In this document: positions 1 through 64,000 of the stretch, piece after piece
Layout of the letters: every line of letters begins with the position of its first letter
How positions within the stretch are numbered: the stretch's first letter is position 1
Origin: Alphaproteobacteria bacterium
Lineage (GTDB): Bacteria > Pseudomonadota > Alphaproteobacteria > Reyranellales > Reyranellaceae
Direction of reading: 5' to 3'
Assembly (NCBI GenBank): GCA_017308235.1
Contig: JAFKFL010000007.1
Location: 372,001-436,000, forward strand
DNA: 64,000 nucleotides
The notes under the pieces: generated by a model
What the model was told of the DNA's origin: nothing
Seen by the model: the letters and a program-made list of their open reading frames with translations, nothing else
The model's database searches: none
Position numbers and translations under genes: made by a program

Positions 1-2
1 CG

Positions 3-692
3 GCCTACACCGGCGGCTCGGCGGTGTTGACGGGCAGCGAGAAGCTGGTCGAGAAGGGCAAGGATCTCGCCGCCGACGCGCTCGAGGCGAGCACCGCCGA
101 CATTACCTATGCCGCCGGCCGCTTCACCATCGCCGGCACCGACCGCGGCATCGGGCTCGGCGAGTTGGCGGCGCGCCAGCCGGACAAGCGTATCTTCATC
201 GAGAACGTGAACACGGTGGAAGGCATCGCCTGGCCAAACGGCGCGCATGTCGGCGAGGTCGAGATCGATCCCGACACCGGCCGCGTCGAACTCAGGCGCT
301 ACACCACGGTCGACGACGTGGGCCGGCCGTTGCACCGGCCGATCGTGTTCGGCCAAATCCATGGCGGCTGCGCCCAGGGCATCGGCCAGGCGCTGCTGGA
401 GGAGAATGTCTACGACCGCGAATCAGGCCAGCTCCTCACCGGTTCGTTCATGGACTATGCCATGCCGCGCGCCGACACTTTCCCGGACTTCTCCAACACG
501 CTCGACGATACGGTCCCCGCGCAGGGCAACCCGCTCGGCGTCAAGGGTGTGGGCGAATCGGGCACGGTGGGCTCGACGCCGACGGTCATGAACGCGATCA
601 TGGATGCGCTCTGGCCGCTCGGCGTGCGCAACCTGCAGATGCCCGCGACGCCGCAGCGCGTGTGGCAGGCGATCCAGGGCGTGCGAAAGTAG
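3..692 (+). CDS. Xanthine dehydrogenase/CO dehydrogenase-type molybdopterin-binding subunit, C-terminal part
   Basis: The frame is open at the left edge, so only about 229 C-terminal residues are present. The tail contains GVGESG, the stretch that carries the active-site glutamate in molybdenum hydroxylase large subunits, and a preceding IHGGCAQGIGQALLEE segment typical of the CoxL/XdhB fold. Such subunits hold the Mo-cofactor and hydroxylate a heteroaromatic or aldehyde substrate, with FeS and FAD subunits normally encoded alongside; those would lie to the left of the window. The substrate cannot be told from this part. The frame ends at a TAG just before a palindromic repeat. Confidence 0.9.
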   Translation, partial: AYTGGSAVLTGSEKLVEKGKDLAADALEASTADITYAAGRFTIAGTDRGIGLGELAARQPDKRIFIENVNTVEGIAWPNGAHVGEVEIDPDTGRVELRRYTTVDDVGRPLHRPIVFGQIHGGCAQGIGQALLEENVYDRESGQLLTGSFMDYAMPRADTFPDFSNTLDDTVPAQGNPLGVKGVGESGTVGSTPTVMNAIMDALWPLGVRNLQMPATPQRVWQAIQGVRK

Positions 693-700
693 CGTTCATG

Positions 701-740
701 TTCCTCGCCCCTGCCCGGGGGAGAGGCTAGGAGAGGGGGC
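701..740. repeat. GC-rich palindromic intergenic repeat
   Basis: The 40 bases between the molybdenum hydroxylase stop and the next gene hold CCTCGCCCCTGCCCGGGGG followed by GAGAGGCTAGGAGAGGGGG, an imperfect hairpin of alternating C-rich and G-rich tracts. Elements of this shape are common dispersed intergenic repeats in alphaproteobacteria. It may also terminate the upstream transcript, but no T tract follows. Confidence 0.5.
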
Positions 741-762
741 CGCGAAGGCTCGTGCAACGACA

Positions 763-2028
763 ATGAAGAAGCGCATCTTCGGCCTGATCTCGACGCTGAT
801 CGGGATCGTGTTTGCACTGGCGATCATCGAGGGCGGCGCCACGTTGTGGCTCATGCTCGAGGACGGCCACTACACGCCGGCGGCGCAACTCTACGAGCGT
901 GCCCAGAACACGTACGTTCGCGACATGACCAAGGGCTCCAGCTGCCGCTACGTCGACACGCTCTATCCGCACCCCTATGTCGCCTTCGTCCATCACGGCA
1001 ACCCGCCGTGCGGACTGTCCAACGTCAACAACATCGGCCTGCTGAACGCCGACTTCCCGACCGAGAAGCGCACCGACCGTTACACGATCCTGGTGGTCGG
1101 CGGTTCCGTCGCCTCGCAACTCGTGCAGGAGCAGCCGCCGCCGGCGCGGCACTATCTCGAGGAGGAGCTGAACAAGCGCTACGTGAGCCCCAACGGCAAG
1201 CCGTTCCTGGTGCTGAACGGCGGCGATGGCGCATGGAAGGAGCCGCAATCCTTCATCCTGTTCGCGATGTATGCGAGCTCGGTCGATGCGGTGGTAGCGC
1301 TCGACGGCTACAACGAGCACTACCTGTTCCGTTCCTTCACCGAGGAGCGGCTGGAGCGGCCGCTCAGCAACTTCCTCGACGTCAATCCTTTCGTCGCCGA
1401 CGAGAATTTCGGCGACGCCGCGATCGGCTGGGTGATCGGCCGTGTCGCGGGAGTGCTGTCGCACACCCCGATCCTGGACAATAGCCACGCCGCCTACATG
1501 ATCGTGCGCGGCATCGAGGCAGTCGCCAAAGGCCAGGACGTCTTTGAGGGCGGCAAGAAGAAGAAGACGACGCTCAACAGCATTTTCGCCCTGCCGGACG
1601 ACATCAAGGGCAACGGCGAGAAGGTGTTCCAGACCCAGCTCGGCCTCTATCAGAAATACGAACGCGCGATCGAGGCGGTGGCGAAGGACAACGGTGTCAA
1701 GACTGCCTATTTCCTGCAGCCGGTGCCGAGCTGGGGCAAAGAGCTGACTGATGAGGAGAAGCGCGTGGCCGGCGGCGATCTCGTCGATCCCGCCTTCTAT
1801 CGCCGCATCGTCGAGGGAATGATGACGCTGCGCGAGCGCGGGCTTGCGATGTTCGACCTGGGCGACATCTTCAAGGACGAGAAGGGCACGATCTACGCCG
1901 ACTACATCCATTGCTATCGCGATTCGAGCCCGACCAAGGAGAGCCGCGGCTACACCATCATGGCCGAGCGAGTCGCCAAGGATCTTGCGCAGACCTGGGG
2001 ACTTGCGTCGAAGCCCGGCGGCCAGTGA
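763..2028 (+). CDS. Membrane-anchored SGNH/GDSL-hydrolase-like protein
   Basis: 421 residues from the ATG at 763. The N-terminus (KKRIF, then a hydrophobic stretch of about 20 residues) is a signal anchor, placing the bulk in the periplasm. ILVVGGSVASQL near residue 110 resembles block I of SGNH hydrolases (the GDS serine region), GGDGAWKEPQS resembles the glycine block, and DYIHCYRDSS close to the C-terminus fits the D-x-x-H block. This suggests an esterase or acetyltransferase acting on an envelope glycan or lipid, but the substrate is unknown. The frame is open further upstream to 604, but that extension overlaps the previous gene and the repeat, and the signal anchor fits the 763 start. 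Confidence 0.65.
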   Translation: MKKRIFGLISTLIGIVFALAIIEGGATLWLMLEDGHYTPAAQLYERAQNTYVRDMTKGSSCRYVDTLYPHPYVAFVHHGNPPCGLSNVNNIGLLNADFPTEKRTDRYTILVVGGSVASQLVQEQPPPARHYLEEELNKRYVSPNGKPFLVLNGGDGAWKEPQSFILFAMYASSVDAVVALDGYNEHYLFRSFTEERLERPLSNFLDVNPFVADENFGDAAIGWVIGRVAGVLSHTPILDNSHAAYMIVRGIEAVAKGQDVFEGGKKKKTTLNSIFALPDDIKGNGEKVFQTQLGLYQKYERAIEAVAKDNGVKTAYFLQPVPSWGKELTDEEKRVAGGDLVDPAFYRRIVEGMMTLRERGLAMFDLGDIFKDEKGTIYADYIHCYRDSSPTKESRGYTIMAERVAKDLAQTWGLASKPGGQ

Positions 2029-2048
2029 TCGGCGCCAGTGGTCCGTGA

Positions 2049-2072
2049 TTGTACCGTTACAAATTGGTACAA
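2049..2072. promoter_or_regulatory. Inverted repeat TTGTACC-N10-GGTACAA, possible operator
   Basis: A perfect 7+7 inverted repeat with a 10-base spacer sits just after the SGNH-like gene, about 200 bases ahead of the pilin-like gene. Its size and spacing suit a dimeric repressor such as a TetR-type protein, although no candidate regulator is adjacent. The surrounding 2029-2275 gap is otherwise AT-richer than its neighbours and holds no gene that I can support. Confidence 0.35.
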
Positions 2073-2275
2073 ATTTTCGGGCACCGTGACATGCACGTTA
2101 CAGGGCGTTGGCATATAGATCGTTCGTGACGGCAGGGAGGGGTCCCGGTCGTTACAGCGTACTGTATGGGTTTGGCGTGGGTTTTGCCCGGCCGTTGGGC
2201 GGGGCAGGGTGTCGGCTTAAAGGGGCGACGGGGGTTGCTCCAAGGCCGATTGGGAACAAACTTGGGGTGCTCATC

Positions 2276-2434
2276 ATGACGACTTTTGCTCGCATCAATG
2301 CTTTTGTGCGTTCGCTTGCCGCCGATCAGGCCGGTATGTCCTCGATGAATTTCGCGGTCGCGGTCGGTCTGTCTTCGTCGGCGATGCTGATCCTGGTCCG
2401 CGTCGGCGCCGTTGCCGCGACGATGGCGCAGTAA
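2276..2434 (+). CDS. Small Flp-pilin-like membrane peptide
   Basis: 52 residues from the ATG at 2276: a short basic N-terminus ([19 protein letters not shown]) followed by one hydrophobic helix ([16 protein letters not shown]). The layout, a short leader, an acidic residue at the helix entry and a single helix, resembles Flp/Fap-type pilins, but the usual glutamate-tyrosine pair after the cleavage site is not present. No tad/cpa assembly gene lies nearby. A longer frame starts at 2108, but its extra residues are compositionally odd and not needed. A strong hairpin follows the stop. Confidence 0.45.
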
Positions 2435-2443
2435 GCTCACGTT

Positions 2444-2480
2444 CTTCCGGACCGCGAGCCGGAAGCTCGCGGTCCGGAAG
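2444..2480. terminator. Perfect 16-bp stem hairpin after pilin-like gene; REP-like element
   Basis: CTTCCGGACCGCGAGC at 2444-2459 and its exact complement at 2465-2480 form a 16-bp stem with a 5-base loop. No T tract follows, so it is an atypical terminator. The left arm recurs with one change at 3930-3947 inside the 3' end of selA, which marks this as a dispersed palindromic element and not only a terminator. Confidence 0.6.
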
Positions 2481-2556
2481 ATATGAGGTGTCGCCAGCGG
2501 CAGTAGCGTCCAGGCGGGAAATGGGGCAGTCTCTGCCTCAACAAGGAACCTGTCCC

Positions 2557-4002
2557 GTGTCGCGTGTCGACCGCGCCTCTGGCGCCTCCATCCCTCATCC
2601 GCCATCCATCGACCGCATGGCCAACTGGCCGGCGCTCGCGCTCCTGATCGAGCGCGTCGGCCGACCAATGGTCGTGGAGACCCTGCGCGCCTGGGCTGAG
2701 GCGAAGCGCGGTGCGCCCGACGTCGCCGATCTCGATGCCTGTGCCCGCTGGTGCGGCGAGCGGCTTGCAGGCCTCGCCCAGCCGTCGCAGCGGCGCGTCT
2801 TCAACCTTACCGGCACGGTACTGCACACCAATCTCGGCCGCGCGCTGCTTGCTGAGGAGGCGATCGAGGCGGCGGTTGCCGCCATGCGCTCGCCCACGAC
2901 CCTGGAGTATGACCTTTCGGATGCGGGCCGCGGCGAGCGTGACGACCACATCGCGCCCTGGCTCTGCCGGCTGACGGGCGCGGAAGCCGCGACCGCGGTC
3001 AACAACAATGCCGGCGCCGTGCTGCTGGCGCTCAATGCGCTTGCTGCCGGTCGAGAAGTGATCGTCTCGCGCGGCGAGCTGATCGAGATCGGCGGCGCCT
3101 TCCGCATCCCCGACATCATGGCGCGCGCCGGCTGCCGGCTGGTCGAGGTCGGCACCACCAACCGCACGCACCTGCGTGATTACGCCAATGCGATCGGGCC
3201 CGACACGGCCGCGATCATGAAGGTGCACCCCTCGAATTATGCCGTGCAGGGCTTCACCAAATCGGTGAGCGCCGCCGAGCTGGTGCCGCTGGCGCGCGCG
3301 AAGGGCCTGCCGGTGATCGAGGATCTGGGCAGCGGTACGCTGGTCGATCTCGAGACCTGGGGCCTGCCGCACGAACCCACCGCGCGCGAGGCGATCGTGG
3401 CCGGCATCGATGTCGTGACCTTCTCCGGTGACAAGCTTTTGGGTGGGCCGCAGGCGGGGCTGCTGGTCGGGCGCCGCAACCTGATCGAGCGCATCGCCAA
3501 GAACCCGATGAAGCGCGCGCTGCGGCTCGACAAGGTGCGGCTGGCAGCGCTCGAGGCAACCCTGCGCCTCTACGCCGATCCCGAACGCCTGGCCAGGCGC
3601 CTGCCAACCATCCGCGCGCTCGCGCGGTCCGAGATGGAGATTCAGGCGCAGGCCGAGCGCGTGCTGCCGAAACTTGCGGCGGTGCTGGGCGCGGAGTGGA
3701 AGGCCGGACTGAAGCCGGTGCGCGGCCAGATCGGCTCGGGCGCGCTGCCGGTCGATCTCCTGCCGTCGGTTGCGCTCGCTGTGACGGGCCGCAGCCTCGA
3801 CAAGCTTGCCTCGGCGTTCCGCCGACTGCCAATCCCGGTGATCGGCCGCATCGAGGACGACACGCTGCTGTTCGACCTCCGCACGCTGGACGATGAAGCA
3901 GCTTTCGTGGCGCAGCTTCCGGAGCTCATTTCTTCCAGACCGCGAGCTTCCAGCTCGCTCATGAACATGAGCGCGCAGGATGCGCGCGGTCCAAAGACAT
4001 GA
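2557..4002 (+). CDS. selA: L-seryl-tRNA(Sec) selenium transferase
   Basis: Converts seryl-tRNA(Sec) to selenocysteinyl-tRNA(Sec) using selenophosphate and PLP. PPSIDRM near the start matches the family's N-terminal signature, and [14 protein letters not shown] holds the PLP lysine, K293 from this start (K295 in E. coli SelA). The GTG at 2557 has an AAGGA 9 bases upstream and gives 481 residues, near the family length; ATG 2521 and GTG 2488 are in-frame alternatives. The last 25 or so residues (from [10 protein letters not shown]) are encoded by a palindromic repeat and are not part of the normal fold. The stop overlaps the selB start (ATGA). Confidence 0.95.
3930..3993. repeat. REP-like palindromic element inside the selA 3' end
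   Basis: TTCTTCCAGACCGCGAGC at 3930-3947 matches the hairpin arm at 2442-2459 in 17 of 18 bases. The sequence then continues with short nested palindromes and ends in GCGCGGTCC. It supplies the reading frame for the last SelA residues and runs up to the selB start codon. Confidence 0.6.
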
Positions 4003-5894
4003 TCGTCGGCACGGCGGGGCATATCGATCACGGCAAGACGGCGCTCGTGAAAGCGCTGACCGGCGTCGATGCCGATCGCTTGAAGGAGGAGAAGGCGCGC
4101 GGCATCACCATCGACCTCGGCTATGCCTACTCGGACCTGGGCGACGGCCGACAGCTCGGCTTCGTCGACGTGCCGGGCCACGAGCGCTTCGTGCACAACA
4201 TGCTAGCCGGCGCGACCGGTATCGATGCGGCGCTGTTGGTCGTCTCGGCGGCCGAGGGCATCAAGCCGCAGACTGTCGAGCATCTGCAAATCGTCGATCT
4301 GCTGGGGCTCGATCGCGGCTTGGTCGCGCTCACCAAGGCCGACCTCGCGGACGACGACCAGCTCCTCGAACGCATGGCGGAGATCGAATCGCTGCTGAGC
4401 GGCACGGCACTCGCCGGTTCGGAGATCGTGCCGGTTTCCGCTCTGACAGGGCAGGGCGTGGACGAGCTCAAGGCCAAGCTCCTGGTGATGGGCGAAAGCG
4501 CCAAGGGCACGACCGGCTTCGCGCGGCTCGCGGTCGATCGGTGCTTCGTGCTGCCCGGCGCGGGCGTGGTCGTGACGGGCACAGTGCATGCCGGCGAGAT
4601 CCGCGTCGACGATCGGTTGCTGCTCACGCCCTCGGGGCTGGAGGCACGCGTGCGTTCGCTGCATGCACAGAACCGGCCGGCCGAGGTCGGTCGTGCGGGC
4701 GAGCGCTGCGCCCTCAACCTCAGCGGGCCGAAGCTTTCCAAGGAGGCCGTGCGGCGCGGCGACTGGGTGGTGAGCCCGGAGCTGCATCAGCCCTCCGACC
4801 GGCTCGACGTGCGGCTGAAGCTTTTGGGCTCCGAGCCGCAGCAGTTGAAGCACTGGTCTCCCGTGCATGTGCATCTGGGCGCGGCGCACGTGATGGGCCG
4901 CGTGGCGCTCCTGCAGGGTGATCGCATGGCGCCCGGCGAAACGGCGCTGGCGCAGCTCGTGCTTGAGGAGAAGGTGGGCGCCATCGCGGGTGACCGCGCG
5001 ATCCTGCGAGACCCGTCGGCCACGCGCACCATGGCGGGCGCCGAGGTGATCGATCCGTTCGGTCCGCCGCGCAATCGCCGCACGCCGCGCCGGCTGGCCG
5101 AGCTTGGCGCTCTCGCGACATCAGGCACGGGCTTTCTTGCCAAGTTGCTGGCGCTCGATGCAGGCCACGTCGACCTCGCACGGCTTTCGCTCGCGCATAA
5201 TCTGCATCAGGCCGAGGTCGATCGGCTGCTGGGTGAGGCGGGCGGCGTGCGCGTGCAGGGCTTCGGTTTTCTCGAGAGCACGCTCGACGCGGCGCGGCGC
5301 GACATCGCCGACACGCTCGCCGCCTTTCACAAGAGCAATGCCGACGCGCCAGGCCTGCAGCCCGAGCGGCTGCGCGTTGCGCTCAAGCAACGTTGGCCGG
5401 CGCGCGCTTTCCAGGCGCTGCTTGAGCGCGAAGTGGCGGCCAAGACGGTGGCGATCGACGGCGGCTTTGCGCGCCTGCCGGGCCACTCGCTGAAGCTCGG
5501 CGCGCGCGACGAGGCACTGTGGAAGAAGATGTCGGCCGATCTCACGCGCGAGCGCTTCCGTCCGCCACGCGTGCGCGACTTCGCGCAGGCCTATGGCGAG
5601 CCTGAGCCCAACGTGCGCAAGGTGCTGCGCCAGCTCGCGCGGCTGGGCCGCGTCGTCGAGGTGGCGCCCGACCAGTTCTTCCTGCGCCCGGTGGTGGCCG
5701 AGATGATCGCCGTCGCCCACGAGTTGGGGGCCGACTTCACCGCCGCGCAGTTCCGCGATCGCCTCGACAACGGCCGCAAGGTGGCGATCCAGATCCTCGA
5801 ATTCTTCGACCGCCACGGCATCACGCTCCGCCGCGGCGACCTCCGCCGCACGGTGCCGGCCAAGCTCCAGCAATACGGCCCGCCGCCGGAATGA
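3999..5894 (+). CDS. selB: Selenocysteine-specific translation elongation factor SelB
   Basis: 631 residues, normal length. It delivers Sec-tRNA(Sec) to UGA codons marked by a SECIS hairpin in bacterial mRNAs. The N-terminal GTPase has GHIDHGKT (residues 7-14), DVPGH (57-61) and TKAD (112-115), followed by beta-barrel domains. The C-terminal third, rich in charged helices, corresponds to the winged-helix repeats that bind SECIS RNA. The ATGA overlap with selA indicates translational coupling. tRNA-Sec follows 133 bases downstream, so the decoding set is complete apart from selD. Confidence 0.97.
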
Positions 5895-5901
5895 GGAAGG
5901 A

Positions 5902-5990
5902 TCCCTCGGCTTCGCCTCGGGATGACACCCATTGTTCGACGCACGCCTTGCGCCAAACCAAAATTGTCATCCCGAGGCGAAGCCGAGGGA
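5902..5990. repeat. 26-bp perfect inverted repeat between selB and tRNA-Sec
   Basis: The 26 bases at 5902-5927 are exactly complementary to 5965-5990, with a 37-base centre. The arms carry CCCTCGGCTTCGCCTCGGG, a type of dispersed repeat common in alphaproteobacterial genomes. In this position it could end the selAB transcript or stabilise its 3' end. Confidence 0.8.
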
Positions 5991-6027
5991 CCTTTCTTTC
6001 GTCTTTCCGATGAGTAATATCCGCCGC

Positions 6028-6123
6028 GGAGGGGAAGCGCTCCCGGTGGGGCGGCTGGCCTTCAAAGCCAGAGAGGGTCGCCAGACGGCTCTTAGTGGGT
6101 TCGACTCCCACTCTCTTCCGCCA
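6028..6123 (+). tRNA. selC: tRNA-Sec (anticodon TCA)
   Basis: 96 bases ending in an encoded CCA at 6121-6123. The acceptor stem is 8 bp with G-U pairs (GGAGGGGA with TCTCTTCC), the D stem is 6 bp (CGCTCC with GGGGCG) around a CGGT loop, the anticodon stem is CTGGC/GCCAG around CTTCAAA (TCA at 6062-6064), there is a long variable arm, and the T arm is GTGGG-TTCGACT-CCCAC. The 8-bp acceptor, extended D stem and TCA anticodon are the specific features of bacterial selenocysteine tRNA. Confidence 0.96.
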
Positions 6124-6144
6124 ATTCCCATCCGAAGCGGCGTA

Positions 6145-6939
6145 TCAATCCATGGCGTTCCCGAGGCGTGAAAGCCGGATCGGATCGCAAATGATGATGC
6201 TGTCATCATCATCGAGCTCGATAAGCCGTTGCTTTCTAAGCTTGGTGAAGGCGCGACTGATCGTTTCCGTTCTGAGGCCGAGATATTCGGACACATCGCT
6301 TCTCTTCATCGGCATGACGAGCGGCCGGACCTGGAAGCCATGCTCGCTATACGCCCTGGCCAACATCGAGAGGAAACTGGCGAGCCTTTCGGTCGACGTG
6401 AGCTGTCCTACGATCGTCAGATGCTGCCGGACGCGCTCCAACTTTTCCTGCAAAAGTGTCGCCATCGCGTCAGCGACATCGGGATTGCGATGGATGAAAG
6501 CATTGAAGCGTGACCGGTCGAATGCGCATGCCGTGACCGGCGTGATCGCCTCGCCGTCATAGACGTATTGCCCATTTATCTGCGTATAGCCGCAGATATC
6601 GCCAGGAAAGACCAAGGCGATGATCTGCCGGCGCCCATCGGGCAACCCCTTCGATACGGCTACGATTCCAGAAATGATCTTGAACAATGGGCCGGCAGGA
6701 GAGCCTGCACGGAACAAAAACTGGCGCGGCTCCCACTTGCTCTGGTGGCCAAGCTGGAACAGTTCTTTTTGTCGATCGTACTCGAGCGGTTTGCAGACAT
6801 TTTTTGCTTTGGCCGGACAGGTGAGACACGGCAACGGCTTTGCGATGCCCCGGCCGGTTATCACCGATGGAGGCCGTAAAGGCTGCGGCGCACTGTGAAG
6901 AACGAGCAACGCCACTCGTGAAGCTGCACTCACCCCCAT
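6145..6939 (-). CDS. Crp/Fnr-family regulator, FNR-like with N-terminal cysteines
   Basis: 264 residues: a cNMP-fold sensor domain, a dimer helix and a C-terminal HTH (MKRSDVSEYLGLRTETISRA). C38, C41 and C49 form an N-terminal cysteine group (C-x2-C-x7-C, spacing unlike E. coli FNR), and a cysteine in TACAFDRSRF aligns with the fourth FNR cluster ligand, so an oxygen-labile 4Fe-4S cluster is likely. GGAGG lies 9 bases before the ATG. A near-match to an FNR box (7016-7029) and a 16-base palindrome lie upstream, suggesting self-regulation. It converges on tRNA-Sec. Confidence 0.88.
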   Translation of the reverse strand: MGVSAASRVALLVLHSAPQPLRPPSVITGRGIAKPLPCLTCPAKAKNVCKPLEYDRQKELFQLGHQSKWEPRQFLFRAGSPAGPLFKIISGIVAVSKGLPDGRRQIIALVFPGDICGYTQINGQYVYDGEAITPVTACAFDRSRFNAFIHRNPDVADAMATLLQEKLERVRQHLTIVGQLTSTERLASFLSMLARAYSEHGFQVRPLVMPMKRSDVSEYLGLRTETISRAFTKLRKQRLIELDDDDSIIICDPIRLSRLGNAMD

Positions 6940-6969
6940 TGAGCGCGTCCTCCAAGGTCGTAGTGGGAA

Positions 6970-6985
6970 CCCTAGTGCACTAGGG
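6970..6985. promoter_or_regulatory. 16-base perfect palindrome upstream of the FNR-like gene
   Basis: CCCTAGTGCACTAGGG is fully self-complementary and ends 31 bases before the regulator's start codon, in its 5' leader or core promoter. It does not match the FNR/Crp half-site, so if it is an operator it belongs to a different protein. Confidence 0.4.
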
Positions 6986-7015
6986 ATGAAGAATCACCTG
7001 TCGAATTTGCGTCGC

Positions 7016-7029
7016 TGGACTTAAATCAA
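7016..7029 (-). promoter_or_regulatory. FNR/FixK-like box upstream of the FNR-like gene
   Basis: On the minus strand this reads TTGATTTAAGTCCA, one base from TTGAT-N4-GTCAA. It lies about 77 bases upstream of the regulator's ATG, which suits positive or negative autoregulation. Confidence 0.5.
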
Positions 7030-7157
7030 CCGCATACAGCGCGCGGGCAGCTCAATTGACTGCAAAAATAGCAGCCGCGCTGCGGGAATTCGTTAATCTG
7101 GAGCCTTGGTTCCCGATCGGGCGGTGATAGTTCCCCTTGCGGACGGCAGTCCCAAGG

Positions 7158-8015
7158 TCACTCGGGAAGTGAGGCTGTCGCATATAGGCCCAGCAACATG
7201 GGCGAAGGCTGCACCGACGGGCCGAACGTTGCGCCAAAGATCCTTGCTATTTGCCCCGACCGATAGATCGAACTCAGTTGTCGGTCGACGGCTAGGCGGA
7301 ACTCCTCGTCGCCTCGCCGCATGGCGAGAGCGTAGGGTTCCACGCTCAGGTAAGTGTCTGCCATGAGCAGATTGCCTGGTGTCTTCGCGCTCATGAGCAG
7401 AAAAGTGAGGATGCCTCGGTCGCCGAAGTAGGCGGCAACGGTTCCCTTTTCGACGGCATCAAGTCCTTCCTGATGCGTTTTTGCCGGAACAACCTCTGCG
7501 TTGACCTTCTTCGCGGTCAAAGCACGTCGGAGTTCGGCTTCCGTCGTCGTGCCCGCCAGGACCCCGACCTTCCTGGTGTCGAGGCTCTGGAGATCTTTCG
7601 GACCGTTCGGCTGGATGATGAAGCTGGCGCCGTCCACGAACGTCGGGATGGAGAAGCTGACTGTCTCACGTCGCTTCAGTGTCTGCGTAGTGGCCTCGCA
7701 CAACAGATCTGCCTTGTTGTTTACGATTGCGTCAAAGCGATCAGTAGAGGTGACTGGAACGTACGCTTCCTTGATGTCGATCCCGAGCTGTTTCCCAATT
7801 CCGGTGGCAACCGCACGACAGAGGTCGACGATGAAACCGGCGGGCGCAGCGGCGTTGCTCGCCGTGTAGGAAAAGGGCGGGGCATCCTGTCGGTAGGCGA
7901 GACGCAAGGTGCCACTTCCCCGTACGTCATCGAGAGTGCCCGCCGCAGCGACCCCCGCTTGAAGCGTTGCTGCCACCAAGACCACGGTGCTTACTGCTCT
8001 TGCGATCGCCACCAT
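7158..8015 (-). CDS. Periplasmic amino-acid-type solute-binding protein
   Basis: 285 residues from the ATG at 8015, which has AAGG 7 bases upstream; the frame is open to 8084 but the extra residues precede the signal peptide. A Sec signal (ARAVSTVVLVAATLQAGVAAA) is followed by a family 3 solute-binding fold: GTLRLAYRQDAPPFSY opens lobe 1, GFIVDLC and the DRFDAIVNNKADLLC segment follow, and KVGVLAGTTTEAEL opens lobe 2. Polar amino acids such as glutamate/aspartate are the usual ligands. No permease or ATPase gene is adjacent, so it may serve a transporter elsewhere or act as an orphan sensor. It is divergent from the DUF3300 operon. Confidence 0.85.
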   Translation of the reverse strand: MVAIARAVSTVVLVAATLQAGVAAAGTLDDVRGSGTLRLAYRQDAPPFSYTASNAAAPAGFIVDLCRAVATGIGKQLGIDIKEAYVPVTSTDRFDAIVNNKADLLCEATTQTLKRRETVSFSIPTFVDGASFIIQPNGPKDLQSLDTRKVGVLAGTTTEAELRRALTAKKVNAEVVPAKTHQEGLDAVEKGTVAAYFGDRGILTFLLMSAKTPGNLLMADTYLSVEPYALAMRRGDEEFRLAVDRQLSSIYRSGQIARIFGATFGPSVQPSPMLLGLYATASLPE

Positions 8016-8130
8016 TGCTGACCTTCGATTTTGAGAGAGAAGGATGCCGTCGATGTGAGCTCTCGGCGCTCGTCCTGCCATCACGGCGGTTCAACAATGG
8101 CACAGATACCGTGGTGATCCGGCGACCTCC

Positions 8131-8144
8131 TTGACAATAGTCAA
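8131..8144. promoter_or_regulatory. TTGAC-N4-GTCAA box (FNR/FixK/NNR type) in divergent promoter
   Basis: TTGACAATAGTCAA is a perfect 5+5 palindrome with a 4-base centre. It lies 61 bases before the DUF3300 start and 116 before the solute-binding protein start. The same 14-mer occurs again at 12360-12373. Confidence 0.6.
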
Positions 8145-8150
8145 TTCCGG

Positions 8151-8177
8151 ACAACGACCGTTGTTCTAGATATCTAG
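8151..8177. promoter_or_regulatory. Two further palindromes in the DUF3300 promoter
   Basis: ACAACG-AC-CGTTGT (8151-8164) and CTAGATATCTAG (8166-8177) are both perfect and lie back to back between the FNR-like box and the DUF3300 start at 8205. They could be additional operators or leader hairpins; nothing identifies the binding protein. Confidence 0.4.
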
Positions 8178-8204
8178 GCGGGAATCCACGGAACCGGAAA
8201 ATCA

Positions 8205-9470
8205 ATGAGCCCGCGCGGGAAGGAAGGCGATTCCAAATCGACCGCTGGATTGCATCGGCGTTACATGGTCGTTCTGTCTCTTGTAGCCCTTGGTGTCGCG
8301 GCAGCACGCCAATCGTGGGCACAGGGGGACAAGAAGCCGTTTTCGCCGGAGGAGCTCGACCAGATACTGGCGCCGATTGCACTCTATCAGGACGCGTTGC
8401 TGTCCCAGGTCTTGATGGCCGCGTCCTATCCGTTGGAAGTGGTCGAGGCGGCACGTTGGTCGCAAGCAAACCCCGCATTGAAGGGCGACGCCGCAGTAGC
8501 GGCGGTGAAGGACAAAAATTGGGATGTCAGTGTCAAGTCGCTGGTCGCGTTCCCGCCGGTACTGTCGCAGATGAACGATCATCTCGATTGGACGCAAAAG
8601 CTCGGTGACGCAATGATCGAGCAACAGCAAGATGTAGCTGATTCGATCCAACGGCTGCGCGCGCGTGCGGCCGATGCCGGCAACCTGCAGACCACCAAAG
8701 AGCAAGCGGTCAAGACCGAGACCTCTTCTGGAGGCGAACGCATTATTGTCATCGAGCAGGCAAATCCGCAGGTCGTCTATGTGCCGTCCTACAATCCAAG
8801 CTGGGCTTACGGGACCTGGCCCTATCCAGCCTATCCACCGGTCTACTATCCATTCGGTGGCGCGCTCGCGACCGGCTTCATGTGGGGCCTTGGCTTCGCC
8901 GCTGCGGGCGCGATCTTTGGCGGTTGGAACTGGGGGTATGGTGGCGGCAACAGTTATGTAAACGTCAACGCGAACCGCGCCGTGAACATCGACCGCAACT
9001 TCAACCGCGCCAATGTCGGCTCGGGCAACCGCTGGCAACACGACGCGGGACATCGTCGGGGTGTCGCCTATCGTGATTCTTCCACCCGTCAGAAATACGG
9101 TCAGTCGCGGCCTGGCGCCGAACAGCGGCAGCAGTTCCGGGGACGATCCGATCAAGCATCACGGCCAGGTAATGTCGCCAACGCGCGGCCCGGGCCGGGA
9201 GGCGCGGGCGGTGGGCGGCCGGGTCAGGGCAATGTCCGCGGCGGCCAGAACGCGGGCAATGCGCAGCAGCGCCGCGGCAATCAAGGCGGCCAGCGACAGG
9301 GGGGTGGCTTCAGCGGCGTCAATCGTGGTCAGCAGGTCAATCGGGAGGCAAACCGTGGCCGGGCGCAGCAGGGGAGGGCATCGTCGCATCGGTCAGGCGG
9401 CGGAGGGCGCCCTAGTGGTGGAGGTGGGCGTCCTGGCGGTGGTGGCGGTCGACCGGGAGGACGGCGATGA
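8205..9470 (+). CDS. DUF3300 exported protein
   Basis: 421 residues. A signal peptide (RYMVVLSLVALGVAAARQSWA) precedes a conserved globular part: SPEELDQILAPIALYQDALLSQVLMAASYPLEVVEAARW is the DUF3300 signature region, followed by VVYVPSYNPSWAYGTWPYPAYPPVYYP and a glycine-rich hydrophobic stretch. The last 150 residues are a low-complexity tail of G, R, N and Q with glycine-arginine repeats. The function of the family is unknown; exported location is inferred from the signal. The stop overlaps the next gene by 4 bases, forming a DUF3300-DUF2950 pair seen in other proteobacteria. Confidence 0.88.
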   Translation: MSPRGKEGDSKSTAGLHRRYMVVLSLVALGVAAARQSWAQGDKKPFSPEELDQILAPIALYQDALLSQVLMAASYPLEVVEAARWSQANPALKGDAAVAAVKDKNWDVSVKSLVAFPPVLSQMNDHLDWTQKLGDAMIEQQQDVADSIQRLRARAADAGNLQTTKEQAVKTETSSGGERIIVIEQANPQVVYVPSYNPSWAYGTWPYPAYPPVYYPFGGALATGFMWGLGFAAAGAIFGGWNWGYGGGNSYVNVNANRAVNIDRNFNRANVGSGNRWQHDAGHRRGVAYRDSSTRQKYGQSRPGAEQRQQFRGRSDQASRPGNVANARPGPGGAGGGRPGQGNVRGGQNAGNAQQRRGNQGGQRQGGGFSGVNRGQQVNREANRGRAQQGRASSHRSGGGGRPSGGGGRPGGGGGRPGGRR

Positions 9471-10381
9471 GCACCGAATTCTTGCGCGGACTTGCGGTCC
9501 TGGCCTTGGGGTTTTGGCTTTCCATGAGTGCCGCGGCGCAAGCACCGACTTCGTTGAAGAGCTTTCCCACCGCCGAGGCGGCGGCCGATGCGCTGACCGA
9601 CGCCATCCGGCGCGACGACGACAACGCTGTCGCGGCGATACTGGGCTCAGGCTGGCACGACTTTTTGCCGGGTTCGGATCGAGACGACGACGAGGTGCGC
9701 GCCAAGTTCCTCAAGGCATGGGATGAGAGCCACAAGATCGTGCCTGAAGGCGACGACAAGGCTCTGGTCGCAGTTGGCACGACGGGCTGGATTTCGCCCG
9801 TTCCCATCGTGAGGCAGGGTGGCGAATGGCGCTACGATGCCCAGGCCGGCGAAAAGGAGATCCAGGCGCGGCTCATCGGCCGAAACGAGCTGTTCGTCAT
9901 TCAGACGCTGCTCGCTATCGTCGATGCGCAACGCGACTATGTCTCTCTGGATCCGACGAAGGCCGGCGTTCCGGTGTATGCACGCCGATTGCTGAGCTCG
10001 CCTGGACATAAAGATGGCCTGTACTGGGAGAGCAAACCGGGCGAACCAGAGAGCCCGCTCGGACCCTTGGTGGCCAAGGCCCAGCCAGGCGAACTGAACG
10101 CCGATGACTATCACGGCTACCGTTTCCGTCTCCTCTATAGGCAGGGCCCGGACGCGCCCGGCGGCGCATACGATTACCTGGTCAAGGGCCGCATGATGGG
10201 TGGATTCGCCGTTTTGGCCTGGCCCGTCAGATATGACGAGACGGGTGTCATGACCTTCATGGTGAGCCAGAGCGGCGACGTCTACGAACAGGACCTGGGC
10301 CCGTCTACCGCCGAACGGGCGGCTGGCATTGCTTCGTTCAATCCCGATAAAGGATGGGAGAAGGCCGATATGACGCCTTAG
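9467..10381 (+). CDS. DUF2950 exported protein
   Basis: 304 residues with a signal peptide (RGLAVLALGFWLSMSAAAQA). KSFPTAEAAADALTDAIRRDD and GDDKALVAVGTTGWISPVP are typical of the DUF2950 N-terminal region, and YLVKGRMMGGFAVLAWPVRYDETGVMTF of its C-terminal part. The function is unknown. It is translationally coupled to DUF3300 through an ATGA overlap, and the two probably act together in the periplasm or at the outer membrane. Confidence 0.88.
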   Translation: MSTEFLRGLAVLALGFWLSMSAAAQAPTSLKSFPTAEAAADALTDAIRRDDDNAVAAILGSGWHDFLPGSDRDDDEVRAKFLKAWDESHKIVPEGDDKALVAVGTTGWISPVPIVRQGGEWRYDAQAGEKEIQARLIGRNELFVIQTLLAIVDAQRDYVSLDPTKAGVPVYARRLLSSPGHKDGLYWESKPGEPESPLGPLVAKAQPGELNADDYHGYRFRLLYRQGPDAPGGAYDYLVKGRMMGGFAVLAWPVRYDETGVMTFMVSQSGDVYEQDLGPSTAERAAGIASFNPDKGWEKADMTP

Positions 10382-10440
10382 AGGCGGGCATCGAGCGCCC
10401 TTGGCATGGAAGCATGTGACCTGTCCCGGATTATCTGCAG

Positions 10441-10827
10441 TCACGTTTTGGTAAAGCTCGCCGATCCTCGAAAGGTTGTGCCTCGTGTATAGACACCCGT
10501 CAGCTGGTTGCCGGTCCTCGCCAGTTCATATTTTCCTCCCAAAGCAGACTCGATGCTCAATGTTGAACCGGAGACAATGCCAAGACTGGTGTTCTTTGCG
10601 GAATCGGCTTTGTCTCCAAATGTCGAGACGAACGACTTGAGGGAGAACTCCATTTGGCCTTCGATCTGCCCGTTTGATTTGACGGCTGCGATGACCAGAC
10701 GCGCCTCGCCAATGCCTTCGATCTGACCTTTCCATTCGCCAATGAATGCGGATGCGCCCTGCTGCGTATGAGCCGGGGTGATGCTGAGAAACAGCGTGAG
10801 GAGAGCGGCCAGAAATTTCCTGCGCAT
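10441..10827 (-). CDS. Small secreted protein of unknown function
   Basis: 128 residues from the ATG at 10827, with GGAGGG 10 bases upstream; the frame extends to 10857 but those residues precede the signal. A signal peptide (RRKFLAALLTLFLSITPAHT) is followed by an all-beta sequence: WKGQIEGIGEARLVIAA, then GQIEGQMEFSL, SIESALGGKYELAR and LTGVYTRGTTFRGSASF. The repeated G-x-x-x-G-x-hydrophobic pattern suggests a small beta barrel of the kind that binds lipids or polysaccharide. I do not recognise a named family. It converges on the DUF2950 gene. Confidence 0.7.
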   Translation of the reverse strand: MRRKFLAALLTLFLSITPAHTQQGASAFIGEWKGQIEGIGEARLVIAAVKSNGQIEGQMEFSLKSFVSTFGDKADSAKNTSLGIVSGSTLSIESALGGKYELARTGNQLTGVYTRGTTFRGSASFTKT

Positions 10828-10995
10828 CGGAAAGGCACCCTCCCGGGTTTGGAGCAAGCCGGTGGCCCCTGACTAGTGACAATGCATCGCTTTACCAACG
10901 CGATCCTGTCCCACAGCGAGAGAGATACCGGCTGTTCGTGCAGGCCTTGATGGCCACGCGTTTGCAAGCAGTGCCGCCAAAGCCTGAAAGTCCAA

Positions 10996-11589
10996 TCAGG
11001 GCTTGCGCATTATTTGCGCGAACAGGAACTCGGCTTTTACGGCCGTCAGTTTATCTCCGGGTTTCACTCTTGGGAGAGATGCGCGCCCTTCCTGTGTGCG
11101 CACATCGAAGGTCAAGACTTGTCCGCCGGATGGCTGGACAAGCGAGATCGTATTGTTCGCGATGTCGGTCCTTACCACGGTCCAGGTGGATACGTCATAA
11201 GTCGCGACAAACCCGGCCGGCATCTCGTTGGCTCGTGAAGCAGCCATGGCGGCCACTTCTCGATTGGCTGGGGTGGCTGTCCCAGGCGCCGAAAGAACAA
11301 AGCTCAATCTCTCGTCCAGCGTCGCTTCGACGCGATCGCCCACCTTGACCAGATCGAGGCCTCCAACTCCCTCACTGACCCGGCCGCTAACGATTTTGCC
11401 GTTGGTCAGCTTCACCGTAACCTGGCGTGCCCGTGGATCGACTGCAGTAATCTGGCCTTCCGCCACGACACTGGTTGTCATCGTTATGCCGGCAATCGGC
11501 GACGCGGTGGAAGAACCTTGGGCCCAACCGGGGAATGCGGAGGCTAGCAGCAAGCCGGCTGCGGCCACCGCTGAATGGACAGGTCTCAT
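10996..11589 (-). CDS. Secreted protein of unknown function, possible duplicated OB-like domains
   Basis: 197 residues with a signal peptide (VHSAVAAAGLLLASAFPGWAQ). The mature part has two similar beta-rich halves: VVAEGQITAVDPRARQVTVKL with GDRVEATL, and WTVVRTDIANNTISLVQPSG with PGDKLTAV. This suggests a duplicated OB- or SH3-like barrel. I do not recognise a named family. It is the first of several small exported genes on the minus strand between 10.4 and 12.6 kb. Confidence 0.7.
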   Translation of the reverse strand: MRPVHSAVAAAGLLLASAFPGWAQGSSTASPIAGITMTTSVVAEGQITAVDPRARQVTVKLTNGKIVSGRVSEGVGGLDLVKVGDRVEATLDERLSFVLSAPGTATPANREVAAMAASRANEMPAGFVATYDVSTWTVVRTDIANNTISLVQPSGGQVLTFDVRTQEGRASLPRVKPGDKLTAVKAEFLFAQIMRKP

Positions 11590-11657
11590 TGACTACTCCT
11601 TCACCTGGAAATGGTACTGCTCGGGACGCTTCGTCCCACAATCTGCGGTCTCGCTTG

Positions 11658-11987
11658 TTACCGTTTTGCGAGATTGGCCTTCTCCGCCACGATCGCCCGG
11701 TCGATCACCGTGAACAGGTAGGCTTCGGGAGCAAGCGTGCAGCCGCCGCGGACCAGCATGCCGAGCTGGCCTCCCCGTTCATCGGTCGGAAGGGTGACGC
11801 CTCGGTAACGCGCGGCATGCTCGGCCAGGAAGATCGCAAGCTGTCGCCGTGCATCGGGCTGCATGGCCTGCGCCTCTCGACAGGTCACATAGGCGGCCTG
11901 ATCGAAGGTCAACCGCCCGCCTTGGGCGCTGGCTCCGATCGGCAGAAGGAGAAGGATGGCCGCCGCAAGGAAGCTCTTGGCTGACAT
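11658..11987 (-). CDS. HdeA-like small periplasmic protein
   Basis: 109 residues. After a signal peptide (SFLAAAILLLLPIGASA), the mature chain begins LTFDQAAYVTCREAQAM and ends with GGCTLAPEAYLFTVIDRAI. The two cysteines, C36 and C83, are 47 apart, close to the disulfide spacing of HdeA, and the helical pattern matches. HdeA/HdeB proteins are acid-activated periplasmic chaperones. The match is by pattern only. It is 21 bases upstream of the glycine-zipper lipoprotein gene's stop on the same strand, so they may be co-transcribed. Confidence 0.5.
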   Translation of the reverse strand: MSAKSFLAAAILLLLPIGASAQGGRLTFDQAAYVTCREAQAMQPDARRQLAIFLAEHAARYRGVTLPTDERGGQLGMLVRGGCTLAPEAYLFTVIDRAIVAEKANLAKR

Positions 11988-12008
11988 GCTACATTGCCTC
12001 CGCTGGAT

Positions 12009-12227
12009 TCATTTGTCGCCGATGGCGCTGCCGCCGAGGTAACCGACGGCACCGCCGATCAGACCGGCACCTACGACCTGGCCAAAGCTGCCGCCGGTCA
12101 CGAGGCCGATGCCTGTACCGGCCGCCGCACCGACCGCTGCACCCTTTTCGCCTGACGTCATTGGCCGATCGCAGGCGGCCGTGACGCTCATGAGTCCGAT
12201 CAATACGATTGCGATCGTCTTGGTCAT
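12009..12227 (-). CDS. Glycine-zipper lipoprotein
   Basis: 72 residues. The signal ends in a lipobox (SVTAAC, C19), so the mature protein is lipidated. The rest is a glycine zipper: GEKGAAVGAAAGTGIGLVTG followed by GQVVGAGLIGGAVGYLGGSA, the pattern that packs helices in outer-membrane lipoproteins such as those of the OmpA-associated SlyB/YMGG type. An identical FNR-like box (12360-12373) lies 133 bases upstream. Confidence 0.8.
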   Translation of the reverse strand: MTKTIAIVLIGLMSVTAACDRPMTSGEKGAAVGAAAGTGIGLVTGGSFGQVVGAGLIGGAVGYLGGSAIGDK

Positions 12228-12359
12228 GTTTCCCTCATTCTACATTCGCCCCCTTCGGGAGGTCGGTGCGTCCGCTTTGAAGCATCGTCGAAAGGAACTG
12301 AAGGGTTTCCACAGTGTGCCGCCACCAAAAATTGGTAGCGCATCGGTTGGTCGCCCTCC

Positions 12360-12373
12360 TTGACAATAGTCAA
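12360..12373. promoter_or_regulatory. Second copy of the TTGACAATAGTCAA box
   Basis: Identical in all 14 bases to the box at 8131-8144, and the flanks CTCC and T are also shared. It lies upstream of the glycine-zipper lipoprotein gene. The rest of the 12228-12463 gap shows no gene. Confidence 0.6.
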
Positions 12374-12463
12374 TCAGCGCTTCCTGCTCGGGATACCGCC
12401 TCTTGATCGGACGCAGGTTTGTCGAAGGGCGTTATTGAGCTATTGGCAAGGGAATGGAAGCTT

Positions 12464-12613
12464 TCACATCAACGTATGCGATCGCGACCTGCGGGATCGG
12501 CGGCGGCGCTGAATGAAGGCGAGCATCAACAGGATCAGGGGGACGCCGAAGAACGCGACAACGTCCCAGAGGCTAATATAATCAACTAGATCAGCAATCG
12601 CGGGGTCGCCCAT
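12464..12613 (-). CDS. Small single-span membrane peptide
   Basis: 49 residues from the ATG at 12613, with GGGAG about 9-10 bases upstream. It has an acidic N-terminus (GDPAIADLVDY), one hydrophobic helix (VVAFFGVPLILLMLAFI) and a strongly basic tail (QRRRRSRRSRSH). The charge pattern predicts a C-terminus in the cytoplasm. I recognise no family. The start at 12679 gives a longer version without its own signal features. Confidence 0.5.
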   Translation of the reverse strand: MGDPAIADLVDYISLWDVVAFFGVPLILLMLAFIQRRRRSRRSRSHTLM

Positions 12614-12724
12614 GTTGCCAATTCTCCCTCGGCGACATTGTAGGACTGCCGCGCGGGGCAAGGCCATGCGTTTGATCAATCAGGCGGCGCAAGTCGGATA
12701 ATCGGCTGCCAAATTGGGACCGTT

Positions 12725-12738
12725 TTGACTTTAGTCAT
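12725..12738. promoter_or_regulatory. FNR/FixK-like box upstream of the patatin gene
   Basis: TTGACTTTAGTCAT differs from the perfect TTGAC-N4-GTCAA palindrome by one base and lies 73 bases before the patatin-like gene start. Confidence 0.5.
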
Positions 12739-12810
12739 GAACTGCGGTCGGTTCATTCGATAGCTTCGAACATTCGGATCGGCAGGGATTAGCGGCTCTT
12801 GATATTACCG

Positions 12811-14112
12811 ATGGGCGAGTCATTGGATGCCGTGCGACGCTCGTCCCGAGGGATGCGGCGTCGATTGGTGATGACGGGGATGGCATCGGTCGCGCTTGGG
12901 GGATGCGGCGCGCCATCTCGATTGGCCTCTCTGCCTGAGAGATTGCGAGGCACTTCGACTTTCTACGGCCTGCCCGGCGATACGCGCGTGGTTCTCGATG
13001 GCACCGATGACGCCCTCATGGGCCGCATAGCGGTCGAAGCGTTGCAACGCGAACTGGCCTATGACGAGCGTACGGGCATCAAACTGACGGACACGGCAGA
13101 CTACCTGGCCATTTCAGGTGGCGGTGAGAATGGTGCTTATGGGGCGGGCATCCTGACGGCCTGGACGGAAACGGGCTCCCGGCCGACGTTCAAGGCGGTG
13201 ACAGGCGTCAGCACAGGCGCATTGATTGCGCCGTTTGCTTTTCTTGGACCGTCCTACGATGCGCAGCTGGAGCGCTTTTATACCACTATTGAACAAAGCG
13301 ATGTGATGATATCGCGGGGGTTGATCACCGCCGTCTTGAGCGATTCGATGTACGATCCCTCGCCGTTGTTGCGGACGATCCGGAGCGTGATAACGCCGGA
13401 TACGGTGGCGGCGATCGGCCGTGAATATTCGGAAAAGGGACGCCTGTTCTTTGTTTCCACGGCGAACCTGGATGTTCCGGTCGGTGTCTTGTGGAACATC
13501 GGCAGCATCGCGGCGAGCGGCAACCGGGACGCTCCTGAGCTGATTGCCAAGATCCTGCTCGCATCGGCTTCGATTCCAGGCGCCTTTCCGCCTGTCATGA
13601 TTGACGCGAGTGCGGGCACCGAACATTTCCAGGAGATGCATGTTGACGGCGGCACCGTAGCGCAGGTCGTTTTCTATCCGCCGTCCTTTAGCGGCAAGGA
13701 GTTGTTGCCCAGCACAGGTGACAATGCCGACTACCTGGGGCGGGTCATTCTGAAACGCAAACGTCGGCTCTATGTGATTCGTAATTCACGGCCCGGGTCC
13801 GATCTCGAGACCGTCGACCGGAGCACGCTGAAGATCGCTGGCCGTGCCATTTCCACGTTGATCAGCACGCAAGGCATAGGCGATCTCTATCAGCTCTACA
13901 CGATCGCTCAACGTGACCACATCGATTACAACGTGACCTACATACCGGCGAGCTTCTCCGAAAAGCTGCGCCAGCCCTTCGATCGACAGTACATGAACAA
14001 GCTCTACCAACTCGGGCGCGAGACAATGAAGGCGGGCCGCGCCTGGTCCAAGCATCCGCCGGGCTATGATCCCACGCCACTCAGTCAAGTACGTGCGCCA
14101 ACGGCTACATAG
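12811..14112 (+). CDS. Patatin-like phospholipase lipoprotein
   Basis: 433 residues from ATG 12811; TTG 12799 and ATG 12853 are alternatives. An arginine-rich n-region leads into a lipobox (VALGGC, C32), so it is membrane-tethered. The patatin fold is clear: SGGGENGAYGAG at about 102-113 forms the oxyanion hole, GVSTG (132-136) holds the serine nucleophile S134, and HVDGG carries the catalytic aspartate D279. It should hydrolyse acyl esters of lipids at the envelope. Its promoter has an FNR-like box. Confidence 0.9.
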   Translation: MGESLDAVRRSSRGMRRRLVMTGMASVALGGCGAPSRLASLPERLRGTSTFYGLPGDTRVVLDGTDDALMGRIAVEALQRELAYDERTGIKLTDTADYLAISGGGENGAYGAGILTAWTETGSRPTFKAVTGVSTGALIAPFAFLGPSYDAQLERFYTTIEQSDVMISRGLITAVLSDSMYDPSPLLRTIRSVITPDTVAAIGREYSEKGRLFFVSTANLDVPVGVLWNIGSIAASGNRDAPELIAKILLASASIPGAFPPVMIDASAGTEHFQEMHVDGGTVAQVVFYPPSFSGKELLPSTGDNADYLGRVILKRKRRLYVIRNSRPGSDLETVDRSTLKIAGRAISTLISTQGIGDLYQLYTIAQRDHIDYNVTYIPASFSEKLRQPFDRQYMNKLYQLGRETMKAGRAWSKHPPGYDPTPLSQVRAPTAT

Positions 14113-14184
14113 CCCGCCGACTATCGGAATAGCGATCGTGCCGGAGGCCCATATTGTGGGCGATTCCGCCGAAGCGCTCGATCG

Positions 14185-15015
14185 TCACTTGATGGCAAGC
14201 CGCACACAGTAGCTTGCATGCCAAGGCAGCTCTGCCTCTCCGAAGGCCCGGCGGGCGGCATCACGCAGTCCGGTCAATCCGACTTCATCTTCGGTCAGTC
14301 CAAGGTCGAGCACCGGCGGCACGAGTCTCAGTGTCAGCGCAAATCCCACCCATCGTTCCGCCGAGCATGGCTCGCGCTGATGAAGGAACGTCTCCCTCAC
14401 ATATCGGAAGTGACCGCTGTCGCGCAGTCGATCGAGATGGCCGGCTTTGTCCCACTGCTGCTGCTTGCTCTCGATTCCATGATGAAGGCGCAGCTCGCCG
14501 ATCCGGTCGATGAACGCAAGGAACGCGTTCTCGGCTTCCCAGTGAACGACCGGTGGATAGTCATAGTCGTATGCCGCAAACAAACCGCCCGGACGCAGGA
14601 TGCGCGCGACTTCGGCGAGGGTCGTCTCGGGCTCCATGTGATGTAGCGACTGCGCGCAGGTGACGATGTCTGCAGTACCGCTGGCGAGTTCGGTTGCTTG
14701 CGCCACGCCGGCCTTGAACGTGACATTCGACGACGTGTTGTTGGCGACGGCGAGCTTGCGCATCTCATCGAGTGGCTCAATGCCAATCACCTTGTCGGCA
14801 TGAGCGCCCCATTGAAGGGTGGATAGGCCGGTACCGCTGCCGAGATCGACGACGAGGCGTGGCCGCGGACTCAAGGCCAACTGCGTCAGCAGATTGATGA
14901 TCTCGGAAGGAGGCCTGGGACGGCAGGCATCATACGCGGTCGCAAAGCCGGTCCGGCTGTATCCGGTATGGCGCGCGTTCGCCAAGGGGTCGATCCGTCC
15001 CTCAGTCACGTTCAT
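14185..15015 (-). CDS. Class I SAM-dependent methyltransferase
   Basis: 276 residues. LVVDLGSGTGLSTLQWG is motif I, which binds S-adenosylmethionine, VIGIEPLDEM supplies the acidic residue at the end of strand 2, and ADIVTCAQSLHHMEPE is motif IV/post-I. A C-terminal part holds RPGGLFAAYDYDYPPVVHW. The N-terminal YSRTGFATAYDACRP is shared by UbiE-like small-molecule methyltransferases. The substrate is unknown. It stands alone and is divergent from the acyltransferase gene. Confidence 0.88.
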   Translation of the reverse strand: MNVTEGRIDPLANARHTGYSRTGFATAYDACRPRPPSEIINLLTQLALSPRPRLVVDLGSGTGLSTLQWGAHADKVIGIEPLDEMRKLAVANNTSSNVTFKAGVAQATELASGTADIVTCAQSLHHMEPETTLAEVARILRPGGLFAAYDYDYPPVVHWEAENAFLAFIDRIGELRLHHGIESKQQQWDKAGHLDRLRDSGHFRYVRETFLHQREPCSAERWVGFALTLRLVPPVLDLGLTEDEVGLTGLRDAARRAFGEAELPWHASYCVRLAIK

Positions 15016-15228
15016 TCACCCTTCGACATCCCGAATCTCGCAGGGAGGATGTTACACAAAGAACGGAGAGAGCGCTCATCATCGGCGCTGCCGTGTCCAA
15101 CATTTCCCAGCAGCGCGTCTGCAGTGTGAGAATCGCCAAGCTGCCTGGCTCCGGAATGCACTGATCGACGCAACGCTTCTGTTCGTTCGGCGTTCCTTCA
15201 CGCAATGACAAAGTAGGCGGAGTTGCCG

Positions 15229-16344
15229 ATGCGTATTGCGTCCGGCCGCATTCCCGCGATTGATACACTTCGTGGCTTGGCGGCTCTTATTATTATCTTC
15301 TGGCATTACCCATTCTTTTTTGGTCCGAAGCCACTGCCATCGACGTTTGCGCCGTTCTACACGAACGGACAGGCTGCCGTGGATGTCTTCTTCGTCATCT
15401 CAGGCTTCATCCTGAGCTACGTCTATCTCAGCCGCATCTCGGATGTGTCTGATGCGTGGCGCTACGTCGTGAAGCGCATCGCTCGCCTGTATCCGCTCCA
15501 CTTCGTGACGCTGATCGTCGTCGGCGCAATCTTCCTGGGGCTCTGGTTCATTCATGGCCACGAGGCGTACGTATACTCCAACAGAAATCCCTATCACTTC
15601 GTGTTGAATCTCCTGTTGCTCCAACACGTCGGGCTGCAACAGGGGTGGTCCTTCAACGGCCCGTCATGGAGCATATCGACCGAGTTCTGGATCAACGTCG
15701 CCTTCGTTGTCGGCCTGCTGCTCGTCAAACCACGGCGTCAGCTTGTTCTATCCCTCCTGGTCGTTGCCCTGTGCACCTGGGCGATCACTCACTGGGGGCA
15801 AACGTGGCGTGGCGGACCGATGTGGGGCGGATGGTTCGAGCACAATCTCGCGCGAACGGCGTGTGGCTTCTACGCCGGAGTCGCGGTGTACATGCTGTGG
15901 CGAAGCGTTCCCGGATTGCCGGCCCTGGGAGAACTCGCCCTGGTTCTCGGCGTCGGATTGTTCCTCTACTTGATCAGCCTGGAACCGGATGGCCCGCACG
16001 AGATGCTGTTTGGTGCACTGCTCACACTCGTTGCCGCGCCACTGATGGTGTTCGGCACCGCGACGTCCGCGCTCCTCAACGCCGTGTGCTCATCCACTTT
16101 TGGCAAGTGGATCGGAGACATCTCCTACTCGATATATATGTGGCACTTTCCGGTGGCGGCGTTTCTTGTTCTGCTTGGGGCCAGAAGCGCCTTTGCAAGC
16201 CACACCTGGTTGGCGGCGGTCTATGTCGCGATCGTGCTGATCGTGGCCACCGTGTCCTACCACTATCTCGAGGTGCCAGCGCGTGACTGGATTGTCGGAC
16301 GCTTTACGAAGCGCTCGACATTGGTGGCCAACGCAAATTCCTAA
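15229..16344 (+). CDS. Membrane acyltransferase, OafA/YrhL-type
   Basis: 371 residues from the ATG at 15229, with GGAG 6 bases upstream. The N-terminus PAIDTLRGLAALIIIFWHYPFF and AAVDVFFVISGFILSYVY are the hallmark of acyltransferase-3 proteins, with the conserved histidine in the first helix. About ten transmembrane helices follow, ending in VSYHYLEVPAR. These enzymes transfer acetyl or succinyl groups onto exported glycans or antibiotics. There is no adjacent glycan gene to suggest the acceptor. Confidence 0.9.
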   Translation: MRIASGRIPAIDTLRGLAALIIIFWHYPFFFGPKPLPSTFAPFYTNGQAAVDVFFVISGFILSYVYLSRISDVSDAWRYVVKRIARLYPLHFVTLIVVGAIFLGLWFIHGHEAYVYSNRNPYHFVLNLLLLQHVGLQQGWSFNGPSWSISTEFWINVAFVVGLLLVKPRRQLVLSLLVVALCTWAITHWGQTWRGGPMWGGWFEHNLARTACGFYAGVAVYMLWRSVPGLPALGELALVLGVGLFLYLISLEPDGPHEMLFGALLTLVAAPLMVFGTATSALLNAVCSSTFGKWIGDISYSIYMWHFPVAAFLVLLGARSAFASHTWLAAVYVAIVLIVATVSYHYLEVPARDWIVGRFTKRSTLVANANS

Positions 16345-16805
16345 TTCGCCAACCACTCTCCCACCTGCCCATCGAAGAGCGTTCACGTAGCGCCAGCGGG
16401 CTGCGAGGCCAGCAGCTCCTCGACGCCGCCCAGAATGGTGCCGGGCGCACCGGCGCCAGCCTGGATGACGGTCAGCACCGCAGATATCGGGCGGCGGAGG
16501 GAGCGTTCCCTGCCAGCCCACGAGGGCCCTGGCACACGGTCATGCGGCAAGTTGTAGCCTTTGGGGATCAGCCGAGGGGTCGTCAAAGCAACCAGAATGC
16601 GTGCCGAATCCGTCGGGCAATCCATGCAAGCGGTTGCCGGGTAGGGCAGCCTTCGGCTATCACACAAGAAAAGGCGATCCAGGCAAGAAAAATTGGGTTG
16701 CCGACAGGGAAGGAAGCGACCATGGCGGGAGGCGACGGCACTGGGCCTGTCCTGGGTCAAGCTCTGGAATCCGGCCGTATCACGACCGGCTGACCGGCGC
16801 GCCCG
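16345..16805. other. 461-base gap holding a pqiA fragment and no intact gene
   Basis: Apart from the pqiA-like remnant (16389-16482) I see only unconvincing frames. A TCACACAAGAAAAGGCG stretch near 16660 is AT-richer than its neighbours. The RND gene begins right after this gap, where an adaptor gene would normally lie. Confidence 0.6.
16389..16482 (-). pseudogene. Fragment of pqiA
   Basis: Bases 16401-16480 match 32551-32630 within the intact pqiA in 74 of 80 positions, and 16389-16399 matches 32534-32544 with the intervening 6 bases deleted. The minus-strand translation reads AVLTVIQAGAGAPGTILGG then VEELLASQ, close to the PqiA VLTVIQSGAGAPSTILGG. Only about 90 bases survive, so it is a non-functional remnant of a duplicated or rearranged pqi locus. 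Confidence 0.8.
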
Positions 16806-19800
16806 ATGAACATTTCCGAACCTTTCATCCGCCGGCCGATCGCGACGTCGCTGTTGATGTTGGGGGTGCTGGTGTTCGGCGTCGGGGCCTACACTCTGTT
16901 GCCGGTAGCAGCGGTGCCCAATGTCGACTTCCCGACGATCACCGTAACCGCGCAATATCCGGGGGCCAATCCCAGCACGATGGCCTCGGCAGTCGCGACG
17001 CCGCTGGAACAGCAGCTCATCGCGATACCGGATCTGAGCGAGATGACGTCGTGGAGCGGCGTCGGCGTGACGTCAATCACATTGCAGTTCGACCTGAACC
17101 GCAATATCGATGCCGCTGCGGGCGACGTGCAGCAGGCGATCAGTGCGGCCAGCGGCCTGTTGCCCAAGGATATGCCGACCCCACCGACCTACCGCAAGGT
17201 GAACCCGGCCAACTTTGCCATCCTGATATACGCTATCCATTCCGACGAGCTGCCGCCTTACAAGGTCGACGAATACGCAACCAACGTCATCGCCGACCAG
17301 CTATCGACCGAGCCCGGAGTCGGGCAGGTCTCCGTCTTCGGCTCGAAGCCTTACGCCGCCCGCGTCCAGGTCAACCCAGCGGCTCTTGCGATCAAGGGGC
17401 TGGGGCTTGAAGACGTCCGCAACGCGCTCGTCGCGGCGAGCGTCAACCGGCCGAAGGGCGCAATCGAGACCTCGGATCAATCGATCGCGCTCGATACCAA
17501 CGACCAGCTGTACAACGCCGAGCAGTACCGCAACGTCATCATCGCCTACAGGAACGGCGCACCGGTCCGCATCAAGGATGTTGGCGATGTCATCGACTCG
17601 GTGCAGAACAACCGGCTTGTCTCATGGTTCGGCGACCAGCAATCCGAGGGCATCGCCATCGTGAAGAAGCCCGGCGCCAACACCATCGACGTGGTCGACC
17701 GGATCATGGCATTGATGCCCAAGCTCGAGCAATCACTGCCGCCAGCGGTTCACGTTGACCTGATGTCAGACCGCTCGCAGACGACACGTGCCTCCATCGC
17801 CGATGTGCAATTCACGATGATGCTGACGATCGGCCTCGTCATCGTGGTGATCTTCTTGTTTTTGCGGACTGTGTGGGCGACGGTGATCCCAAGCTTGGCG
17901 GTGCCGCTGTCGCTGCTCGCGACTTTTGCCTTCATGTATGTCGGCGGCTACAGCATCGACAACATTTCGTTGATGGGCCTGACGATTTCGGTCGGCTTTA
18001 TCGTCGACGATGCGATCGTCATGATCGAGAACATCGTGCGCTATATCGAGCAGGGCATGCGGCCGTTCGAGGCCGCGCTCAAAGGCGCCGGGCAGATCGG
18101 CTTTACGATTATTTCGATCACCTTTTCGCTGATAGCGGTGTTCATACCGTTGTTGTTCATGGGCGGCATCATTGGCCGGCTGTTCCGCGAATTTGCCGTG
18201 ACGATCTCGGTCGCGGTCATCGCGTCGGCAGTCATATCGCTTACCCTGACGCCGGTGATGTGCGCACTGTTCCTGAGGCAGGAGGGATTGCACCCCAAAG
18301 GCCGCTTCAATCGCAGCTGCGAGCGCATCTTCGAGGCGGCGCTGCGCGCCTACGACCGCGGCCTGACTTTCATCTTCCGCCACCAATTGTCGGCACTGGT
18401 GGCGACACTCTTGCTGATGGTTGCCACCGGTTACCTTTACACCAGGATACCAAAGGGCTTTTTCCCTCAGCAGGATACCGGATTTATTTTCGGTGAGCTC
18501 GACGTTCGCGAAGACTCGTCAGTCGCCAAGACCGACAAGATCCGGCGGGAGGTCGTCGACATTGTCACGCATGATCCCGGCGCCCAGGGTGTCTTCTCCT
18601 ATGCCGGCTCCACGCCATACAATCCCGCTGAGAACACGGCACGCATCTTCTGGGGATTGAAGCCCTATAGCGAACGCGCCGAGACTGCGGAGCAGATCAT
18701 CCAGCGGCTGAGTAAAAAGATGGCCGACATAGAGGGTGCCAAGTTCTTCATGCAGGTGCCGCAGAACATTACCGTGGGCGGCCGGCTCTCCCGCACCCAG
18801 TACCAGTATACGCTGACCGACATCAACATCGACGAACTCAACCATTGGGCGCCCATCATCGAAGCCGGAATGAAGGAGTTGCCGGAGTTGCAACAGGTGG
18901 CGTCCGATCAGCAGATTGCCGCGGCGCACCTGGCCATCGACATCGACCGCGACGTCGCCGCTCGTCTCGGGTTGTCGGCCGATTTGATCGACCAGACCCT
19001 CTATGACGCCTTCGGACAGCGGCAGGTCGCGACGATCTACACCGCGACCAACCAATACAAAGTCGTGCTCGAGGTGCAACCGCAGTTCCAGAACGACCCG
19101 GACCTGCTGTCGAAAATTTACCTGCCGAGCCCCTCTGGTGCGCAGGTACCGCTGAGCACGATCGCCCATTTCACCCGCAAGACCGAGCCGCTGCTGCTCA
19201 GTCACCAAGGCATCTTTCCGGCGGTGACGCTGTCGTTCAATTTGGCGCCCGGAGCCTCGCTTGGCGAGGCGGTCAGCGCCATCCAGGCGATGACCGAGCG
19301 CCTGCACGTGCCGGCAACATTGAATACCTCGTTCGCGGGGACGGCACAGGCCTTCCAGGCCTCGCTGTCATCGATGCCGCTGCTGCTGGCCGCGGCGATC
19401 CTCGTCGTCTACATCGTCCTGGGCGTACTGTATGAAAGCTACATCCACCCGATCACGATCTTGTCGGCGCTGCCGTCGGCCGGCGTCGGCGCTCTGTTGA
19501 TGTTGATGCTGTTGCATTACGAGCTGTCGGTGATCGCGATCGTTGGGATCATCCTGTTGATCGGTATCGTCAAAAAGAACGCGATCATGATGATCGACTT
19601 TGCGTTGCAGGCCGAGCGCATCGAAGGCAAGGGTCCGCAGGAGGCGATCCACGAAGCGTGTCTCTTGCGCTTTCGACCGATTATGATGACCACGTTTGCG
19701 GCGCTGTTCGGCGCAGTGCCGATCGCTTTCGGCACCGGCGGAGGCGCGGAACTGCGCCAGCCGCTGGGTATCGCGATCATCGGCGGTCTGCTGGTGTCGC

Positions 19801-19946
19801 AATGGCTGACGCTCTACACGACGCCCGTTATCTATCTCTACCTCGAACGGCTGTCCCGCTGGCTGGGTCGCGCTTACCGGCCATCGCGAGTGGCGGATGC
19901 GCTGGGGGGCGGCACACCGGCCAAGGAAGGGCGGGCGGCGGAGTGA
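16806..19946 (+). CDS. RND multidrug efflux permease (AcrB/MdtB type)
   Basis: 1046 residues, full length for the HAE1 family. The N-terminus ISEPFIRRPIATSLLMLGV is diagnostic, and VDDAIVMIENI in TM4 carries the paired aspartates of the proton relay. Two periplasmic porter domains and twelve helices are present, with the second repeat starting near FIFRHQLSALVATLLLM. It exports hydrophobic drugs or lipids by proton antiport. The closest fit is MdtB/MuxB-like. No membrane fusion protein or outer-membrane channel gene is adjacent, which is unusual. Confidence 0.95.
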   Translation: MNISEPFIRRPIATSLLMLGVLVFGVGAYTLLPVAAVPNVDFPTITVTAQYPGANPSTMASAVATPLEQQLIAIPDLSEMTSWSGVGVTSITLQFDLNRNIDAAAGDVQQAISAASGLLPKDMPTPPTYRKVNPANFAILIYAIHSDELPPYKVDEYATNVIADQLSTEPGVGQVSVFGSKPYAARVQVNPAALAIKGLGLEDVRNALVAASVNRPKGAIETSDQSIALDTNDQLYNAEQYRNVIIAYRNGAPVRIKDVGDVIDSVQNNRLVSWFGDQQSEGIAIVKKPGANTIDVVDRIMALMPKLEQSLPPAVHVDLMSDRSQTTRASIADVQFTMMLTIGLVIVVIFLFLRTVWATVIPSLAVPLSLLATFAFMYVGGYSIDNISLMGLTISVGFIVDDAIVMIENIVRYIEQGMRPFEAALKGAGQIGFTIISITFSLIAVFIPLLFMGGIIGRLFREFAVTISVAVIASAVISLTLTPVMCALFLRQEGLHPKGRFNRSCERIFEAALRAYDRGLTFIFRHQLSALVATLLLMVATGYLYTRIPKGFFPQQDTGFIFGELDVREDSSVAKTDKIRREVVDIVTHDPGAQGVFSYAGSTPYNPAENTARIFWGLKPYSERAETAEQIIQRLSKKMADIEGAKFFMQVPQNITVGGRLSRTQYQYTLTDINIDELNHWAPIIEAGMKELPELQQVASDQQIAAAHLAIDIDRDVAARLGLSADLIDQTLYDAFGQRQVATIYTATNQYKVVLEVQPQFQNDPDLLSKIYLPSPSGAQVPLSTIAHFTRKTEPLLLSHQGIFPAVTLSFNLAPGASLGEAVSAIQAMTERLHVPATLNTSFAGTAQAFQASLSSMPLLLAAAILVVYIVLGVLYESYIHPITILSALPSAGVGALLMLMLLHYELSVIAIVGIILLIGIVKKNAIMMIDFALQAERIEGKGPQEAIHEACLLRFRPIMMTTFAALFGAVPIAFGTGGGAELRQPLGIAIIGGLLVSQWLTLYTTPVIYLYLERLSRWLGRAYRPSRVADALGGGTPAKEGRAAE

Positions 19947-20042
19947 TGCCTGGCGCCGGGTGCCGTGGAGAATTCGGGCCAGAAGAGATCGCTGTGACTT
20001 CCACTCTCTCCTGCGCCAACTCTTCTCCCATTGAGGCATCTA

Positions 20043-20417
20043 TCAAGGCGCCGTCGCCTCCCAACGGCAGGCTTCGTCGTTGGAGGTGACGAGCAGCCGC
20101 TTCGGTCTGACCGATAGGTCGGCCCGGATCTTGAACCGATACCCGCCGGCGTAGACATTCGGGGCGACGCGATCCAGGCCGTAGTGAACGCCGCCCGCCG
20201 TCAGGATCTCAGCCGTGTCGTTTTTGACGGTGAGGGTCATTGGGCGCGTCATGCTGGGGTCGCCCAGGATGCACCCGGTAACGCTGCCAGGCTGCACGGA
20301 GAGGGTGAACACCGTCACCGAATTGGGATCCATCGGCCCAGCCGTGTCGTTCTTTTGTGTGCACCCTATGACGAAAGTCGCGGCAGCGAGTGCGACAGCA
20401 GTTTTGATGTTGAGCAT
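20043..20417 (-). CDS. Small lipoprotein of unknown function
   Basis: 124 residues from the ATG at 20417, preceded by GGGGAGA. The signal ends in a lipobox (FVIGC, C19). The mature part reads PNSVTVFTLSVQPGSVTGCI, MTRPMTLTVKNDTAEILTAGG and YRFKIRADLSVRPKRLLVTS with two further cysteines, and looks like a beta sandwich. I do not recognise the family. The frame extends to 20513 but without a better start. Confidence 0.7.
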   Translation of the reverse strand: MLNIKTAVALAAATFVIGCTQKNDTAGPMDPNSVTVFTLSVQPGSVTGCILGDPSMTRPMTLTVKNDTAEILTAGGVHYGLDRVAPNVYAGGYRFKIRADLSVRPKRLLVTSNDEACRWEATAP

Positions 20418-20819
20418 GGCAGTCTCCCCTAGGGACGTTTCGAGGTGGTCGATACGGAGATTGAACTGGGCGCGATCGCCGCTGTCGATCGCCGGCTTCT
20501 GTTGGTAGGGCATTTCGCCGGCAGAGAGGCGGATGCCAGGTCCGAGAAAGTTAGAACGGCCTTCTACTGCAGCATCTATCGGCGGAACTTTGCAAGCTAT
20601 GCAGATTCGGCGAAATGAAAGACCGAGCAGCCTGCCACAGCATGCGGGTCATCGTGGCCGCGCGCATAAGCGAGATGCGGCAGGTGACTATGCAATTTGT
20701 GACACGTTTGGTTTTTATTGCGACGTGTGGTTGCATCGACCACAGTGATGCCGGTTCGCGTTCATTTGATGTTGTTGGTGTATGTGTGGTGGCGTTCTCA
20801 ATGTTGGTAGGGGGCCAGC
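20418..20819. other. 402-base gap upstream of AraC regulator 1
   Basis: There is no supportable gene. It contains one copy of the CTATGCAG-type motif at 20597-20612 and is otherwise AT-richer toward the AraC start. Confidence 0.5.
20597..20612 (+). promoter_or_regulatory. CTATGCAGAATCGGC-type motif, copy 1
   Basis: Reads CTATGCAGATTCGGCG, same orientation as AraC regulator 1 and about 208-223 bases upstream of its start. See the copies at 24326, 25511, 26559, 27733 and 27831. Confidence 0.55.
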
Positions 20820-21797
20820 ATGCCTGAGAGCCGTTTCTTCACCTTCGACGATCCTGATCGATTTAGATCGACGATCCGCGCGGGGACGTATGAGCTGTTC
20901 GTCAAATCCAAAGGTAACTTTCGCGCCGAACTAACGCGCATCGATCTGGAACGGCTTTGGATGCAGCGTGGTGACACCAACCTCTCATGGATCATGGCGG
21001 CGTCAGTAGATTTGAAACGCGCGCCGCTCCTATTCCTTGCCGACGCCGATCAGGCCTCGTTAAGGGAAGATGGAATGGAAGTGTCATCCGGAGAGATCGT
21101 TGTCTTCCGCCGGCAGGCGACTAATCACTCCTGGACGTCGGGTGCTTGCCGTCAGGCAACGATGTCTCTTACGCACGAAGATCTGGCTGAGGCGGGCGAG
21201 GCGATTGCCGGCCGCGAACTGACGGCGCCGCTGAATACATGTGTCGTCCGGCCAGCTCCCGTTGCGATGATGCACTTGACAGCATTGCACAAGGCCGCAG
21301 TAGAGCTTGCAAGGCGGTCACCAGGCACTCTCGCGAATCCAGGTATTGCGCACGCCCTGGAGCAAAAGCTTGTGCATGCCATGGTCACGTGCCTGAGCAC
21401 AGATGCACCAGTCGAGAGGAGGTTCTGTGGCCTGCAACATTCCAGGGTGATCAATCGATTCGAGCGCTTTCTGGAAACCAAGCAATACCAGCCGGTATAC
21501 TTGGCCGAGATCTGCGCTGCCATTGGCGCATCTGAGCGAACGCTTCGCACTTGTTGCCAAGAGCACTATGGCATGGGGCCGGTCCGCTATCTCTGGCTGC
21601 GACGGATGCATTTGGCACGTCGCGCACTCTTGCGGGCAGAGGCTGCCGGTTCGACCGTCACTACCATTGCAGCAGACCATGGCTTCTGGGAGTTCGGACG
21701 GTTCTCGGTCGAGTACCGCACTCTGTTTGGCGAATTGCCATCGGTGTCGTTGCATCGACCACCGGAGATGCTGCGTGAGCAGTGGACCTTGCAGTAA
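20820..21797 (+). CDS. AraC-family transcriptional regulator 1
   Basis: 325 residues. The N-terminal half (FFTFDDPDRFRSTIRAG, then a beta-rich segment) is a cupin-like sensor; the C-terminal HTH pair is NRFERFLETKQYQPVYLAEI, then IGASERTLRTCCQEHYGMGP, with FWEFGRFSVEYRTLFGELP as the second signature. Its HTH closely matches that of the minus-strand AraC at 24372-25349, and a third paralogue is at 26660-27637. A CTATGCAG-type motif lies upstream. The inducer is unknown. Confidence 0.9.
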   Translation: MPESRFFTFDDPDRFRSTIRAGTYELFVKSKGNFRAELTRIDLERLWMQRGDTNLSWIMAASVDLKRAPLLFLADADQASLREDGMEVSSGEIVVFRRQATNHSWTSGACRQATMSLTHEDLAEAGEAIAGRELTAPLNTCVVRPAPVAMMHLTALHKAAVELARRSPGTLANPGIAHALEQKLVHAMVTCLSTDAPVERRFCGLQHSRVINRFERFLETKQYQPVYLAEICAAIGASERTLRTCCQEHYGMGPVRYLWLRRMHLARRALLRAEAAGSTVTTIAADHGFWEFGRFSVEYRTLFGELPSVSLHRPPEMLREQWTLQ

Positions 21798-21951
21798 AAC
21801 GATGGGGCTTTGATTCGTAAAATAAGAACACGCGATCGCGCACGCTCCTTCACTCCTCGCGCTTCTTATAGGCCGTGAACTATCAACGCGATTGGTCGTT
21901 TCGTTGGCGGTTTTTGCCAAGTCGTTTAGAGGAGCCAGGCGTCCCTGCAGC

Positions 21952-22974
21952 TCACTCAAAGGCGAAAATGCGCTTCCAGTCGCTCTTCATGCTGATGACT
22001 GTCCAGCCGCTTCTCTTTGCCTCGTCGTAGAGTTGCTGGGTGAAGGTGCCGACCTTGGATTCCGGCAAGCCTTGCGCCGGACCGTAGGCGTACTCGCGCT
22101 CGGCATCGTCGTGCAGCAACAGCATGGAGAGCCGCGCACCGGTGCCTGTCTTGGTATATTCGAGCATCTCGCGGTCTCCGGTCGAATTGCCGACGGCGGC
22201 AAGCGGACGCCGACCAATCATCAGGTGAATGCCCTCCGGTTTGCCGCCGTAGTTGTCGTTTAGCAGCAGCTTTGCTTCTTTGATGAGCACTGGCTTTCCG
22301 TCCTTGCCGTAGTCGTACTTCGTGGCGCCGACGGTGCCGACGATCTGCTCCGGCGGAATGCCATAGACGCGTTCGGCATAGACCCGCACGAAGTCCTGGC
22401 CTCCGCCGGTCACGATGTAGGTCCTGAAGGCATTGGTCCGCAGATATTGCAGGACTTCCTGCATCGGCTTGTAGACAAGCTCCGTATAGGGCCGCTTCCA
22501 GCGAGGATCGCGCGCAGTGTCAAACCATTTGGCGACCTCGACCCTGAACTCGTCGACCGACATGCCGGTCAAGGTCAGGGCGAGAATTTTCTCAAGATCC
22601 TCTATCGGCAGCCGGGCAATCGCCTCTCTATCGCCCGACATCACGGTTTTGAACGGCTCCACGTCGGCGAGCTCGGGCCGCGCCTTGACCAGCACGGGAA
22701 CACGCTCCAGGCAGTAAACGACCTGGGTGTACATCGGCTTTTCGACCCACAAGGTGCCATCCTGGTCAAAGGTAGCGATACGCTCGGCAGGCGGCACAAA
22801 GGTAGGGCTGCCTTGCGTCGTTGTCGCCTGCACGAAGTCGACGATTGCCTTCTTGGTGGCGCCATCGTTCCAGGAGGGCAGTGGATCGGTCTGTGCCTGC
22901 GCCACCCCGCCGACGATCAGGCTGAGCACGCCGGTCGCTAGAATAGTACGGCGTGCTAGGCCCGCTCCAGACAT
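21952..22974 (-). CDS. Exported HAD-family phosphatase-like protein
   Basis: 340 residues from the ATG at 22974, with GGAG 7 bases upstream (22986 and 23004 are alternatives). A twin-arginine-like signal (LARRTILATGVLSLIVGGVAQAQ) is followed by a haloacid dehalogenase fold: TFDQDGTLW holds D70 and D72 (DxD motif), TYIVTGGGQDFVRVYAE is the motif II region and AVGNSTGDREMLEYT the metal-binding motif IV. It should be a periplasmic phosphatase; the substrate is unknown. Its start lies 68 bases downstream of the stop of the 2H-phosphoesterase-like gene, suggesting one transcript. Confidence 0.82.
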   Translation of the reverse strand: MSGAGLARRTILATGVLSLIVGGVAQAQTDPLPSWNDGATKKAIVDFVQATTTQGSPTFVPPAERIATFDQDGTLWVEKPMYTQVVYCLERVPVLVKARPELADVEPFKTVMSGDREAIARLPIEDLEKILALTLTGMSVDEFRVEVAKWFDTARDPRWKRPYTELVYKPMQEVLQYLRTNAFRTYIVTGGGQDFVRVYAERVYGIPPEQIVGTVGATKYDYGKDGKPVLIKEAKLLLNDNYGGKPEGIHLMIGRRPLAAVGNSTGDREMLEYTKTGTGARLSMLLLHDDAEREYAYGPAQGLPESKVGTFTQQLYDEAKRSGWTVISMKSDWKRIFAFE

Positions 22975-23042
22975 GCGCTTCTCCATTTCATCGTCAGCCT
23001 TCATAGGAGCAAGACTCGGCACATCTGGTCGATGTCCTCTCT

Positions 23043-23777
23043 TCATGGCGGCAGCGTCAGTGCCTTGAGTTCCTTGCGGGCTGTGCCAAAGGTTCCTAGC
23101 TGATAGATCGACGCGCCGGCCACGGAGAACGTGAACGAGGGGAATGGCTCCGCCAGCATTTGGTTCAAATAGGTCTCGGTTCCGACGCCGATCGTAACGT
23201 GCGGATTGAATTTTTTGCCCGACGCGATCGTGACAAAATTGGCGACGTATTCGATCAGGGACTTCTGAATATCGCGTCCATCTTCTTCGCTGAAGAACGC
23301 CGCCGGGGTTCCTGTCTTCACGGTGTAAGGTTCGACGGCTTTGATGAGTGCATCTTGTAGTCGATGCAGGTCTTCGGTCGGTTCAACAACGATTCCCGCA
23401 AGGCCGAACGGCGGATCAGGAATGTAGTAATATTTGGACGCCTTTAGCGTCCACGCTCTGGGCTTCTCTTTGGTCAGAACGGCATTTGCCGCCGCAAATA
23501 CCTTGTCGAGATCATCCGTGCGGATGAATTGCTGCAACATGGTGACATGCGGATGATGCGTCGCATCCAGGGCAAAGCCCTTCGAGAAAGACTTGAGCAG
23601 GCGCGCGTTGGCAGCTTTGGCATGCTGGATCATCGTCGCGTCGGGTTCGAGAGCGATATCGACCGCCGTCACCGGACTCTGTTGCGCGGCCGCCTCTTGC
23701 GCAAAAGCAAACACGAGTGCCACGCCAGCAGCGACATTCGCCATCCGCCCGAGACTTAACTTTCGGTCAATCTTCAC
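23043..23777 (-). CDS. Exported 2H-phosphoesterase-like protein
   Basis: 244 residues from the GTG at 23777, which has AAAGGA 7-8 bases upstream and places a signal peptide (LGRMANVAAGVALVFAFAQEAAA) at the N-terminus. HPHVTM (H77, T79) and NPHVTIG (H193, T195) are the paired H-x-T motifs of 2H phosphoesterases such as 2'-5' RNA ligase/LigT. In that superfamily the motifs cut 2',3'-cyclic or 2'-5' phosphodiesters. An exported version is unusual. It is upstream of, and probably co-transcribed with, the HAD gene. Confidence 0.72.
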   Translation of the reverse strand: MKIDRKLSLGRMANVAAGVALVFAFAQEAAAQQSPVTAVDIALEPDATMIQHAKAANARLLKSFSKGFALDATHHPHVTMLQQFIRTDDLDKVFAAANAVLTKEKPRAWTLKASKYYYIPDPPFGLAGIVVEPTEDLHRLQDALIKAVEPYTVKTGTPAAFFSEEDGRDIQKSLIEYVANFVTIASGKKFNPHVTIGVGTETYLNQMLAEPFPSFTFSVAGASIYQLGTFGTARKELKALTLPP

Positions 23778-23971
23778 GACGAACGTCCTTTCTCGCGCCA
23801 CCTCTTGCTCTGGGACCGGATCCCGACGCTGACAGTTCAGTCGATTCCGCAGAAGCGAAACCGGCTATACGGTGGGGCCGCGCGCACGTATCGATCCAGA
23901 CCATCTTTGGCGTCCGAGACCGACAAGCCTCCCGGACGCGACAAATGGCGGTGCACGCAGGAGCAACTGAA

Positions 23972-24238
23972 CTACGGCTTCTGCTTGGGAAGTGGAATTT
24001 TTTGGCCTGCGAGAATATTCGAGAGCGTCGTAATGGCGCTCTTAGGGTCGCCCTTGTCGCACTGCGACATGGCTTCAGCAGCGGCGACGTTAACCTGATT
24101 GAACCGAGCATAGGCACGGTAGAGGTTGCTTAGTTCATAGCAATAGTCCTGATCGCTCAGGGCCGTCGCCGACTGCGCGAATACACCCGTGGAAACCAGC
24201 ATCGCTGTCGCGGCCAGCGCCAGGCTACGATAGATCAT
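23972..24238 (-). CDS. Small secreted two-cysteine protein (LYR-Y family), copy 1
   Basis: 88 residues from the ATG at 24238, with AGGAG upstream. A signal peptide (RSLALAATAMLVSTGVFAQ) precedes a helical core: YCYELSNLYRAYARF with C33, then AMSQCDKGDPKSAITTLSNI with C60 and a PLP-rich tail. The protein at 42132-42443 has the same layout: C, L, LYR-Y, C, GD, I, L and PLP in order. The two cysteines may form a disulfide. The function is unknown. A CTATGCAG-type motif lies about 90 bases upstream of the start. Confidence 0.7.
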   Translation of the reverse strand: MIYRSLALAATAMLVSTGVFAQSATALSDQDYCYELSNLYRAYARFNQVNVAAAEAMSQCDKGDPKSAITTLSNILAGQKIPLPKQKP

Positions 24239-24325
24239 GTTTTCTCTCCTCTGGTCTTTTGTTGATGTGTCTGGCGGGCCAGCCAAGCCAGATAGGGCAT
24301 ACCAACATTGTTGGAAGGGGACGCA

Positions 24326-24343
24326 CTATGCAGAAACGGCGAA
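24326..24343 (+). promoter_or_regulatory. CTATGCAGAATCGGC-type motif, copy 2
   Basis: Reads CTATGCAGAAACGGCGAA, 88-105 bases upstream of the small secreted gene (24238, minus strand) and in the opposite orientation to it. Confidence 0.55.
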
Positions 24344-24371
24344 TCCCGACACTAACCACCGGCGACCCATC

Positions 24372-25349
24372 TTAGTGCAACACTCCCTGGTTGAGAGTTT
24401 GATCCGGCGGTCTGCGGAGGGATGCTGAAGGCGATTCGCCGAACAGTGCACGGTACTCGACCGAAAACCGTCCGAGTTCCCAGAAGCCAAGATCCATAGC
24501 CATCGAAGTCACACTCGCGGTGGCCGGGTCCGCATGCAACAGGGCGAGTCGCGCGAGGTGCATGCGCCGGAGCCAAAGATAGTGAACCGGACCCATGCCG
24601 AAATGTTCATTGCAGCAGGATCGCAGCGTACGCTCCGAGACACCGATGGTGGCACACATTTCGGCCAGGTGAACCGGCTCGTAGCGCTTGGCCTCGAGGA
24701 AATCCTCGAAGCGGGTAATTATCCTGGCATGTTGTCGGCCGTGCCGCTCCGTTTCCCTTGGCATGTCCCCGCTGAGGCCGTTCACCATCGCATGTATCAG
24801 CTGCTGCTCCAGCGCTTTGGCGACTGTCCGATTTGCGAGAACGTTCGGAGCTGTCCTGGCAAGATGCGTCGTTGCTCGGTGAAGATGCATCAAGCGAGCC
24901 ATAAGGCGCGGCGACGGTCGAGCGACGACGGTGTTCAAGGGCGCCGATATCTCTCGGCCCGCGATAGCACGGCCTGCGGCCGCCAGATCTTCGTGCCTGA
25001 GCGACATTGAAGCATTGCGCGACGCTGCCGCGGTTCGCAAATGACCGGTCGCGTTTCGGCCCCAAACAATGATCTCACCGGGGCGAAACTCGGTACCGCC
25101 AAGATGAATCGATCTCTGGCGCATATCGCCAAGAAACGTGATCGGCACTCGCGTAGGACCAATCGTGGCGCGCATGATTCTGGGAAGACTGTCGGCGCTC
25201 TGTTGCATCAGGAGCCGACCAAGGTCGACTTGCATCATGTCAGCGTGGAAGTTTCCTTTGGCCGTGACGAGCAGACTCACGTCGACGGCACGAAATGCCG
25301 CCTGGAAAGCGTCAGGATCGGAAAATTTGAGAACGCGACTCTGCGGCAT
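24372..25349 (-). CDS. AraC-family transcriptional regulator 2
   Basis: 325 residues from the ATG at 25349 (GGAGG 8 bases upstream). It parallels AraC regulator 1 from the first residues: MPQSRVLKFSDPDAF against MPESRFFTFDDPDRF, and ITRFEDFLEAKRYEPVHLAE with VSERTLRSCCNEHFGMGP. The C-terminal FWELGRFSVEYRALFGESPS completes the HTH. A CTATGCAG-type motif lies about 160 bases upstream in the same orientation. The N-terminal domain would bind an unknown inducer. Confidence 0.9.
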   Translation of the reverse strand: MPQSRVLKFSDPDAFQAAFRAVDVSLLVTAKGNFHADMMQVDLGRLLMQQSADSLPRIMRATIGPTRVPITFLGDMRQRSIHLGGTEFRPGEIIVWGRNATGHLRTAAASRNASMSLRHEDLAAAGRAIAGREISAPLNTVVARPSPRLMARLMHLHRATTHLARTAPNVLANRTVAKALEQQLIHAMVNGLSGDMPRETERHGRQHARIITRFEDFLEAKRYEPVHLAEMCATIGVSERTLRSCCNEHFGMGPVHYLWLRRMHLARLALLHADPATASVTSMAMDLGFWELGRFSVEYRALFGESPSASLRRPPDQTLNQGVLH

Positions 25350-25510
25350 ATCCAGTGCCTCCCCCCGGCAAGTACTGGAAAACTGACGCATCGCTGACGG
25401 CTACAACTATACGCCGCACACGCGCCAGCATTGTGGGTATCGCCTCCGCTTGGGGCAAGCATCGACTTTCGGTCTTTCGAAGCGTCAAAGACATTTAATG
25501 ATTCAAGTTT

Positions 25511-25525
25511 GCCGATTCTGCATAG
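25511..25525 (-). promoter_or_regulatory. CTATGCAGAATCGGC-type motif, copy 3
   Basis: On the minus strand it reads CTATGCAGAATCGGC, same orientation as AraC regulator 2 and about 162-176 bases upstream of its start. Confidence 0.55.
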
Positions 25526-25573
25526 ACACGAGAAGTCGACGTCGAGCGGATTGCGGCACCTGCGACGCCGTGT

Positions 25574-26488
25574 CTAGAAACGGAAGCTCACGCCGATGAT
25601 CGGGCCGTAAAGGACTTCGTTGAAGCCGAAGGCGTCCGTGCCGCCGCCTGGCGAGACATAGTCGACTCCCAGCGCGCGAAAGCCGATCAATGCAGCGATC
25701 TGGTAGCCGGTGAACTGCCACGCGTAGGAATAAACGCCGACCGCCTGCCAGGAAATCTGGCTACCCAGCCCGAAGCCGCCGATGTCACCCCTAACGAAAA
25801 TCTGTTGGTTGGGCGTGAATTGGTGACGCACGCGAAAGCCTACGACCGGGTCGACCCATTGAATGGCGTCCGCACGGGCGATGGCGAACCCGGCGGTGCG
25901 CTCGAGGTGGAGACGAGAGAGATCGACATTGACCTGAGCATCGAGCGTGGCGTCGACCGACAGATTCCAGTAGCGAAAGCCCCCAACAGCATCGAGAGCG
26001 GTAAATGACCCCTCTGAGCCGGGCCAGTGAAAGAGCTCGTAGATGCCTCCCATCTCGACGATGGCGATCTGGGTCGTCAACGCTGCGCTGGCTGTGGCAG
26101 TGATCTTCAGGCCCGCGATGGGGTTGCGATAGTTGGTCTGGTTTGCGCCAAAACCGAGTTTCGCGAAAACGAGATCTGAGTAGAAGCCAACACGTCCCTT
26201 GTTTGCCTCGAAATAGCCCATGAATCCGCCGAGCGAATCGCTCTTTTGCACCAGATCGATGAAGCTTGCGTTGGTCCCTATGGTCTGGTTGCGCGCGGTG
26301 ACATTGCCAGAGATGTTTATGGCCCAGCCATAGAGGGCAGCATTGAATCGCCAGGGCTCGGGGTCAGAACGAGGACTATCTTCCGCCAGGACCGGGCAAG
26401 TGAGCGCCAGCCAGGCTCCGGCAACGATCACAAGCGTCGAAATTGGCAAACCCGCCATCGGTCGCAAAGCTTGCCGCATGATACTCAC
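25574..26488 (-). CDS. Outer-membrane beta-barrel-like protein, copy 1
   Basis: 304 residues with a signal peptide ending near VLAED. The mature protein alternates short hydrophobic strands (WRFNAALYGWAINISGNVT, GRVGFYSDLVFAKLGFG, AIQWVDPVVGFRVRHQF) and ends with an aromatic-terminated strand (GPIIGVSFRF), the usual sorting signal for barrels. A paralogue at 35814-36821 shares long stretches such as ASFIDLVQKSDSL and HQFTP. I recognise no named porin family. A CTATGCAG-type motif precedes it. Confidence 0.75.
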   Translation of the reverse strand: MSIMRQALRPMAGLPISTLVIVAGAWLALTCPVLAEDSPRSDPEPWRFNAALYGWAINISGNVTARNQTIGTNASFIDLVQKSDSLGGFMGYFEANKGRVGFYSDLVFAKLGFGANQTNYRNPIAGLKITATASAALTTQIAIVEMGGIYELFHWPGSEGSFTALDAVGGFRYWNLSVDATLDAQVNVDLSRLHLERTAGFAIARADAIQWVDPVVGFRVRHQFTPNQQIFVRGDIGGFGLGSQISWQAVGVYSYAWQFTGYQIAALIGFRALGVDYVSPGGGTDAFGFNEVLYGPIIGVSFRF

Positions 26489-26558
26489 CCCGCCCTTTCT
26501 GCCGCAGGCCAGAGCAGCAGGATCTCAACAGGACGGTGACCGCGCTGTTTGGACCGCA

Positions 26559-26576
26559 CTATGCAGAATCGGCGAA
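26559..26576 (+). promoter_or_regulatory. CTATGCAGAATCGGC-type motif, copy 4
   Basis: Reads CTATGCAGAATCGGCGAA, 71-88 bases upstream of the beta-barrel gene start (26488, minus) and opposite in orientation. Confidence 0.6.
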
Positions 26577-26659
26577 GTTGTCAGCGGAGGCCCAGGCGCA
26601 CGGTCGGCACGAGCGGTCGGTCGGCCGAGCGGCGACACTGCAAAATGATTTCGAGTGAG

Positions 26660-27637
26660 TTACGGGACAGAATCGAATGAACTGAGCCCATCAACCGTCG
26701 AACGACGTAGAGTTGCCGACGGTGCTTCGCCGAATATCGAGCGATACGCCGCGGCGAACCGGCCGGGCTCTGAAAAGCCAAAGTTTCTCGCGATCGTTGC
26801 GATGCTTGCCGTTGCAATATTGCTCCGCATGAGCTGTGAACGAGCGAGGTTCAGTCGGCGCAGCCGGGCATAACTAAGCGGGCTCCGTCCGATGAACTCG
26901 GCGCAGCACATGCGCAACGTTCGCTCTGGCACGCCAATGGCTGCGCAAAGGGCTGACGTCGGCAGCGGTCGGCCGCGTTGCGATTCAAGGACATGCTCGA
27001 AGCGATCCATGATCGCCGCGTGACGCTGACGAGTGGTGGAACTGCAGCGGGGCTTACCGCTTGTGAGAGCTTGTACAAGCGCGTGGATTAGATCCTGCTC
27101 GAGCGCGCGCGCGACTTCCCGATGCGCCATCAGGTCTGGCCTCGATCGGACAAGGTCACAGGCCTGCGTGTATAGGCGAAGAAAGCGTCCTGAGACCTTC
27201 GGTGGCATTCGCAAGAACCGGGGCACTTTAGGTGGCTCCCAATCCTCCCCAGTCAGCGTTCTGCTGAATCTGTGAAGCTGGTCTGGCGTTAGAGAAACCA
27301 GACCCCAGCGCGCAGATCCAAGCGTCTGTTGGTGGAAATGCTCGCCGCGGCTGTGAAGGATCATTTCGCCCCGGCGCAACGGTACGCCGTTCCAGACCGG
27401 TTGCGGGTCATTATGTAGAGGAAAAGAAACGAATACCGGCGCCGGGGCGAGGGATATGAAGGCGATGCGCGGTGCTCTTTCAACGATACGGACGAGTCTG
27501 ATGTGGTCCAGTTGGACCCATGTCACGTCCGATCTGAAAGCATCGCTTCTCGTTAGCACGAGGGCGATGGTCAGCCCTGGCACGTTCCTGGGATAGTCAT
27601 CGGGATCTGTAAAGGTGTTGGTGCCGCACCCAATCAT
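26660..27637 (-). CDS. AraC-family transcriptional regulator 3
   Basis: From the ATG at 27637 it is 325 residues, the same length as regulators 1 and 2, and its opening MIGCGTNTFTDPDDY lines up with theirs; the frame is open to a GTG at 27691 without a visible ribosome site. The HTH core reads MDRFEHVLESQRGRPLPTSA, then IGVPERTLRMCCAEFIGRSP and FGFSEPGRFAAAYRSIFGEA. It is more diverged than the other two. It diverges from the formylglycine/sulfatase operon with two motif copies in between. Confidence 0.88.
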   Translation of the reverse strand: MIGCGTNTFTDPDDYPRNVPGLTIALVLTRSDAFRSDVTWVQLDHIRLVRIVERAPRIAFISLAPAPVFVSFPLHNDPQPVWNGVPLRRGEMILHSRGEHFHQQTLGSARWGLVSLTPDQLHRFSRTLTGEDWEPPKVPRFLRMPPKVSGRFLRLYTQACDLVRSRPDLMAHREVARALEQDLIHALVQALTSGKPRCSSTTRQRHAAIMDRFEHVLESQRGRPLPTSALCAAIGVPERTLRMCCAEFIGRSPLSYARLRRLNLARSQLMRSNIATASIATIARNFGFSEPGRFAAAYRSIFGEAPSATLRRSTVDGLSSFDSVP

Positions 27638-27732
27638 TGGCCATCGCTTTGCCGCGCGAGCGGATTGGCAGGTTGGAGCCTTTTCGGACACGCATAGACA
27701 AGGGAAGAGTAGGGTCGGTGATACGCGGCCGA

Positions 27733-27747
27733 CTATGCAGAATCGGA
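27733..27747 (+). promoter_or_regulatory. CTATGCAGAATCGGC-type motif, copy 5
   Basis: Reads CTATGCAGAATCGGA, 96 bases upstream of the AraC regulator 3 start and in the opposite orientation. It pairs with copy 6 as an inverted repeat about 83 bases apart. Confidence 0.55.
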
Positions 27748-27830
27748 AGGGGGCGACCTAGCTCGTTACTTTTCGGCTGAGTCGCCGCCAAGACGCGGCA
27801 ACCATCCTCTGGCATAGCCATCGAACAATT

Positions 27831-27845
27831 GCCGTTTATGCATAG
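27831..27845 (-). promoter_or_regulatory. CTATGCAGAATCGGC-type motif, copy 6
   Basis: On the minus strand it reads CTATGCATAAACGGC, 104-118 bases upstream of the FGE start. It differs from copy 2 by a single base. Confidence 0.5.
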
Positions 27846-27948
27846 CTCTCCGCAGCATCACCGGTGAACAGTAACGCTGTCTAACAACGATGATGAGATT
27901 GCTCCATCGCTCCCATCCGAGGAGCAATCGGGTAACGGCGAGAGGCGC

Positions 27949-28923
27949 ATGGACGACTGCAGCATCGCGTCTGTGGAGCAGCCGCAGCGAACGGCGCCAT
28001 CGAACATGATCTATGTTCCCGGCGGCACGTTCCGCATGGGCTCCGATAAGCATTACCCGGAAGAAGCGCCAGCTCATCGCGTGACGGTTCACGGTTTTTG
28101 GATCGACCCCACGCCTGTAACCAATCGTGAGTTCCGCCGATTCGTGAACGATACCGGCTACGTTACTTTCGCCGAAATCGCACCAGATCCGAAAGACTAT
28201 CCCGGCGCACTGCCGCAGATGCTGCGGGCGGCGTCCCTTGTATTCACGCCGCCGAACACGCCGGTTGATCTCCGCGACTGGTCACAGTGGTGGTCATTCA
28301 AAGCCGGCGCCAATTGGCGTCGACCCTATGGACGCCGTAGCTCGGCAAGCGGGCTCAACGACCATCCCGTGGTTCACATCGCTTATCGCGACGCCGAAGC
28401 TTACGCCAAATGGGCCGGCAAGGAGCTGCCAAGCGAAGCCGAATGGGAATTTGCTGCGCGTGGCGGTCTGGATGGCGCCGAATTCGCCTGGGGCGACGAG
28501 TTCACGCCTGGCGGCAAACACATGGCCAATACCTGGCAGGGCAACTTCCCACACGAGAATCTTTGCGCCGATAGCTTTGACCGTACGTCACCTGTGATGG
28601 CGTTTCCGCCCAACGCTTACGGCATCTGCGACATGATCGGCAATGTTTGGGAATGGACGACCGATTGGTGGTCGGCCAAGCACCGGGCTGACGAGACGGA
28701 GTCGTGCTGCGTTCACGAGGATCCGCGCAGTGGGTGCGAGGGCGAAAGCTACGATCCGCGTCTGCCCACAATCAAAATTCCCCGCAAAGTTATCAAAGGT
28801 GGCTCCCACCTCTGCGCGCCGAACTACTGCCGTCGCTATCGCCCTGCCGCGCGCCATGCGGAGCCGGTGGACACGTCCACCAGCCATCTCGGGTTCAGGT
28901 GTGTCATCCGAACAAAGGAGTGA
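27949..28923 (+). CDS. Formylglycine-generating enzyme (FGE/SUMF1 family)
   Basis: 324 residues. It converts the active-site cysteine of sulfatases to formylglycine. NMIYVPGGTFRMGSDKHYPEE opens the domain, ELPSEAEWEFAARGG and MIGNVWEWTTDWW are the family's core motifs, and GGSHLCAPNYCRRYR contains the catalytic pair C289 and C294, matching human C336 and C341. The C-terminal HLGFRC is also conserved. Its likely client, the sulfatase, starts 4 bases after the stop, so the pair is one operon. Confidence 0.95.
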   Translation: MDDCSIASVEQPQRTAPSNMIYVPGGTFRMGSDKHYPEEAPAHRVTVHGFWIDPTPVTNREFRRFVNDTGYVTFAEIAPDPKDYPGALPQMLRAASLVFTPPNTPVDLRDWSQWWSFKAGANWRRPYGRRSSASGLNDHPVVHIAYRDAEAYAKWAGKELPSEAEWEFAARGGLDGAEFAWGDEFTPGGKHMANTWQGNFPHENLCADSFDRTSPVMAFPPNAYGICDMIGNVWEWTTDWWSAKHRADETESCCVHEDPRSGCEGESYDPRLPTIKIPRKVIKGGSHLCAPNYCRRYRPAARHAEPVDTSTSHLGFRCVIRTKE

Positions 28924-28926
28924 GAA

Positions 28927-30675
28927 ATGTCCAATGCCAACGACGAAGACAAAGCGGGGCTGAGCAAGAGCGCACTCAATCGCCGCAGGATGCTGCTTGC
29001 CAGCACCGCCATCGCCGCGGTGTCAGGGTTGAGCACGGCCGTTGAAGTTGCTCAGGCGCAACAAGCGTCGCCGTCAGGCAAACCGAACATTCTCGTGATC
29101 ATGGGTGATGATGTCGGCTGGTTCAACATCGGCGCTTACCATCGCGGAATCATGTCGGGCAAGACACCAAATCTCGACAAGCTGGCGTCTGAAGGCATGA
29201 TATTCACTGACTACTACGCCGAGGCGAGTTGCACCGCCGGGCGCGCCAATTTCATCACCGGCGAGATCCCGCTTCGCACCGGGTTGACCACCGTCGGCCA
29301 GGCCGGCGCCGATGTCGGCATTCCCGATGAGGCCGCGACGCTCGCCTCTGCACTCAAGGCACAAGGTTATGCCACAGGCCAATTTGGCAAGAACCACCTC
29401 GGCGATTTGAACAAGTATCTCCCGACGGTACACGGCTTCGACGAGTTCTTCGGATATCTGTATCACCTCGATGCGATGTCGGATCCGTATTGGTACTCGT
29501 TCCCTGTCGACCAGGACTATTACAACAAGTATGGCCCGCGCAGCCTGATCCACAGCTTCGCGACCGACACGGACGATGCGACCGTGATGCCGCGCTGGGG
29601 CAAGGTCGGCAAGCAGAGGATCGTCGATGAGGGGCCGCTGCCGCCATTCCCGGACATGTCGAACGTGCCGAACATGCACGACCTGCCGTTCCTGAAGGCG
29701 AAGTACGACATGACCACCTTCGACGAAGTGCTGGTCAAGGCGTCCAGCGACTTCATGGACAAGGCGAAGAAGGACGGCAAGCCGTTCTTCCTCTGGCACA
29801 ATACAACGCGCATGCACGTCTGGACCTTCCTCTCGAAGAAGTACAGTTCGATGCAGAACAGCCAGACGAACTACGGTCTCGAGGAAGCTGGCATGGCGCA
29901 GTTGGATGACGGCGTCGGCGCCTTGCTGAAGCACCTCGACGATATCGGTGAGGCCAAGAACACGATCGTCATCTTCACCACGGACAATGGCGCAGAGGTG
30001 TTCACCTGGCCCGATGGCGGCATGACGCCGTTCAAGAATACCAAGGGCACCGTCGGCGAGGGTGGTTTCCGCGTGCCGTGCATCATTCGCTGGCCCGGCC
30101 AGGTCAAGCCGGGCACGGTCGAGAACGGGATCTTCTCCGGCCTCGACTGGTTCCCCACCCTGATGGCGGCGGCCGGTAACCCGAACATCACGGATCAGCT
30201 GTTGAAAGGCGTGAAGCTCGGCGACCGGACTTACAAGAACCATCTCGACGGCTACAACCAGATGGACCTCCTGACAGGCAAGGGGCCGTCCAAGCGTCGC
30301 GAGATCTTCTACTTCGGGGGGCCGAATCTGGGCGCAGTTCGCATCGACGACTTCAAGTTCACGTTCTTTCAACAGCCCTACGGCTGGCCAGGTGAAAAGA
30401 TCACCACGGACATGCCCGTGATGGTGAATATTCGCCAGGATCCCTTCGAGCGTACGCCGATGATTCGCGGCGAATCGACCAACACAGGCGCCTTCGGCTA
30501 TGGCAACGACTTCTATGCCCGAGAGTTCTGGCGCTTCGTCCTCGTCCAGCAGTTTGTCGCGAAGCTGGCGCTAACGGCAGTCGACTATCCGCCGATGCAG
30601 GACCCGGCGTCCTTCAATCTCGATGCAGTGAAGAAGAAGATCGAGGAGATGGTCAAGAGCCACGCAGGTCAGTAA
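28927..30675 (+). CDS. Exported sulfatase (arylsulfatase family)
   Basis: 582 residues. A twin-arginine signal (LNRRRMLLASTAIAAVSG) exports it folded. Metal and active-site residues are visible: D61-D62 in IMGDDVGW, C102 and R106 in CTAGR, K155 and H157 in GKNHLGD, and D353-N354 in FTTDNGAE. The signature CTAGR lacks the proline of the usual C-x-P-S-R, a variant. After FGE modification it should hydrolyse a sulfate ester in the periplasm. The TauE-like gene downstream could dispose of sulfur anions. The substrate is unknown. Confidence 0.93.
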   Translation: MSNANDEDKAGLSKSALNRRRMLLASTAIAAVSGLSTAVEVAQAQQASPSGKPNILVIMGDDVGWFNIGAYHRGIMSGKTPNLDKLASEGMIFTDYYAEASCTAGRANFITGEIPLRTGLTTVGQAGADVGIPDEAATLASALKAQGYATGQFGKNHLGDLNKYLPTVHGFDEFFGYLYHLDAMSDPYWYSFPVDQDYYNKYGPRSLIHSFATDTDDATVMPRWGKVGKQRIVDEGPLPPFPDMSNVPNMHDLPFLKAKYDMTTFDEVLVKASSDFMDKAKKDGKPFFLWHNTTRMHVWTFLSKKYSSMQNSQTNYGLEEAGMAQLDDGVGALLKHLDDIGEAKNTIVIFTTDNGAEVFTWPDGGMTPFKNTKGTVGEGGFRVPCIIRWPGQVKPGTVENGIFSGLDWFPTLMAAAGNPNITDQLLKGVKLGDRTYKNHLDGYNQMDLLTGKGPSKRREIFYFGGPNLGAVRIDDFKFTFFQQPYGWPGEKITTDMPVMVNIRQDPFERTPMIRGESTNTGAFGYGNDFYAREFWRFVLVQQFVAKLALTAVDYPPMQDPASFNLDAVKKKIEEMVKSHAGQ

Positions 30676-30696
30676 CGAAAGTTCGGTGAGCTGTTC

Positions 30697-30721
30697 AGGG
30701 GGCGCATATACTGCGCTCCCT
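30697..30721. terminator. Hairpin between convergent sulfatase and small secreted gene
   Basis: AGGGGGCGCA and TGCGCTCCCT pair over 10 positions, with one G-U pair, around a TATAC loop. It sits between convergent genes and can serve both; there is no T tract. Confidence 0.5.
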
Positions 30722-30745
30722 ATCCGGCCGCCACCTTCCGGCGAG

Positions 30746-31036
30746 CTACATACACGAGGCTTGCGCGAGCACGACGGCGTCGAGCCCCAGCATCTGCTCC
30801 TGGGAAAGCGCTGAAGGATCGAGCGGTGCGCCGGTCACGATCGCCGCGTTGGACTTGCGCATAGCGTCGATCGCCGACGCTCGCTTTTCAGGCGGAACCT
30901 TGGTGGACATGCACTGACATGTCTTTTGATCGGTGGTTTCCGTACAAACGCGCATGAACTCATCGTCGGCTCGCGTCGGGGCTGCGCCGCCGAGCGACAG
31001 GCCGGCGACGGCCAAAACAAGTATCGGGCTGCGCAT
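30746..31036 (-). CDS. Small secreted cysteine-rich protein of unknown function
   Basis: 96 residues from the ATG at 31036, with GGGGGAG 6 bases upstream (the adjacent ATG at 31039 is too close to it). A signal peptide (RSPILVLAVAGLSLGGAAPTRA) leads into FMRVCTETTDQKTCQCMSTKVPPEKR with three cysteines, then a helix (AIDAMRKSNAAIVTG) and a C-terminal cysteine. Four cysteines suggest two disulfides. I do not recognise the family. Confidence 0.68.
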   Translation of the reverse strand: MRSPILVLAVAGLSLGGAAPTRADDEFMRVCTETTDQKTCQCMSTKVPPEKRASAIDAMRKSNAAIVTGAPLDPSALSQEQMLGLDAVVLAQASCM

Positions 31037-31326
31037 CATTGTCTCCCCCCCTTTTCTCGAGGTGTCGGCACAGTTCTGTAGAAAATAGCGCTTACGTTAC
31101 ACTACTTTCTTCGCCGCCGACGGCAGCAGGACCGCGAACGACCGTCAAGTCGTCTTTCCGATGGAAGCAGAGCGATCCCGAGTGGCGATTGCGCTATGGT
31201 CGCGTCGATCCGGCCGAGCAGGAACGTCTTCTGGCGCACTCGGGGAAGAACGGCGACGTCAGAAGGCCAAAGCCAAGGCAGCGAAGTCGGGTTAGCCGAC
31301 GCGGATGAGCCGGGCAGGAACTCTTG
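31037..31326. other. Gap of 290 bases with a possible gene remnant
   Basis: One frame (31160-31300) reads SDPEWRLRYGRVDPAEQERL, then another reads EERRRQKAKAKAAKSG to a TAG; the two could be a frameshifted C-terminus of a former gene. I cannot name it. Confidence 0.25.
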
Positions 31327-32097
31327 ATGCAGGTCTGGGAACAGCTGTCGACCCATGGAACCTTCCTGGTCTTCGTTGCCGGTGCCGTCTATGCGCAGGC
31401 ACTTACAGGGTTCGCGCTGGCGCTGATCCTGCTCGGCCTGGTCGGCGCCACCAACCTGGTGCCGCTGCCCGATGCGGTGAATGCGTCGACGATCATCGGG
31501 TTCTGCACCGCCTGGCTGTTCCTCTATCGCAATCGCGCTCTGCGTATCGAGAAAGTGCTCGTGCCGACGGTTGTTGCGAGTGCGGGAGGCGTTGTGGTCG
31601 GGGCACTCTTGCTCGGCTGGCTTGCCGGAACGGCCTATCAGGTCCTTCGCCTTGTCCTCGGCGCCAGCATCGTGGCGTGCGCGCTGTCGCTGTGGCGCAC
31701 TGCTCAACCGCTGCAAGCAATGTCGTCTCCCAAGGCCTTTGCCCTCACTGGCGGCATTGCCGGCATCTTGGGAGGCATGTTCTCCGCAGGAGGACCGCCT
31801 CTGGTTTATCTGCTGTACCGGCAACCGAAGCCTCTGGCGTGGGTTCGGCAGTCACTTATGGTGATCTTCGGGTTTAGCACGTCGCTGCGTCTGTTCATCG
31901 TAGTGCCGTCCGGTCAGTTCTCGCTCTTGGCGCTGCAGCTGGCGGCAGAAGCCCTGCCTGTTGTTTTTCTCATGACCTACTTTGCCGTGCGCCACCCACT
32001 GCCTCTGTCACCCAAGCTGTTCAGAGCAATCATTTGCATCCTGCTGATCACGACGGGGCTCAGCATGGGCATCGGCGCCTTCATGGCGATGCGCTGA
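31327..32097 (+). CDS. TauE/SafE-family membrane transporter
   Basis: 256 residues from the ATG at 31327 (the TTG at 31324 is adjacent). It has eight hydrophobic helices in two repeats. The first repeat has FVAGAVYAQALTGFALALI and the second FALTGGIAGILGGMFSAGG, with the paired glycines of TSUP/TauE-SafE proteins, which export sulfite or sulfonate and related anions. Given the sulfatase operon upstream, sulfur anion export is a reasonable but unproven role; it has its own gap upstream. Confidence 0.85.
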   Translation: MQVWEQLSTHGTFLVFVAGAVYAQALTGFALALILLGLVGATNLVPLPDAVNASTIIGFCTAWLFLYRNRALRIEKVLVPTVVASAGGVVVGALLLGWLAGTAYQVLRLVLGASIVACALSLWRTAQPLQAMSSPKAFALTGGIAGILGGMFSAGGPPLVYLLYRQPKPLAWVRQSLMVIFGFSTSLRLFIVVPSGQFSLLALQLAAEALPVVFLMTYFAVRHPLPLSPKLFRAIICILLITTGLSMGIGAFMAMR

Positions 32098-32118
32098 ACA
32101 AGACCTCAAGAAGGTTGC

Positions 32119-33453
32119 TCAGGACGGACGGCCTGCCGTCCTGGCTGCCAGTTTTTGCGCGGGCGCATGCCGCTGGCGCAGTGCCAGTGGGCGGTGGGGA
32201 TTGCGAGCGGCGGCGTCCCACATCAGGCGCGGATCGAAGGCCTCGGCGGCGACGATGGTCAACAGGACGACAGCGCAGAAGGCCACGGCACCGATGCCGG
32301 GTTCGATGGTCGCGACCGCGCCGAACTGCACCAGCGCGCCCAGCAGGGATTCCATGAAGATGTCGACCATCGACCATCGTCCGATCCAGGCGACGACGTA
32401 GTAAAGCCGGGTCCGTTGCGGCAGCAGGATGCTGGCGCCGGCTTCCGTGGTCACCAGCATGGTGGCCATCAGCATGAGGCCGAGGCCGATCAGCTTGAAC
32501 ACCGGCACCAGGATGCTGGCGAAGAAGACCAGCAGCGCCAGCGGATACATCTGCGAGGCCAGCAGCTCCTCGACACCGCCCAGGATGGTGCTGGGCGCGC
32601 CGGCGCCGGACTGGATGACGGTCAGCACCGGATAGTAATTGGCCGGGATATAGAAGATGGCGGCGGCGATCACGAAGGCCCAGGTCCGGTTCAGGCTGTC
32701 GGGCTTGCGCGCATGCAGCGCCGAGCCGCAGCGCGGACAGTGGGCGTCATGGTGGGCCGGCACGCTCACCAGGCCGCAGGCCTCGCAGCCGATGGCGCCG
32801 GGCCGGAACGCGAGCGGTCGCGGCTCTGCGATCGGTGCATGGGTCTGTCCGGTGCGCTCGATCGCCTCCCACACCGCGCCGGGGTCGAGCACGGTATCGG
32901 CCCATACGACGACGATCGTCAGCAGGCCCAGCGCATAGACGGCGGGTCCGATGTCCATTTGCACAATGTCGCCGAGCTTGGTGTAGGCGACGAACACGCC
33001 CAGCAGCAGCACCTCCAGCATCGACCAGATGCTGATCTTGCGCGCGAACAGGAAGACGCCACGCAGGTTCGGCAATGGCTGCTGCAGCCGGAGCCCCACC
33101 AATACGTAGATGGCGCCGGCGAACTTGCCGAGTGGGGCGAGGCCGGTGGTGAACACCACCGCCACGGCCAGCGGCCACAGGCCCTGGCGCACCAGTTCGA
33201 GGGGACCGGAGGCGAGTGTGCTCTCGTGCACGATGCCCGCGGTCGAGACCTTCATCAGCATCGCCGTCCACACGATGACGTAGAGGACGAGGGCGGCGAC
33301 GTTGAGGGCGAGGCCACGGTCGAGCGGATTGTGCCGCGTGCGACGCAGCAGGGTGCCGCAGCGCAGGCACTGGGAGTGCATGTCGGGGCCGAGCTCGGGC
33401 ACGACCTGGAACAGGCCGCAGCCCATGCATTCGCGCAGCTCGGGACGGGTCAC
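32119..33453 (-). CDS. pqiA: Paraquat-inducible protein A
   Basis: 444 residues from the GTG at 33453, which overlaps the pqiC stop by 4 bases (GTGA). Two cysteine pairs in the N-terminal half (CMGCGLF, CLRCGTLL) and two more mid-protein (CEACGLV, CPRCGSAL) form two zinc-ribbon-like modules, each followed by four hydrophobic helices. PqiA is the inner-membrane component of the PqiABC lipid transport system. The longer frame up to 33792 lies antiparallel-frame within pqiC and is not real. A fragment of a second pqiA lies at 16389-16482. Confidence 0.92.
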   Translation of the reverse strand: MTRPELRECMGCGLFQVVPELGPDMHSQCLRCGTLLRRTRHNPLDRGLALNVAALVLYVIVWTAMLMKVSTAGIVHESTLASGPLELVRQGLWPLAVAVVFTTGLAPLGKFAGAIYVLVGLRLQQPLPNLRGVFLFARKISIWSMLEVLLLGVFVAYTKLGDIVQMDIGPAVYALGLLTIVVVWADTVLDPGAVWEAIERTGQTHAPIAEPRPLAFRPGAIGCEACGLVSVPAHHDAHCPRCGSALHARKPDSLNRTWAFVIAAAIFYIPANYYPVLTVIQSGAGAPSTILGGVEELLASQMYPLALLVFFASILVPVFKLIGLGLMLMATMLVTTEAGASILLPQRTRLYYVVAWIGRWSMVDIFMESLLGALVQFGAVATIEPGIGAVAFCAVVLLTIVAAEAFDPRLMWDAAARNPHRPLALRQRHAPAQKLAARTAGRPS

Positions 33454-34019
33454 GACTGCAGCATTGCCGCCAGGCCGTCGGTCAGCTCGGCCACGGCGTC
33501 GCTGCTGGCGGCGACCTGGCCCGAGACATTCGGCGTCGGCGGATGCTTGACGATATGGAAGCTTCTCGCCGCGTTGCGCTTGGGCCGGTTGAACTCGATC
33601 GCCGCCTGGGCCTCCAGTGCGAGCTCGCCCGAAGGATCGAGGTCGAGCCGCTGGATGTTGACACCCAGCACGGCATTGGGATCGACCGAGATGGCGCCGC
33701 CCTCGGCATAGATGCGGCTGTCGGGCAGGCGCTGCGACAGGCCGAGCACGATCGTGCGGCTGAGCAGCGTCGCCAGGCTCTCGCCCCACCAATCGTTGGA
33801 CATCACGCCGAGCTTGTAGGCCTGCGACGATCGCACGATCTCGCGGCGGTCGAGATAGCCCGCGAGCCCGATGTCGCGCAGCTGCACCACCTTGGGGCCG
33901 CCATGCAGCACTGGCCCCGGCTTCATCGGGAGGGTGTAGAGCACGGGATCCGGCGATGAACAGGCGGCGGCAAGAGCGGGCAGGGCGAGCCCGACGAATT
34001 GGCGGCGAACGAGCGGCAT
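33450..34019 (-). CDS. pqiC: PqiC-type outer-membrane lipoprotein
   Basis: 189 residues. Signal and lipobox LALPALAAAC place the lipid at C20. Family features include VLYTLPMKPG, VQLRDIGLAGYLDRREIV and a WWGESL motif. In E. coli, PqiC anchors the PqiB needle at the outer membrane. Its start lies 4 bases downstream of the pqiB stop, and its stop overlaps pqiA. Confidence 0.88.
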   Translation of the reverse strand: MPLVRRQFVGLALPALAAACSSPDPVLYTLPMKPGPVLHGGPKVVQLRDIGLAGYLDRREIVRSSQAYKLGVMSNDWWGESLATLLSRTIVLGLSQRLPDSRIYAEGGAISVDPNAVLGVNIQRLDLDPSGELALEAQAAIEFNRPKRNAARSFHIVKHPPTPNVSGQVAASSDAVAELTDGLAAMLQS

Positions 34020-34023
34020 CCGG

Positions 34024-35724
34024 CTATTCCTTGCCTGTGTTGGTGCGGCCCTTGATCAGGGCCTCGGGATGGCGGGACAGGAGGTCGGCCAGGGCGCGGA
34101 AGGAACGCGTCATCTCGTTGAGCTGCGGCAGCAGCCGATCGATCTCGCGGCTGAATCGGGAATCATTGCCATAGGCGGAGTTCATCGACGCCACCAGCCG
34201 GTTGGCCTGGGCGAGTGTGTCGTCGAGCTTCCTGGCCATGTCGGGCAGCCGGGCGAGGGCAGGCGAGGCGTCGGCATCGAGCTTGCGGGTGAAGTCCTGC
34301 AGGTCGGCCATCGTCGCCTGGAGCGAGGCCAATGTCTTCTTCACCTCCGGCCCGTTGACCGTGTCGTCGACGCCTTTCAGTGTTCCCGCGAGGCTCTTGC
34401 CGATGCCCTGGAAGTCGATGCGGTTGATCTTGGACAAGAGCTCCGCGGCGGACTGGGTGATGGCGTCGAAGCCGCCGGTCTCGGTCGACGGCACGACGAA
34501 GACGTCGCCCTCGCGCCCAAGCTCCGCCGGCGGCGCATCGGGCACAAATTCGATGGCGACGGTCTTCTGGCCGGTGATCAGGTTCGACGATTGCAGCGTG
34601 GCACGGAAGCCGCGCTTGACCATCTCGGCCGCGACTGCGCCGAGAGGCGTGTTCTTTGCCCTTTCGCTGGCCGCGACTCCGGCAATCCGATCACCCTCGA
34701 CCTGGTAGTGAACCGGCACCAGGATGCGGTCGATCTTCGGATCGTAGACGAGGCCGACATCGGTGACCTCGCCGATCTTGAGCCCGTGCAGCGTGACGTC
34801 GGCGCCCACTTCCAGACCGGACACCGAGTGCTCGAAATAGGACAACAAATGCAGACGGCGGCCAAACCCCGCGGTCTTGGCCGCGTCACGGTTTGTGTAG
34901 AGGGGAAAGCTGTAATTGGCGGCAGCAACGGGCGCCGCGGTGCCGGGTTTGGATTCGAAGGCGATGCCTCCCAGCAATAGCGCCTTGGCCGATTCCATTT
35001 GCAGCTGAACGCCGTTCGGCCCCAGCTTCACCGAAAGACCTGACGCGTTCCAGAACAGCGAGTCCTCGTGCACGTACTTGTCGAACGGTGCCCGCACGAA
35101 GGCGTGTATCGTGACGTCGCGCGCCATGTGGCCGAGGTCCCAGCCGAGGACGGTGCCAACCTCGATGTCGCGATAGAAGATCGGCGACCCCAGGCTGATC
35201 GAGCCGACGCGCCTGGTTTCGAGCTTGAAGATCGTGCCGGGGGCCGACGCCGTCAGGACGGGTGGGTTGGCGCTGCCGACGAAGTGGCGCTCCGACTTGC
35301 CCTTCTCGGTCGAGGGCAGCATGCCGATATAGGATCCCGACAGCAGCGTATCGAGGCCGGAGATGCGGCCGGCGAAGAGCTCCGGTTTCACCACCCAGAA
35401 GACCGTCTTGTCGCTGAGCAGCGGTTCGGCCTCCCGTGTCGTCTCGACCGTGACGATCACCTGGGAGAAATCAGGTGACACGGCGAGCGACTTCACCGTG
35501 CCCATCGTCACGTCCTTGAACTTGAGCTGTGACTGCCCGGCCTGCAGTCCGCCAGCGGATTCGAAGGCGATCGTGATCATGGGGCCGCGCTTGGAGAAAG
35601 TATCCCAGGCGAGCCAGACGCCGATCAGCGCGGTGATGAGCGGCACGATCCAGACGAGCGGAATGCGGCGCGCCTGGCGCTTGTCGGCCGTCGGAACGGC
35701 TATGGGTCCCCCGTCTTTATCCAT
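34024..35724 (-). CDS. pqiB: PqiB-type MCE-domain intermembrane lipid transport protein
   Basis: 566 residues, close to E. coli PqiB (546). An N-terminal helix (IPLVWIVPLITALIGVWLAW) anchors it in the inner membrane. Three MCE modules follow: ITIAFESAGGLQAGQSQLKF, then SIGLGSPIFYRDIEVGTVLG-like and VGADVTLHGLKIGEVTDVGL-type stretches, and a C-terminal helical part. It forms a hexameric periplasmic tube moving lipids between membranes. It is the first gene in the operon pqiB-pqiC-pqiA, whose order differs from E. coli pqiABC. Confidence 0.92.
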   Translation of the reverse strand: MDKDGGPIAVPTADKRQARRIPLVWIVPLITALIGVWLAWDTFSKRGPMITIAFESAGGLQAGQSQLKFKDVTMGTVKSLAVSPDFSQVIVTVETTREAEPLLSDKTVFWVVKPELFAGRISGLDTLLSGSYIGMLPSTEKGKSERHFVGSANPPVLTASAPGTIFKLETRRVGSISLGSPIFYRDIEVGTVLGWDLGHMARDVTIHAFVRAPFDKYVHEDSLFWNASGLSVKLGPNGVQLQMESAKALLLGGIAFESKPGTAAPVAAANYSFPLYTNRDAAKTAGFGRRLHLLSYFEHSVSGLEVGADVTLHGLKIGEVTDVGLVYDPKIDRILVPVHYQVEGDRIAGVAASERAKNTPLGAVAAEMVKRGFRATLQSSNLITGQKTVAIEFVPDAPPAELGREGDVFVVPSTETGGFDAITQSAAELLSKINRIDFQGIGKSLAGTLKGVDDTVNGPEVKKTLASLQATMADLQDFTRKLDADASPALARLPDMARKLDDTLAQANRLVASMNSAYGNDSRFSREIDRLLPQLNEMTRSFRALADLLSRHPEALIKGRTNTGKE

Positions 35725-35813
35725 GCCGAGCGCCCCCTGGCGCCATGACCTGTCATCTCCATGGATGTATATCGGACCCGTTCACCCCGGGCTACATGCC
35801 TGAGCGCGGGCTT

Positions 35814-36821
35814 TCAGAATCTGAAACTGGCGCCGATGATCGGTCCGTATAAAACTTCGTTGATGCCGACGGCATCGGGGCCGGACCCCGAACTGTAGTT
35901 CACGCCGAGCGCGCGGAAGCCGATCGTTGCGCCGACCTGATAGCCGGACGCTTGCCAGAGGTAGGTGTAGGCGGCGACCGCCTGCCAGGAGAACTGGCTG
36001 CCCAATCCGAAGCCGCCGATATCGGCCCGCGCCCACAGCTCCTGACGCGGCGTAAACTGGTGGCGGACACGAAAGCCGATGACGGGATCGACCCACTGGA
36101 TCGCATCGGAGCGTGCGACGGCCAGGCCAAAGGAACGGTCGAGGTGCTCGAGGCGAAGACGCGAGAAGTCGACGTTTGTCGTCAGGTCGAAGGAGGCATC
36201 GATCGAGTTGTTCCAGTAGCGGAAGCCGCCCAGCGCATCGATCGCGGTGAACGATCCTTCCGAACCCGGCCAGCGATAGACTTCGTACACGCCGCCCACC
36301 TCGACAATGAACATCTGATAGGTGAGGGCAGCGTTGGCGGTCGTACTGGTCTTGAGGCCGCCGATCGGATTGCGATAGTTGGTTTGCCCGGCACCGAAGC
36401 CCAACTTGGAAAAAACGAAATCGGTATAGATGCCGGCCTTGCCCTTGTTCGCTTCGAAATGGGCCATGAGGCCAGCGAGCGAATCGCTCTTTTGCACGAG
36501 GTCGATGAAGCTTGCGTTGGTGTCGATGGTCTGGCCGCGCGTTGTGACATTGCCGCTGACGCTCATTAGCCAGGCATAGGGCGTGACGGTGAAGCGCCAC
36601 GGCTCGGGATCGGCCGGCAGCTTCTGCTCGAGTTGAGCCGTGTCAGATGTTGGCGCTGCCTTCGCGGGATCGGCGGCTGCGGCAGACCGGGCGACGAGAA
36701 CCGAACTACTCGAAAGCACTGCCGCGACCAAGATCAATGCAAACTTGCCCGCCAAGCGCTGGCGCAAGTTCGCTCCTCTTCGCGATGCGCCCTCGCGCGA
36801 TCGCTTGCCCGTAAACGCCAT
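35814..36821 (-). CDS. Outer-membrane beta-barrel-like protein, copy 2
   Basis: 335 residues, a paralogue of 25574-26488 with a longer N-terminal extension after the signal (ADPAKAAPTSDTAQLEQKLP). Shared stretches include DPEPWRF, NASFIDLVQKSDSL, the LGFGA-QTNYRNPI segment and GGFGLGSQ. The C-terminus is GPIIGASFRF with terminal phenylalanine. Its start is divergent from the AraC regulator at 36948, and a TTGTCGC-type motif sits between. Confidence 0.75.
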   Translation of the reverse strand: MAFTGKRSREGASRRGANLRQRLAGKFALILVAAVLSSSSVLVARSAAAADPAKAAPTSDTAQLEQKLPADPEPWRFTVTPYAWLMSVSGNVTTRGQTIDTNASFIDLVQKSDSLAGLMAHFEANKGKAGIYTDFVFSKLGFGAGQTNYRNPIGGLKTSTTANAALTYQMFIVEVGGVYEVYRWPGSEGSFTAIDALGGFRYWNNSIDASFDLTTNVDFSRLRLEHLDRSFGLAVARSDAIQWVDPVIGFRVRHQFTPRQELWARADIGGFGLGSQFSWQAVAAYTYLWQASGYQVGATIGFRALGVNYSSGSGPDAVGINEVLYGPIIGASFRF

Positions 36822-36872
36822 GCTGTACTCTCCCCCCGACGCCTAAACGCTAACGGGTCAGGAGAAAATTCT

Positions 36873-36891
36873 GCTTGACCTTTTGCGACAA
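36873..36891 (-). promoter_or_regulatory. TTGTCGC-N4-GGTCAAG motif, copy A
   Basis: On the minus strand TTGTCGCAAAAGGTCAAGC, between the divergent beta-barrel gene (start 36821) and AraC regulator 4 (start 36948). Confidence 0.6.
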
Positions 36892-36947
36892 AAATCACTC
36901 AGTATGCAAAGAGAAATGCGAGTCCTCGGCGCACGACTGGCTGGTTG

Positions 36948-38021
36948 ATGAGAAGACGCGTTCTTAGTGGAGAACGGCTCCGTGTTGGACCGTTCGTGGC
37001 TCTGCCGAGAATTCTTTCACGCTTGGGCGTCTCGATTGATTCGATCCTGGCCGAGCTCAGCCTGTCGCCCGATTTGCTGTCGTCGCCAAACAACACCATC
37101 GATGTCGAAGAGGCTGGTCGTCTGCTGGAGCGATGCGCCAAGCGATCGGGGTGTGCACACATCGGCCTGCTCGCGGGGCAGACGGTCTCCGCCGCCACAT
37201 TCGGCTTGCCAGGACTGTTGATGCAGACTTCCGGTACCCTCGGCACGGCGCTCAGGTCGTTCGTCATGTCTCTGCACCTCAACGGTCGGGCCGTGATCCC
37301 GACTTTCCTGGTGCATGGAGACACGGCCGTGCTTGGCGCCAATTTGACCATGGGCATGAACGTCGGGCGGCCAATTGGGCTGGACCTGTCATTGGCGGCC
37401 GGTTGTCAGCTCATCCGGACGCTGGTGGGAGCCGACTGGAAGCCGAGCGAGGTCCGGATGGCCCGCCGGGCGCCGGCAGATCCACGCCCTTACCGGCGAT
37501 ACTTTGGAGTCGATGTCACGTTCGACACCGAGCGATCGGTCCTGATCTTTCCCGCGATCTGGCTCGACAAGCCCGTCGCGACCGCCGACACGAAGATTCG
37601 CCACCGGATCGAGCAGCTGCTTGCCACGCCGGCCGAGACCGATGCCGAGTTCATGCTGTTCTGCAAGCGTGCGATCATGGCTTTGATCGTGCGGCAGGAA
37701 TTCTCCGTCGCCGGAGTCGCTGTCGCCATGAAGCTTCACCGGCGAACGCTGAACCGGCGTCTGGCCGTGCTCGGGACTTCGATCCCAAGGCTTGCTGGCG
37801 AGGTCAGGTTTGCCCTGGCGCGACAGTTGTTGATCGACACGTCTTTGCCCGCTGTGGAAATCGCGTCTGCCATTGGCTATTCGGACGCGAGCACATTCAC
37901 CCGGAGCTTCAAGTCCTGGTCGGGCGAGACGCCCTCGACGTGGCGTCAGTGCAATGCAGGCAACAACGCGCAGTGGCCGCTGGCAAATGCCGACAGGCGC
38001 AACGTCTCGCCGGAACTGTAG
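36948..38021 (+). CDS. AraC-family transcriptional regulator 4 (arabinose-binding-type N-terminus)
   Basis: 357 residues from the ATG at 36948 (the TTG at 36945 is adjacent). The N-terminal domain, LSRLGVSIDSILAELSLSPDL to GQTVSAATFGLPGLLMQTSG, is of the Arabinose_bd-type seen in OruR/ArgR-like regulators, unlike that of AraC regulators 1-3. The C-terminal HTH is VAGVAVAMKLHRRTLNRRLA, then VEIASAIGYSDASTFTRSFK. Ornithine, fatty acids or other ligands are known for relatives. It is the best candidate to bind the TTGTCGC-type motif in its own divergent promoter. Confidence 0.87.
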   Translation: MRRRVLSGERLRVGPFVALPRILSRLGVSIDSILAELSLSPDLLSSPNNTIDVEEAGRLLERCAKRSGCAHIGLLAGQTVSAATFGLPGLLMQTSGTLGTALRSFVMSLHLNGRAVIPTFLVHGDTAVLGANLTMGMNVGRPIGLDLSLAAGCQLIRTLVGADWKPSEVRMARRAPADPRPYRRYFGVDVTFDTERSVLIFPAIWLDKPVATADTKIRHRIEQLLATPAETDAEFMLFCKRAIMALIVRQEFSVAGVAVAMKLHRRTLNRRLAVLGTSIPRLAGEVRFALARQLLIDTSLPAVEIASAIGYSDASTFTRSFKSWSGETPSTWRQCNAGNNAQWPLANADRRNVSPEL

Positions 38022-38076
38022 CTCGTTATTCCATGCGAGGCCGATGACGCAAAAAACCTGATCTCCGGCGCGATGA

Positions 38077-38095
38077 TTGTCGCAAGAGGTCAAGT
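38077..38095 (+). promoter_or_regulatory. TTGTCGC-N4-GGTCAAG motif, copy B
   Basis: TTGTCGCAAGAGGTCAAGT, 90-108 bases upstream of the OmpA-like gene start at 38185. Confidence 0.6.
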
Positions 38096-38142
38096 GTACT
38101 TTTGCTCGCCAATGTAGGTTTCGCCAGAAGCGATGGCACAAG

Positions 38143-38156
38143 CCCGCTGAAGCGGG
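38143..38156. promoter_or_regulatory. Hairpin in the OmpA-like gene leader
   Basis: CCCGCT-GA-AGCGGG forms a 6-bp stem just upstream of the ribosome site, and the palindrome GAAGCTTC follows at 38156-38163. It may stabilise the mRNA 5' end. A role is not shown. Confidence 0.35.
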
Positions 38157-38184
38157 AAGCTTCGAAACAAAGGAGATGCGAGGA

Positions 38185-39189
38185 ATGTCAAAGAAGGCGT
38201 TGATTGTGGCCGCCGCGGTTCTTGGCGCGGTGCCGGTCCTGGCCAATGCGCAAACGCTCCAGTATCCCGGACTTTATATCGGCGCTGAGGGCGGGGTGAA
38301 CTGGATGGCCAATACCACCATCAACTTCCCCAATGCTGGTGGCGCGGTAAACGTCTATCCCACCACCGGTTTCGCTGTCGGCGGGATGATCGGCTACGAC
38401 TTCGTTGGGCCGCGCGTCGAACTCGAGGGGGTTTATCGGAGCAACAATGGCACGTTGAGCCTCGCTCCGGTCGGTTTCTCGAACCTTACTGCTGGCTTCA
38501 ACAACCAGCAGACTGCCATCATGGCCAACGCGTTTTATGACTTCTTTGCCGGCCAAGCGATCGTCCCCTACATCGGTGCAGGCCTTGGTATCGCGTTTGT
38601 CGATGCAAGCGCTCTGGGCGGAAATACCAGCAGCACAAATTTTGCCTATCAGGGCATCGTCGGTGTTGGGTGGAACATCAACGAGCAGTTCCGGCTCAAC
38701 CTCGATGGTCGCTACTACGGGACGACCAATCCATCTGTGAACAACCCGTATGTCGGGGGTGTGACGTTCCAGAACAACAACATCACCCTCATGGCAAGTC
38801 TGCAGTACAAGTTCGGTGCTCCGGCCGTCGCTGCGTCGCCACCGCCGCCACCGGCCGCTGCTCCGTCGTTCATGGTGTTCTTCGATTGGGACCGCTCGAA
38901 CCTCTCCCAGCAGGCTCTGAACACGATCAAGCAGGCGGCCGACGCCTACAAGACGAAGGGTAGCGCCCGCATCACCGCGACCGGTCACACCGACACGTCG
39001 GGTGCGCCGAACTACAACATGGCGTTGTCGCTGCGCCGTGCGAACGCGGTCAAGGACGCTCTGGTGCGCGATGGCGTGCCGGCGACGGCGATCTCGGTCG
39101 TCGGCAAGGGCGAGACCGACCTGCTCGTCCCGACGGGCGACGGTGTGCGCGAGCCGCAGAACCGCCGCGTCGTGATCGTTCTCCAGTAG
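38185..39189 (+). CDS. OmpA-family outer membrane protein
   Basis: 334 residues from the ATG at 38185 (AGGAG 9 bases upstream; ATG 38176 is an alternative). A signal peptide, then an 8-strand barrel (LYIGAEGGVNWMA, VGGMIGYDFVGPRVELEG and similar), a PPPPPAAAP linker near residue 220, and a C-terminal OmpA domain: MVFFDWDRSNLSQQA, ITATGHTDTSG, LSLRRANAVKDALV and EPQNRRVVIVL. The domain binds peptidoglycan through the conserved aspartate and arginine. A TTGTCGC-type motif precedes it. Confidence 0.93.
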   Translation: MSKKALIVAAAVLGAVPVLANAQTLQYPGLYIGAEGGVNWMANTTINFPNAGGAVNVYPTTGFAVGGMIGYDFVGPRVELEGVYRSNNGTLSLAPVGFSNLTAGFNNQQTAIMANAFYDFFAGQAIVPYIGAGLGIAFVDASALGGNTSSTNFAYQGIVGVGWNINEQFRLNLDGRYYGTTNPSVNNPYVGGVTFQNNNITLMASLQYKFGAPAVAASPPPPPAAAPSFMVFFDWDRSNLSQQALNTIKQAADAYKTKGSARITATGHTDTSGAPNYNMALSLRRANAVKDALVRDGVPATAISVVGKGETDLLVPTGDGVREPQNRRVVIVLQ

Positions 39190-39228
39190 ACTCCGGGCTG
39201 CCGCCTGGGACACTATCGAGAAGAGCAG

Positions 39229-39870
39229 ATGATACTCGAACGAATTGTCTCGGGCGGTATGGCCTTGGTCGCGTGCATTTTGGTCCTGGGCGGAGCAAAC
39301 GCCCAGACCGGGACCGCGCCGCCCAAGACCATCGGACAGCCAAGCCAGGTCAAGCCAACGACCGTTCCGTCGTTGATTGTCTTCAATGCGCGCGGCGCCA
39401 CGCTACAAGGTCAGAAGCTCACCCTCACCGGGGTGGCGCCGAACGCGATCGTGTTCGCCGATCGGCCCGTGCGGGCGGCGGGGCACGATCTTACCGCACA
39501 CATCATCGAGGACTGGAACAGCGGCAGCGACAATTTCGGCAAGGATCCGCCCAACGCGACGGTTTCCGTCTTTGCCAAGGATGGCAAGGGTGTGAGCGAC
39601 GCGGTCGTTGTCCTGAAGGCGCCCAAGCTCACGGGTGACCAACTCGTTTTCGATGTCGACATTCTGGAAGGGGAACTGAAAGGCGCCGATGGCGCCGCGG
39701 CGATCTTCATCGATATCATCGGACGGCCGTGGACGCCGCTGTCATATGCCGGCGTCGCTCGCCGCAGCGCTTATCGCGCTGCGTGGTATCGGGCTGCGCA
39801 TCCGTACAACTACCCGCCTTACGCCTACCGGCCTCCGTGCGGGTACTACCCCCATCCACCCTGCTACTAG
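39229..39870 (+). CDS. Secreted protein, FADRP-type, tandem copy 1
   Basis: 213 residues with a signal peptide (VSGGMALVACILVLGGANAQ). The core reads VPSLIVFNARGATLQGQKLT, NAIVFADRPVRAAGH, a WNSGSDNFGKDPPNATVSVF segment and GKGVSDAVVVLKAPKLTGD. The tail is rich in tyrosine and proline and ends PPCY. The next gene is a clear paralogue. I recall similar exported proteins without an assigned function. It lies 39 bases after the OmpA-like gene. Confidence 0.72.
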   Translation: MILERIVSGGMALVACILVLGGANAQTGTAPPKTIGQPSQVKPTTVPSLIVFNARGATLQGQKLTLTGVAPNAIVFADRPVRAAGHDLTAHIIEDWNSGSDNFGKDPPNATVSVFAKDGKGVSDAVVVLKAPKLTGDQLVFDVDILEGELKGADGAAAIFIDIIGRPWTPLSYAGVARRSAYRAAWYRAAHPYNYPPYAYRPPCGYYPHPPCY

Positions 39871-39883
39871 GGACGGGCCCACC

Positions 39884-40633
39884 ATGATTGCGACCCGCAC
39901 TCTCCTTCGGCATGGTGGCATGCTTGCTGCTTTGCTGGCTGTTCCGCTCATAGCGCTTGCACAGGCCCCGGCGCCCACGCCCAGTCGGCCAGCGGCCGGC
40001 GCGAAAACGATCGGCGTCCCGTCGACGGCCAAGCGTGTGGAAGCCCTGATCGTTCTCAATGCGCGCGGTGCAAAGCTCAGCGGCCAGACCCTGGCGCTCG
40101 AGGGTACCCTGCCTTCGGCGATCCTGTTTGCCGACCGACCGTCGCGCAAAGCCGGCCACATCGCGACGGCAGAGGTGGTCGACCTGTGGACCTCGGGCTC
40201 TTTCGCCAAGGATCCGCCCAACGCGACGGTATCGGCTTTTCGCGCTGACGGCTCGGCGGTGAGCGATGCCGTCGTCGTCCTGAAGCATCCGCGGTTGGAG
40301 GGCGAAACGCTCGCCTTCGAAGTGACGGTCCTGGAGGGAGACCTCGGCAAGGCCGATGGCCCGGTCTCGGTGTTCATCGACACGATCTGGTTCGGGATCG
40401 GTTCGGGCGGCGTCTCCTATCTTGGCCAGAACCAGACGACCGGCGGCACCTCGTCGGTAGTAGGCAGCAACAGTGCTTTCACCGGCTGGTCCAATCCTTC
40501 GCCCGACGCGCCACCCCGCCGTCCGCCGGTCGGGTTTGGCACCAGCCTCACCACGCCGCCGCAGCTCGGAGGTGGCGACGATGATTCCTACAAGGCCACT
40601 TGCGGAGCTCCGCCGCTTCTGCCCTGCTACTGA
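39884..40633 (+). CDS. Secreted protein, FADRP-type, tandem copy 2
   Basis: 249 residues from the ATG at 39884; the frame is open to 39689 but that overlaps copy 1 in another phase. After the signal (MLAALLAVPLIALAQA) it repeats the copy 1 blocks: EALIVLNARGAKLSGQTLAL, AILFADRPSRKAGH, FAKDPPNATVSAF and SAVSDAVVVLKHPRLEGE. The C-terminal part differs (QTTGGTSSVVGSNSAFTGW, proline-rich, ending LPCY). Tandem duplication is evident; the function is unknown. Confidence 0.72.
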   Translation: MIATRTLLRHGGMLAALLAVPLIALAQAPAPTPSRPAAGAKTIGVPSTAKRVEALIVLNARGAKLSGQTLALEGTLPSAILFADRPSRKAGHIATAEVVDLWTSGSFAKDPPNATVSAFRADGSAVSDAVVVLKHPRLEGETLAFEVTVLEGDLGKADGPVSVFIDTIWFGIGSGGVSYLGQNQTTGGTSSVVGSNSAFTGWSNPSPDAPPRRPPVGFGTSLTTPPQLGGGDDDSYKATCGAPPLLPCY

Positions 40634-40714
40634 GCAGAGGGATGGCCAGAACGTGGCCGCGTTCGCGTTCTGAGGGCAAGTTGACATGGGGCAATCGCCG
40701 GCGGCCAGGGCGGC

Positions 40715-42103
40715 ATGTTCGAAATGAGCGCTGCTTCGGCAAAGAGCACGCTGCTCACCTCTGCAGGACTGCTTGTCGCTGGCGTCGCTACTAAGCCGGC
40801 TCTGGCGGCGGATCCCGTCAAGGTCGACGTTTCCGGTTACTATCAGACTTATGGCCTCGCTGGCGCGATTGAAGGCACCTACGCGCTCAACGGAACGTCG
40901 GTGCAGTACAAGGGGCTCCAGTTCATCCAGCGAGGCGAGATATTCTTTACCGGCCAGTCCAGGTTGGACAATGGCAGCACGATCGGGGTCCGCGTCGAAC
41001 TCGAAGCCTGGAACCCGGCGATCAGTTCAAAAGGTGGAACGCGCCAGGTCGACAAGGCCTATCTGTTCGGCTTCGGCGAATGGGGGCGCATCGAATTCGG
41101 AGGCAAGGACGACGCAGCATACAACATGTACTACGGCGCTCCGTCGGCTCTGCTTGGTTTTGGCTTCTTCAAGCACAATACCGATTTCAGCTGGACCAAT
41201 TCCACGGCGAACGACTTCAACACCGCCGCGTTCCACATTTCCGCCAGCACCATCGATGCCCAGTACGGTTCGGTCAATCGCATCAACTACTACACGCCGC
41301 GCTTTGCAGGACTTCAGATCGGCGTCGGCTATGCGCCGAAGATCCAGCCAAAGACGCAGCCCGGCAGCATTTGGGGGCTGAGCACCGGGCCGGGCTCGGG
41401 AACGGGTGGCGTATGCGGTTACTCCGAGCCCACGACGGCCAACGGATGTCCGACCAACGATTACTCCTGGCAAGATGCCGTTGCCGTTGGTGTCAACTAC
41501 CTGAACCGGTTCGGTGACGTCAGCATCGGCATCTATGGCGCTTACTCCTACATGAACTTCGTTCCCGGCTTCTCGCCACTGGCGAGCGCGGCGAACGCCA
41601 TCAACGGCGCCAACCTCACCGACTGGAAGCAGGCCGTGGTGGGCCTACAGTTGAACTACGGGGGCATTACGATCGGCGGATCGTTCGGCTGGGACAATAA
41701 CGGCATTGGAGCCAACTATTACACGGGCGGCGATAATGACACCCGCACCTGGGCGGCCTCCGTCATGTACGAGACTGGTCCGTGGCAGGTCTCGGCTGGT
41801 TTCGTCGTCGCTACAAACGACAATGGCAACGGAGTGCCGTCGGTCATCGATTGCACGCAGAGCAGCTCATGCAGCGTGGCGGCGGCAACGACGCGGGCGG
41901 CCTACTTCGGCACCGATCCGAATGCCGGTGCGGCTCGCTTTGGCACCGTTACGGCTTCGAAGATCGAAGTCGGCGCCAACTACGCCCTCGGTCCGGGCGT
42001 GAGGGTGATGGGCGGCGTGATAGTCAACAACTTGAGCGGTCCCTCGAATGCCGTTGTGGGACAATCCTGGGCGACACTGCTCGGCGTGGATCTCCACTTC
42101 TAG
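40715..42103 (+). CDS. Gram-negative porin
   Basis: 462 residues. Signal LLTSAGLLVAGVATKPALA, then DPVKVDVSGYYQTYGLAGAI, RGEIFFTGQSRLDNGSTIGV and EWGRIEFGGKDDAAYNMYY, the typical strand/constriction pattern of porin_4-type trimeric porins. It ends WATLLGVDLHF with a terminal phenylalanine. It should form a general or anion-selective diffusion pore. It follows the FADRP pair by 81 bases. Confidence 0.88.
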   Translation: MFEMSAASAKSTLLTSAGLLVAGVATKPALAADPVKVDVSGYYQTYGLAGAIEGTYALNGTSVQYKGLQFIQRGEIFFTGQSRLDNGSTIGVRVELEAWNPAISSKGGTRQVDKAYLFGFGEWGRIEFGGKDDAAYNMYYGAPSALLGFGFFKHNTDFSWTNSTANDFNTAAFHISASTIDAQYGSVNRINYYTPRFAGLQIGVGYAPKIQPKTQPGSIWGLSTGPGSGTGGVCGYSEPTTANGCPTNDYSWQDAVAVGVNYLNRFGDVSIGIYGAYSYMNFVPGFSPLASAANAINGANLTDWKQAVVGLQLNYGGITIGGSFGWDNNGIGANYYTGGDNDTRTWAASVMYETGPWQVSAGFVVATNDNGNGVPSVIDCTQSSSCSVAAATTRAAYFGTDPNAGAARFGTVTASKIEVGANYALGPGVRVMGGVIVNNLSGPSNAVVGQSWATLLGVDLHF

Positions 42104-42131
42104 ACCGGCGAGATATGCGGTGATTGCGCCG

Positions 42132-42443
42132 CTACCTGGCCGGCAGGAGAGGGAGACGGGAATTGCGGAGCTCGACTTCGAGAATTCGGATGCCGCTGTC
42201 GTAGTCGCCCCTGCCGCAGAGGGCCAGAGCGACGTCCGCGCGGAACCTGCCTCCGGTATTACGCTGCGATGCTGACTCAATGTCGTAACGGTACAAATAG
42301 GAATGCAGGGAGGCACATCTGTCCGCCTCCGGGCCGGTTCTGTTCAGCGAGGGTTTGTCCTGCGCCGTCGCCATCGCGAGTGGCACAGCAAGGGCCGCGA
42401 TGAAGGCCAGCGTTGCCGCCAGGATCGAGGTTTGCGGAGACAT
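42132..42443 (-). CDS. Small secreted two-cysteine protein (LYR-Y family), copy 2
   Basis: 103 residues from the ATG at 42443, convergent with the porin gene. A signal (SILAATLAFIAALAVPLAMA) is followed by EADRCASLHSYLYRYDIESA with C43, ADVALALCGRGDYDSGIRIL with C76 and a PLLPAR tail. The order C, L, LYR-Y, C, GD, I, L, PLP matches 23972-24238. Like copy 1 it lies by an AraC/beta-barrel block. The function is unknown. Confidence 0.7.
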   Translation of the reverse strand: MSPQTSILAATLAFIAALAVPLAMATAQDKPSLNRTGPEADRCASLHSYLYRYDIESASQRNTGGRFRADVALALCGRGDYDSGIRILEVELRNSRLPLLPAR

Positions 42444-42756
42444 CCTTGCCACCGAGTGCCGCCTGAGGAACTGGACTCTAGAAAGGTCCAGCCACGAAGG
42501 AAAGATCGCTATCCCAGCCATGCTGCAGCCGACATGGTTTTTTTGTCGCGAAAGGTCAAGCGACAACAAACGGGAGTGTGTTTCAAAGGGCGACTTATAG
42601 CGAACCGGTCGGCATGCATATCACGACGGAACGCGTTGAAGGGGCGACGACATCGTGGGGCGACGACGTGTGCAGCCGGACGATCGACGCGATCTCCTCA
42701 GAACATCGATGGATAGGATTGACTGTAGACGGTACGGTACGACGGGGGAGATGAGG
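42444..42756. other. 313-base divergent gap with motif C
   Basis: It holds the TTGTCGC-type motif at 42543-42561 between the small secreted gene (minus) and the next secreted gene (plus). No gene is supported; the frame starting at 42655 gains no plausible leader. Confidence 0.55.
42543..42561 (+). promoter_or_regulatory. TTGTCGC-N4-GGTCAAG motif, copy C
   Basis: TTGTCGCGAAAGGTCAAGC, 100-118 bases upstream of the start at 42443 (minus) and 196-214 upstream of 42757 (plus). It is followed by GACAA, giving an inner inverted repeat TTGTCGC ... GCGACAA. Confidence 0.6.
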
Positions 42757-43215
42757 ATGAGTAAGCAATCGGCGCTCGGCCGGCGGGAGGCCCTCGTTGG
42801 AGCGGGCTTGCTGGGTGCGATCTTGGCAGTTCCAGCCGCACGGGCGCAGCAGCGCGTCAAGGCAGGCACCGTCGAGATCGAGCAGGTCCAGATAGCCTTC
42901 ATCGGCAGCGGCAACATCGGCGGCGGCACGCTGCAATTCCAGGGCGGGAGCTACTCCTTTTCCGTTGGCGGCCTCGGCATCGGTGGCTTCGGCATCTCGA
43001 AGATGACGGCGACAGGAGATGTCTACAATCTGAGAGAGCTGCGCCAGTTTCCCGGCGCCTACGGCCAGGCGCGCTATGGTGTGGCGCTGGGCGACGTTAG
43101 CGCGGGCGAACTCTGGCTGGAGAACCCTAACGGAGTCCTGATCAACCTGCGCGCGCAGCGCACCGGTCTTGCGCTGTCGCTCGGCGCCGACGCCGTGATC
43201 ATCGATTTCAAGTGA
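42757..43215 (+). CDS. Secreted glycine-rich beta protein of unknown function
   Basis: 152 residues from the ATG at 42757, with GGGGGAG 6 bases upstream. A signal (RREALVGAGLLGAILAVPAARA, twin-arginine-like R-R only) precedes VEIEQVQIAFIGSGNIGGG, GGSYSFSVGGLGIGGFGISK, ATGDVYNLRELRQFPGAYGQ and AQRTGLALSLGADAVIID. I recall alphaproteobacterial proteins with this pattern but cannot name the family with confidence. Confidence 0.7.
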   Translation: MSKQSALGRREALVGAGLLGAILAVPAARAQQRVKAGTVEIEQVQIAFIGSGNIGGGTLQFQGGSYSFSVGGLGIGGFGISKMTATGDVYNLRELRQFPGAYGQARYGVALGDVSAGELWLENPNGVLINLRAQRTGLALSLGADAVIIDFK

Positions 43216-43224
43216 GACGCCGAC

Positions 43225-43758
43225 ATGATGAACTCGACCTTTATATCTCGTGCGCTTGCGCTCGGCGTCATCCTCGGTGGCAGTCCAGCCCTGGCGCAGG
43301 ATGAAGCGCAGGTCTTCAACGCCTTCGCTGTTGCGACCGCCAACGGCACGATCGTGAGGGCGGCGGCAAAGCAGGTGATGGTCGTCGGCACCGTGAGGGG
43401 ACCGTTATTCATCGAGACCAACGAGGGCCCGGTGCCGGCGGGCAACGTGGTCTGCTCCGCCTCCTTGCGCATCGACCAGGGCAACCGCCATCAGACGGGC
43501 AGCGGCGCCTGCACCTTCACGGCGGACGACGGCGCGGCGGCCTGGGGCGAATGGGAGTGCGCGGGCTACGCGCTGGTGGGCTGCCGCGGCAAGCTGACCT
43601 TGAACGGCGGCGCCGGCCGGTTTCAGGGCGTGTCTGGCGAGGGCGCCATGACGTGGCGGCCAAACGCGCACGAGCTCGAAACGCAGCTCGATGGCACGAC
43701 CTTGCAGAATACCTCCGGGGTTGTGATCTGGCGCGGCTTCAAGCTCGTGAAGAAGTAA
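43225..43758 (+). CDS. Secreted protein with AOC-barrel/dirigent-like pattern
   Basis: 177 residues; signal RALALGVILGGSPALAQ. The stretch GSGACTFTADDGAAAWGEW, then CRGKLTLNGGAGRFQGVSG and EGAMTWRP resembles the allene-oxide-cyclase-like barrel of exported proteins that hold small hydrophobic ligands. The match is by pattern only. It starts 9 bases after the previous stop and is likely co-transcribed. Confidence 0.55.
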   Translation: MMNSTFISRALALGVILGGSPALAQDEAQVFNAFAVATANGTIVRAAAKQVMVVGTVRGPLFIETNEGPVPAGNVVCSASLRIDQGNRHQTGSGACTFTADDGAAAWGEWECAGYALVGCRGKLTLNGGAGRFQGVSGEGAMTWRPNAHELETQLDGTTLQNTSGVVIWRGFKLVKK

Positions 43759-43782
43759 GGCCGTGTGAAAAAAGAGGATCTG

Positions 43783-44139
43783 ATGCGGCGGTTCCTGGCC
43801 ATTCTCCTGTCGTTGATCGCGGGCTCGGCGCTGGCGGACGACGGACGCTTCGTGATCGTGAACGGAACGGATCTCTCGATCCGCGAGCTTACGCTGTCGC
43901 AGCACGATCTCAACGCCTGGAGCCCCAGTGTCCTGCAGGCGCCGGCTCTCAAGCCCGGCGAGGCGCGCGAAGTCACGGTTCCCTCGTCCTTCGTCGGTTG
44001 CAACCAGGATTTCAAGGTCGTGTTCGAGGGCAATGATACCCAGCCGATCTGGCAGTATCTCAACCTGTGTAATCTGAAAAAGATCCGACTGGCGTACGAT
44101 CGACTGAGCGGCATCGCTACGGCCACCTACGACGAATAG
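43783..44139 (+). CDS. Small secreted protein of unknown function
   Basis: 118 residues from the ATG at 43783, with GAGG 6 bases upstream; the GTG at 43765 is an alternative. Signal RRFLAILLSLIAGSALA, then GRFVIVNGTDLSIRELTLSQ, a proline-rich middle (APALKPGEAREVTVP), CNQDFKVVFEG and a terminal AYDRLSGIATATYDE. The all-beta pattern suggests a small sandwich. Unrecognised. It follows the AOC-like gene by 24 bases. Confidence 0.65.
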   Translation: MRRFLAILLSLIAGSALADDGRFVIVNGTDLSIRELTLSQHDLNAWSPSVLQAPALKPGEAREVTVPSSFVGCNQDFKVVFEGNDTQPIWQYLNLCNLKKIRLAYDRLSGIATATYDE

Positions 44140-44202
44140 CGGTTCGCGTCCCGGCAAATCAACGACCAAGCTGCAAACGACTATCTACGAAGGAGCCCTG
44201 TC

Positions 44203-45636
44203 ATGAAGATCAATCGCCGCCTCGCCCTGACAACGGGGCTTGGCACCGTCCTGTCCGCAATGACGTTCTCTGCTTCCCGTGCCGATGAGGGACTGATCAG
44301 CGGAGCGTTCGATGGGCTGGAGGACTTCTGGCTGGCGACTGACGCCTATATCTACGGTTACCCGCTTGTGACGATGGAAATGACGCGACGCGTCATGACG
44401 AATGCCGCCACCGTGCAGGGCACTCGCGGTCCCATGGGGCAATTCGTCAAGGCGCGCCAATACCCTGACGCCTCTTTCCGGGACGTAACCGCGCCCAACG
44501 CCGACACCCTGTACACGCTGGCATGGATCGATGTGGGCAAGGAGCCCTGGGTGTTGAGCCTTCCCGACATGAAGGACCGCTACTTTCTGTTCCCGATGCT
44601 CGACGGCTGGACCAACGTGTTCCAGGTCCCCGGCACGCGCACCACCGGCACCGGCGCGCAGACCTATGCCATCACCGGCCCGGGTTGGAGCGGCACGCTG
44701 CCGGCCGGCGTCAAGGAGTACAAGTCGCCGACTGCGCTCGTATGGCTCCTCGGACGCATCTACTGCACCGGCACGCCCGAAGACTATGCGGCGGTCCACA
44801 CCCTCCAGGATCAGTGCAAGCTTGTGCCGCTCAGTTCGTGGGGCAAGGAGTACAAGCCGCCGGTCGGGAAGGTCGATCCGTCGACTGATATGAAGACAGC
44901 GGTGCGTGAGCAGGTGAACAGGATGGATGCCATCCAGTATTTCACCCTGCTGTCCAAGCTCATGAAGAATAATCCGCCTGCGGCAGAAGACGCACCCGAG
45001 CTTTCGCGATATGCGCGGATCGGGCTGGTGCCGGGCAAGGACTTCGATGCGACGAAGCTCAGGGCCGATTTCGCTAAACGCATTCCGCAGATCGCCTTCG
45101 ACCGCATCATGCTTCAGTTCAAGGTCGGCAAGTCGGTCAAGAACATCAATGGCTGGATGTTCGATTCGGTGACGGGGGTCTACGGCACGGACTACCTTAA
45201 CCGCGCCTTTATCACCGCCATCGGCCTCGGGGCAAACCGCGTACAAGATGCTGTCTATCCAACATCCCTGAAGGGTGCCGACGGAAACGACTACTCGGGC
45301 GCGAACAAGTACGTGATCCGGTTTCCGAAGGGGCAACTGCCGCCCGCCAAGGGCTTCTGGTCGCTGACCATGTACGATGCCAACTATTTCTTCGTCGCCA
45401 ATCCGATCAATCGCTACTCGATCAGCGCCCGGCAGAATCTGAAGGCCAATGCCGACGGCTCGGTTGATCTCTACGTCCAGAACCAATCGCCTGGGGCAGA
45501 CAAGGAGGCGAATTGGCTTCCTGCGCCGACCGGCAAGTTCGTTTTGATGATGCGCCTCTATTGGCCGGCCGAGGCCCCGCCGTCGATCATCGATGGCACA
45601 TGGACCCCGCCAGCAGTTGCCAAGGCTTCAGCCTGA
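44203..45636 (+). CDS. DUF1254/DUF1214 secreted protein
   Basis: 477 residues with a signal (RRLALTTGLGTVLSAMTFSASRA). The DUF1254 part reads YIYGYPLVTMEMTRRVMTNA, then APNADTLYTLAWIDVGKEPW and YFLFPMLDGWTNVFQVPGTR; the C-terminal DUF1214 part has NRYSISARQNLKANADGSVD and APTGKFVLMMRLYWP. The family is exported and of unknown function. It closes the plus-strand envelope block. Confidence 0.9.
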   Translation: MKINRRLALTTGLGTVLSAMTFSASRADEGLISGAFDGLEDFWLATDAYIYGYPLVTMEMTRRVMTNAATVQGTRGPMGQFVKARQYPDASFRDVTAPNADTLYTLAWIDVGKEPWVLSLPDMKDRYFLFPMLDGWTNVFQVPGTRTTGTGAQTYAITGPGWSGTLPAGVKEYKSPTALVWLLGRIYCTGTPEDYAAVHTLQDQCKLVPLSSWGKEYKPPVGKVDPSTDMKTAVREQVNRMDAIQYFTLLSKLMKNNPPAAEDAPELSRYARIGLVPGKDFDATKLRADFAKRIPQIAFDRIMLQFKVGKSVKNINGWMFDSVTGVYGTDYLNRAFITAIGLGANRVQDAVYPTSLKGADGNDYSGANKYVIRFPKGQLPPAKGFWSLTMYDANYFFVANPINRYSISARQNLKANADGSVDLYVQNQSPGADKEANWLPAPTGKFVLMMRLYWPAEAPPSIIDGTWTPPAVAKASA

Positions 45637-45729
45637 AGCGACTGCAACCGCAGCGCCTGCAAAGCTGTGGTCTGCTCCAACCTTTGGGAGCCTCGCTCAT
45701 GCCGAGGTTCCGATTGAGGGTATTTCCGT

Positions 45730-46434
45730 CTACTGGCCGGCCTTCCCCAACAGGACCGGCTTCGCACGCGAAGCGGCAGGGAACAGCTGCTGGAGCGCCT
45801 CGACCTTGGGAAGGTCGAACATGGCGATGTACGGATTATGCGGGTGCAGCGTGGCGTAGTCCTGATGATAGGCCTCGGCGGGGTAGAACGGACTGGCCCC
45901 GTTGATCTGGGTCACGATGCGCTTCCGGTAGACGCCCGCCTTGTTGAGCTGGTCGATGTAGGCTTCGGCCACGCGGCGCTGCTCGTTGTCCCGGGCAAAG
46001 ATGGCGGAGCGGTACTGCGACCCGACATCCGGTCCCTGGCGGTTGAGTTCGGTCGGATTGTGGGCCACTGAAAAGAAGATCTGCAGGATCGTGCCGTAGC
46101 TCACGACTCGTGGATCGAACGTGATCTCCACCGATTCGGCGTGTCCCGTGCGGCCCGAGCTCACGACCTCGTAGACCGCGTCCTCTTTGCTGCCTCCGGC
46201 GTATCCTGAGACGGCCCGACTGACGCCGTTCACATGCTGGAACACGGCCTGGACGCCCCAGAAACACCCGCCGGCCAGAACCGCTGTCTCGGTTGTCGCT
46301 TCCTGCCGTTGTTCGTTCACGACAGGCGCCGGCACCGCGACCACGGATTCTTTCGCAAGAACTGAGAGCGCGCCCGATCCAATACAAAGGAGCCCAATGG
46401 CCAGGACCACGCCCATCCCAACGATCGTTCTCAT
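45730..46434 (-). CDS. msrA: Exported peptide-methionine (S)-S-oxide reductase
   Basis: 234 residues from the ATG at 46434 (AGGAGG 6 bases upstream). A hydrophobic N-terminus (VGMGVVLAIGLLCIGSGALS) exports it. AVLAGGCFWGVQAVFQ holds the catalytic C57, and GYAGG, GHAESVEITFDP and FFSVAHNPTELNRQGPD are typical MsrA motifs. It repairs oxidised methionine in envelope proteins. The active residue is cysteine, not selenocysteine. It follows the sorbosone dehydrogenase-like gene by 17 bases. Confidence 0.93.
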   Translation of the reverse strand: MRTIVGMGVVLAIGLLCIGSGALSVLAKESVVAVPAPVVNEQRQEATTETAVLAGGCFWGVQAVFQHVNGVSRAVSGYAGGSKEDAVYEVVSSGRTGHAESVEITFDPRVVSYGTILQIFFSVAHNPTELNRQGPDVGSQYRSAIFARDNEQRRVAEAYIDQLNKAGVYRKRIVTQINGASPFYPAEAYHQDYATLHPHNPYIAMFDLPKVEALQQLFPAASRAKPVLLGKAGQ

Positions 46435-46451
46435 GTCGCGCCTCCTGTTGC

Positions 46452-47756
46452 TTACTGGGCTGTCACGCGCCAGATAACGTTGCCGACATCGTCCGCCATC
46501 AGGAGCGACCGCCGGTCGTGACCGAGCGTGACTCCGACCGGCCGGCCGTACGACTCCTTTTCGTCTTCCGACAGGAAGCCCGAGAGGATGTCGCGCGGCG
46601 GTCCGGCCGGGCGGCCGTTGGCGAACGGGATGAACACCAGCTTGTAGCCGCTGAGCTTGCTGCGATTCCAGGAGCCGTGCTGGCCGATCGCCATGCCGTC
46701 CGGAAAGCCGGGCAGGGTGCCCGCCGGCATCCAGCAGAGGCCCAACGAGGCGGTGTGGCCGCCGAGCGCATAGTCCGGCGTGATGGCCTTGGCGACCATG
46801 GCCGCATCCTGCGGCACGCGGTCGTCGACCACGCGATCCCAGTAGCAATAGGGCCAGCCGTAGAAGCCGCCATCTCGCACGGAAGTGAGATAATCGGGAG
46901 GGGTTTCGTCGCCGAGGCCGTCGCGCTCGTTGACCACGGTCCACAGGACGCCCGTCGTGGGCTCCCAGGCGAGCCCCACGGCGTTGCGCAGGCCGGAGGC
47001 GAAGATGCGGCTGCGGCCGCTCGCGAGGTCGAGTTCGTAGATGGCGGCCCGGCCTTCTTCGACCTCCATGCCGTCGTCGGCGATGTTCGTGAACGAGCCG
47101 ACGCCGGCATAGAGCTTCGTGCGGTCGGCATTCAGCAGCAGGCTTCGCGTCCAATGTCCGCCGGGTTTGAACGTCACGAGCTTGCGGCCGGGCGCAGTGA
47201 TGCGGTCGGCGCCTGCCGTGTAGGGGAAGGCGACCACGCCGTCGGTGTTACCGACGTAGAATGTGTCGCCGACCAGCGCCATGCCGAATGGCTGGCTCTG
47301 GTCTTTCAGGAAGATCTCGCGTGTTTCGGCCACGCCGTCGCCGTTGCTGTCGCGCAGCAGCGTGATGCGGTTGGGACTGACACCCATGGCCGCAGCGCGC
47401 CTCATGGTGCTGATCATGGCGTAATCGAAGACGGAGCGCGGCGAGCGGTCGAGGATGGTCGCTTCGGCGACCAGGACGTCGCCATTGGGCAACACCTCGA
47501 TCCAGCGCGGGTGATCGAGATCCGATGCGAATGCGTTGACCTTAAGTCCGGGCGCGGCGATGGGCACCCGTCCTCCGCTCCATCCCTTGGCGGACGGCAT
47601 CTTCAATGTCGGGAGGTTGCCTTGCGGCTTCGCGTCCGGGATCGCGGGCGCATTTCCCCAGGCTGGCTCGGGCGTGCCTCCGGTCAGCCGCCTGACGTGA
47701 AGCGCGGTTCCCCCGATCACGGCGACACCACGGGCAAAAAGCGTCGAAAAGCTCAC
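46452..47756 (-). CDS. Exported PQQ-dependent sugar (sorbosone) dehydrogenase-like protein
   Basis: 434 residues from the GTG at 47756 (AGGAG 6 bases upstream). A hydrophobic N-terminus is followed by a six-bladed propeller: LDHPRWIEVLPNGDVLVAEA, LYAGVGSFTNIADDGMEVEE, DGMAIGQHGSWNRSKLSGYK and other blades. This matches the GDH/sorbosone dehydrogenase family that binds PQQ and oxidises aldose sugars in the periplasm. The frame open to 48137 is a shadow. It is co-transcribed with msrA. Confidence 0.87.
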   Translation of the reverse strand: MSFSTLFARGVAVIGGTALHVRRLTGGTPEPAWGNAPAIPDAKPQGNLPTLKMPSAKGWSGGRVPIAAPGLKVNAFASDLDHPRWIEVLPNGDVLVAEATILDRSPRSVFDYAMISTMRRAAAMGVSPNRITLLRDSNGDGVAETREIFLKDQSQPFGMALVGDTFYVGNTDGVVAFPYTAGADRITAPGRKLVTFKPGGHWTRSLLLNADRTKLYAGVGSFTNIADDGMEVEEGRAAIYELDLASGRSRIFASGLRNAVGLAWEPTTGVLWTVVNERDGLGDETPPDYLTSVRDGGFYGWPYCYWDRVVDDRVPQDAAMVAKAITPDYALGGHTASLGLCWMPAGTLPGFPDGMAIGQHGSWNRSKLSGYKLVFIPFANGRPAGPPRDILSGFLSEDEKESYGRPVGVTLGHDRRSLLMADDVGNVIWRVTAQ

Positions 47757-47876
47757 GGGCAACTCCTCATGGCACTCTTCTGATCCTGTCGGCTCGTTAT
47801 GGTAGACAATATACAGCGAATGTCGTGACGTATCAGGCGTCCAGTCCAACCATGCCAGAGAAGAGGGGTTCGTACC

Positions 47877-48293
47877 GTGGCCAAATATCCTTTCGACGAG
47901 AACGATGCCTTCAAGAAAGGCCGTGACGTGTGGTTCGAGATGCGCGGCCCCGCGGTGGCGCAGGCAGCCCTGGACCAGGCGGCACAACATGAAATGACGC
48001 GAGATTTGCGGCAATTCCTGTTCGAGCACTGCTTCGCTGCCGTCTGGGCGCGACCGGGTCTGGAGCGGGCGACCCGCAGCATCATCACAATTTCGGTACT
48101 GGCCGCCCTTGGGCGCACCGAAGAACTGAAATCGCACATTCGCATGGGGCTAAACAACGGGCTCACGCGCGAGCAGCTCAAGGAGCTGTTCCTCCATGTC
48201 GGCGTCTACGCCGGCGCCCCGTCGGCCGTGTCCGCGGTTCGCGCGGCGATGGAGGAATTCGATTCGATCGACAAGACAAAGGCCAAGGCCTGA
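47877..48293 (+). CDS. Carboxymuconolactone decarboxylase-family protein
   Basis: 138 residues from the GTG at 47877 (GAGGGG about 9 bases upstream). The all-helical sequence RSIITISVLAALGRTEELKS, HIRMGLNNGLTREQLKELF and VYAGAPSAVSAVRAAMEEF is the CMD fold. No CxxC pair is present, so it is not an AhpD-type peroxidase partner; the gamma-CMD type is a better fit. The substrate is unknown. Confidence 0.88.
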   Translation: MAKYPFDENDAFKKGRDVWFEMRGPAVAQAALDQAAQHEMTRDLRQFLFEHCFAAVWARPGLERATRSIITISVLAALGRTEELKSHIRMGLNNGLTREQLKELFLHVGVYAGAPSAVSAVRAAMEEFDSIDKTKAKA

Positions 48294-48300
48294 GCGAACG

Positions 48301-48334
48301 GCGGCCGTCCCACCCGTTCGATGGGGACGGCCGC
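48301..48334. terminator. Strong hairpin after the CMD gene
   Basis: GCGGCCGTCCC (48301-48311) and GGGACGGCCGC (48324-48334) pair perfectly over 11 bp with a 12-base loop. There is no T tract. It separates the CMD gene from the cupin gene. Confidence 0.6.
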
Positions 48335-48423
48335 ATCTCGCGGAGCGACGACAGGGCAAACGCCGGTCTGGCGCTGGAGTGCCCGAACGGTGATCATCGC
48401 CCATGCAACGTACGGAGGAAGCC

Positions 48424-48771
48424 ATGAAAGTCCTGCGGACCAACGACATCGAGCAGAAAGAGCGCGGCGGCGGCCTGTTCAAAGGACGGGTGACTGTCCA
48501 GCCCGTGCTCGATTCGGATGCAAGTGATCTGCGCACCAACGTCATCAATTTCGACAAGGGTGCGGTGAACGTTTTTCACGTGCACGACTTCGACCAGGTG
48601 CTGTACGTCACCAAAGGCGAAGGCATCATCGCGACCGAGAAGGAGGAGATCCGCATCAGGCCGGGCGACTTCGTCGTCATCCCGGCGGGCGAAAAGCACT
48701 GGCATGGTGCCACGCCCGATTCGGACTTCGCGCACATCGCCATCTCGATCCGCGGGAAGACGACTTATTAG
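48424..48771 (+). CDS. Cupin-domain protein
   Basis: 115 residues from the ATG at 48424 (GGAGGA upstream; the ATG at 48403 is in frame). VFHVHDFDQVLYVTKGEGII carries the H-x-H of motif 1, and RPGDFVVIPAGEKHWHGAT motif 2, so a metal-binding single cupin fold is expected. It may be a sugar isomerase or epimerase, or a small-molecule sensor; the partner is unknown. Confidence 0.85.
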   Translation: MKVLRTNDIEQKERGGGLFKGRVTVQPVLDSDASDLRTNVINFDKGAVNVFHVHDFDQVLYVTKGEGIIATEKEEIRIRPGDFVVIPAGEKHWHGATPDSDFAHIAISIRGKTTY

Positions 48772-48963
48772 TCGCTTACGGCATGTCGTGCCCCAAAAGC
48801 GGGCCTCGATGTCGGATTTGCGGAGGGGAGTCTGAACGAGCTCGGTTCGGTTGTCGGAATTGAACCGGCAGCGCGAAGGGCGTGATTTGTGATCCGTCGG
48901 TGCTACTATCGCGCGTCCCCTCCAAGCCGGAGATAGAGATGAAGATTTTCAGGCGGTATCGCG

Positions 48964-49176
48964 TTGTCGGCGCGTAGTGTTGGTTGCGACCTCTGCGCAG
49001 GTCGCGGTTGGATTCGGCCAGTCAATGGCGCACCGAAGCCTTGCCCCAGGTGCAATGCCGCTGGCGAGAGCCCGGATGTCCAGGTTGACGATGGCCATCC
49101 GACGCAAGCGCGGCTCGACCCGAAGAAGAAGCATCTGCGTCGGCCGAAATTCCCCGTGAAGCCGGCAGGTGGATGA
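48964..49176 (+). CDS. Small zinc-ribbon peptide
   Basis: 70 residues from a TTG start preceded by AGGCGG 7 bases upstream. C8, C11, C27 and C30 (CDLC and CPRC) make a four-cysteine zinc site like that of DnaJ-type ribbons; AGRGW and NAAGES resemble the glycine steps. A basic tail (KKKHLRRPKFPVKP) follows. No family is recognised. The plausible ATG at 48939 is in another frame and stops after 12 codons. Confidence 0.4.
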   Translation: MSARSVGCDLCAGRGWIRPVNGAPKPCPRCNAAGESPDVQVDDGHPTQARLDPKKKHLRRPKFPVKPAGG

Positions 49177-49218
49177 CCTCGAAAGGGTCTTTGCTCACCT
49201 GCAATTGAAGGACGAGAA

Positions 49219-50205
49219 ATGAAGCAGCATGCCTTCGGTCCGTTTCCTCCAGTCTCGATCCTGACGTTGGGTGGCGGCGGCCTCGGCATGTTGTGGGGGA
49301 AGACGACGGTCGAGGAATGTGTCGCCACGGTGCATGACGCCGTGGCCACAGGCATCACGGTGCTCGATCTCGCGCCGCGCTATGGCGATGGCAAGGCGGA
49401 GCTGGTCGTGGGCGAGGCCTTTGGCGGCAAGCTGCCGGCCGGCATCCGCGTCACCAGCAAATGCAATCTGGGCAACGCGGCGCCCGAAAGTGTCGAAGCG
49501 ATTCTTCGCCAATCGATCGAGGCCAGTCTGAAACGCCTTCGCCTGCCGCGACTGGACCTCTTCTTCCTGCATTCCAATGTCGTGCCCGATCAGCCTTTCA
49601 TTGCCCGCGCGGCCTCCGGCGCGGCCGAGCGCATGACGCCTTATGCGACCTTCGTCGATCATGTGCGGCCGGCGTTCGAGCGTTTCGTTGCGGAGGGCCT
49701 GATCGGCGCCTGGGGGCTGACCGGGATCGGCCATCCCGACACGATCATCAAGGTGCTCGGTGAACGGCCTGCGCCGGCGGCGGTGCAATGCATCGCCAAT
49801 CTCCTCGACTCGCCCGGCGGCCTGAAGTTCTTCGAGGGCCCCGCCAAGCCGCGCTCGGTGATCGCGGCGGCGCGTGCTAACAAAGTGGGCGTGATGGGCA
49901 TCCGCGCCGTGCAAGCCGGTGCGCTCACCAGCGCGATCGACCGGCCGCTGCCGGACGATCATGCCGAGGTGCGCGACTACCGCCTGGCCGCGCCCTTCCG
50001 CGAGATCTGCGCCGAGCTTGACGTTAACCCGGCTGTCATCGCGCATCGCTATGCCCTGTCGCTCGACATCGACACCCTGGTCCTCGGCGTGAAGAACCGT
50101 CAGGAGCTGGCCGAGTGTGTTGCGGCTGCCGAAGCCGGTCCCTTGTCGCCTGAGTTGATGCAGCGGATCGATTCAGCGTTGGAGGGTGCGCGAAGAGCGG
50201 CGTGA
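49219..50205 (+). CDS. Aldo/keto reductase
   Basis: 328 residues. LGGGGLGM opens the barrel, VLDLAPRYGDGKAELVVG holds the catalytic D and Y, VTSKCNL the K and FFLHSNVV the H of the AKR tetrad. It uses NADPH to reduce a carbonyl substrate. Related pyridoxal/D-threo-aldose-1-dehydrogenase-like reductases are candidates, but no clear substrate evidence exists. Confidence 0.9.
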   Translation: MKQHAFGPFPPVSILTLGGGGLGMLWGKTTVEECVATVHDAVATGITVLDLAPRYGDGKAELVVGEAFGGKLPAGIRVTSKCNLGNAAPESVEAILRQSIEASLKRLRLPRLDLFFLHSNVVPDQPFIARAASGAAERMTPYATFVDHVRPAFERFVAEGLIGAWGLTGIGHPDTIIKVLGERPAPAAVQCIANLLDSPGGLKFFEGPAKPRSVIAAARANKVGVMGIRAVQAGALTSAIDRPLPDDHAEVRDYRLAAPFREICAELDVNPAVIAHRYALSLDIDTLVLGVKNRQELAECVAAAEAGPLSPELMQRIDSALEGARRAA

Positions 50206-50369
50206 GATGCGATATTTCCGACGTGACTTGCCATTCCCCCGCCAAGCCATGAGCGGTGACGTTGGCCGGCGTGCGCGGGGCGCAAGGCAAGGCCGTGCTT
50301 CCGGCTTCCGGCGCCCAGGGATGTGTGGAAAGCTTGTAAACCCATTCTCGACGGAAAGCGGCACAGACT

Positions 50370-52088
50370 ATGCATGACATCGTCATCCGGGGCGGTCGTA
50401 TCGTGGACGGCACGGGAGCACCCGCCGCGCAGGGCGACGTCGCCATCGAGGGCGACAAGATCGTCCAGGTCGGCGGGAAGGCGGGTCCGGGCCGTCGCGA
50501 GGTGAAGGCCGACGGGCGAATCGTCACCCCGGGATGGGTCGATGTGCACACCCACTATGACGGCCAGGCCACCTGGGATCCGGTGCTCGCACCTTCTTCC
50601 TGGCACGGCGCCACGACCATTGCGTTCGGCAATTGCGGCGTGGGCTTCGCGCCCGTTCGCAAACAGCATCACAAGGCGCTGATCGATCTGATGGAAGGGG
50701 TGGAGGACATCCCCGGCATCACGCTCAGCGAAGGCCTCAAGTGGGACTGGGAAAGCTTCCCCGACTATCTCGATGCGCTCGCGCGGCTGCCGCGCACCGT
50801 CGATGTCGCCGCACAGCTCGCCCATCACCCGTTGCGGGTCTATGTCATGGGCGAGCGCGCCATCGCCCGCGAGCAGGCGACGGCCGAGGATATCGAAGCC
50901 ATGGCCCGGCTCGCGGAGGAGGCGCTGAAGGCTGGCGCCGTCGGCTTCACCACCAGCCGCACCGACCAGCACAAGACGGTGGCCGGCGATCTCGTTCCCG
51001 GCCGCTATGCCGAGCATGAGGAGCTGATCGCCATCGGCAAGGCGATGGGCCGCGCGGGCCGCGGCGCGTTCGGCATGCTCTCCGATTTCGAGGACGAAGC
51101 CGCCGAGTTCGAATGGATGCGCCAGGTGGCGAAGGACAGCGGTCGGCCCGTCTGGTTCCTGCTCACCGACCGCAGCTATGATCCCGAGCGTTGGCGCCGC
51201 CTGATGGACGGCGTCCGCGCCGCCCGCGCCGACAACCTGCCGCTCGCCGCCCAAGTCGCGGGACGTCCGGTGGGGTTGACGCTCGGCCTCGGCACCTCGC
51301 TCAATCCCTTCGCGCTGCGCGAGGCCTTTGCCGAAGCAGCCAAGCTGCCGCCGGCCGAGATGCTCGCGAAGCTGCGCGATCCCGAGATGCGCCGCACGAT
51401 CCTAGCGCAGGAGGCGTCGCCCCGGCTGCTCGAAGTGCTGCCGCCGTTGTCGCGCCAGATCGCGACGCGCTGGGACCGCATGTACCTGCTCGGCGATCCG
51501 CCGGATTACGAGCCGCCTCCGGAGAGCAGCATTGCCGCCATGGCCGAGCGCGCCGGCATTTCTCCGCAGGAGTTCTGCTACGACTATCTGGTCGGCGGCG
51601 ACGGCAGCCGGATGGTCTATTTTCCCGTCACCAACTACGTGCATGGCGATCTCGAGGTCGTACGCGAATTGATCGAGGATCCGCACACCATCCTCGGCCT
51701 GTCGGACGGCGGCGCGCATTGCGGCGTGATCTGCGATGCCTCGCTCAACACGACTATGCTGTGCCATTGGGTGCGCGACCGCACGAGGGGCCCGCGCCTG
51801 CCGCTCGAATTCGTGGTGAAGCAGCAGACGAGCGAGACGGCGGATTTCTTCGGCTTCCACGATCGCGGCCGGCTGCAGCCGGGCCTCAAGGCCGACGTGA
51901 ACGTCATCGACTTCGACGGCCTGCGCTTGCATGCCCCGAAGATGATCTTCGACCTGCCGGCCGGCGGACGACGCCTGGTCCAGCGCGTCGACGGTTACGA
52001 CATGACGATCTGCTCGGGCGTGCCGATCTTCGAGCGGGGCGAGGAAACCGGCGCCCGCCCCGGCAAGCTGGTCCGTTCGACGGGGTAA
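50370..52088 (+). CDS. D-aminoacylase/N-acyl-D-amino acid deacylase-family amidohydrolase
   Basis: 572 residues. MHDIVIRGGRIVDGTGAPAA and DVHTHYDGQATWDPVL (H60, H62 and D64) are the metal-site motifs of this amidohydrolase group. FGNCGVGFAPVRKQHHKALI, DGGAHCGVICDAS and RGRLQPGLKADVNVIDFD are further family signatures. It removes N-acyl groups from D-amino acids or related amides in the cytoplasm. Confidence 0.9.
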   Translation: MHDIVIRGGRIVDGTGAPAAQGDVAIEGDKIVQVGGKAGPGRREVKADGRIVTPGWVDVHTHYDGQATWDPVLAPSSWHGATTIAFGNCGVGFAPVRKQHHKALIDLMEGVEDIPGITLSEGLKWDWESFPDYLDALARLPRTVDVAAQLAHHPLRVYVMGERAIAREQATAEDIEAMARLAEEALKAGAVGFTTSRTDQHKTVAGDLVPGRYAEHEELIAIGKAMGRAGRGAFGMLSDFEDEAAEFEWMRQVAKDSGRPVWFLLTDRSYDPERWRRLMDGVRAARADNLPLAAQVAGRPVGLTLGLGTSLNPFALREAFAEAAKLPPAEMLAKLRDPEMRRTILAQEASPRLLEVLPPLSRQIATRWDRMYLLGDPPDYEPPPESSIAAMAERAGISPQEFCYDYLVGGDGSRMVYFPVTNYVHGDLEVVRELIEDPHTILGLSDGGAHCGVICDASLNTTMLCHWVRDRTRGPRLPLEFVVKQQTSETADFFGFHDRGRLQPGLKADVNVIDFDGLRLHAPKMIFDLPAGGRRLVQRVDGYDMTICSGVPIFERGEETGARPGKLVRSTG

Positions 52089-52551
52089 AACCAAGGACAC
52101 CTCATCCTGAGGAGCGCCGAAGGCGCGTCTCGAAGGATGGGAACGAGCACCGTGTTTGTTGCCACCCTTCGAGATGCGGCCTGCGGCCGCTCCTCAGGAT
52201 GAGGTGGTGCGAGGGCGCGTAACGACGGGCCTTCCCAAGTGCAGCCGTGCAGGCTAGAGAAACGCCGCTCCTTCTGCAGGTTGTTCTCCTTTGCCTAAGT
52301 AACGGCCGGTCTCACCCCTTCCATCAGACCAGCGCGGCAGCGCCAACGCGTTGCCGTTTTCGTGAGCATGTAAGCTCGTCTTGGTGGCGGTTCGAGACCG
52401 GTATGGCATGGCTGAACCGCGCCGGGGTCATGCTCCGGCCGCCACCTGATCTCTATCCGCCACGCAAATCCCTGCCACACCGCGCCTGACAGGACGTGTC
52501 CCGTCCACGCCGCCGTCTTGATGAGCTTCCCAGTGGGAAGAGCAAGCCGGC
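52089..52551. other. 463-base gap with a dispersed repeat
   Basis: The first 120 bases are the repeat copy 1 (52098-52206). After that I see no supportable gene; a run of short C-rich frames near 52250-52490 is not convincing. Confidence 0.6.
52098..52206. repeat. Dispersed palindromic repeat, copy 1
   Basis: 109 bases with perfect 18-base terminal inverted repeats, CACCTCATCCTGAGGAGC and GCTCCTCAGGATGAGGTG. The centre includes TCTCGAAGGATGGGAACG and ACCGTGTTTGTTGCC, both shared with copy 2. Confidence 0.85.
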
Positions 52552-53202
52552 ATGTCCGACATCCTTCGTGTTTTGTGGACGATCGTTCCTCGGCGCGTCG
52601 CCCCGGAGCCTTGGCTGAATTGCAAACGGTGCCGCGATAGCCGGCCGTTCCGAAGCAGCGGGAAGATCAGGGTCAACGCCAACGGAAAGCGCCTCGACGC
52701 GTGGCTGATCTACAAATGCACGTCGTGCGACAGCACCTGGAAGCGCCCGATCTTGGAGCGCCGGCACGTCCGGACGATCGACCCGCATGTCCTGATGTCG
52801 CTGCACGCCAACGATCCGGAAGTGGCGCATCGGCTGCCGCTCGATGTCGGGAGCTTGCGATGCAAGGTCGGATTGGCTGAGCAATCCGACGATGTTGTGG
52901 TGCGCAAGGAGGTGCGGTCGGAGAGCCTGACACCGGCCCGGCGGCTGGAAATCCTCTGTGCCGTTCCCGAGGGGACCGGGTTGCGCACGGACCGGCTCCT
53001 GGCAGTCGGGCTCGGCTTGTCGCGAAGCCGCATTCGCAGCCTGCAAGAGGCGGGACATCTCGCGGTGTTTCCGGAGGCATCGCGCAAGCGGCACTCGATC
53101 GTACGTAACGGTATGCGCGTGACGATCGAGCTCTCGAAGATCGACGACCGCGACGAGATTGTGATGGCAGCCAAAGGCGGTAGCCCTGCCGCACGATACT
53201 GA
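52552..53202 (+). CDS. DUF1062 protein
   Basis: 216 residues. PEPWLNCKRCRDSRPFRSSG and KIRVNANGKRLDAWLIYKCT are the DUF1062 signature; C24/C27 and C56/C59 form a zinc ribbon. The C-terminal half (LGLSRSRIRSLQEAGHLAVF) has an S4-like or HTH pattern, fitting an RNA/DNA-binding protein. The function is unknown. It sits between two direct copies of a dispersed repeat. Confidence 0.9.
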   Translation: MSDILRVLWTIVPRRVAPEPWLNCKRCRDSRPFRSSGKIRVNANGKRLDAWLIYKCTSCDSTWKRPILERRHVRTIDPHVLMSLHANDPEVAHRLPLDVGSLRCKVGLAEQSDDVVVRKEVRSESLTPARRLEILCAVPEGTGLRTDRLLAVGLGLSRSRIRSLQEAGHLAVFPEASRKRHSIVRNGMRVTIELSKIDDRDEIVMAAKGGSPAARY

Positions 53203-53204
53203 AT

Positions 53205-53318
53205 CACCTCACCCTGAGGAGCCGTGCGAAGCACGGCGTCTCGAAGGATGGGAACGCGCACCGTGTTTGTTGCCCATCCTTCGAGACGGCCGCTACGCGG
53301 GCCCCTTAGGATGAGGTG
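53205..53318. repeat. Dispersed palindromic repeat, copy 2
   Basis: 114 bases with ends CACCTCACCCTGAGGAGCC and CCCCTTAGGATGAGGTG, in the same orientation as copy 1 and sharing its centre. It lies directly after the DUF1062 stop and before the convergent aldo/keto reductase gene. Confidence 0.85.
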
Positions 53319-53340
53319 ACTTTGTCCTAGCGATCGATGC

Positions 53341-54300
53341 TCACGCCGTCTTGACGCGGCCGGGGAGGTCGAGCCCGACGCCGGTCAGATGGCCGAACGA
53401 GGCGTGAAGCCGCTCGATGCTCTGTGGTGCGAGCGGCGGGCGGAGGATCGAGGCGACGTTGTCGGCGACATGGGCCTTGTTGCCGGTGCCGAAAAGAATG
53501 ACGTCGGCACCTTGCTCGTGGCGCGCGTAGCGGTAGGCCGCATCCGTGATGCTTTGCGCACCGCCTTCGGAGATCAGGAACTCGAGCGGATCGCCCCTCG
53601 ACAGGATCGAAGCGTCGAGCTGGCCTTGTTCGACCAGCTTGGCGAAGATGTCGCGACGGTACGCGGCATTGCTGAAGATGTTGCGCACGACGAACATCAG
53701 GAGCGTTCCGATGCCCCGCCGCTGCGTCTCGGGAAAGATCCTCTGCCGCGCGCCCTGGTTCATGAGGCTGTAGGCCAGCATCACCACCTCCCACGGCGTC
53801 TCCAGGATCGCTCGTGCGAGCATCTTCTGTTCCGGATCGCGGGGGCCCGTTTCGGTGATGCCGATATGGCGCACCTTTCCCTGTTCCTTGAGCTTCACCA
53901 GGGCAGGGGCCAGCACGTCGCGATGATGCTCGTAGGCCTCGGGATGGACGCCATGAAAGTGGAAGATGTCGACGTAATCGAGGCCGAGCCGCTGCAGCGC
54001 GGCCTCGACGCGGCGAGTCACCGTCTCGGCCGTCTCCCCACCGCCCCGGAACAGGGCCTTGGTCGAGATCACCAGCCGGTCGCGGTCATAGTGGCGGACC
54101 GCGGCGCCCACGATCTCCTCGGAGCCATAGGCTTCGGCGGTGTCGAGGAAATTGACGCCGAGATCGACCGCCGTCCGCACCACCGCCACGCAGTCGTCTG
54201 CGCTCGCGCCGCGCCCCAGACCCAGCCGGCTGTTGCCGCCGCATCCAAGCCCGGCAACGCTCACCGTAAGGCCGGTCTTTCCAAGAGGCCGATATTCCAT
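53341..54300 (-). CDS. Aldo/keto reductase, catabolic operon
   Basis: 319 residues from the ATG at 54300 (AGGAG 5 bases upstream). YRPLGKTGLTVSVAGLGCGG opens the barrel, LDTAEAYGSEEIVG supplies D and Y, VISTKALF the K and IFHFHGVHP the H. It is the last gene of a five-gene minus-strand run with the methyltransferase, crotonase, CoA transferase and SDR. Confidence 0.9.
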   Translation of the reverse strand: MEYRPLGKTGLTVSVAGLGCGGNSRLGLGRGASADDCVAVVRTAVDLGVNFLDTAEAYGSEEIVGAAVRHYDRDRLVISTKALFRGGGETAETVTRRVEAALQRLGLDYVDIFHFHGVHPEAYEHHRDVLAPALVKLKEQGKVRHIGITETGPRDPEQKMLARAILETPWEVVMLAYSLMNQGARQRIFPETQRRGIGTLLMFVVRNIFSNAAYRRDIFAKLVEQGQLDASILSRGDPLEFLISEGGAQSITDAAYRYARHEQGADVILFGTGNKAHVADNVASILRPPLAPQSIERLHASFGHLTGVGLDLPGRVKTA

Positions 54301-54330
54301 CACCACTCCTTACAGGCTTGTTACGCAACC

Positions 54331-55137
54331 TCAGGCCGTCTTCCGACTGATAAACAGGCCGCTTTCCTTCTCGACCTCAAGCATGCCGTTGCCAGCCTGA
54401 AACGCCGCGGCGATTACATCCTTAAATACAGCAAGCTGCGCGTCGTTGGCTTCATCGCCAGGCGGATAGGAGGTAAGCGCCAGGAATACGTCTTCCGGTT
54501 CTGTCACCCGCAGGCGGGCCGGATGCTCCGTCATGGTGACATTCCCGAATTGCGCTTGCATGAACCGTTCGGCGGCGTCGTATCCAAAAGCAGCGCCGGC
54601 CGGATCAAATGGAGGGCTGCCTAACGCAGTTGTCAGCTCATAGATCTTGCGCATGTTGCCGATCCCATTGGTCGTCACCGCAAGGAAGCCGCCCGGTTTC
54701 AGTACACGATACATTTCCGCAATGCCCTTGGTCGGCTCCGCCAGATGATAAAGCATATGCATTGCTATGGCGGCATCGAAGGAACCTTCCTCGAAGGGCA
54801 AGGCGGTCGCATCAGCCTGCTGCCCTATGACGGCCCCAAAAGGCAATGGCCGGCATCGCTCGACGGCTTCCTCCAACATGCCGCGGGAGAGATCGGAAAG
54901 CGTCAGTTCCAACTTTTCCGGTAGCTCGTGCGCCGTTGCCGCCCAGAACCAGCTAGGGCCGCAGCCAACATCAAGAATGCGATTTCCGGCTTTGAGGGGT
55001 AGCTGCCTCGCCACCCATGGAAACCAGCCAATCTCGGCAATCGTATATTTGCTGTTGAGGCGAGCACGTGCGGCGAGCTTCTGGCTGTCGCGATACTGCT
55101 TTTCGTTTCCGGTTGTTATCGACGACATGCACATCAA
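54331..55137 (-). CDS. SAM-dependent methyltransferase, catabolic operon
   Basis: 268 residues. ILDVGCGPSWFWAATAHELP is motif I, ELTLSDLSRGMLEEA the motif II region, and IGQQADATALPFEEGSFDAA motif III/IV. MYRVLKPGGFLAVTTNG completes the class I fold. The substrate is unknown. It starts 5 bases after the crotonase stop, so it is co-transcribed. Confidence 0.9.
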   Translation of the reverse strand: MMCMSSITTGNEKQYRDSQKLAARARLNSKYTIAEIGWFPWVARQLPLKAGNRILDVGCGPSWFWAATAHELPEKLELTLSDLSRGMLEEAVERCRPLPFGAVIGQQADATALPFEEGSFDAAIAMHMLYHLAEPTKGIAEMYRVLKPGGFLAVTTNGIGNMRKIYELTTALGSPPFDPAGAAFGYDAAERFMQAQFGNVTMTEHPARLRVTEPEDVFLALTSYPPGDEANDAQLAVFKDVIAAAFQAGNGMLEVEKESGLFISRKTA

Positions 55138-55142
55138 GCCTA

Positions 55143-55931
55143 CTATCGCCCGCGGAAGCTGGGCTTGCGCCGTTCTCTCCAGGCTTCGTGCGCTTCGGTC
55201 TTGTCTTCGGTCATCTCGAGCATCATGAAGCGATAGGAATCCACCAGCGAGGCGTCGGCGATGTTGGGGATGTCCTGGCCGCGGTTCATCGACTCCTTGA
55301 CCATGCGTGCGGCAAGCGGCGGCAGGCCCGCGATGTGGTCGGCGACCGCCAGCGCCTGCTTCATCAGCCGATCATGCGGCACCAGCCACTGGGCGAGCCC
55401 GACGCGATAGGCCTCGTCGGCCTTGAGCGGGAAGCCCATGGCGACCCGCATCGCTGTTGCCTTGCCGACATGGCGGGCGAGCCGCGTCGCGCCGCCGTAG
55501 TTCGGCAGGATGCCGAGCGCCACCTGCGGCAAGCGCCACTCGGCGCGCTCGGAGGCCACGATCAGGTCGCAACAGAAGGTGATGATGCAGCCGATGCCGA
55601 TCGCGTAGCCGTTGACGGCGGCGATCACCGGCTTGGGGAAGTCGCTCATCAGGTTGGACGGGAAATTGCGCGCCTTGCCGACGCGCTTGATGAAAGCTTC
55701 GGCCGAGCGGGTGTTGTGGGTGTTGGGATCGCGCAGATTGGCGCCGGCCGAGAAGGCGCCGCCCGCCTCGTCGCCGGTCAGGATGACCGAGCGCACCTCA
55801 TCGTCATCGGCCGCCTCGTCGAGACGCTTTAGCAGCCCGTCGTTATAGTCCTCGCCCCAGCAGTTGCGCGCCTGCGGGCGGCTCAGCGTCAGGATGCCGG
55901 TGTGGCCCTGCTTTTTGTAGAGAAGCGGCAT
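55143..55931 (-). CDS. Crotonase/enoyl-CoA hydratase-family protein lacking both catalytic glutamates
   Basis: 262 residues. FSAGANLRD and the AAVNGYAIGIGC segment form the CoA-thioester oxyanion hole, so the fold is sound. The two glutamates that catalyse hydration (E144 and E164 in rat ECH) are replaced by I116 and Q136, spaced 20 as expected. It is unlikely to be a standard hydratase; hydrolase, isomerase, decarboxylase or ligase-like reactions occur in other crotonases. Operon neighbours are a CoA-transferase and a methyltransferase. Confidence 0.88.
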   Translation of the reverse strand: MPLLYKKQGHTGILTLSRPQARNCWGEDYNDGLLKRLDEAADDDEVRSVILTGDEAGGAFSAGANLRDPNTHNTRSAEAFIKRVGKARNFPSNLMSDFPKPVIAAVNGYAIGIGCIITFCCDLIVASERAEWRLPQVALGILPNYGGATRLARHVGKATAMRVAMGFPLKADEAYRVGLAQWLVPHDRLMKQALAVADHIAGLPPLAARMVKESMNRGQDIPNIADASLVDSYRFMMLEMTEDKTEAHEAWRERRKPSFRGR

Positions 55932-55948
55932 GACATCCTCCTTTCGCC

Positions 55949-57169
55949 TCAGGCGGCGTCGACTTTGCCGGGTTGCTCTCCCAGGACTCCAAGAGCTTTC
56001 AGTCGCGCGATCTCCTCGGCGGAGTAGCCCGCTTCGCTGAGCACCCGCTCCGAATGTTGGCCGACGACCGGCGCGCGGGCAGGCGCGACCTTGGTCACCT
56101 TCTCAAGATGGAAGGGACTCGACACGGTGAGGCCCTTGCCGTCGGCGAAGGGCACCACGGCGCCGATCGTGCGAGCCTGCGGATCGTCCGCCGCTTCGTC
56201 GACGGTGGACACAACGCCGAAGGTCACGCCGGCCGCTTCGAGCATCGGTCGCCATTCCGCAAGGTCGCGCTTGGCGAAGATCTCATCGAGGATCGCGGTC
56301 AGCGCCTTGTGGTTCTCGCGCCGCACCGGTTGCGTGGCGAAGCGCGGATCCTGTGCCAGGTACTCCGCGTCGATCGCCTTCAGGAAGCTCGGGAACTGAC
56401 GGGCCTCGTTGTGCAGCGCCATCAGGAACCAGCGGCCATCCTTGCATTGGTAGTGGTTGGCGAGCGCGCTTGGCGTGGCGATCCTCGGCGGGCGATGGCC
56501 GACATGTTCGCCGAACAGCCGGTTCTGCACATAGCAGCCGTTGGCCCACAGCCCGTTCTGCAGCAGAGAGGTTTGAGCGACGCCGCCGCGTCCGGTCTTC
56601 TCGCGACGGTAGAGCGCCGTCACGATGGCGGCGTAGAGCGCCGTCGCGGTGGGATGATCACCCATGCCCGGCATCGAACGCACCGGCTCGGTTTCGGTCG
56701 TCGATCGCACCATGTCCATCAGGCCCGTGCGCGCCCAGTAGGCGGTCGCATCGAAACCCGTGCGGGCGGCTTCTTTGCCTGCCTCGCCATAGGCCGTGAT
56801 CGAGCCATAGACGAGGCGCGGGTTGATCGCGAGGAGATCGGAGGCGGCGATCTTCAACCGCTCTCGCACCGGCAGAGGAAAGTTAGTGATGAAGACATCG
56901 GCTGAGCCGATCAGCCGGTGGAGGATGGCAAGGCCCTCGGCGTGCTTGAGATCAATCGCGAGACTCTTCTTGTTGCGCGAAGTGAGCTGCCACCAGTAGT
57001 CGGTCGTCTTGCCGGGCACCGCCGGCGAGGCGCGCCACGGATCGCCGGCTCCCGGCGGTTCGACCTTGATCACCTCGGCGCCGAAATCCGAGAGGATCGT
57101 CGCCGCGGCGGGTCCCGCGATCCAGCTCGCGCAGTCGATGACTTTCAGGCCCTGGAAAATATCGGTCAT
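55949..57169 (-). CDS. CaiB/BaiF-family CoA transferase
   Basis: 406 residues. LKVIDCASWIAGPAAATILS opens the family's N-terminal fold, VIKVEPPGAGDPWR and NKKSLAIDLKHAEG follow, and VYGSITAYGEAG near residue 120 continues the conserved core. These enzymes transfer CoA between acyl-CoAs. It lies 12 bases after the SDR stop and 17 before the crotonase start. Confidence 0.93.
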   Translation of the reverse strand: MTDIFQGLKVIDCASWIAGPAAATILSDFGAEVIKVEPPGAGDPWRASPAVPGKTTDYWWQLTSRNKKSLAIDLKHAEGLAILHRLIGSADVFITNFPLPVRERLKIAASDLLAINPRLVYGSITAYGEAGKEAARTGFDATAYWARTGLMDMVRSTTETEPVRSMPGMGDHPTATALYAAIVTALYRREKTGRGGVAQTSLLQNGLWANGCYVQNRLFGEHVGHRPPRIATPSALANHYQCKDGRWFLMALHNEARQFPSFLKAIDAEYLAQDPRFATQPVRRENHKALTAILDEIFAKRDLAEWRPMLEAAGVTFGVVSTVDEAADDPQARTIGAVVPFADGKGLTVSSPFHLEKVTKVAPARAPVVGQHSERVLSEAGYSAEEIARLKALGVLGEQPGKVDAA

Positions 57170-57181
57170 CGTCGGTTGCCC

Positions 57182-58060
57182 CTAATGGCTCGGCTTGGTG
57201 GAGAACGGCGTCAACTGCAGCTCGTGCGTCCAGCAGGACCGGTCCTGCGTGTGGAGATAGAAGAACGCCTCGGCGATCTTCACCGGGTTGATGATGATGT
57301 CCGGATTGTTGTGTGCGCGGGGCAGCGCGCGGGTGCCCGGCGAATCGATCAGCCCGTCGATCACGATGTTGGCGACGTGGATGCCGTGCTCCGAATATTC
57401 CTCGGTCAGCACCTGGGCCACCGTGCGCATCATCACCCGGGGATAGTAGAGCGACTCACCGGTGTTGCGCTTGGTGCCGCGCAGCGACTTGGCATTGTTC
57501 GAGAAGAAGAACGAGCCCGAGCCGCGCTGGCGCATGGCGGGCAGGACTTGCTTGGCCACCAGGAACGGTCCGCGGCTTGCGATATCATGGGCGGTGTCGA
57601 ACATCTCGACCGGAATGTGCTCCAGCAGCTCCTTGCCGGGTGGCAGGTCGCGCCCTTCGAGGTAACCGGCATTGTAGATCAGCACCTCGGGCTCGCCGGC
57701 CTCGGCGCGTATCTGTGCGAAGGCCGTCTCAATCGATTTCTCCGACGCAAGATCGAGCTCGACGATCATGCAGGCACCATCCTGCTGCTCGATCGCCGCC
57801 GCCAGCGTCTTCGCGTTCGCTGCGGTGCGCGTCGTCAGCACGGTGAAGAAGCCCTCGCGCGCGAACTTCTGGGCAAGCGCGCCGCCGACGCCCCAGCGGA
57901 TGCCGACCGGCACCGAGCTGTCGTCGAGCACCTTGCCGTGCGCGAGCCTGGTGTTGCGCCCGTCGGCCTGCCATTTCGATGTCGCGCCGATGATGACAGC
58001 CACTGGTTGGCCCTTGGCGTTCCGGTCGGTGCTGGTGCCACGCGCGTTATTCGCTGCCAT
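57182..58060 (-). CDS. Atypical SDR: catalytic Lys absent, insertion in the glycine loop
   Basis: 292 residues from the ATG at 58060, which has GGAGG 5 bases upstream; the ATG at 58090 is weaker. A Rossmann fold is present, but the cofactor loop is split: GATS (25-28) is separated by about 24 residues from GIRWGVGGALA (53-63). NAG at 130 and FFFSNN near 187 remain. The YxxxK motif is missing: Y205-Y206 are followed by P-R-V-M. It resembles a noncanonical SDR; catalytic activity is doubtful or different. It heads the operon. Confidence 0.82.
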   Translation of the reverse strand: MAANNARGTSTDRNAKGQPVAVIIGATSKWQADGRNTRLAHGKVLDDSSVPVGIRWGVGGALAQKFAREGFFTVLTTRTAANAKTLAAAIEQQDGACMIVELDLASEKSIETAFAQIRAEAGEPEVLIYNAGYLEGRDLPPGKELLEHIPVEMFDTAHDIASRGPFLVAKQVLPAMRQRGSGSFFFSNNAKSLRGTKRNTGESLYYPRVMMRTVAQVLTEEYSEHGIHVANIVIDGLIDSPGTRALPRAHNNPDIIINPVKIAEAFFYLHTQDRSCWTHELQLTPFSTKPSH

Positions 58061-58188
58061 CTGGGCCTCCGCGATGGACAAGAGGCTCATGCCTCAGATC
58101 GGGCGCAATCTCACATGAATGGCAACCAAGTGACCAGCCGGGCCGCATTCTTGGTGTCGCCCTGCGGGCCAGCGCGTTAGGGTCCGTC

Positions 58189-59493
58189 ATGCTGAAGGAT
58201 CAATACGACCTCGCCTTGACGACCGCGTCATCAGTCGCGCGGGATGCCTATGTCCAGGCCTCCGGTCTCGCACTGACGTTTTATCCCGGCGCCGTCGAGG
58301 CTTATGACCAAGCCATTGCCGCCGATCCTCGGTTTGCCCTGGCCCACGCCGGCAAGGCGCAGATCCTGTTGAGGCAGGGCGACGCAGGAGCGGCGCGGGC
58401 CGCCCTCGCGACCGCCAAGAGCCTGGCGTCGGATGTGTCGGCGCGTGAAGCCAGCCACATCGCTTTCTTCGACCTCGTGCTCGCCGGTCAGACCGAAGCA
58501 GCGCTCGATGCGTTATATGCGCATCTCGCGGAATGGCCGCGCGACGCGCTGGTCGTCAACAGCGCCGCAAATCCCAACGGCCTGATCGGCGGGTCCGGCC
58601 GCCTCGGACAGAAGCAGAAGATCGCCGCTTTGATGGATAGCCTGGCGCCAAGCTATGGCGACGATTTCTGGTTCGTCTCCTATCACGCCATGTCGCTGTC
58701 CGAGGATGGGCGGCTTGGTCCTGCGCGGGCGAAGATCGAGCAGTCGGTGGCGGCAAACCGGAACAACGCGCATGCCGCCCATGGCTTCGCCCATATCTGC
58801 TACGAAAGCGGCGAGCTAGAGGCGGGCCGCTCCTTTCTCTCGTCGTGGCTCGCCACCTATCCGCGGCAAGGCTTTTTCTACAGCCATTTGAGCTGGCACC
58901 TCTCGCTTTTTGAGATACAGGCGGGCAACTGGACGGAAGCGTTGCGGCTCTATCACGATGCTATGCCGCTCGACCGGCACAGCGGCGGGCCGCAACAGAA
59001 GGTCACCGATGGGGCAGCCTTCCTGTGGCGATCCGAACTCGCGGGCCATCCGCGTGACGAAGCGGCGTGGCGTACGTTGCATGACTTCGCGAACAGCGCG
59101 CTGCCGCGGCCGGGCAGTGGGCTCGCCGACCTGCATATCATCCTGACCCAGGCGGTCATGGGCGATGACACAAGACCCGACACTCGGGCGCGCCAGATCG
59201 AGGCATTGGCGCGAGAGGGGCGTTACCCGTCCGGCTCCTATCTGCCTGAATTGGCACGCGGCTTCACGGCGTTCGAACGCCAGGATTTTCCCGGCGCCAT
59301 CGAAGTGCTTGCACCGCTCGCGGGACAGAACGAACGCATCGGCGGCAGCCGGGCGCAACACGACCTGATCGAGTTCACCCTGCTGAAGGCCTACCTCGGC
59401 GCCAATCGGCTGAGCGAAGCCCGGCATCTGCTCGGTGCGAGGAGGCCGGGTGCTTCCGGTGTTTCGGTGCAAGGAGTCGGGGCACTGCAGTGA
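58189..59493 (+). CDS. Tetratricopeptide-repeat protein, TTC38-like
   Basis: 434 residues, all-helical TPR pattern: GAVEAYDQAIAADPRFALAH, GDAGAARAALATAKSLAS, FWFVSYHAMSLSEDGRLGPA and YHDAMPLDRHSGGPQQKVTD. The overall organisation is like TTC38, found in many bacteria next to metabolic clusters. It has no signal peptide and is likely cytoplasmic. The function is unknown. It is divergent from the SDR operon. Confidence 0.85.
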   Translation: MLKDQYDLALTTASSVARDAYVQASGLALTFYPGAVEAYDQAIAADPRFALAHAGKAQILLRQGDAGAARAALATAKSLASDVSAREASHIAFFDLVLAGQTEAALDALYAHLAEWPRDALVVNSAANPNGLIGGSGRLGQKQKIAALMDSLAPSYGDDFWFVSYHAMSLSEDGRLGPARAKIEQSVAANRNNAHAAHGFAHICYESGELEAGRSFLSSWLATYPRQGFFYSHLSWHLSLFEIQAGNWTEALRLYHDAMPLDRHSGGPQQKVTDGAAFLWRSELAGHPRDEAAWRTLHDFANSALPRPGSGLADLHIILTQAVMGDDTRPDTRARQIEALAREGRYPSGSYLPELARGFTAFERQDFPGAIEVLAPLAGQNERIGGSRAQHDLIEFTLLKAYLGANRLSEARHLLGARRPGASGVSVQGVGALQ

Positions 59494-59512
59494 GCAACGC
59501 CCGGGGTGGTGC

Positions 59513-60277
59513 TCAGTATTGCACCCGGGTCGTGATGGCGCCGTCGACGATGAAGTTCACGCCGGTGATGAACGACGCCTGCCGGCCTGCCAGGAAGACG
59601 ACGGGGGCGGCCACTTCCTGCGGCGTGCCCATGCGACCCATGGGGTTGAGCGCCAGCGTCTTCGTGTAGCGCTCGCTGCCGGCGTCGCGTTGGCGACCCC
59701 AGGTGTTGCCGTCCTCGAAGATCGAGCCGGGCGACACCATGTTCACGCGCACGCCCTTGGGGGCCATCTCGATCGCCAGCGACTTCACGAATGGCACCAG
59801 TGCTGCTTTCACGGAGCGGTAGGGCTGTACGGGACCAGGGCCTGCTTCGTTCAACGACACGGTGCCGATGACGGTGCAGGTCGCACCCTGGCCGCTCTTC
59901 AGGAGATGCGGCATGACATGCCGTACCGATTCGACCGTCGAGACGATGTCGATCTCGATGCTCTTGCGCCAGCCTTCCGGCGTGTCGGCGGTGCCGAGCG
60001 CACTCACGTTGGCGACGAAATGGTCAATGCCGCCTTCGGTCGCGAAGCCGTCGATCCATGTCTTGAGCGCGGGATCGTCGGTGACGTCGAGTGCAGCGCC
60101 TTGCACGCGGCCCTTCTTGGCGCGCCATTCTTCCTCGCGCTGCTTCACAAGTTTGGCGTCGCGCGCGCAGAAGCCGACCACGGCACCCTCCGCTACGAAG
60201 GCATCGACAATGGCGCGGCCGATGCTCTTGGTGCCGCCGGTGATCAGCACGCGCTTGTCCTTGAGACCCAGGTCCAT
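59513..60277 (-). CDS. Short-chain dehydrogenase/reductase
   Basis: 254 residues, canonical SDR. RVLITGGTKSIGRAIVDAFV is the cofactor motif, NVSAL in the N-A-G region and YRSVK the catalytic pair. VRVNMVSPGSI and FITGVNFIVDGA close the fold. It is near the LLM-type oxygenase gene and may act in the same pathway. Substrate unknown. Confidence 0.93.
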   Translation of the reverse strand: MDLGLKDKRVLITGGTKSIGRAIVDAFVAEGAVVGFCARDAKLVKQREEEWRAKKGRVQGAALDVTDDPALKTWIDGFATEGGIDHFVANVSALGTADTPEGWRKSIEIDIVSTVESVRHVMPHLLKSGQGATCTVIGTVSLNEAGPGPVQPYRSVKAALVPFVKSLAIEMAPKGVRVNMVSPGSIFEDGNTWGRQRDAGSERYTKTLALNPMGRMGTPQEVAAPVVFLAGRQASFITGVNFIVDGAITTRVQY

Positions 60278-60370
60278 GGTTTCTCCGCTAAAATGCCTAT
60301 GAAAGTGAGCTGACGATCGACATGAAGAGGGTGACGTTGCCGGGCTGGTCAGGCCCGTACGCCTCCTACG

Positions 60371-61606
60371 TCATCCACTCGCCCGTGCCTTTGCCAGATC
60401 CGGTACTGCGGCCGATGCAGCGGCGATGCGCGGCGAGGAAGTGACCTTGAGTGCCTCGGCGGCTGCGTCGTTCTCCATGATCTTGGCCATGACGGCCTGA
60501 CCGGCGCGCTGGAACATGCTGCGATTGTCGATCAGGAACTTCTGGGATGCGCGAAGTTTGCGGACATAGCCATTGACCTCGGGAACGACATAACGGGCGA
60601 CCAGATCCCAGCTCCTGAACGTGTTCTCGATATTGGCCCAGTCATGGACGAAGCCCACCACCGTGCCGAAGCCACCACTCTTCTCGTAGACCGACTTGAT
60701 CATCTTCACGAGATCGTCCGGTGTGCCGATCACCGCCGCGGAACCGGGCGAAAAAGCCGTCTTTTCGATCGCGTCTTCGGGCGACGTGAAGGGCACCGAG
60801 CCCGGCAACTGCAGGGTGCCGTTGACGTATTCGTTGTGCCAGCGGAGCAGGCCGTGCCGGGCCTGTTCGATTGCCTGCTCGCGCGTTTCGGCGATGTGCC
60901 AGTTGAGCAGGACGCGCCAGTTCTTGCGGTCAACGGTCTGACCATGTTTCTCTGCTGCCGTCTCGGCGAAGCCCCACTGCGTCGGCAGGGCAGTAAGGCC
61001 CGCACTCGACTGGGAGCCCAGCGAGATGATGCCAATCCCGTACTTGCCAGCCAGCGTCATGCCCGACGGGCTGATCTGAGAGGCGACCGCGAACAGCATG
61101 TCCTCCTGCAGCGGGAGAAGCTGAAGTGCGGCGTCCTTCAGCGTGAACCACTCGCTCTTGGCGGTCACGCGCTCGCCCTTGAACAGGCGGCGGATGATGC
61201 CGATCGCTTCGTCCTGCCGGTCGCGTTGGACCATCGGATCGATGCCAAGCGTATGCGCGTCAGACGGCAGCGCCCCGGGACCCGAACCGAAGATCACCCG
61301 GCCGCCCGTCATGTAGTCGAGCTGCACCATGCGTTGGGCTACATTGTACGGGTGATGGTAGGGCAGCGAGACCACGCCGGTGGCGAGCTTGATGCGCTTG
61401 GTATGTTCGCCCGCGGCCGCCAGGAACATCTCGGGCGAGGCGATCATCTCCCAGCCGGAGGAATGATGCTCGCCGCACCAGAATTCATCGAAGCCGAGCT
61501 CGTCGAGGTGCTGCACGAACTTCAGGTCGCGCCGGAACTGCAGCATCGGATGCTCGCCGATGGGATGATGCGGAGCGAGAAAGGCGCCAAAACCCAACCG
61601 ATGCAT
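60371..61606 (-). CDS. LLM-class flavin-dependent oxidoreductase
   Basis: 411 residues from the ATG at 61606 (AAAGGAG 10 bases upstream; the 61636 frame start precedes it). MHRLGFGAFLAPHHPIGEHP, FDEFWCGEHHSSGWEMIASP, IKLATGVVSLPYHHPYNVAQ and GRVIFGSGPGALPSDAHTLG are typical bacterial luciferase-like barrel motifs. It oxidises substrates with FMNH2 and oxygen supplied by a separate reductase. Position suggests ring or carbon-heteroatom oxidation in the pathway. Confidence 0.92.
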   Translation of the reverse strand: MHRLGFGAFLAPHHPIGEHPMLQFRRDLKFVQHLDELGFDEFWCGEHHSSGWEMIASPEMFLAAAGEHTKRIKLATGVVSLPYHHPYNVAQRMVQLDYMTGGRVIFGSGPGALPSDAHTLGIDPMVQRDRQDEAIGIIRRLFKGERVTAKSEWFTLKDAALQLLPLQEDMLFAVASQISPSGMTLAGKYGIGIISLGSQSSAGLTALPTQWGFAETAAEKHGQTVDRKNWRVLLNWHIAETREQAIEQARHGLLRWHNEYVNGTLQLPGSVPFTSPEDAIEKTAFSPGSAAVIGTPDDLVKMIKSVYEKSGGFGTVVGFVHDWANIENTFRSWDLVARYVVPEVNGYVRKLRASQKFLIDNRSMFQRAGQAVMAKIMENDAAAEALKVTSSPRIAAASAAVPDLAKARASG

Positions 61607-61643
61607 AAGAAAGGATCTCCTTTCGCTAGTGTCCAAGCCGATG

Positions 61644-62927
61644 TCAGTACGCCGCTACCAAGTCAGCCTTGCCGATACCGGCCAGGCGCTGGCATTCGGT
61701 CTGTGGCCGACAGAACAAGGCTCCGACCAGGCCGGCCAGGCTGCAAACGATGCCGGCAATCAAATAGCCGCGGTCGTATCCACCCGCTGCGGTGGCTGCG
61801 CCTTGAATGACGCTGCCCATCAGCCAGGGTGCAACGACGCCTGCCGATGTGGCGACGGCGTTGCTCATCCCAATCATCACGCCGCGTTGAGTGACGGGCG
61901 CGTACTCGCTGATCATCGCATGTCCCATCACGTAGATAACGGCCGGGAGCACGAAGCCGATGACGATCATGGTGATCTTGAAGGCGGCACTCGGAACGAA
62001 CGGCACGGCGATCATTGCCAGCCCGCCGACCATGACGCACACCCCGGCGAACACGCCACGGACGACATCCGTCGAAGCGCCACGCTTTATCAGCCGCTCG
62101 GACAACAACGCCGCGCCGATCGAGACGGCCGGGCTGGCCATCCATGGCAGGGTCGTGATCACGGCGGCTTCGGACTGGGAGAACTTCAGGCCCTGAATGA
62201 GATAGGGCGTGAACCACGCCAGGAGGAGCGCCTGGCCCCAAAAGGCGCCAAAACCCGTTAGCCACGTCGCCAACGTCGTGCGGTTGAAGATCAGGGGGAT
62301 GTAGGGAACATGGACCATGCCCGACGCGCCTTGGATCGCCGATGCTTCCGAGACTGGTCCTTCTTTCCCAAACAACGCCCAGAGGGTTGCCCAAACGAGG
62401 CCCGCGAGCCCCAGAACCAGAAATGCTGCATGCCAGGAGTAGTGTTCGATGATCCAGTCGAGCACAGGGACAGCCACGATCACGCCGACTGCAGCGCCCT
62501 GTCCGATAATGGAAGTCGGCAGCGTGCGCTTCTCGTTCGGAAACCATTTGTAGGCCGCGTGCAAGGCGACCGGATAAGCAGGGCCTTCGCCTGCGCCGAG
62601 CACGGTCCGGCATGCGATGAGCAGGGAGAGTGTGACGCTTCCCAGCATGGGAAACTGAACCAGCGACCAGATGATCGCCATCACCAGAATCAGCCACCGG
62701 GCCGGGACACGATTCGCCAGATAGCCGATCGGGATTGCGGATATCGAAAAGAAGAGGAAGAAGCTCGATCCTACAAGGCCGAACTGCTGAGGGGTCAGGC
62801 CGAGTTCGTGCATGATGGGCACGCCGGCCAGACCGACCGCGATCTTGTCGGCGAAGTTGATCAGCATGAAGCCGAATAGCAGCGCAACGATCGTCCATTT
62901 GTGCCGCAGCGGGGTTCCTTGTGTCAT
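61644..62927 (-). CDS. MFS transporter, ACS (anion:cation symporter)-type
   Basis: 427 residues, twelve helices. INFADKIAVGLAGVPIMHEL at helix 1 and GLVGSSFFLFFSISAIPIGY after it, then GAGEGPAYPVALHAAYKWFP, are the ACS-family signature known from glucarate, tartrate and phthalate permeases. An aromatic or sugar acid would fit the pathway. It is between the dioxygenase and LLM genes on the minus strand. Confidence 0.92.
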   Translation of the reverse strand: MTQGTPLRHKWTIVALLFGFMLINFADKIAVGLAGVPIMHELGLTPQQFGLVGSSFFLFFSISAIPIGYLANRVPARWLILVMAIIWSLVQFPMLGSVTLSLLIACRTVLGAGEGPAYPVALHAAYKWFPNEKRTLPTSIIGQGAAVGVIVAVPVLDWIIEHYSWHAAFLVLGLAGLVWATLWALFGKEGPVSEASAIQGASGMVHVPYIPLIFNRTTLATWLTGFGAFWGQALLLAWFTPYLIQGLKFSQSEAAVITTLPWMASPAVSIGAALLSERLIKRGASTDVVRGVFAGVCVMVGGLAMIAVPFVPSAAFKITMIVIGFVLPAVIYVMGHAMISEYAPVTQRGVMIGMSNAVATSAGVVAPWLMGSVIQGAATAAGGYDRGYLIAGIVCSLAGLVGALFCRPQTECQRLAGIGKADLVAAY

Positions 62928-63058
62928 TGTTCCTCCCGTGATTGTCCGTTTGTTGGGCTCCGCTCCGATATGGAGGGCCTCTTTTTCTTCTTGGATGGCA
63001 GCGTCAAAGAGGTCGCGGACGCCAGTTGCGGCGCTTCAGCCCGCGACCTAACGATCGC

Positions 63059-63895
63059 CTAAGCCCGGTAGAACGGCTTGTCGCCGCTGACGGTCACGCG
63101 ATGGCCGTAACGGCGGTGGGGGAAGTAATCGAACATCGCATGGTGCTGGGCGCTGCGATTGTCCCAGAAGGCAACCGAGCCAGGCTGCCACTTGAAGCGG
63201 CAATGGAACTCCGGCGTCTCGATGTGGCGATAGAGCATCTCGAGCAGCGCGTCGCTCTCGTGCTTCTTGAGCTGCGGAATGCCAAGCGTAAAGCCGCGAT
63301 TGACGTTGAGGCCCTGCCTGCCGGTCACGGGATGCGTGCGCACCACCGGGTGCTCGGCGTTGGGGAACTTGATCTCGTCGCGGTCGGTCGCCTTGACGCG
63401 GTAGTAATGCGCCTTGGAGCTGTCATGGAGCGCCGTGAGGCCCTGTAGGAGCTTTTTGATCGGCTCCGAAAGCGTCTCGTAGGCACGGTACATGTTGGCA
63501 AACAGCGTGTCGCCGCCGCCCTCGGGCGGCACCTCGGTCATGTAGAGGATCGAGCCCATCGGCGGCTCTGCATCGCACGAGACGTCGGTGTGCCAGTTTT
63601 CGCCCGCCACGCGCGTGGAGTTCTCGTCGGCCTTGATCACCAGGATCTCGGGGTGCTCGGGAAAGGCGATCGGGGCATTGGGATGGACGTGCAGCGGGCC
63701 GAAGCGGCGGCCGAAGTCCTTGTGCTGGTCGATGGACATCTTCTGGTCGCGGAAGAAGATCACCAGGTTCTCCATCAGCGCATCGTGCACTTCCTGGAAC
63801 TGCTGGTTGCCCAGGGGCTTGGCGAGATCGACCCCGAAGATCTCCGCACCGATGGTCGGCGTGAGCTTGCGCACCTCGATCGACTGATAGGCCAT
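63059..63895 (-). CDS. TauD/TfdA-family 2-oxoglutarate-dependent dioxygenase
   Basis: 278 residues from the ATG at 63895 with GGAGG upstream (frame open to 63976). ENWHTDVSCD carries the iron ligands H102 and D104, FWDNRSAQHHAMFDYFPH the distal histidine (H251 or H252), and RRYGHRVTV the 2-oxoglutarate arginine. It hydroxylates sulfonates or aryloxy acids (TauD, TfdA) and releases sulfite or a phenol in known members. The substrate is unknown. It is the first gene of the minus-strand run. Confidence 0.92.
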   Translation of the reverse strand: MAYQSIEVRKLTPTIGAEIFGVDLAKPLGNQQFQEVHDALMENLVIFFRDQKMSIDQHKDFGRRFGPLHVHPNAPIAFPEHPEILVIKADENSTRVAGENWHTDVSCDAEPPMGSILYMTEVPPEGGGDTLFANMYRAYETLSEPIKKLLQGLTALHDSSKAHYYRVKATDRDEIKFPNAEHPVVRTHPVTGRQGLNVNRGFTLGIPQLKKHESDALLEMLYRHIETPEFHCRFKWQPGSVAFWDNRSAQHHAMFDYFPHRRYGHRVTVSGDKPFYRA

Positions 63896-64000
63896 CGTCT
63901 CCTCCTGCGGTTCGTTGTCGAACGGCATCCTAGGCAACGCGGCACCAAAGACTTGGGCAAAGTGGCGAAAGTCCACTGTATGGACTATAGTTCTCCATGC

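Follow-up and report, generated by a model that had tools for sequence, protein, structure and literature searches.

A probable FNR-type low-oxygen regulon with exported DUF3300 and DUF2950 proteins in Reyranella

Our results suggest that an FNR-type regulator activates three adjoining gene groups in the window, by which we mean the whole 64-kb stretch of DNA analysed here. We are fairly confident that this regulator, with a 4Fe-4S cluster, binds nearby boxes at low oxygen and acts as a class II activator. At low oxygen the [4Fe-4S] cluster would be stable and the regulator would dimerise. The dimer would then bind TTGAY-N4-RTCAA boxes at 8131, 12360 and 12725 (Table 1). Each box would then have its centre some 41.5 nt ahead of the transcription start, so that the bound dimer could recruit RNA polymerase and activate in class II fashion. 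The genes switched on would be the DUF3300-DUF2950 pair, the run of genes with the glycine-zipper lipoprotein and the gene for the patatin lipoprotein, perhaps together with the divergent solute-binding protein gene. We base this reading on the protein family, the cysteines, the recognition residues, the boxes, their enrichment, their occurrence in relatives and the -10 spacing in three families. We accordingly regard the regulon as genuine, FNR-type and similar in kind to those already known.

Table 1. Genes, boxes and candidate promoter elements around the regulator (G015 is the nearest relative)
Feature	Position	Strand	Remarks
FNR-type regulator, 264 aa	6145..6939	minus	Pfam cNMP_binding and HTH_Crp_2
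Degenerate box TTGATTTAAGTCCA	7016..7029	minus	upstream of regulator; candidate autoregulatory site
Solute-binding protein (SBP_bac_3)	7158..8015	minus	Pfam; divergent from DUF3300 gene
Candidate -10 TATCTG	8103..8108	minus	class II spacing from box 8131, towards SBP gene; TATTTG in G015
Box TTGACAATAGTCAA	8131..8144		between divergent SBP and DUF3300 genes; identical in G015
Candidate -10 TAGATA	8167..8172	plus	class II spacing, towards DUF3300; TAAGAA in G015
DUF3300 protein, exported	8205..9470	plus	Pfam PF11737, E 4e-81
DUF2950 protein, exported	9467..10381	plus	Pfam PF11453, E 9e-104; 4 nt overlap with DUF3300 gene
Small exported protein, family F10	10441..10857	minus	no Pfam; ends minus-strand run from box 12360
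Exported protein, 197 aa	10996..11589	minus	no Pfam match; ortholog in G015
Exported protein, 109 aa, family F3	11658..11987	minus	downstream of glycine-zipper gene
Glycine-zipper lipoprotein, 72 aa	12009..12227	minus	weakly TraT-like (24 bits, cut-off 31)
Candidate -10 TACCAA	12332..12337	minus	class II spacing from box 12360
Box TTGACAATAGTCAA	12360..12373		reads TTGACTATTGTCAAGG towards glycine-zipper gene
Near-copy box TTGACTTTAGTCAT	12725..12738	plus	upstream of patatin gene
Candidate -10 TAGCTT	12761..12766	plus	class II spacing from box 12725
Patatin-like phospholipase, probable lipoprotein	12811..14112	plus	Pfam PF01734

The regulator and its paralogs

The regulator scores above the cut-offs of PF00027 and PF13545, which places it in the Crp/Fnr superfamily. 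Its cysteines form a C-x2-C-x7-C pattern (C38, C41 and C49), and a fourth, C138, falls on the fourth cysteine of A. fischeri FNR in our alignment. All four are invariant across 10 aligned regulator sequences, as in the four-cysteine FNR subclass, and we take them, from established knowledge, to be the cluster ligands. As a Crp/Fnr protein of the FNR type, the regulator most likely binds a [4Fe-4S] cluster through these residues. It is from the four cysteines only that we infer oxygen to be its signal. The ExxSR motif of the recognition helix (E225, S228 and R229) is also invariant in the 10 sequences; combined with enriched TTGA boxes, it matches the TTGA-reading, oxygen-sensing FNR subclass. 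The ATG at 6939 is found with the same start and flanking sequence in G015. The preliminary description had placed the boxes near an FNR-like gene with N-terminal cysteines, and this holds, although the gene itself lies outside the interval 8131-12738 to which the feature had been assigned.

NO-sensing proteins of the DNR/NnrR type respond to NO and lack the FNR cysteines; the regulator has these cysteines and does not fit that type. It reaches none of three NCBIfam equivalog cut-offs (FnrL, 124.8 against 300; FixK, 100.4 against 300; Fnr, 76.2 against 228), and its best PDB match is FixK2 (4i2o).

One could argue that the boxes are bound not by the neighbouring gene's product but by one of the other Crp/Fnr proteins. 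A candidate would be the cysteine-poor paralog encoded next to the nitrate reductase operon on contig C35, and it might respond to NO or nitrate. The genome encodes eight Crp/Fnr proteins above the Pfam cut-off, and two strict boxes lie on contig C35, which also has nar-like genes and a Crp/Fnr gene of its own. We nevertheless think this unlikely. On inspection of the eight sequences, CxxCx7C together with ExxSR occurs in the regulator only, and no other paralog has ExxSR in its recognition helix. In many genomes, genes of the regulator's type (P0001) have boxed genes no more than a few kb away, and the DUF3300 box tracks them across the genus. Of the 23 genomes with a close FNR (best match of at least 174 bits), 10 have a boxed DUF3300 gene, against none of the 29 without, a group that includes six genomes with matches of 144-153 bits (p 7e-5); as the species in our genus comparisons are relatives, their counts cannot be treated as independent.

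Boxes and promoter geometry

Identical boxes at 8131 and 12360 had been reported before, and they are indeed exact 14-mers with 20 nt in common overall (CCTCCTTGACAATAGTCAAT); the near copy at 12725 is likewise present. Sites with at most one mismatch to TTGAYNNNNRTCAA number 11 in the window against 3.5 +/- 1.9 in shuffles, and none of 100 shuffles reaches 11. According to a simple purpose-made gene caller, six of the 11 are intergenic, in a window that has 8.0 kb of intergenic DNA. In the whole genome, which we provisionally assign to Reyranella, the strict pattern TTGAY-N4-RTCAA occurs 19 times against 4 for the reversed pattern. Nine of these 19 sites are intergenic (p = 2e-4, assuming that 12.6% of the DNA is intergenic), as are all six TTGAC-N4-GTCAA sites. 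The 40 Reyranella loci that we compared, labelled by the same gene caller, hold 60 strict boxes in their intergenic DNA (61.7 kb) and 18 in their much longer coding DNA (541 kb). Equal frequency in coding and intergenic DNA, which the preliminary description had named as evidence against a regulon, is therefore not what we observe: the boxes are mostly intergenic. In the same loci, 11 kinds of permuted half-sites gave at most two matches each, as did half-site gaps of 0-3 and 5-8; only gap 4 is enriched. Across 65 genomes the median number of box sites is 28 in the 51 with an FNR-like match and 10 in the 14 without (p 3e-7), while the reversed control has a median of 4 in both groups. Chance dyads are ruled out by the window shuffles, the reversed genome control, and the permuted half-sites and spacings in the 40 loci.

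The box reported upstream of the regulator is a less clear case. TTGATTTAAGTCCA is the minus-strand reading of a site 76 nt upstream of the ATG, but it is degenerate. No -10 element is present at the expected place, and the site misfits the promoter geometry of relatives. In G015 a perfect TTGATCAAAATCAA precedes the FNR gene, the only strict box at this place among 25 loci. We regard autoregulation through 7016-7029 as a weak candidate.

Counted from the box start, an A at +37 and a T at +41 occur in 33 of 61 box-gene pairs, and at any other offset in at most 7. This signal puts the box centre at -41.5 in three promoter families (PPK2, a 211 aa exported protein and the glycine-zipper lipoprotein). 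Predicted class II geometry, a box centre near -41.5 with a matching -10, is thus seen in those 33 pairs, the -10 signal coming almost wholly from these three ortholog families (of 20 families or singletons, 5 add to it). For E. coli FNR, activation mostly from -41.5 is described (PMC3688515). The window boxes at 8131, 12360 and 12725 all have TA at the predicted -12/-11, and the -7 T is present at 12725 only.

Alternatively, the regulator could bind the boxes and repress, or do both. FNR can repress from other positions (PMC3688515), the degenerate autoregulatory site matches no class II promoter, and two of the three window promoters lack the -7 T. We give this only a small chance: three promoter families have their box centred at -41.5, and 13 of 19 Bradyrhizobium-type promoters have it at -40.5, which points to activation instead of repression. 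It is hardly credible that TTGACA merely serves as an ordinary -35 element for sigma-70, or stems from a promoter duplication, with a dyad arisen by chance, since, although both identical boxes start with TTGACA and share their 20 nt, relatives vary the spacer and the C/T position and keep both half-sites, the -10 lies 30 nt and not 17 from TTGAC, and only spacing 4 is enriched.

Regulon content and the DUF3300-DUF2950 pair

The probable class II regulon extends beyond the window, and relatives preserve the arrangement of boxed gene groups beside the FNR-type gene. Members of the glycine-zipper family have an upstream box in 10 of 11 loci, including the window locus, where 132 nt separate the gene start from the box at 12360 (a correction to an earlier note). 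For family F3 the box lies 238-292 nt upstream, that is, ahead of the glycine-zipper gene, in 8 of 10 loci. The SBP ortholog in G015 (82% identity) likewise faces the 8131-type box, and in two relatives (G004 and G023) one strict box is common to divergent patatin and DUF3300 genes. Within 20 loci, polyphosphate kinase 2 (PPK2) is boxed in 16 of 23 members; the 211 aa family is boxed in 13 of 14. Boxes also precede phosphotransacetylase, DUF3141, DUF2252 and universal stress protein (Usp) genes in relatives, and an acetate kinase-phosphoketolase pair in the genome of the window. Related genomes hence lend good support to the earlier claim of an FNR-type regulator with boxes ahead of several exported-protein genes. 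The oxygen- or NO-linked envelope regulon predicted there keeps its FNR-type core, but "envelope" is too narrow because boxes precede the PPK2, phosphotransacetylase, DUF3141, DUF2252, Usp and acetate kinase-phosphoketolase genes. The content suggests a general regulon for survival at low oxygen, with oxygen sensing and expression predicted from sequence.

FNR control of every DUF3300 gene can be rejected. The box is absent in 13 of the 23 FNR-bearing genomes, and its spacing to the gene varies. A strict box is missing at 71 of 81 genes examined in the Reyranella search, at 18 of 30 loci of family f172 (one locus per genome, out of 55 matching genomes) and at all 13 other loci of the class, three of them badly framed. 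There is none near DUF3300 in Cupriavidus CH34, Paraburkholderia phymatum, Eleftheria, Rhizobium NXC24 or Phyllobacterium. On pSymA of S. meliloti a strict box has DUF3300 at a distance of about 540 nt and a divergent gene, taken for arcA, at about 275 nt, so its target is ambiguous. In Bradyrhizobium 7 of 8 DUF3300 genes are boxed (six named genomes). We found no convincing relative of either DUF2950 or DUF3300 among solved structures, and single-sequence AlphaFold models were too poor for use (pLDDT 38 for DUF2950, 47 for the DUF3300 domain). Searching the expression literature by Bradyrhizobium and S. meliloti locus tag did not identify the two genes.

We are evenly divided on whether FNR/FixK-type regulators captured DUF3300-DUF2950 more than once as an envelope module for low oxygen, in which case nodule induction would reflect microoxia and not a role in plant interaction. 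The captures meant are Reyranella with a four-cysteine FNR and Bradyrhizobium-type genomes with FixK-like boxes.

Comparison with known systems

What appears to be new is that DUF3300 and DUF2950, uncharacterised exported families, may be tied to low-oxygen control; our literature search found no paper on such control or on a Reyranella low-oxygen regulon. Reyranella gains an in-silico outline of this regulon, and regulator, signal and promoter geometry make a low-oxygen role of DUF3300/DUF2950 directly testable.

The regulator shares with FNR, FnrN and FnrL the Crp/Fnr fold, the N-terminal cysteine cluster, the ExxSR helix, the TTGAY-N4-RTCAA target and class II spacing. It differs in its C-x2-C-x7-C spacing and in scoring below the Fnr and FnrL cut-offs, and its predicted targets are mostly exported proteins or belong to polyphosphate or acetate metabolism. 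The FnrN/FixK consensus TTGANCNNGATCAANG (PMC4999443) fits the boxes broadly, even to the G after the box. FixK2 of rhizobia is described as under FixLJ control, whereas the window regulator has FNR cysteines.

In Burkholderia the low-oxygen-activated lxa locus includes universal stress proteins (PMC6127331), and Bradyrhizobium microoxia induces phosphoketolase, Usp, a host-attachment protein and RND efflux (PMC6515984). Our predicted regulon resembles lxa in its Usp genes and the Bradyrhizobium regulon in these kinds of gene. Comparing genes alone, lxa-like kinds (Usp, metabolic, regulator) are present in relatives and on contig C35. Unlike those regulons, the window cluster is small, and DUF3300/DUF2950 are not named in the accounts consulted.

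Finally, the DUF3300-DUF2950 pair has been reported to be induced in nodules and to have no known function (PMC4653623); there the genes have the same order and the proteins are exported, as here. In that account a plant role is inferred from nodule RNA-seq, whereas the Reyranella pair has FNR boxes and no evident plant interaction. Low-oxygen control would be the simpler reading of the nodule induction.

Boxes in the genome and across the genus

The preliminary description had placed two identical FNR-type boxes and a near copy upstream of exported-protein genes, among them DUF3300/DUF2950, glycine-zipper and patatin genes, and a further box before the regulator itself. All four lie where it put them, the last as a degenerate copy (see table). 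With at most one mismatch, the window holds 11 sites versus 3.5 expected. Genome-wide (6.3 Mb, 42 contigs) there are 19 strict sites (TTGAY-N4-RTCAA) versus 4 for the reversed control, which is the pattern read backwards. Of these strict sites, nine fall between genes and 10 within them, an intergenic share with p 2e-4 against a background of about 12.6% intergenic DNA, measured in the window.

Positions of the regulator gene, its boxes and neighboring features
Feature	Sequence	Position	Remarks
selB-like gene (by reading), 631 aa, then tRNA-Sec	window	3999-6123	
Inverted repeat	window	5896-5996	arms of 48 nt with 81% complementarity, separated by 5 nt; lies between selB-like gene and tRNA-Sec
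tRNA-Sec gene	window	6027-6123	opposite strand to FNR gene, just upstream of it
Regulator (FNR) gene	window	6145-6939	minus
Box before regulator	window	7016-7029	minus; degenerate
Box, DUF3300-DUF2950	window	8131	between DUF3300 and the divergent solute-binding gene
Box, glycine-zipper run	window	12360	identical to 8131
Box, patatin	window	12725	near copy
Second FNR paralog	relative G015, locus L106	11493-12242	adjoining and divergent from the first; 59% identical to window protein

The inverted repeat may be a dispersed repeat element. In G015, one box sits between the two divergent FNR genes.

We surveyed 101 genomes for DUF3300 and, within the genus, 65 for the regulator. Strict boxes in 40 loci of the genus number 60 per 61.7 kb of intergenic DNA versus 18 per 541 kb of coding DNA, and some of these 18 are probably at miscalled gene starts. 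TTGA is the only abundant one among the 12 orders of its letters in loci of the genus, as is a spacing of 4 among spacings 0–8. The strict motif has a median of 28 in the 51 genomes with an FNR-like hit versus 10 in the 14 without (n=65), while the reversed control gives 4 in both. Boxes precede PPK2 (16/23 members; 20 loci), a family of exported 211 aa proteins (13/14 loci), the glycine-zipper lipoprotein (10/11 loci, including the window), the gene that follows it (8/10) and DUF3141 (5/7). A 145 aa family adjoins PPK2; one tested member each of the 145 and 211 aa families gave no Pfam match.

In L134, L138 and L139, three loci each taken from around a more distant FNR paralog, Usp genes have boxes with a TGCA- or TGCG-like spacer, TTGACCTGCATCAA; these may form a second sub-regulon that prefers another spacer. 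Another contig of the window's genome (C35; L101, L105) carries nitrate reductase-like genes (by reading) and a Crp/Fnr gene whose product lacks the FNR cysteines; the contig's strict boxes stand before ackA-phosphoketolase and before a DUF2267/host-attachment gene pair.

The regulator and its predicted promoters

The 264 aa regulator combines a cNMP-binding-type domain with a Crp-type HTH, and its closest solved structures are FixK2 and A. fischeri FNR. It scores far below the NCBIfam cut-offs for FnrL, FixK and Fnr and is therefore FNR-type, yet none of these equivalogs. C38, C41, C49, C138, E225, S228 and R229 are invariant in an alignment of 10 sequences. Among the genome's eight Crp/Fnr proteins above the Pfam cut-off, it is the only one in which reading the sequences finds ExxSR together with an N-terminal cysteine cluster. 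Four essential cysteines of FNR hold a [4Fe-4S] cluster, and NO is a secondary signal, according to an excerpt of PMC4505428.

In 33 of 61 oriented box-gene pairs, counting from the box start, A stands at 37 nt and T at 41 nt; every other offset reaches at most seven pairs. Judged from sequence, this is a predicted −10 element that sets the box center at −41.5, the position from which most E. coli FNR-activated promoters are activated (PMC3688515, in part). Its sources are PPK2 (10/15), the 211 aa family (11/12) and the glycine-zipper gene (8/9); in most single genes the signal at offset 37 was not seen. By reading, A...T lies at offset 36 or 37 in seven of the 10 boxed DUF3300 genes; those of the window and G015 have the TA and lack the later T, and one further gene has neither.

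DUF3300 within and beyond the genus

Of 81 DUF3300 genes examined, 10 are boxed, and all 10 belong to genomes that have a close FNR; counted per genome, a boxed DUF3300 is present in 10/23 of these and in 0/29 of those without. Further DUF3300 copies in some of those boxed genomes have no box. G015 has the same TTGACAATAGTCAA between DUF3300 and the solute-binding gene, and there as in the window TA occupies the −12/−11 place in both directions from the box. In two other relatives (G004, G023), divergent patatin and DUF3300 genes have one strict box in common.

DUF3300 is rare in the class (18/385 genomes). One 8 Mb genome has two strict boxes, and we therefore searched its family, where 12/30 loci are boxed, all within one group of similar sequences. 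Six of the eight named Bradyrhizobium genomes reached through loci have DUF3300, and 7/8 of those DUF3300 genes are boxed. Of 19 Bradyrhizobium-type promoters, 13 have A...T at offset 36 and four at offset 37, which gives a center at −40.5 or −41.5; the nosR start is 40.5 nt from the axis of the FixK2 box (PMC5582078, in part). The box label changes at least six times on a quick tree built from 135 DUF3300 domains, on which gains and losses look alike, and four changes are forced by well-supported branches.

Acetate/propionate kinase, phosphate acetyltransferase and DUF3141 adjoin DUF3300-DUF2950 in Eleftheria. In Rhizobium NXC24, PPK2 and the 145 aa family lie near DUF3300; S. meliloti has arginine deiminase-type genes there, presumably those named arc, together with the 145 aa family. 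Near DUF3300 on the Eleftheria, Rhizobium NXC24 and S. meliloti plasmids we found no strict box except one ambiguous S. meliloti site.

Relation to known low-oxygen systems

An excerpt of PMC4653623 describes DUF3300-DUF2950 as always co-localised, with signal peptides and of unknown function, and as induced in two nodule RNA-seq studies. What our analysis adds is a regulatory home for this pair and a testable account of why it is induced in nodules. The lxa locus is treated in PMC6127331 and PMC3759415, and one Bradyrhizobium protein in PMC4287336 (each in part). Phosphoketolase, Usp, host-attachment protein and RND efflux are microoxia-induced in B. diazoefficiens (PMC6515984, in part), and the FnrN/FixK consensus is given as TTGANCNNGATCAANG in an excerpt of PMC4999443. 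We infer that the regulon responds to oxygen and that its regulator binds DNA and activates. The finding itself is genuine, and a known kind of system accounts for it well: an FNR-type regulator whose regulon is compact and local.

Follow-up and report, generated by a model that had tools for sequence, protein, structure and literature searches.

A predicted operator shared by three AraC-type regulators in a sulfatase and cell-envelope gene cluster of a Reyranellaceae bacterium

A gene cluster with three AraC-type regulators

The 64-kb stretch of alphaproteobacterial DNA (Reyranellaceae) that was analyzed here, hereafter the window, includes a cluster in which genes for three AraC-type regulators are found together with genes for a lipoprotein, a small secreted protein, a beta-barrel-like protein, a formylglycine-generating-enzyme-like protein (FGE) and a sulfatase, and in which a short motif recurs between the genes (Table 1). 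The question raised by this arrangement is whether the motif is an operator shared by the paralogous regulators, as proposed in the first-pass annotation, and if so, in what manner it would act.

All three regulators contain the AraC/XylS-type C-terminal DNA-binding domain (HTH_18 above the cut-off in 3/3 proteins), and their alignment reveals a common ERTLR-CC core in the first helix-turn-helix motif (HTH1). Both helix-turn-helix motifs are visible in the AlphaFold model of AraC2; the N-terminal domain of this model is beta-rich, with pLDDT above 90, and matches the regulatory domains of AraC and RhaR. The model thus indicates that AraC2, the one paralog examined in this respect, possesses the cupin-like N-terminal sensing domain that characterizes most AraC/XylS family members.

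Table 1. Genes and predicted operator boxes of the cluster (window coordinates; boxes are written in gene sense)
Feature	Position	Strand	Evidence and remarks
Predicted lipoprotein	20043..20513	-	Internal start ahead of lipobox near 20419
Operator box 1, TTCGCCGAATCTGCATAGCT	20595..20614	-	Between lipoprotein gene and AraC1; 24.4 bits
AraC1, AraC-type regulator	20820..21797	+	Pfam HTH_18 E=1.4e-18; alignment; HTH1 ERTLRTCC, HTH2 GFWEFGRF
Small secreted protein	23972..24238	-	Homologs with upstream box in L073, L075, L077
Operator box 2, TTCGCCGTTTCTGCATAGTG	24324..24343	-	5' of small secreted gene; 22.1 bits
AraC2, AraC-type regulator	24372..25349	-	Pfam HTH_18 E=4.8e-19; AlphaFold mean pLDDT 92; HTH1 ERTLRSCC, HTH2 GFWELGRF
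Operator box 3, TTTGCCGATTCTGCATAGAC	25508..25527	+	AraC2 is the only gene that could be served; 26.9 bits
Outer-membrane beta-barrel-like protein	25574..26488	-	Homologs adjoin boxes in related clusters; no match in Pfam search
Operator box 4, TTCGCCGATTCTGCATAGTG	26557..26576	-	5' of beta-barrel gene; 24.6 bits
AraC3, AraC-type regulator	26660..27640	-	Pfam HTH_18 E=1.5e-18; HTH1 ERTLRMCC, HTH2 GFSEPGRF; longest ORF starts at 27691
Operator box 5, CCTTCCGATTCTGCATAGTC	27731..27750	-	5' of AraC3; TCCG variant; 24.7 bits
Operator box 6, ATTGCCGTTTATGCATAGCT	27828..27847	+	5' of FGE/sulfatase operon; 21.4 bits
FGE-like protein	27949..28923	+	Pfam FGE-sulfatase E=1.1e-83
Sulfatase, Cys-type	28927..30675	+	Pfam Sulfatase E=7.4e-51; SCTAGR read from translation

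Six boxes confined to the cluster

A mismatch scan of the window recovered the six motif copies of the first-pass annotation with identical coordinates and strands, namely those at 20597 (+), 24326 (+) and 27733 (+) with one mismatch each, 25511 (-) and 26559 (+) with none, and 27831 (-) with two. In agreement with the intergenic placement originally described, none of the six is located within a gene (0/6). When up to 3 mismatches were allowed, 8 matches were observed compared to 2.0 expected from shuffled window DNA, and 8 matches were not reached in any of the 100 shuffles. With an independent weight matrix built from 91 training sites, all from other loci and with the window excluded, the six copies score 21.4-26.9 bits and the next best site in the 64-kb window scores 9.5. 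A seventh copy that had been suggested at 23849 was dismissed, with about -3 to -5 bits against the 21.4-26.9 bits of the six.

Pattern searches over the 6,312,027 bases of the same genome detected 5 copies with 0 or 1 mismatch, all of them within this 7-kb cluster, where 0.0005 would be expected by chance (about 0.4 genome-wide); the remaining ten matches, with 2 mismatches, are dispersed at about the chance rate. The pattern CTATGCANWWHCGGM has six matches in the genome, and 6/6 are inside the cluster. This confinement of the close copies excludes, for this genome, the even scattering that the earlier annotation had named as evidence against an operator. Several near-identical copies inside 7 kb could also result if a mobile element or a dispersed DNA repeat had multiplied at this locus, but the flanks of the copies are unrelated, with identity ending at about 20 bp, the distance of the copies to promoter-like elements is fixed across genera, and there are no further close copies elsewhere in the genome. 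On the strength of the first and the last of these observations, the dispersed repeat was dismissed, its probability being negligible.

Orientation and promoter geometry

Read toward the target gene, the box is a single, asymmetric 20-bp sequence, YYTGCCGAWTYTGCATAGYC. In 88 sites, the only gene start nearby is in the opposite orientation, and in 10 it is in the same orientation. A -10-like A-N3-T is present at an offset of 20-22 from the box in 61 of 95 non-redundant sites; offset 21 alone accounts for 34 sites, whereas the other offsets average 3.9. Within the window, such an element occurs at the expected offset in 4/5 gene-facing sites, namely GATGCT (20571-20576, toward the lipoprotein gene) for box 1, CACCGT (26533-26538) for box 4, TACTCT (27706-27711) for box 5 and AACAGT (27867-27872) for box 6; a search at the usual offset from box 2 yielded no clear A-N3-T. 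Given that the -10-like element is 20-22 bp beyond the box, the latter would occupy positions about -50 to -33. The sequences therefore display the arrangement expected of class II operators, with the box reaching the place of a -35 element and the -10 at a fixed distance, and support the assignment of most boxes to this class, their ends being some 33 bp short of the transcription start that we infer. A class II activator position would also explain the orientation rule.

That rule, as formulated in the first-pass annotation, placed the motif upstream of genes for exported or structural proteins in the opposite orientation and upstream of AraC1 and AraC2 in the same orientation. The assignment of the regulators in this rule has to be revised. 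AraC3 obeys the target-gene rule because the copy at 27733 is upstream of it in the opposite orientation, 42-93 bp before the start depending on the start codon. The assignment of the copy at 20597 to AraC1 is doubtful; judging by its opposite orientation and the GATGCT element, this copy is a better fit for the lipoprotein gene. The copy at 25511, next to AraC2, is the only one of the six without a gene in the opposite orientation: the CTATGCA strand of box 3 is co-directional with AraC2, 162 bp upstream, and a same-orientation copy 5' of AraC2 is retained in L073, L075 and L077. As read from the sequence, the orientation of box 3 is wrong for class II action on AraC2.

The location of the box could alternatively imply that the AraC proteins are mainly repressors that block the -35 region: the box overlaps the -35 position, so that a bound protein could obstruct RNA polymerase, and autoregulation is common in the AraC/XylS family. 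We consider repression unlikely because a search beside the box revealed no separate -35-like element, and because a box followed 20-22 bp on by a -10-like element resembles activator-dependent promoters. Furthermore, AraC/XylS proteins bound at or overlapping the -35 region usually activate, as do XylS (PMC4225500), EutR (PMC5821096) and RamA (PMC8811837).

Conservation of the box and covariation with recognition helices

In the genus (Reyranella/Enhydrobacter group), the box accompanies orthologous AraC/sulfatase/FGE/beta-barrel clusters, and in 65 genomes of the genus, 31 of the 35 matches listed fall in AraC or lipoprotein loci of the system. The box is also found near AraC relatives in Bradyrhizobium, Acetobacteraceae and other alphaproteobacteria, including many soil bacteria, in a broad sample that is selected on the second helix-turn-helix (HTH2) inasmuch as most of the distant loci were picked via the HTH2 signature GF[WS]E[LP]GRF. 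The 868 kb around AraC relatives contain 110 exact sites compared to 0 for the reversed pattern. The prospective support named for the operator, enrichment beside these gene families in related genomes, was found. Some GFWELGRF regulators, at L088 and L159, occur without a nearby site. An ortholog of the lipoprotein gene in another genome (G049, locus L078) has a box in identical geometry; this contig is short, and the box faces the gene with no AraC gene there, as could be the case if an unrelated regulator bound the box and the latter merely accompanied the gene cluster. Such a regulator is very improbable given that the presence and sequence of the box follow the AraC recognition helices, and do so even where the other genes differ (peroxiredoxin, autotransporter-like, DUF1254).

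Specifically, a site of at least 16 bits is present within 2 kb in 21 of the 24 AraC proteins with an HTH2 of the form GF[WSTY][EQ] and in 0/8 with GFWH; several of the GFWH regulators, although seemingly site-less at first, carry a related box, TGCRCAAAYYGG[AC]TAGCG. In HTH1, the residue preceding R-T-L, which opens the recognition helix in the AraC2 model (E239), is linked to base -11 (box coordinates). When this residue is R, the base is C (7/7 sites), and when it is E, Q, D, S, N or A, the base is G (87/89 sites; Fisher 3e-9, a statistic uncorrected for relatedness). The covariation is based on few independent changes, 2 on supported branches and 4 on the best tree, and phylogenetically independent pairs are nearly all concordant, in numbers too small for sign-test significance; a class-wide search, extended to plasmids, found no further sister AraC-peroxiredoxin members, so the test stayed small. 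Because their recognition helices covary with the box, it is probably the AraC proteins that read it, with HTH1 predicted to contact the distal GCCG and HTH2 the TGCATAG by the -35.

It is conceivable, if doubtful, that one AraC paralog alone uses the box, whereas the others bind other sites and share the neighbourhood via duplication. The HTH2 of AraC3 differs (GFSEPGRF vs GFWELGRF), the TCCG variant of the box is typical of AraC3 promoters and enriched ahead of AraC3, and genomes or loci with a single AraC relative keep boxes (L162; diverged in L079 and L082). Nevertheless, the ERTLR-CC core is kept in all three HTH1 motifs, and boxes adjoin AraC1/2-type genes alone as well as, in one case, an AraC3-type gene alone (L076, a short contig), so that both types accompany the same box.

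Proposed regulation

The shared operator of the first-pass annotation is supported by its exclusivity to the cluster, its association with AraC relatives and the covariation with the helices. We therefore regard it as very probable that the box is the operator of an AraC/XylS-type subfamily with three paralogs in this cluster, that is, a shared, autoregulated activator box; this reading is built on the presence, exclusivity, conservation, -10 spacing and helix covariation of the boxes, from which we infer binding and activation. Each box would be occupied by a monomeric AraC protein, or by one subunit, such that HTH1 contacts the distal half and HTH2 the half that adjoins sigma region 4, and the bound protein would recruit RNA polymerase in the manner of class II activators. 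The predicted regulon consists of the genes with a box in front, those for the lipoprotein, the small secreted protein, the beta-barrel and FGE-sulfatase, with autoregulation through the boxes ahead of AraC3 and AraC2, and the cupin-like N-terminal domain would bind the signal. Thus, a sulfatase and cell-envelope gene cluster appears to be switched on by AraC-type activators, and a specific operator, with its promoter geometry and a predicted regulon, can be proposed for an AraC subfamily that is widespread but uncharacterised and is associated with sulfatases, the FGE maturation factor and envelope proteins.

The joint change of operator and recognition helices provides a concrete, testable protein-DNA code. 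We see roughly even chances that a single decodable operator serves a large AraC subfamily whose members range from relatives of Reyranella through Bradyrhizobium and Acetobacteraceae to some Verrucomicrobia. In this operator, replacement of E/Q by R at the residue that opens the HTH1 recognition helix would alter a single base in the distal half, from GCCG to GCCC or GCGC, and replacement of E by H at the equivalent HTH2 residue would be accompanied by a change of the proximal half from GCATAG to GG[AC]TAG. If so, the code would keep the regulons of paralogs apart inside a genome, for example, the sulfatase cluster from the peroxiredoxin pair on contig C27. The joint change also suggests how the paralogs of a cluster can use a common box and a sister regulator encoded elsewhere in that genome a separate one.

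Comparison with characterized systems

The freely readable part of the literature contained nothing relevant on this operator or on AraC-sulfatase-FGE regulation; the predicted regulon is new, of a known kind, and its operator is unusually decodable. The XylS/BenR system (TGCA-N6-GGNTA) similarly combines an AraC/XylS-type activator with a box that overlaps the -35 and contains TGCA and GG elements (PMC4225500, PMC6449761), but it has two direct repeats whereas the box described here is single, with TGCA-N5-GG spacing and with TGCATAG, which the covariation assigns to HTH2, at the -35-proximal end in place of GGNTA. A XylS-type tandem repeat was dismissed given the N5 spacing, the reversed placement and the lack of a second conserved block beside the box.

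The box is most likely analogous to the marbox of MarA/SoxS/Rob/RamA, likewise a lone asymmetric element, about 20 bp long, that serves several paralogs of a family, with class II placement and a two-half structure (PMC8811837, PMC10268841). The two differ in sequence and in the scope of the regulon, which is global in the case of the marbox and a local cluster here. MarA-like proteins lack a ligand domain, and assignment of the present regulators to this type of small protein, made up largely of the DNA-binding domain, was rejected, as the three proteins consist of 325-343 aa and include an N-terminal domain.

By profile, the closest named families are AndR (E about 1e-27) and EutR (E about 1e-19), and the EutR site is directly upstream of the -35 (PMC5821096); the target genes of both are unlike those found here. 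The scores, 88-98 bits for AndR and 54-70 bits for EutR, are far below the NCBIfam equivalog cut-offs (350 and 319, respectively), so the three AraC proteins are neither AndR nor EutR. Over its full length, the AraC2 model is best matched in structure by the AraC-like activator CuxR (PDB 5nla), which shares the architecture of an N-terminal domain plus two HTHs. The global TM-score is low (0.42-0.49), and the identity is 16%. CuxR binds c-di-GMP.

Confinement of the motif to the AraC cluster

Re-checking of the window sequence confirmed that the six copies of CTATGCAGAATCGGC reported by the first-pass annotation have the positions and strands claimed and that all of them are intergenic. Across the 6,312,027 bases of the same genome, in which the window corresponds to C15:372001-436000, all matches to CTATGCAGAATCGGC at 0-1 mismatch fall inside this cluster (chance expectation from base composition, about 0.4 genome-wide), and the longer pattern YYKCCGAWTYTGCATAGY recovers the same five copies within one mismatch and the remaining copy with 2 mismatches. 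With a weight matrix derived from 91 sites at other loci, window sites excluded, the six copies score 21.4-26.9 bits, and the runner-up in the 64 kb, beside AraC1, scores 9.5 bits. The possible seventh copy at 23849 scores about -3 to -5 bits and is rejected. The runner-up, GTGTCACAAATTGCATAGTC, is the top non-box match in the window, lies between box 1 and AraC1, and could be a degenerate autoregulatory site of this regulator.

All three regulators contain the HTH_18 domain (Pfam search), and their neighbors encode a predicted lipoprotein, a HAD hydrolase, 2H-like, small secreted, beta-barrel-like and FGE-like proteins, and a sulfatase. A second paralog of the beta-barrel gene adjoins an MCE/Pqi-like operon elsewhere in the window and has no box.

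Coordinates of boxes and associated genes, with -10-like sequences
Feature	Position	-10-like sequence
Box 1	20595..20614(-)	GATGCT
Box 2	24324..24343(-)	
Box 3	25508..25527(+)	
Box 4	26557..26576(-)	CACCGT
Box 5	27731..27750(-)	TACTCT
Box 6	27828..27847(+)	AACAGT
Weak site GTGTCACAAATTGCATAGTC	20686-20705	
AraC1	20820..21797(+)	
AraC2	24372..25349(-)	
AraC3	26660..27640(-)	
Lipoprotein gene	20043-20513	
Beta-barrel gene	25574-26488	
Second beta-barrel paralog	35814-36821	
Fourth AraC relative	C27:258382-259356 (region C27:258319-259356 = L087 7318-8333)	
Fifth AraC relative	C17:89387-90355 (L088)	
Boxes TGCRCAAAYYGG[AC]TAGCG beside GFWH AraC relatives	L056 1131-1148; L058 1476-1493; L059 1451-1468; L061 2031-2048	
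Verrucomicrobial boxes	L181 5935-5954; L167 5956-5975	

Conservation beside AraC relatives

The organism falls in the Reyranella/Enhydrobacter group. Orthologous clusters with the same box were found in seven genomes of its genus (G013, G015, G040, G043, G046, G032 and G057), where boxes lie upstream of AraC3, AraC2, the sulfatase gene, the small secreted gene and other genes; on a short contig of G049, the box precedes the lipoprotein gene alone. The expected enrichment beside the same gene families is borne out in 65 genomes, with 31 of the 35 listed matches to CTATGCANWWHCGGM located at these AraC-cluster or lipoprotein loci; the reversed pattern gave about a dozen scattered matches. A wider sample comprised 78 AraC relatives from GTDB species genomes with 868 kb of surrounding DNA, mostly from Bradyrhizobium and otherwise from Rhodopila, Acetobacteraceae, Chelatococcus, Sphingopyxis, Bosea, Shinella, Azospirillum, Phenylobacterium and two Verrucomicrobia; a few loci overlap or are genus members counted before. 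In this sample, exact sites numbered 110 and one-mismatch sites 104; the reversed pattern gave 0 and 4, respectively. Because the loci were chosen by the HTH2 signature GF[WS]E[LP]GRF, the result indicates that regulators with that helix keep the box close by.

In the two Verrucomicrobia (Akkermansiaceae and Luteolibacter metagenome-assembled genomes), a strong box is found no more than about 50 bp from the AraC start and shares its orientation; these boxes may originate from horizontal transfer or bin contamination.

Orientation and promoter geometry

The proposed rule that exported or structural genes carry the box in the opposite orientation holds in general: 88 sites have a gene start within 450 bp in the opposite orientation only, versus 10 in the same orientation only. 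When 95 non-redundant sites are aligned towards the gene, the full box reads YYTGCCGAWTYTGCATAGYC and is followed by a single additional signal, A at +22 and T at +26. The A-N3-T pattern peaks at offset 21 (34 sites), followed by 22 (20 sites) and 20 (12 sites), and other offsets average 3.9; 61 of the 95 sites have it at offset 20-22. If these bases are the -11A and -7T of a -10 element, the box spans about -50 to -33.

No A-N3-T was found at the usual offset for box 2, and for box 3 no gene lies on that side. The -10-like sequence following box 1 makes the lipoprotein gene a likelier target of this box than AraC1, with which it had been paired. Box 3 is a true exception to the rule, being in the same orientation as AraC2, 162 bp upstream, an arrangement kept in three other genomes.

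The 113 box-adjoining genes include 22 sulfatases and 22 AraC genes, as well as FGE, HAD, DUF1254/DUF1214, DUF992, LssY_C, 1-Cys peroxiredoxin, outer-membrane, OmpA-like and large autotransporter-like proteins; many have signal-peptide-like N-termini. AraC3-type promoters tend to carry a variant box with TCCG instead of GCCG (gene sense): of 14 such variant boxes, box 5 included, 11 lie upstream of AraC3.

Recognition helices and box specificity

Among AraC relatives of the genus, a set not chosen on HTH2, a box of at least 16 bits lies within 2 kb of 21 of 24 regulators with HTH2 GF[WSTY][EQ] and of 0 of 8 with GFWH; several of the latter have, near the AraC gene, an alternative recurring box, TGCRCAAAYYGG[AC]TAGCG. 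In GFWE regulators, one base of the distal half varies with the HTH1 residue preceding R-T-L. When this base was left free in the search pattern, it was G in 127 of 139 sites with E (48 loci), mostly C (GCCC or GCGC) with R, and A with G. Taking one best site per protein, R goes with C in 7/7 and E/Q/D/S/A/N with G in 87/89. On the best tree, R was gained about four times, two of the gains being on supported branches, and in nearly every pairing the base follows in the same direction; these are too few for a phylogenetic test. The AraC2 structure predicted by AlphaFold (mean pLDDT 92) has the residue before R-T-L, E239, as the opening residue of the HTH1 recognition helix (239-250), with E291 of GFWE just ahead of the HTH2 recognition helix (292-303). 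Together, covariation and helix placement suggest that HTH1 probably reads GCCG and HTH2 TGCATAG, with HTH2 adjoining -35.

Relation to known systems

Genome exclusivity, conservation beside AraC relatives and recognition-helix covariation uphold the idea of a shared operator, and on this sequence evidence we consider the motif a genuine one. AraC/XylS activators usually bind at or upstream of -35 (XylS, PMC4225500; EutR, PMC5821096; RamA, PMC8811837), and the likeliest role of the motif is that of a class II activator box for this family. The XylS/BenR boxes are direct repeats of the form TGCA-N6-GGNTA (PMC4225500, PMC6449761), a build that the box described here does not share. The nearest named families are AndR and EutR, although the window regulators score far under both cut-offs; the nearest solved structures are 3mn2 (an isolated DNA-binding domain) and CuxR (full-length). 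No description of the operator was found in the literature searched, subscription journals being outside its scope. It would be a new regulon, not a new kind of system; what lifts it above the routine is its wide distribution together with the putative specificity code, neither of which we found described.

Sister regulators in the same genome

The fourth AraC relative has the HTH1 sequence RRTLNLAC, and TGCCCAAATCGCATAG, whose sole exact copy in the genome is here, lies about 60 bp upstream of a 1-Cys peroxiredoxin-like gene. This site and the window box differ at the base that the R in its regulator's HTH1 would predict. The fifth relative is 73% identical to the fourth, and no recognizable box was found within 2 kb of it. 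In G049 (L085) and G019 (L086), boxes similar to TGCCCAAATCGCATAG accompany related AraC genes, and an AraC-peroxiredoxin pair in Azospirillum (L174) has a GCCG box.
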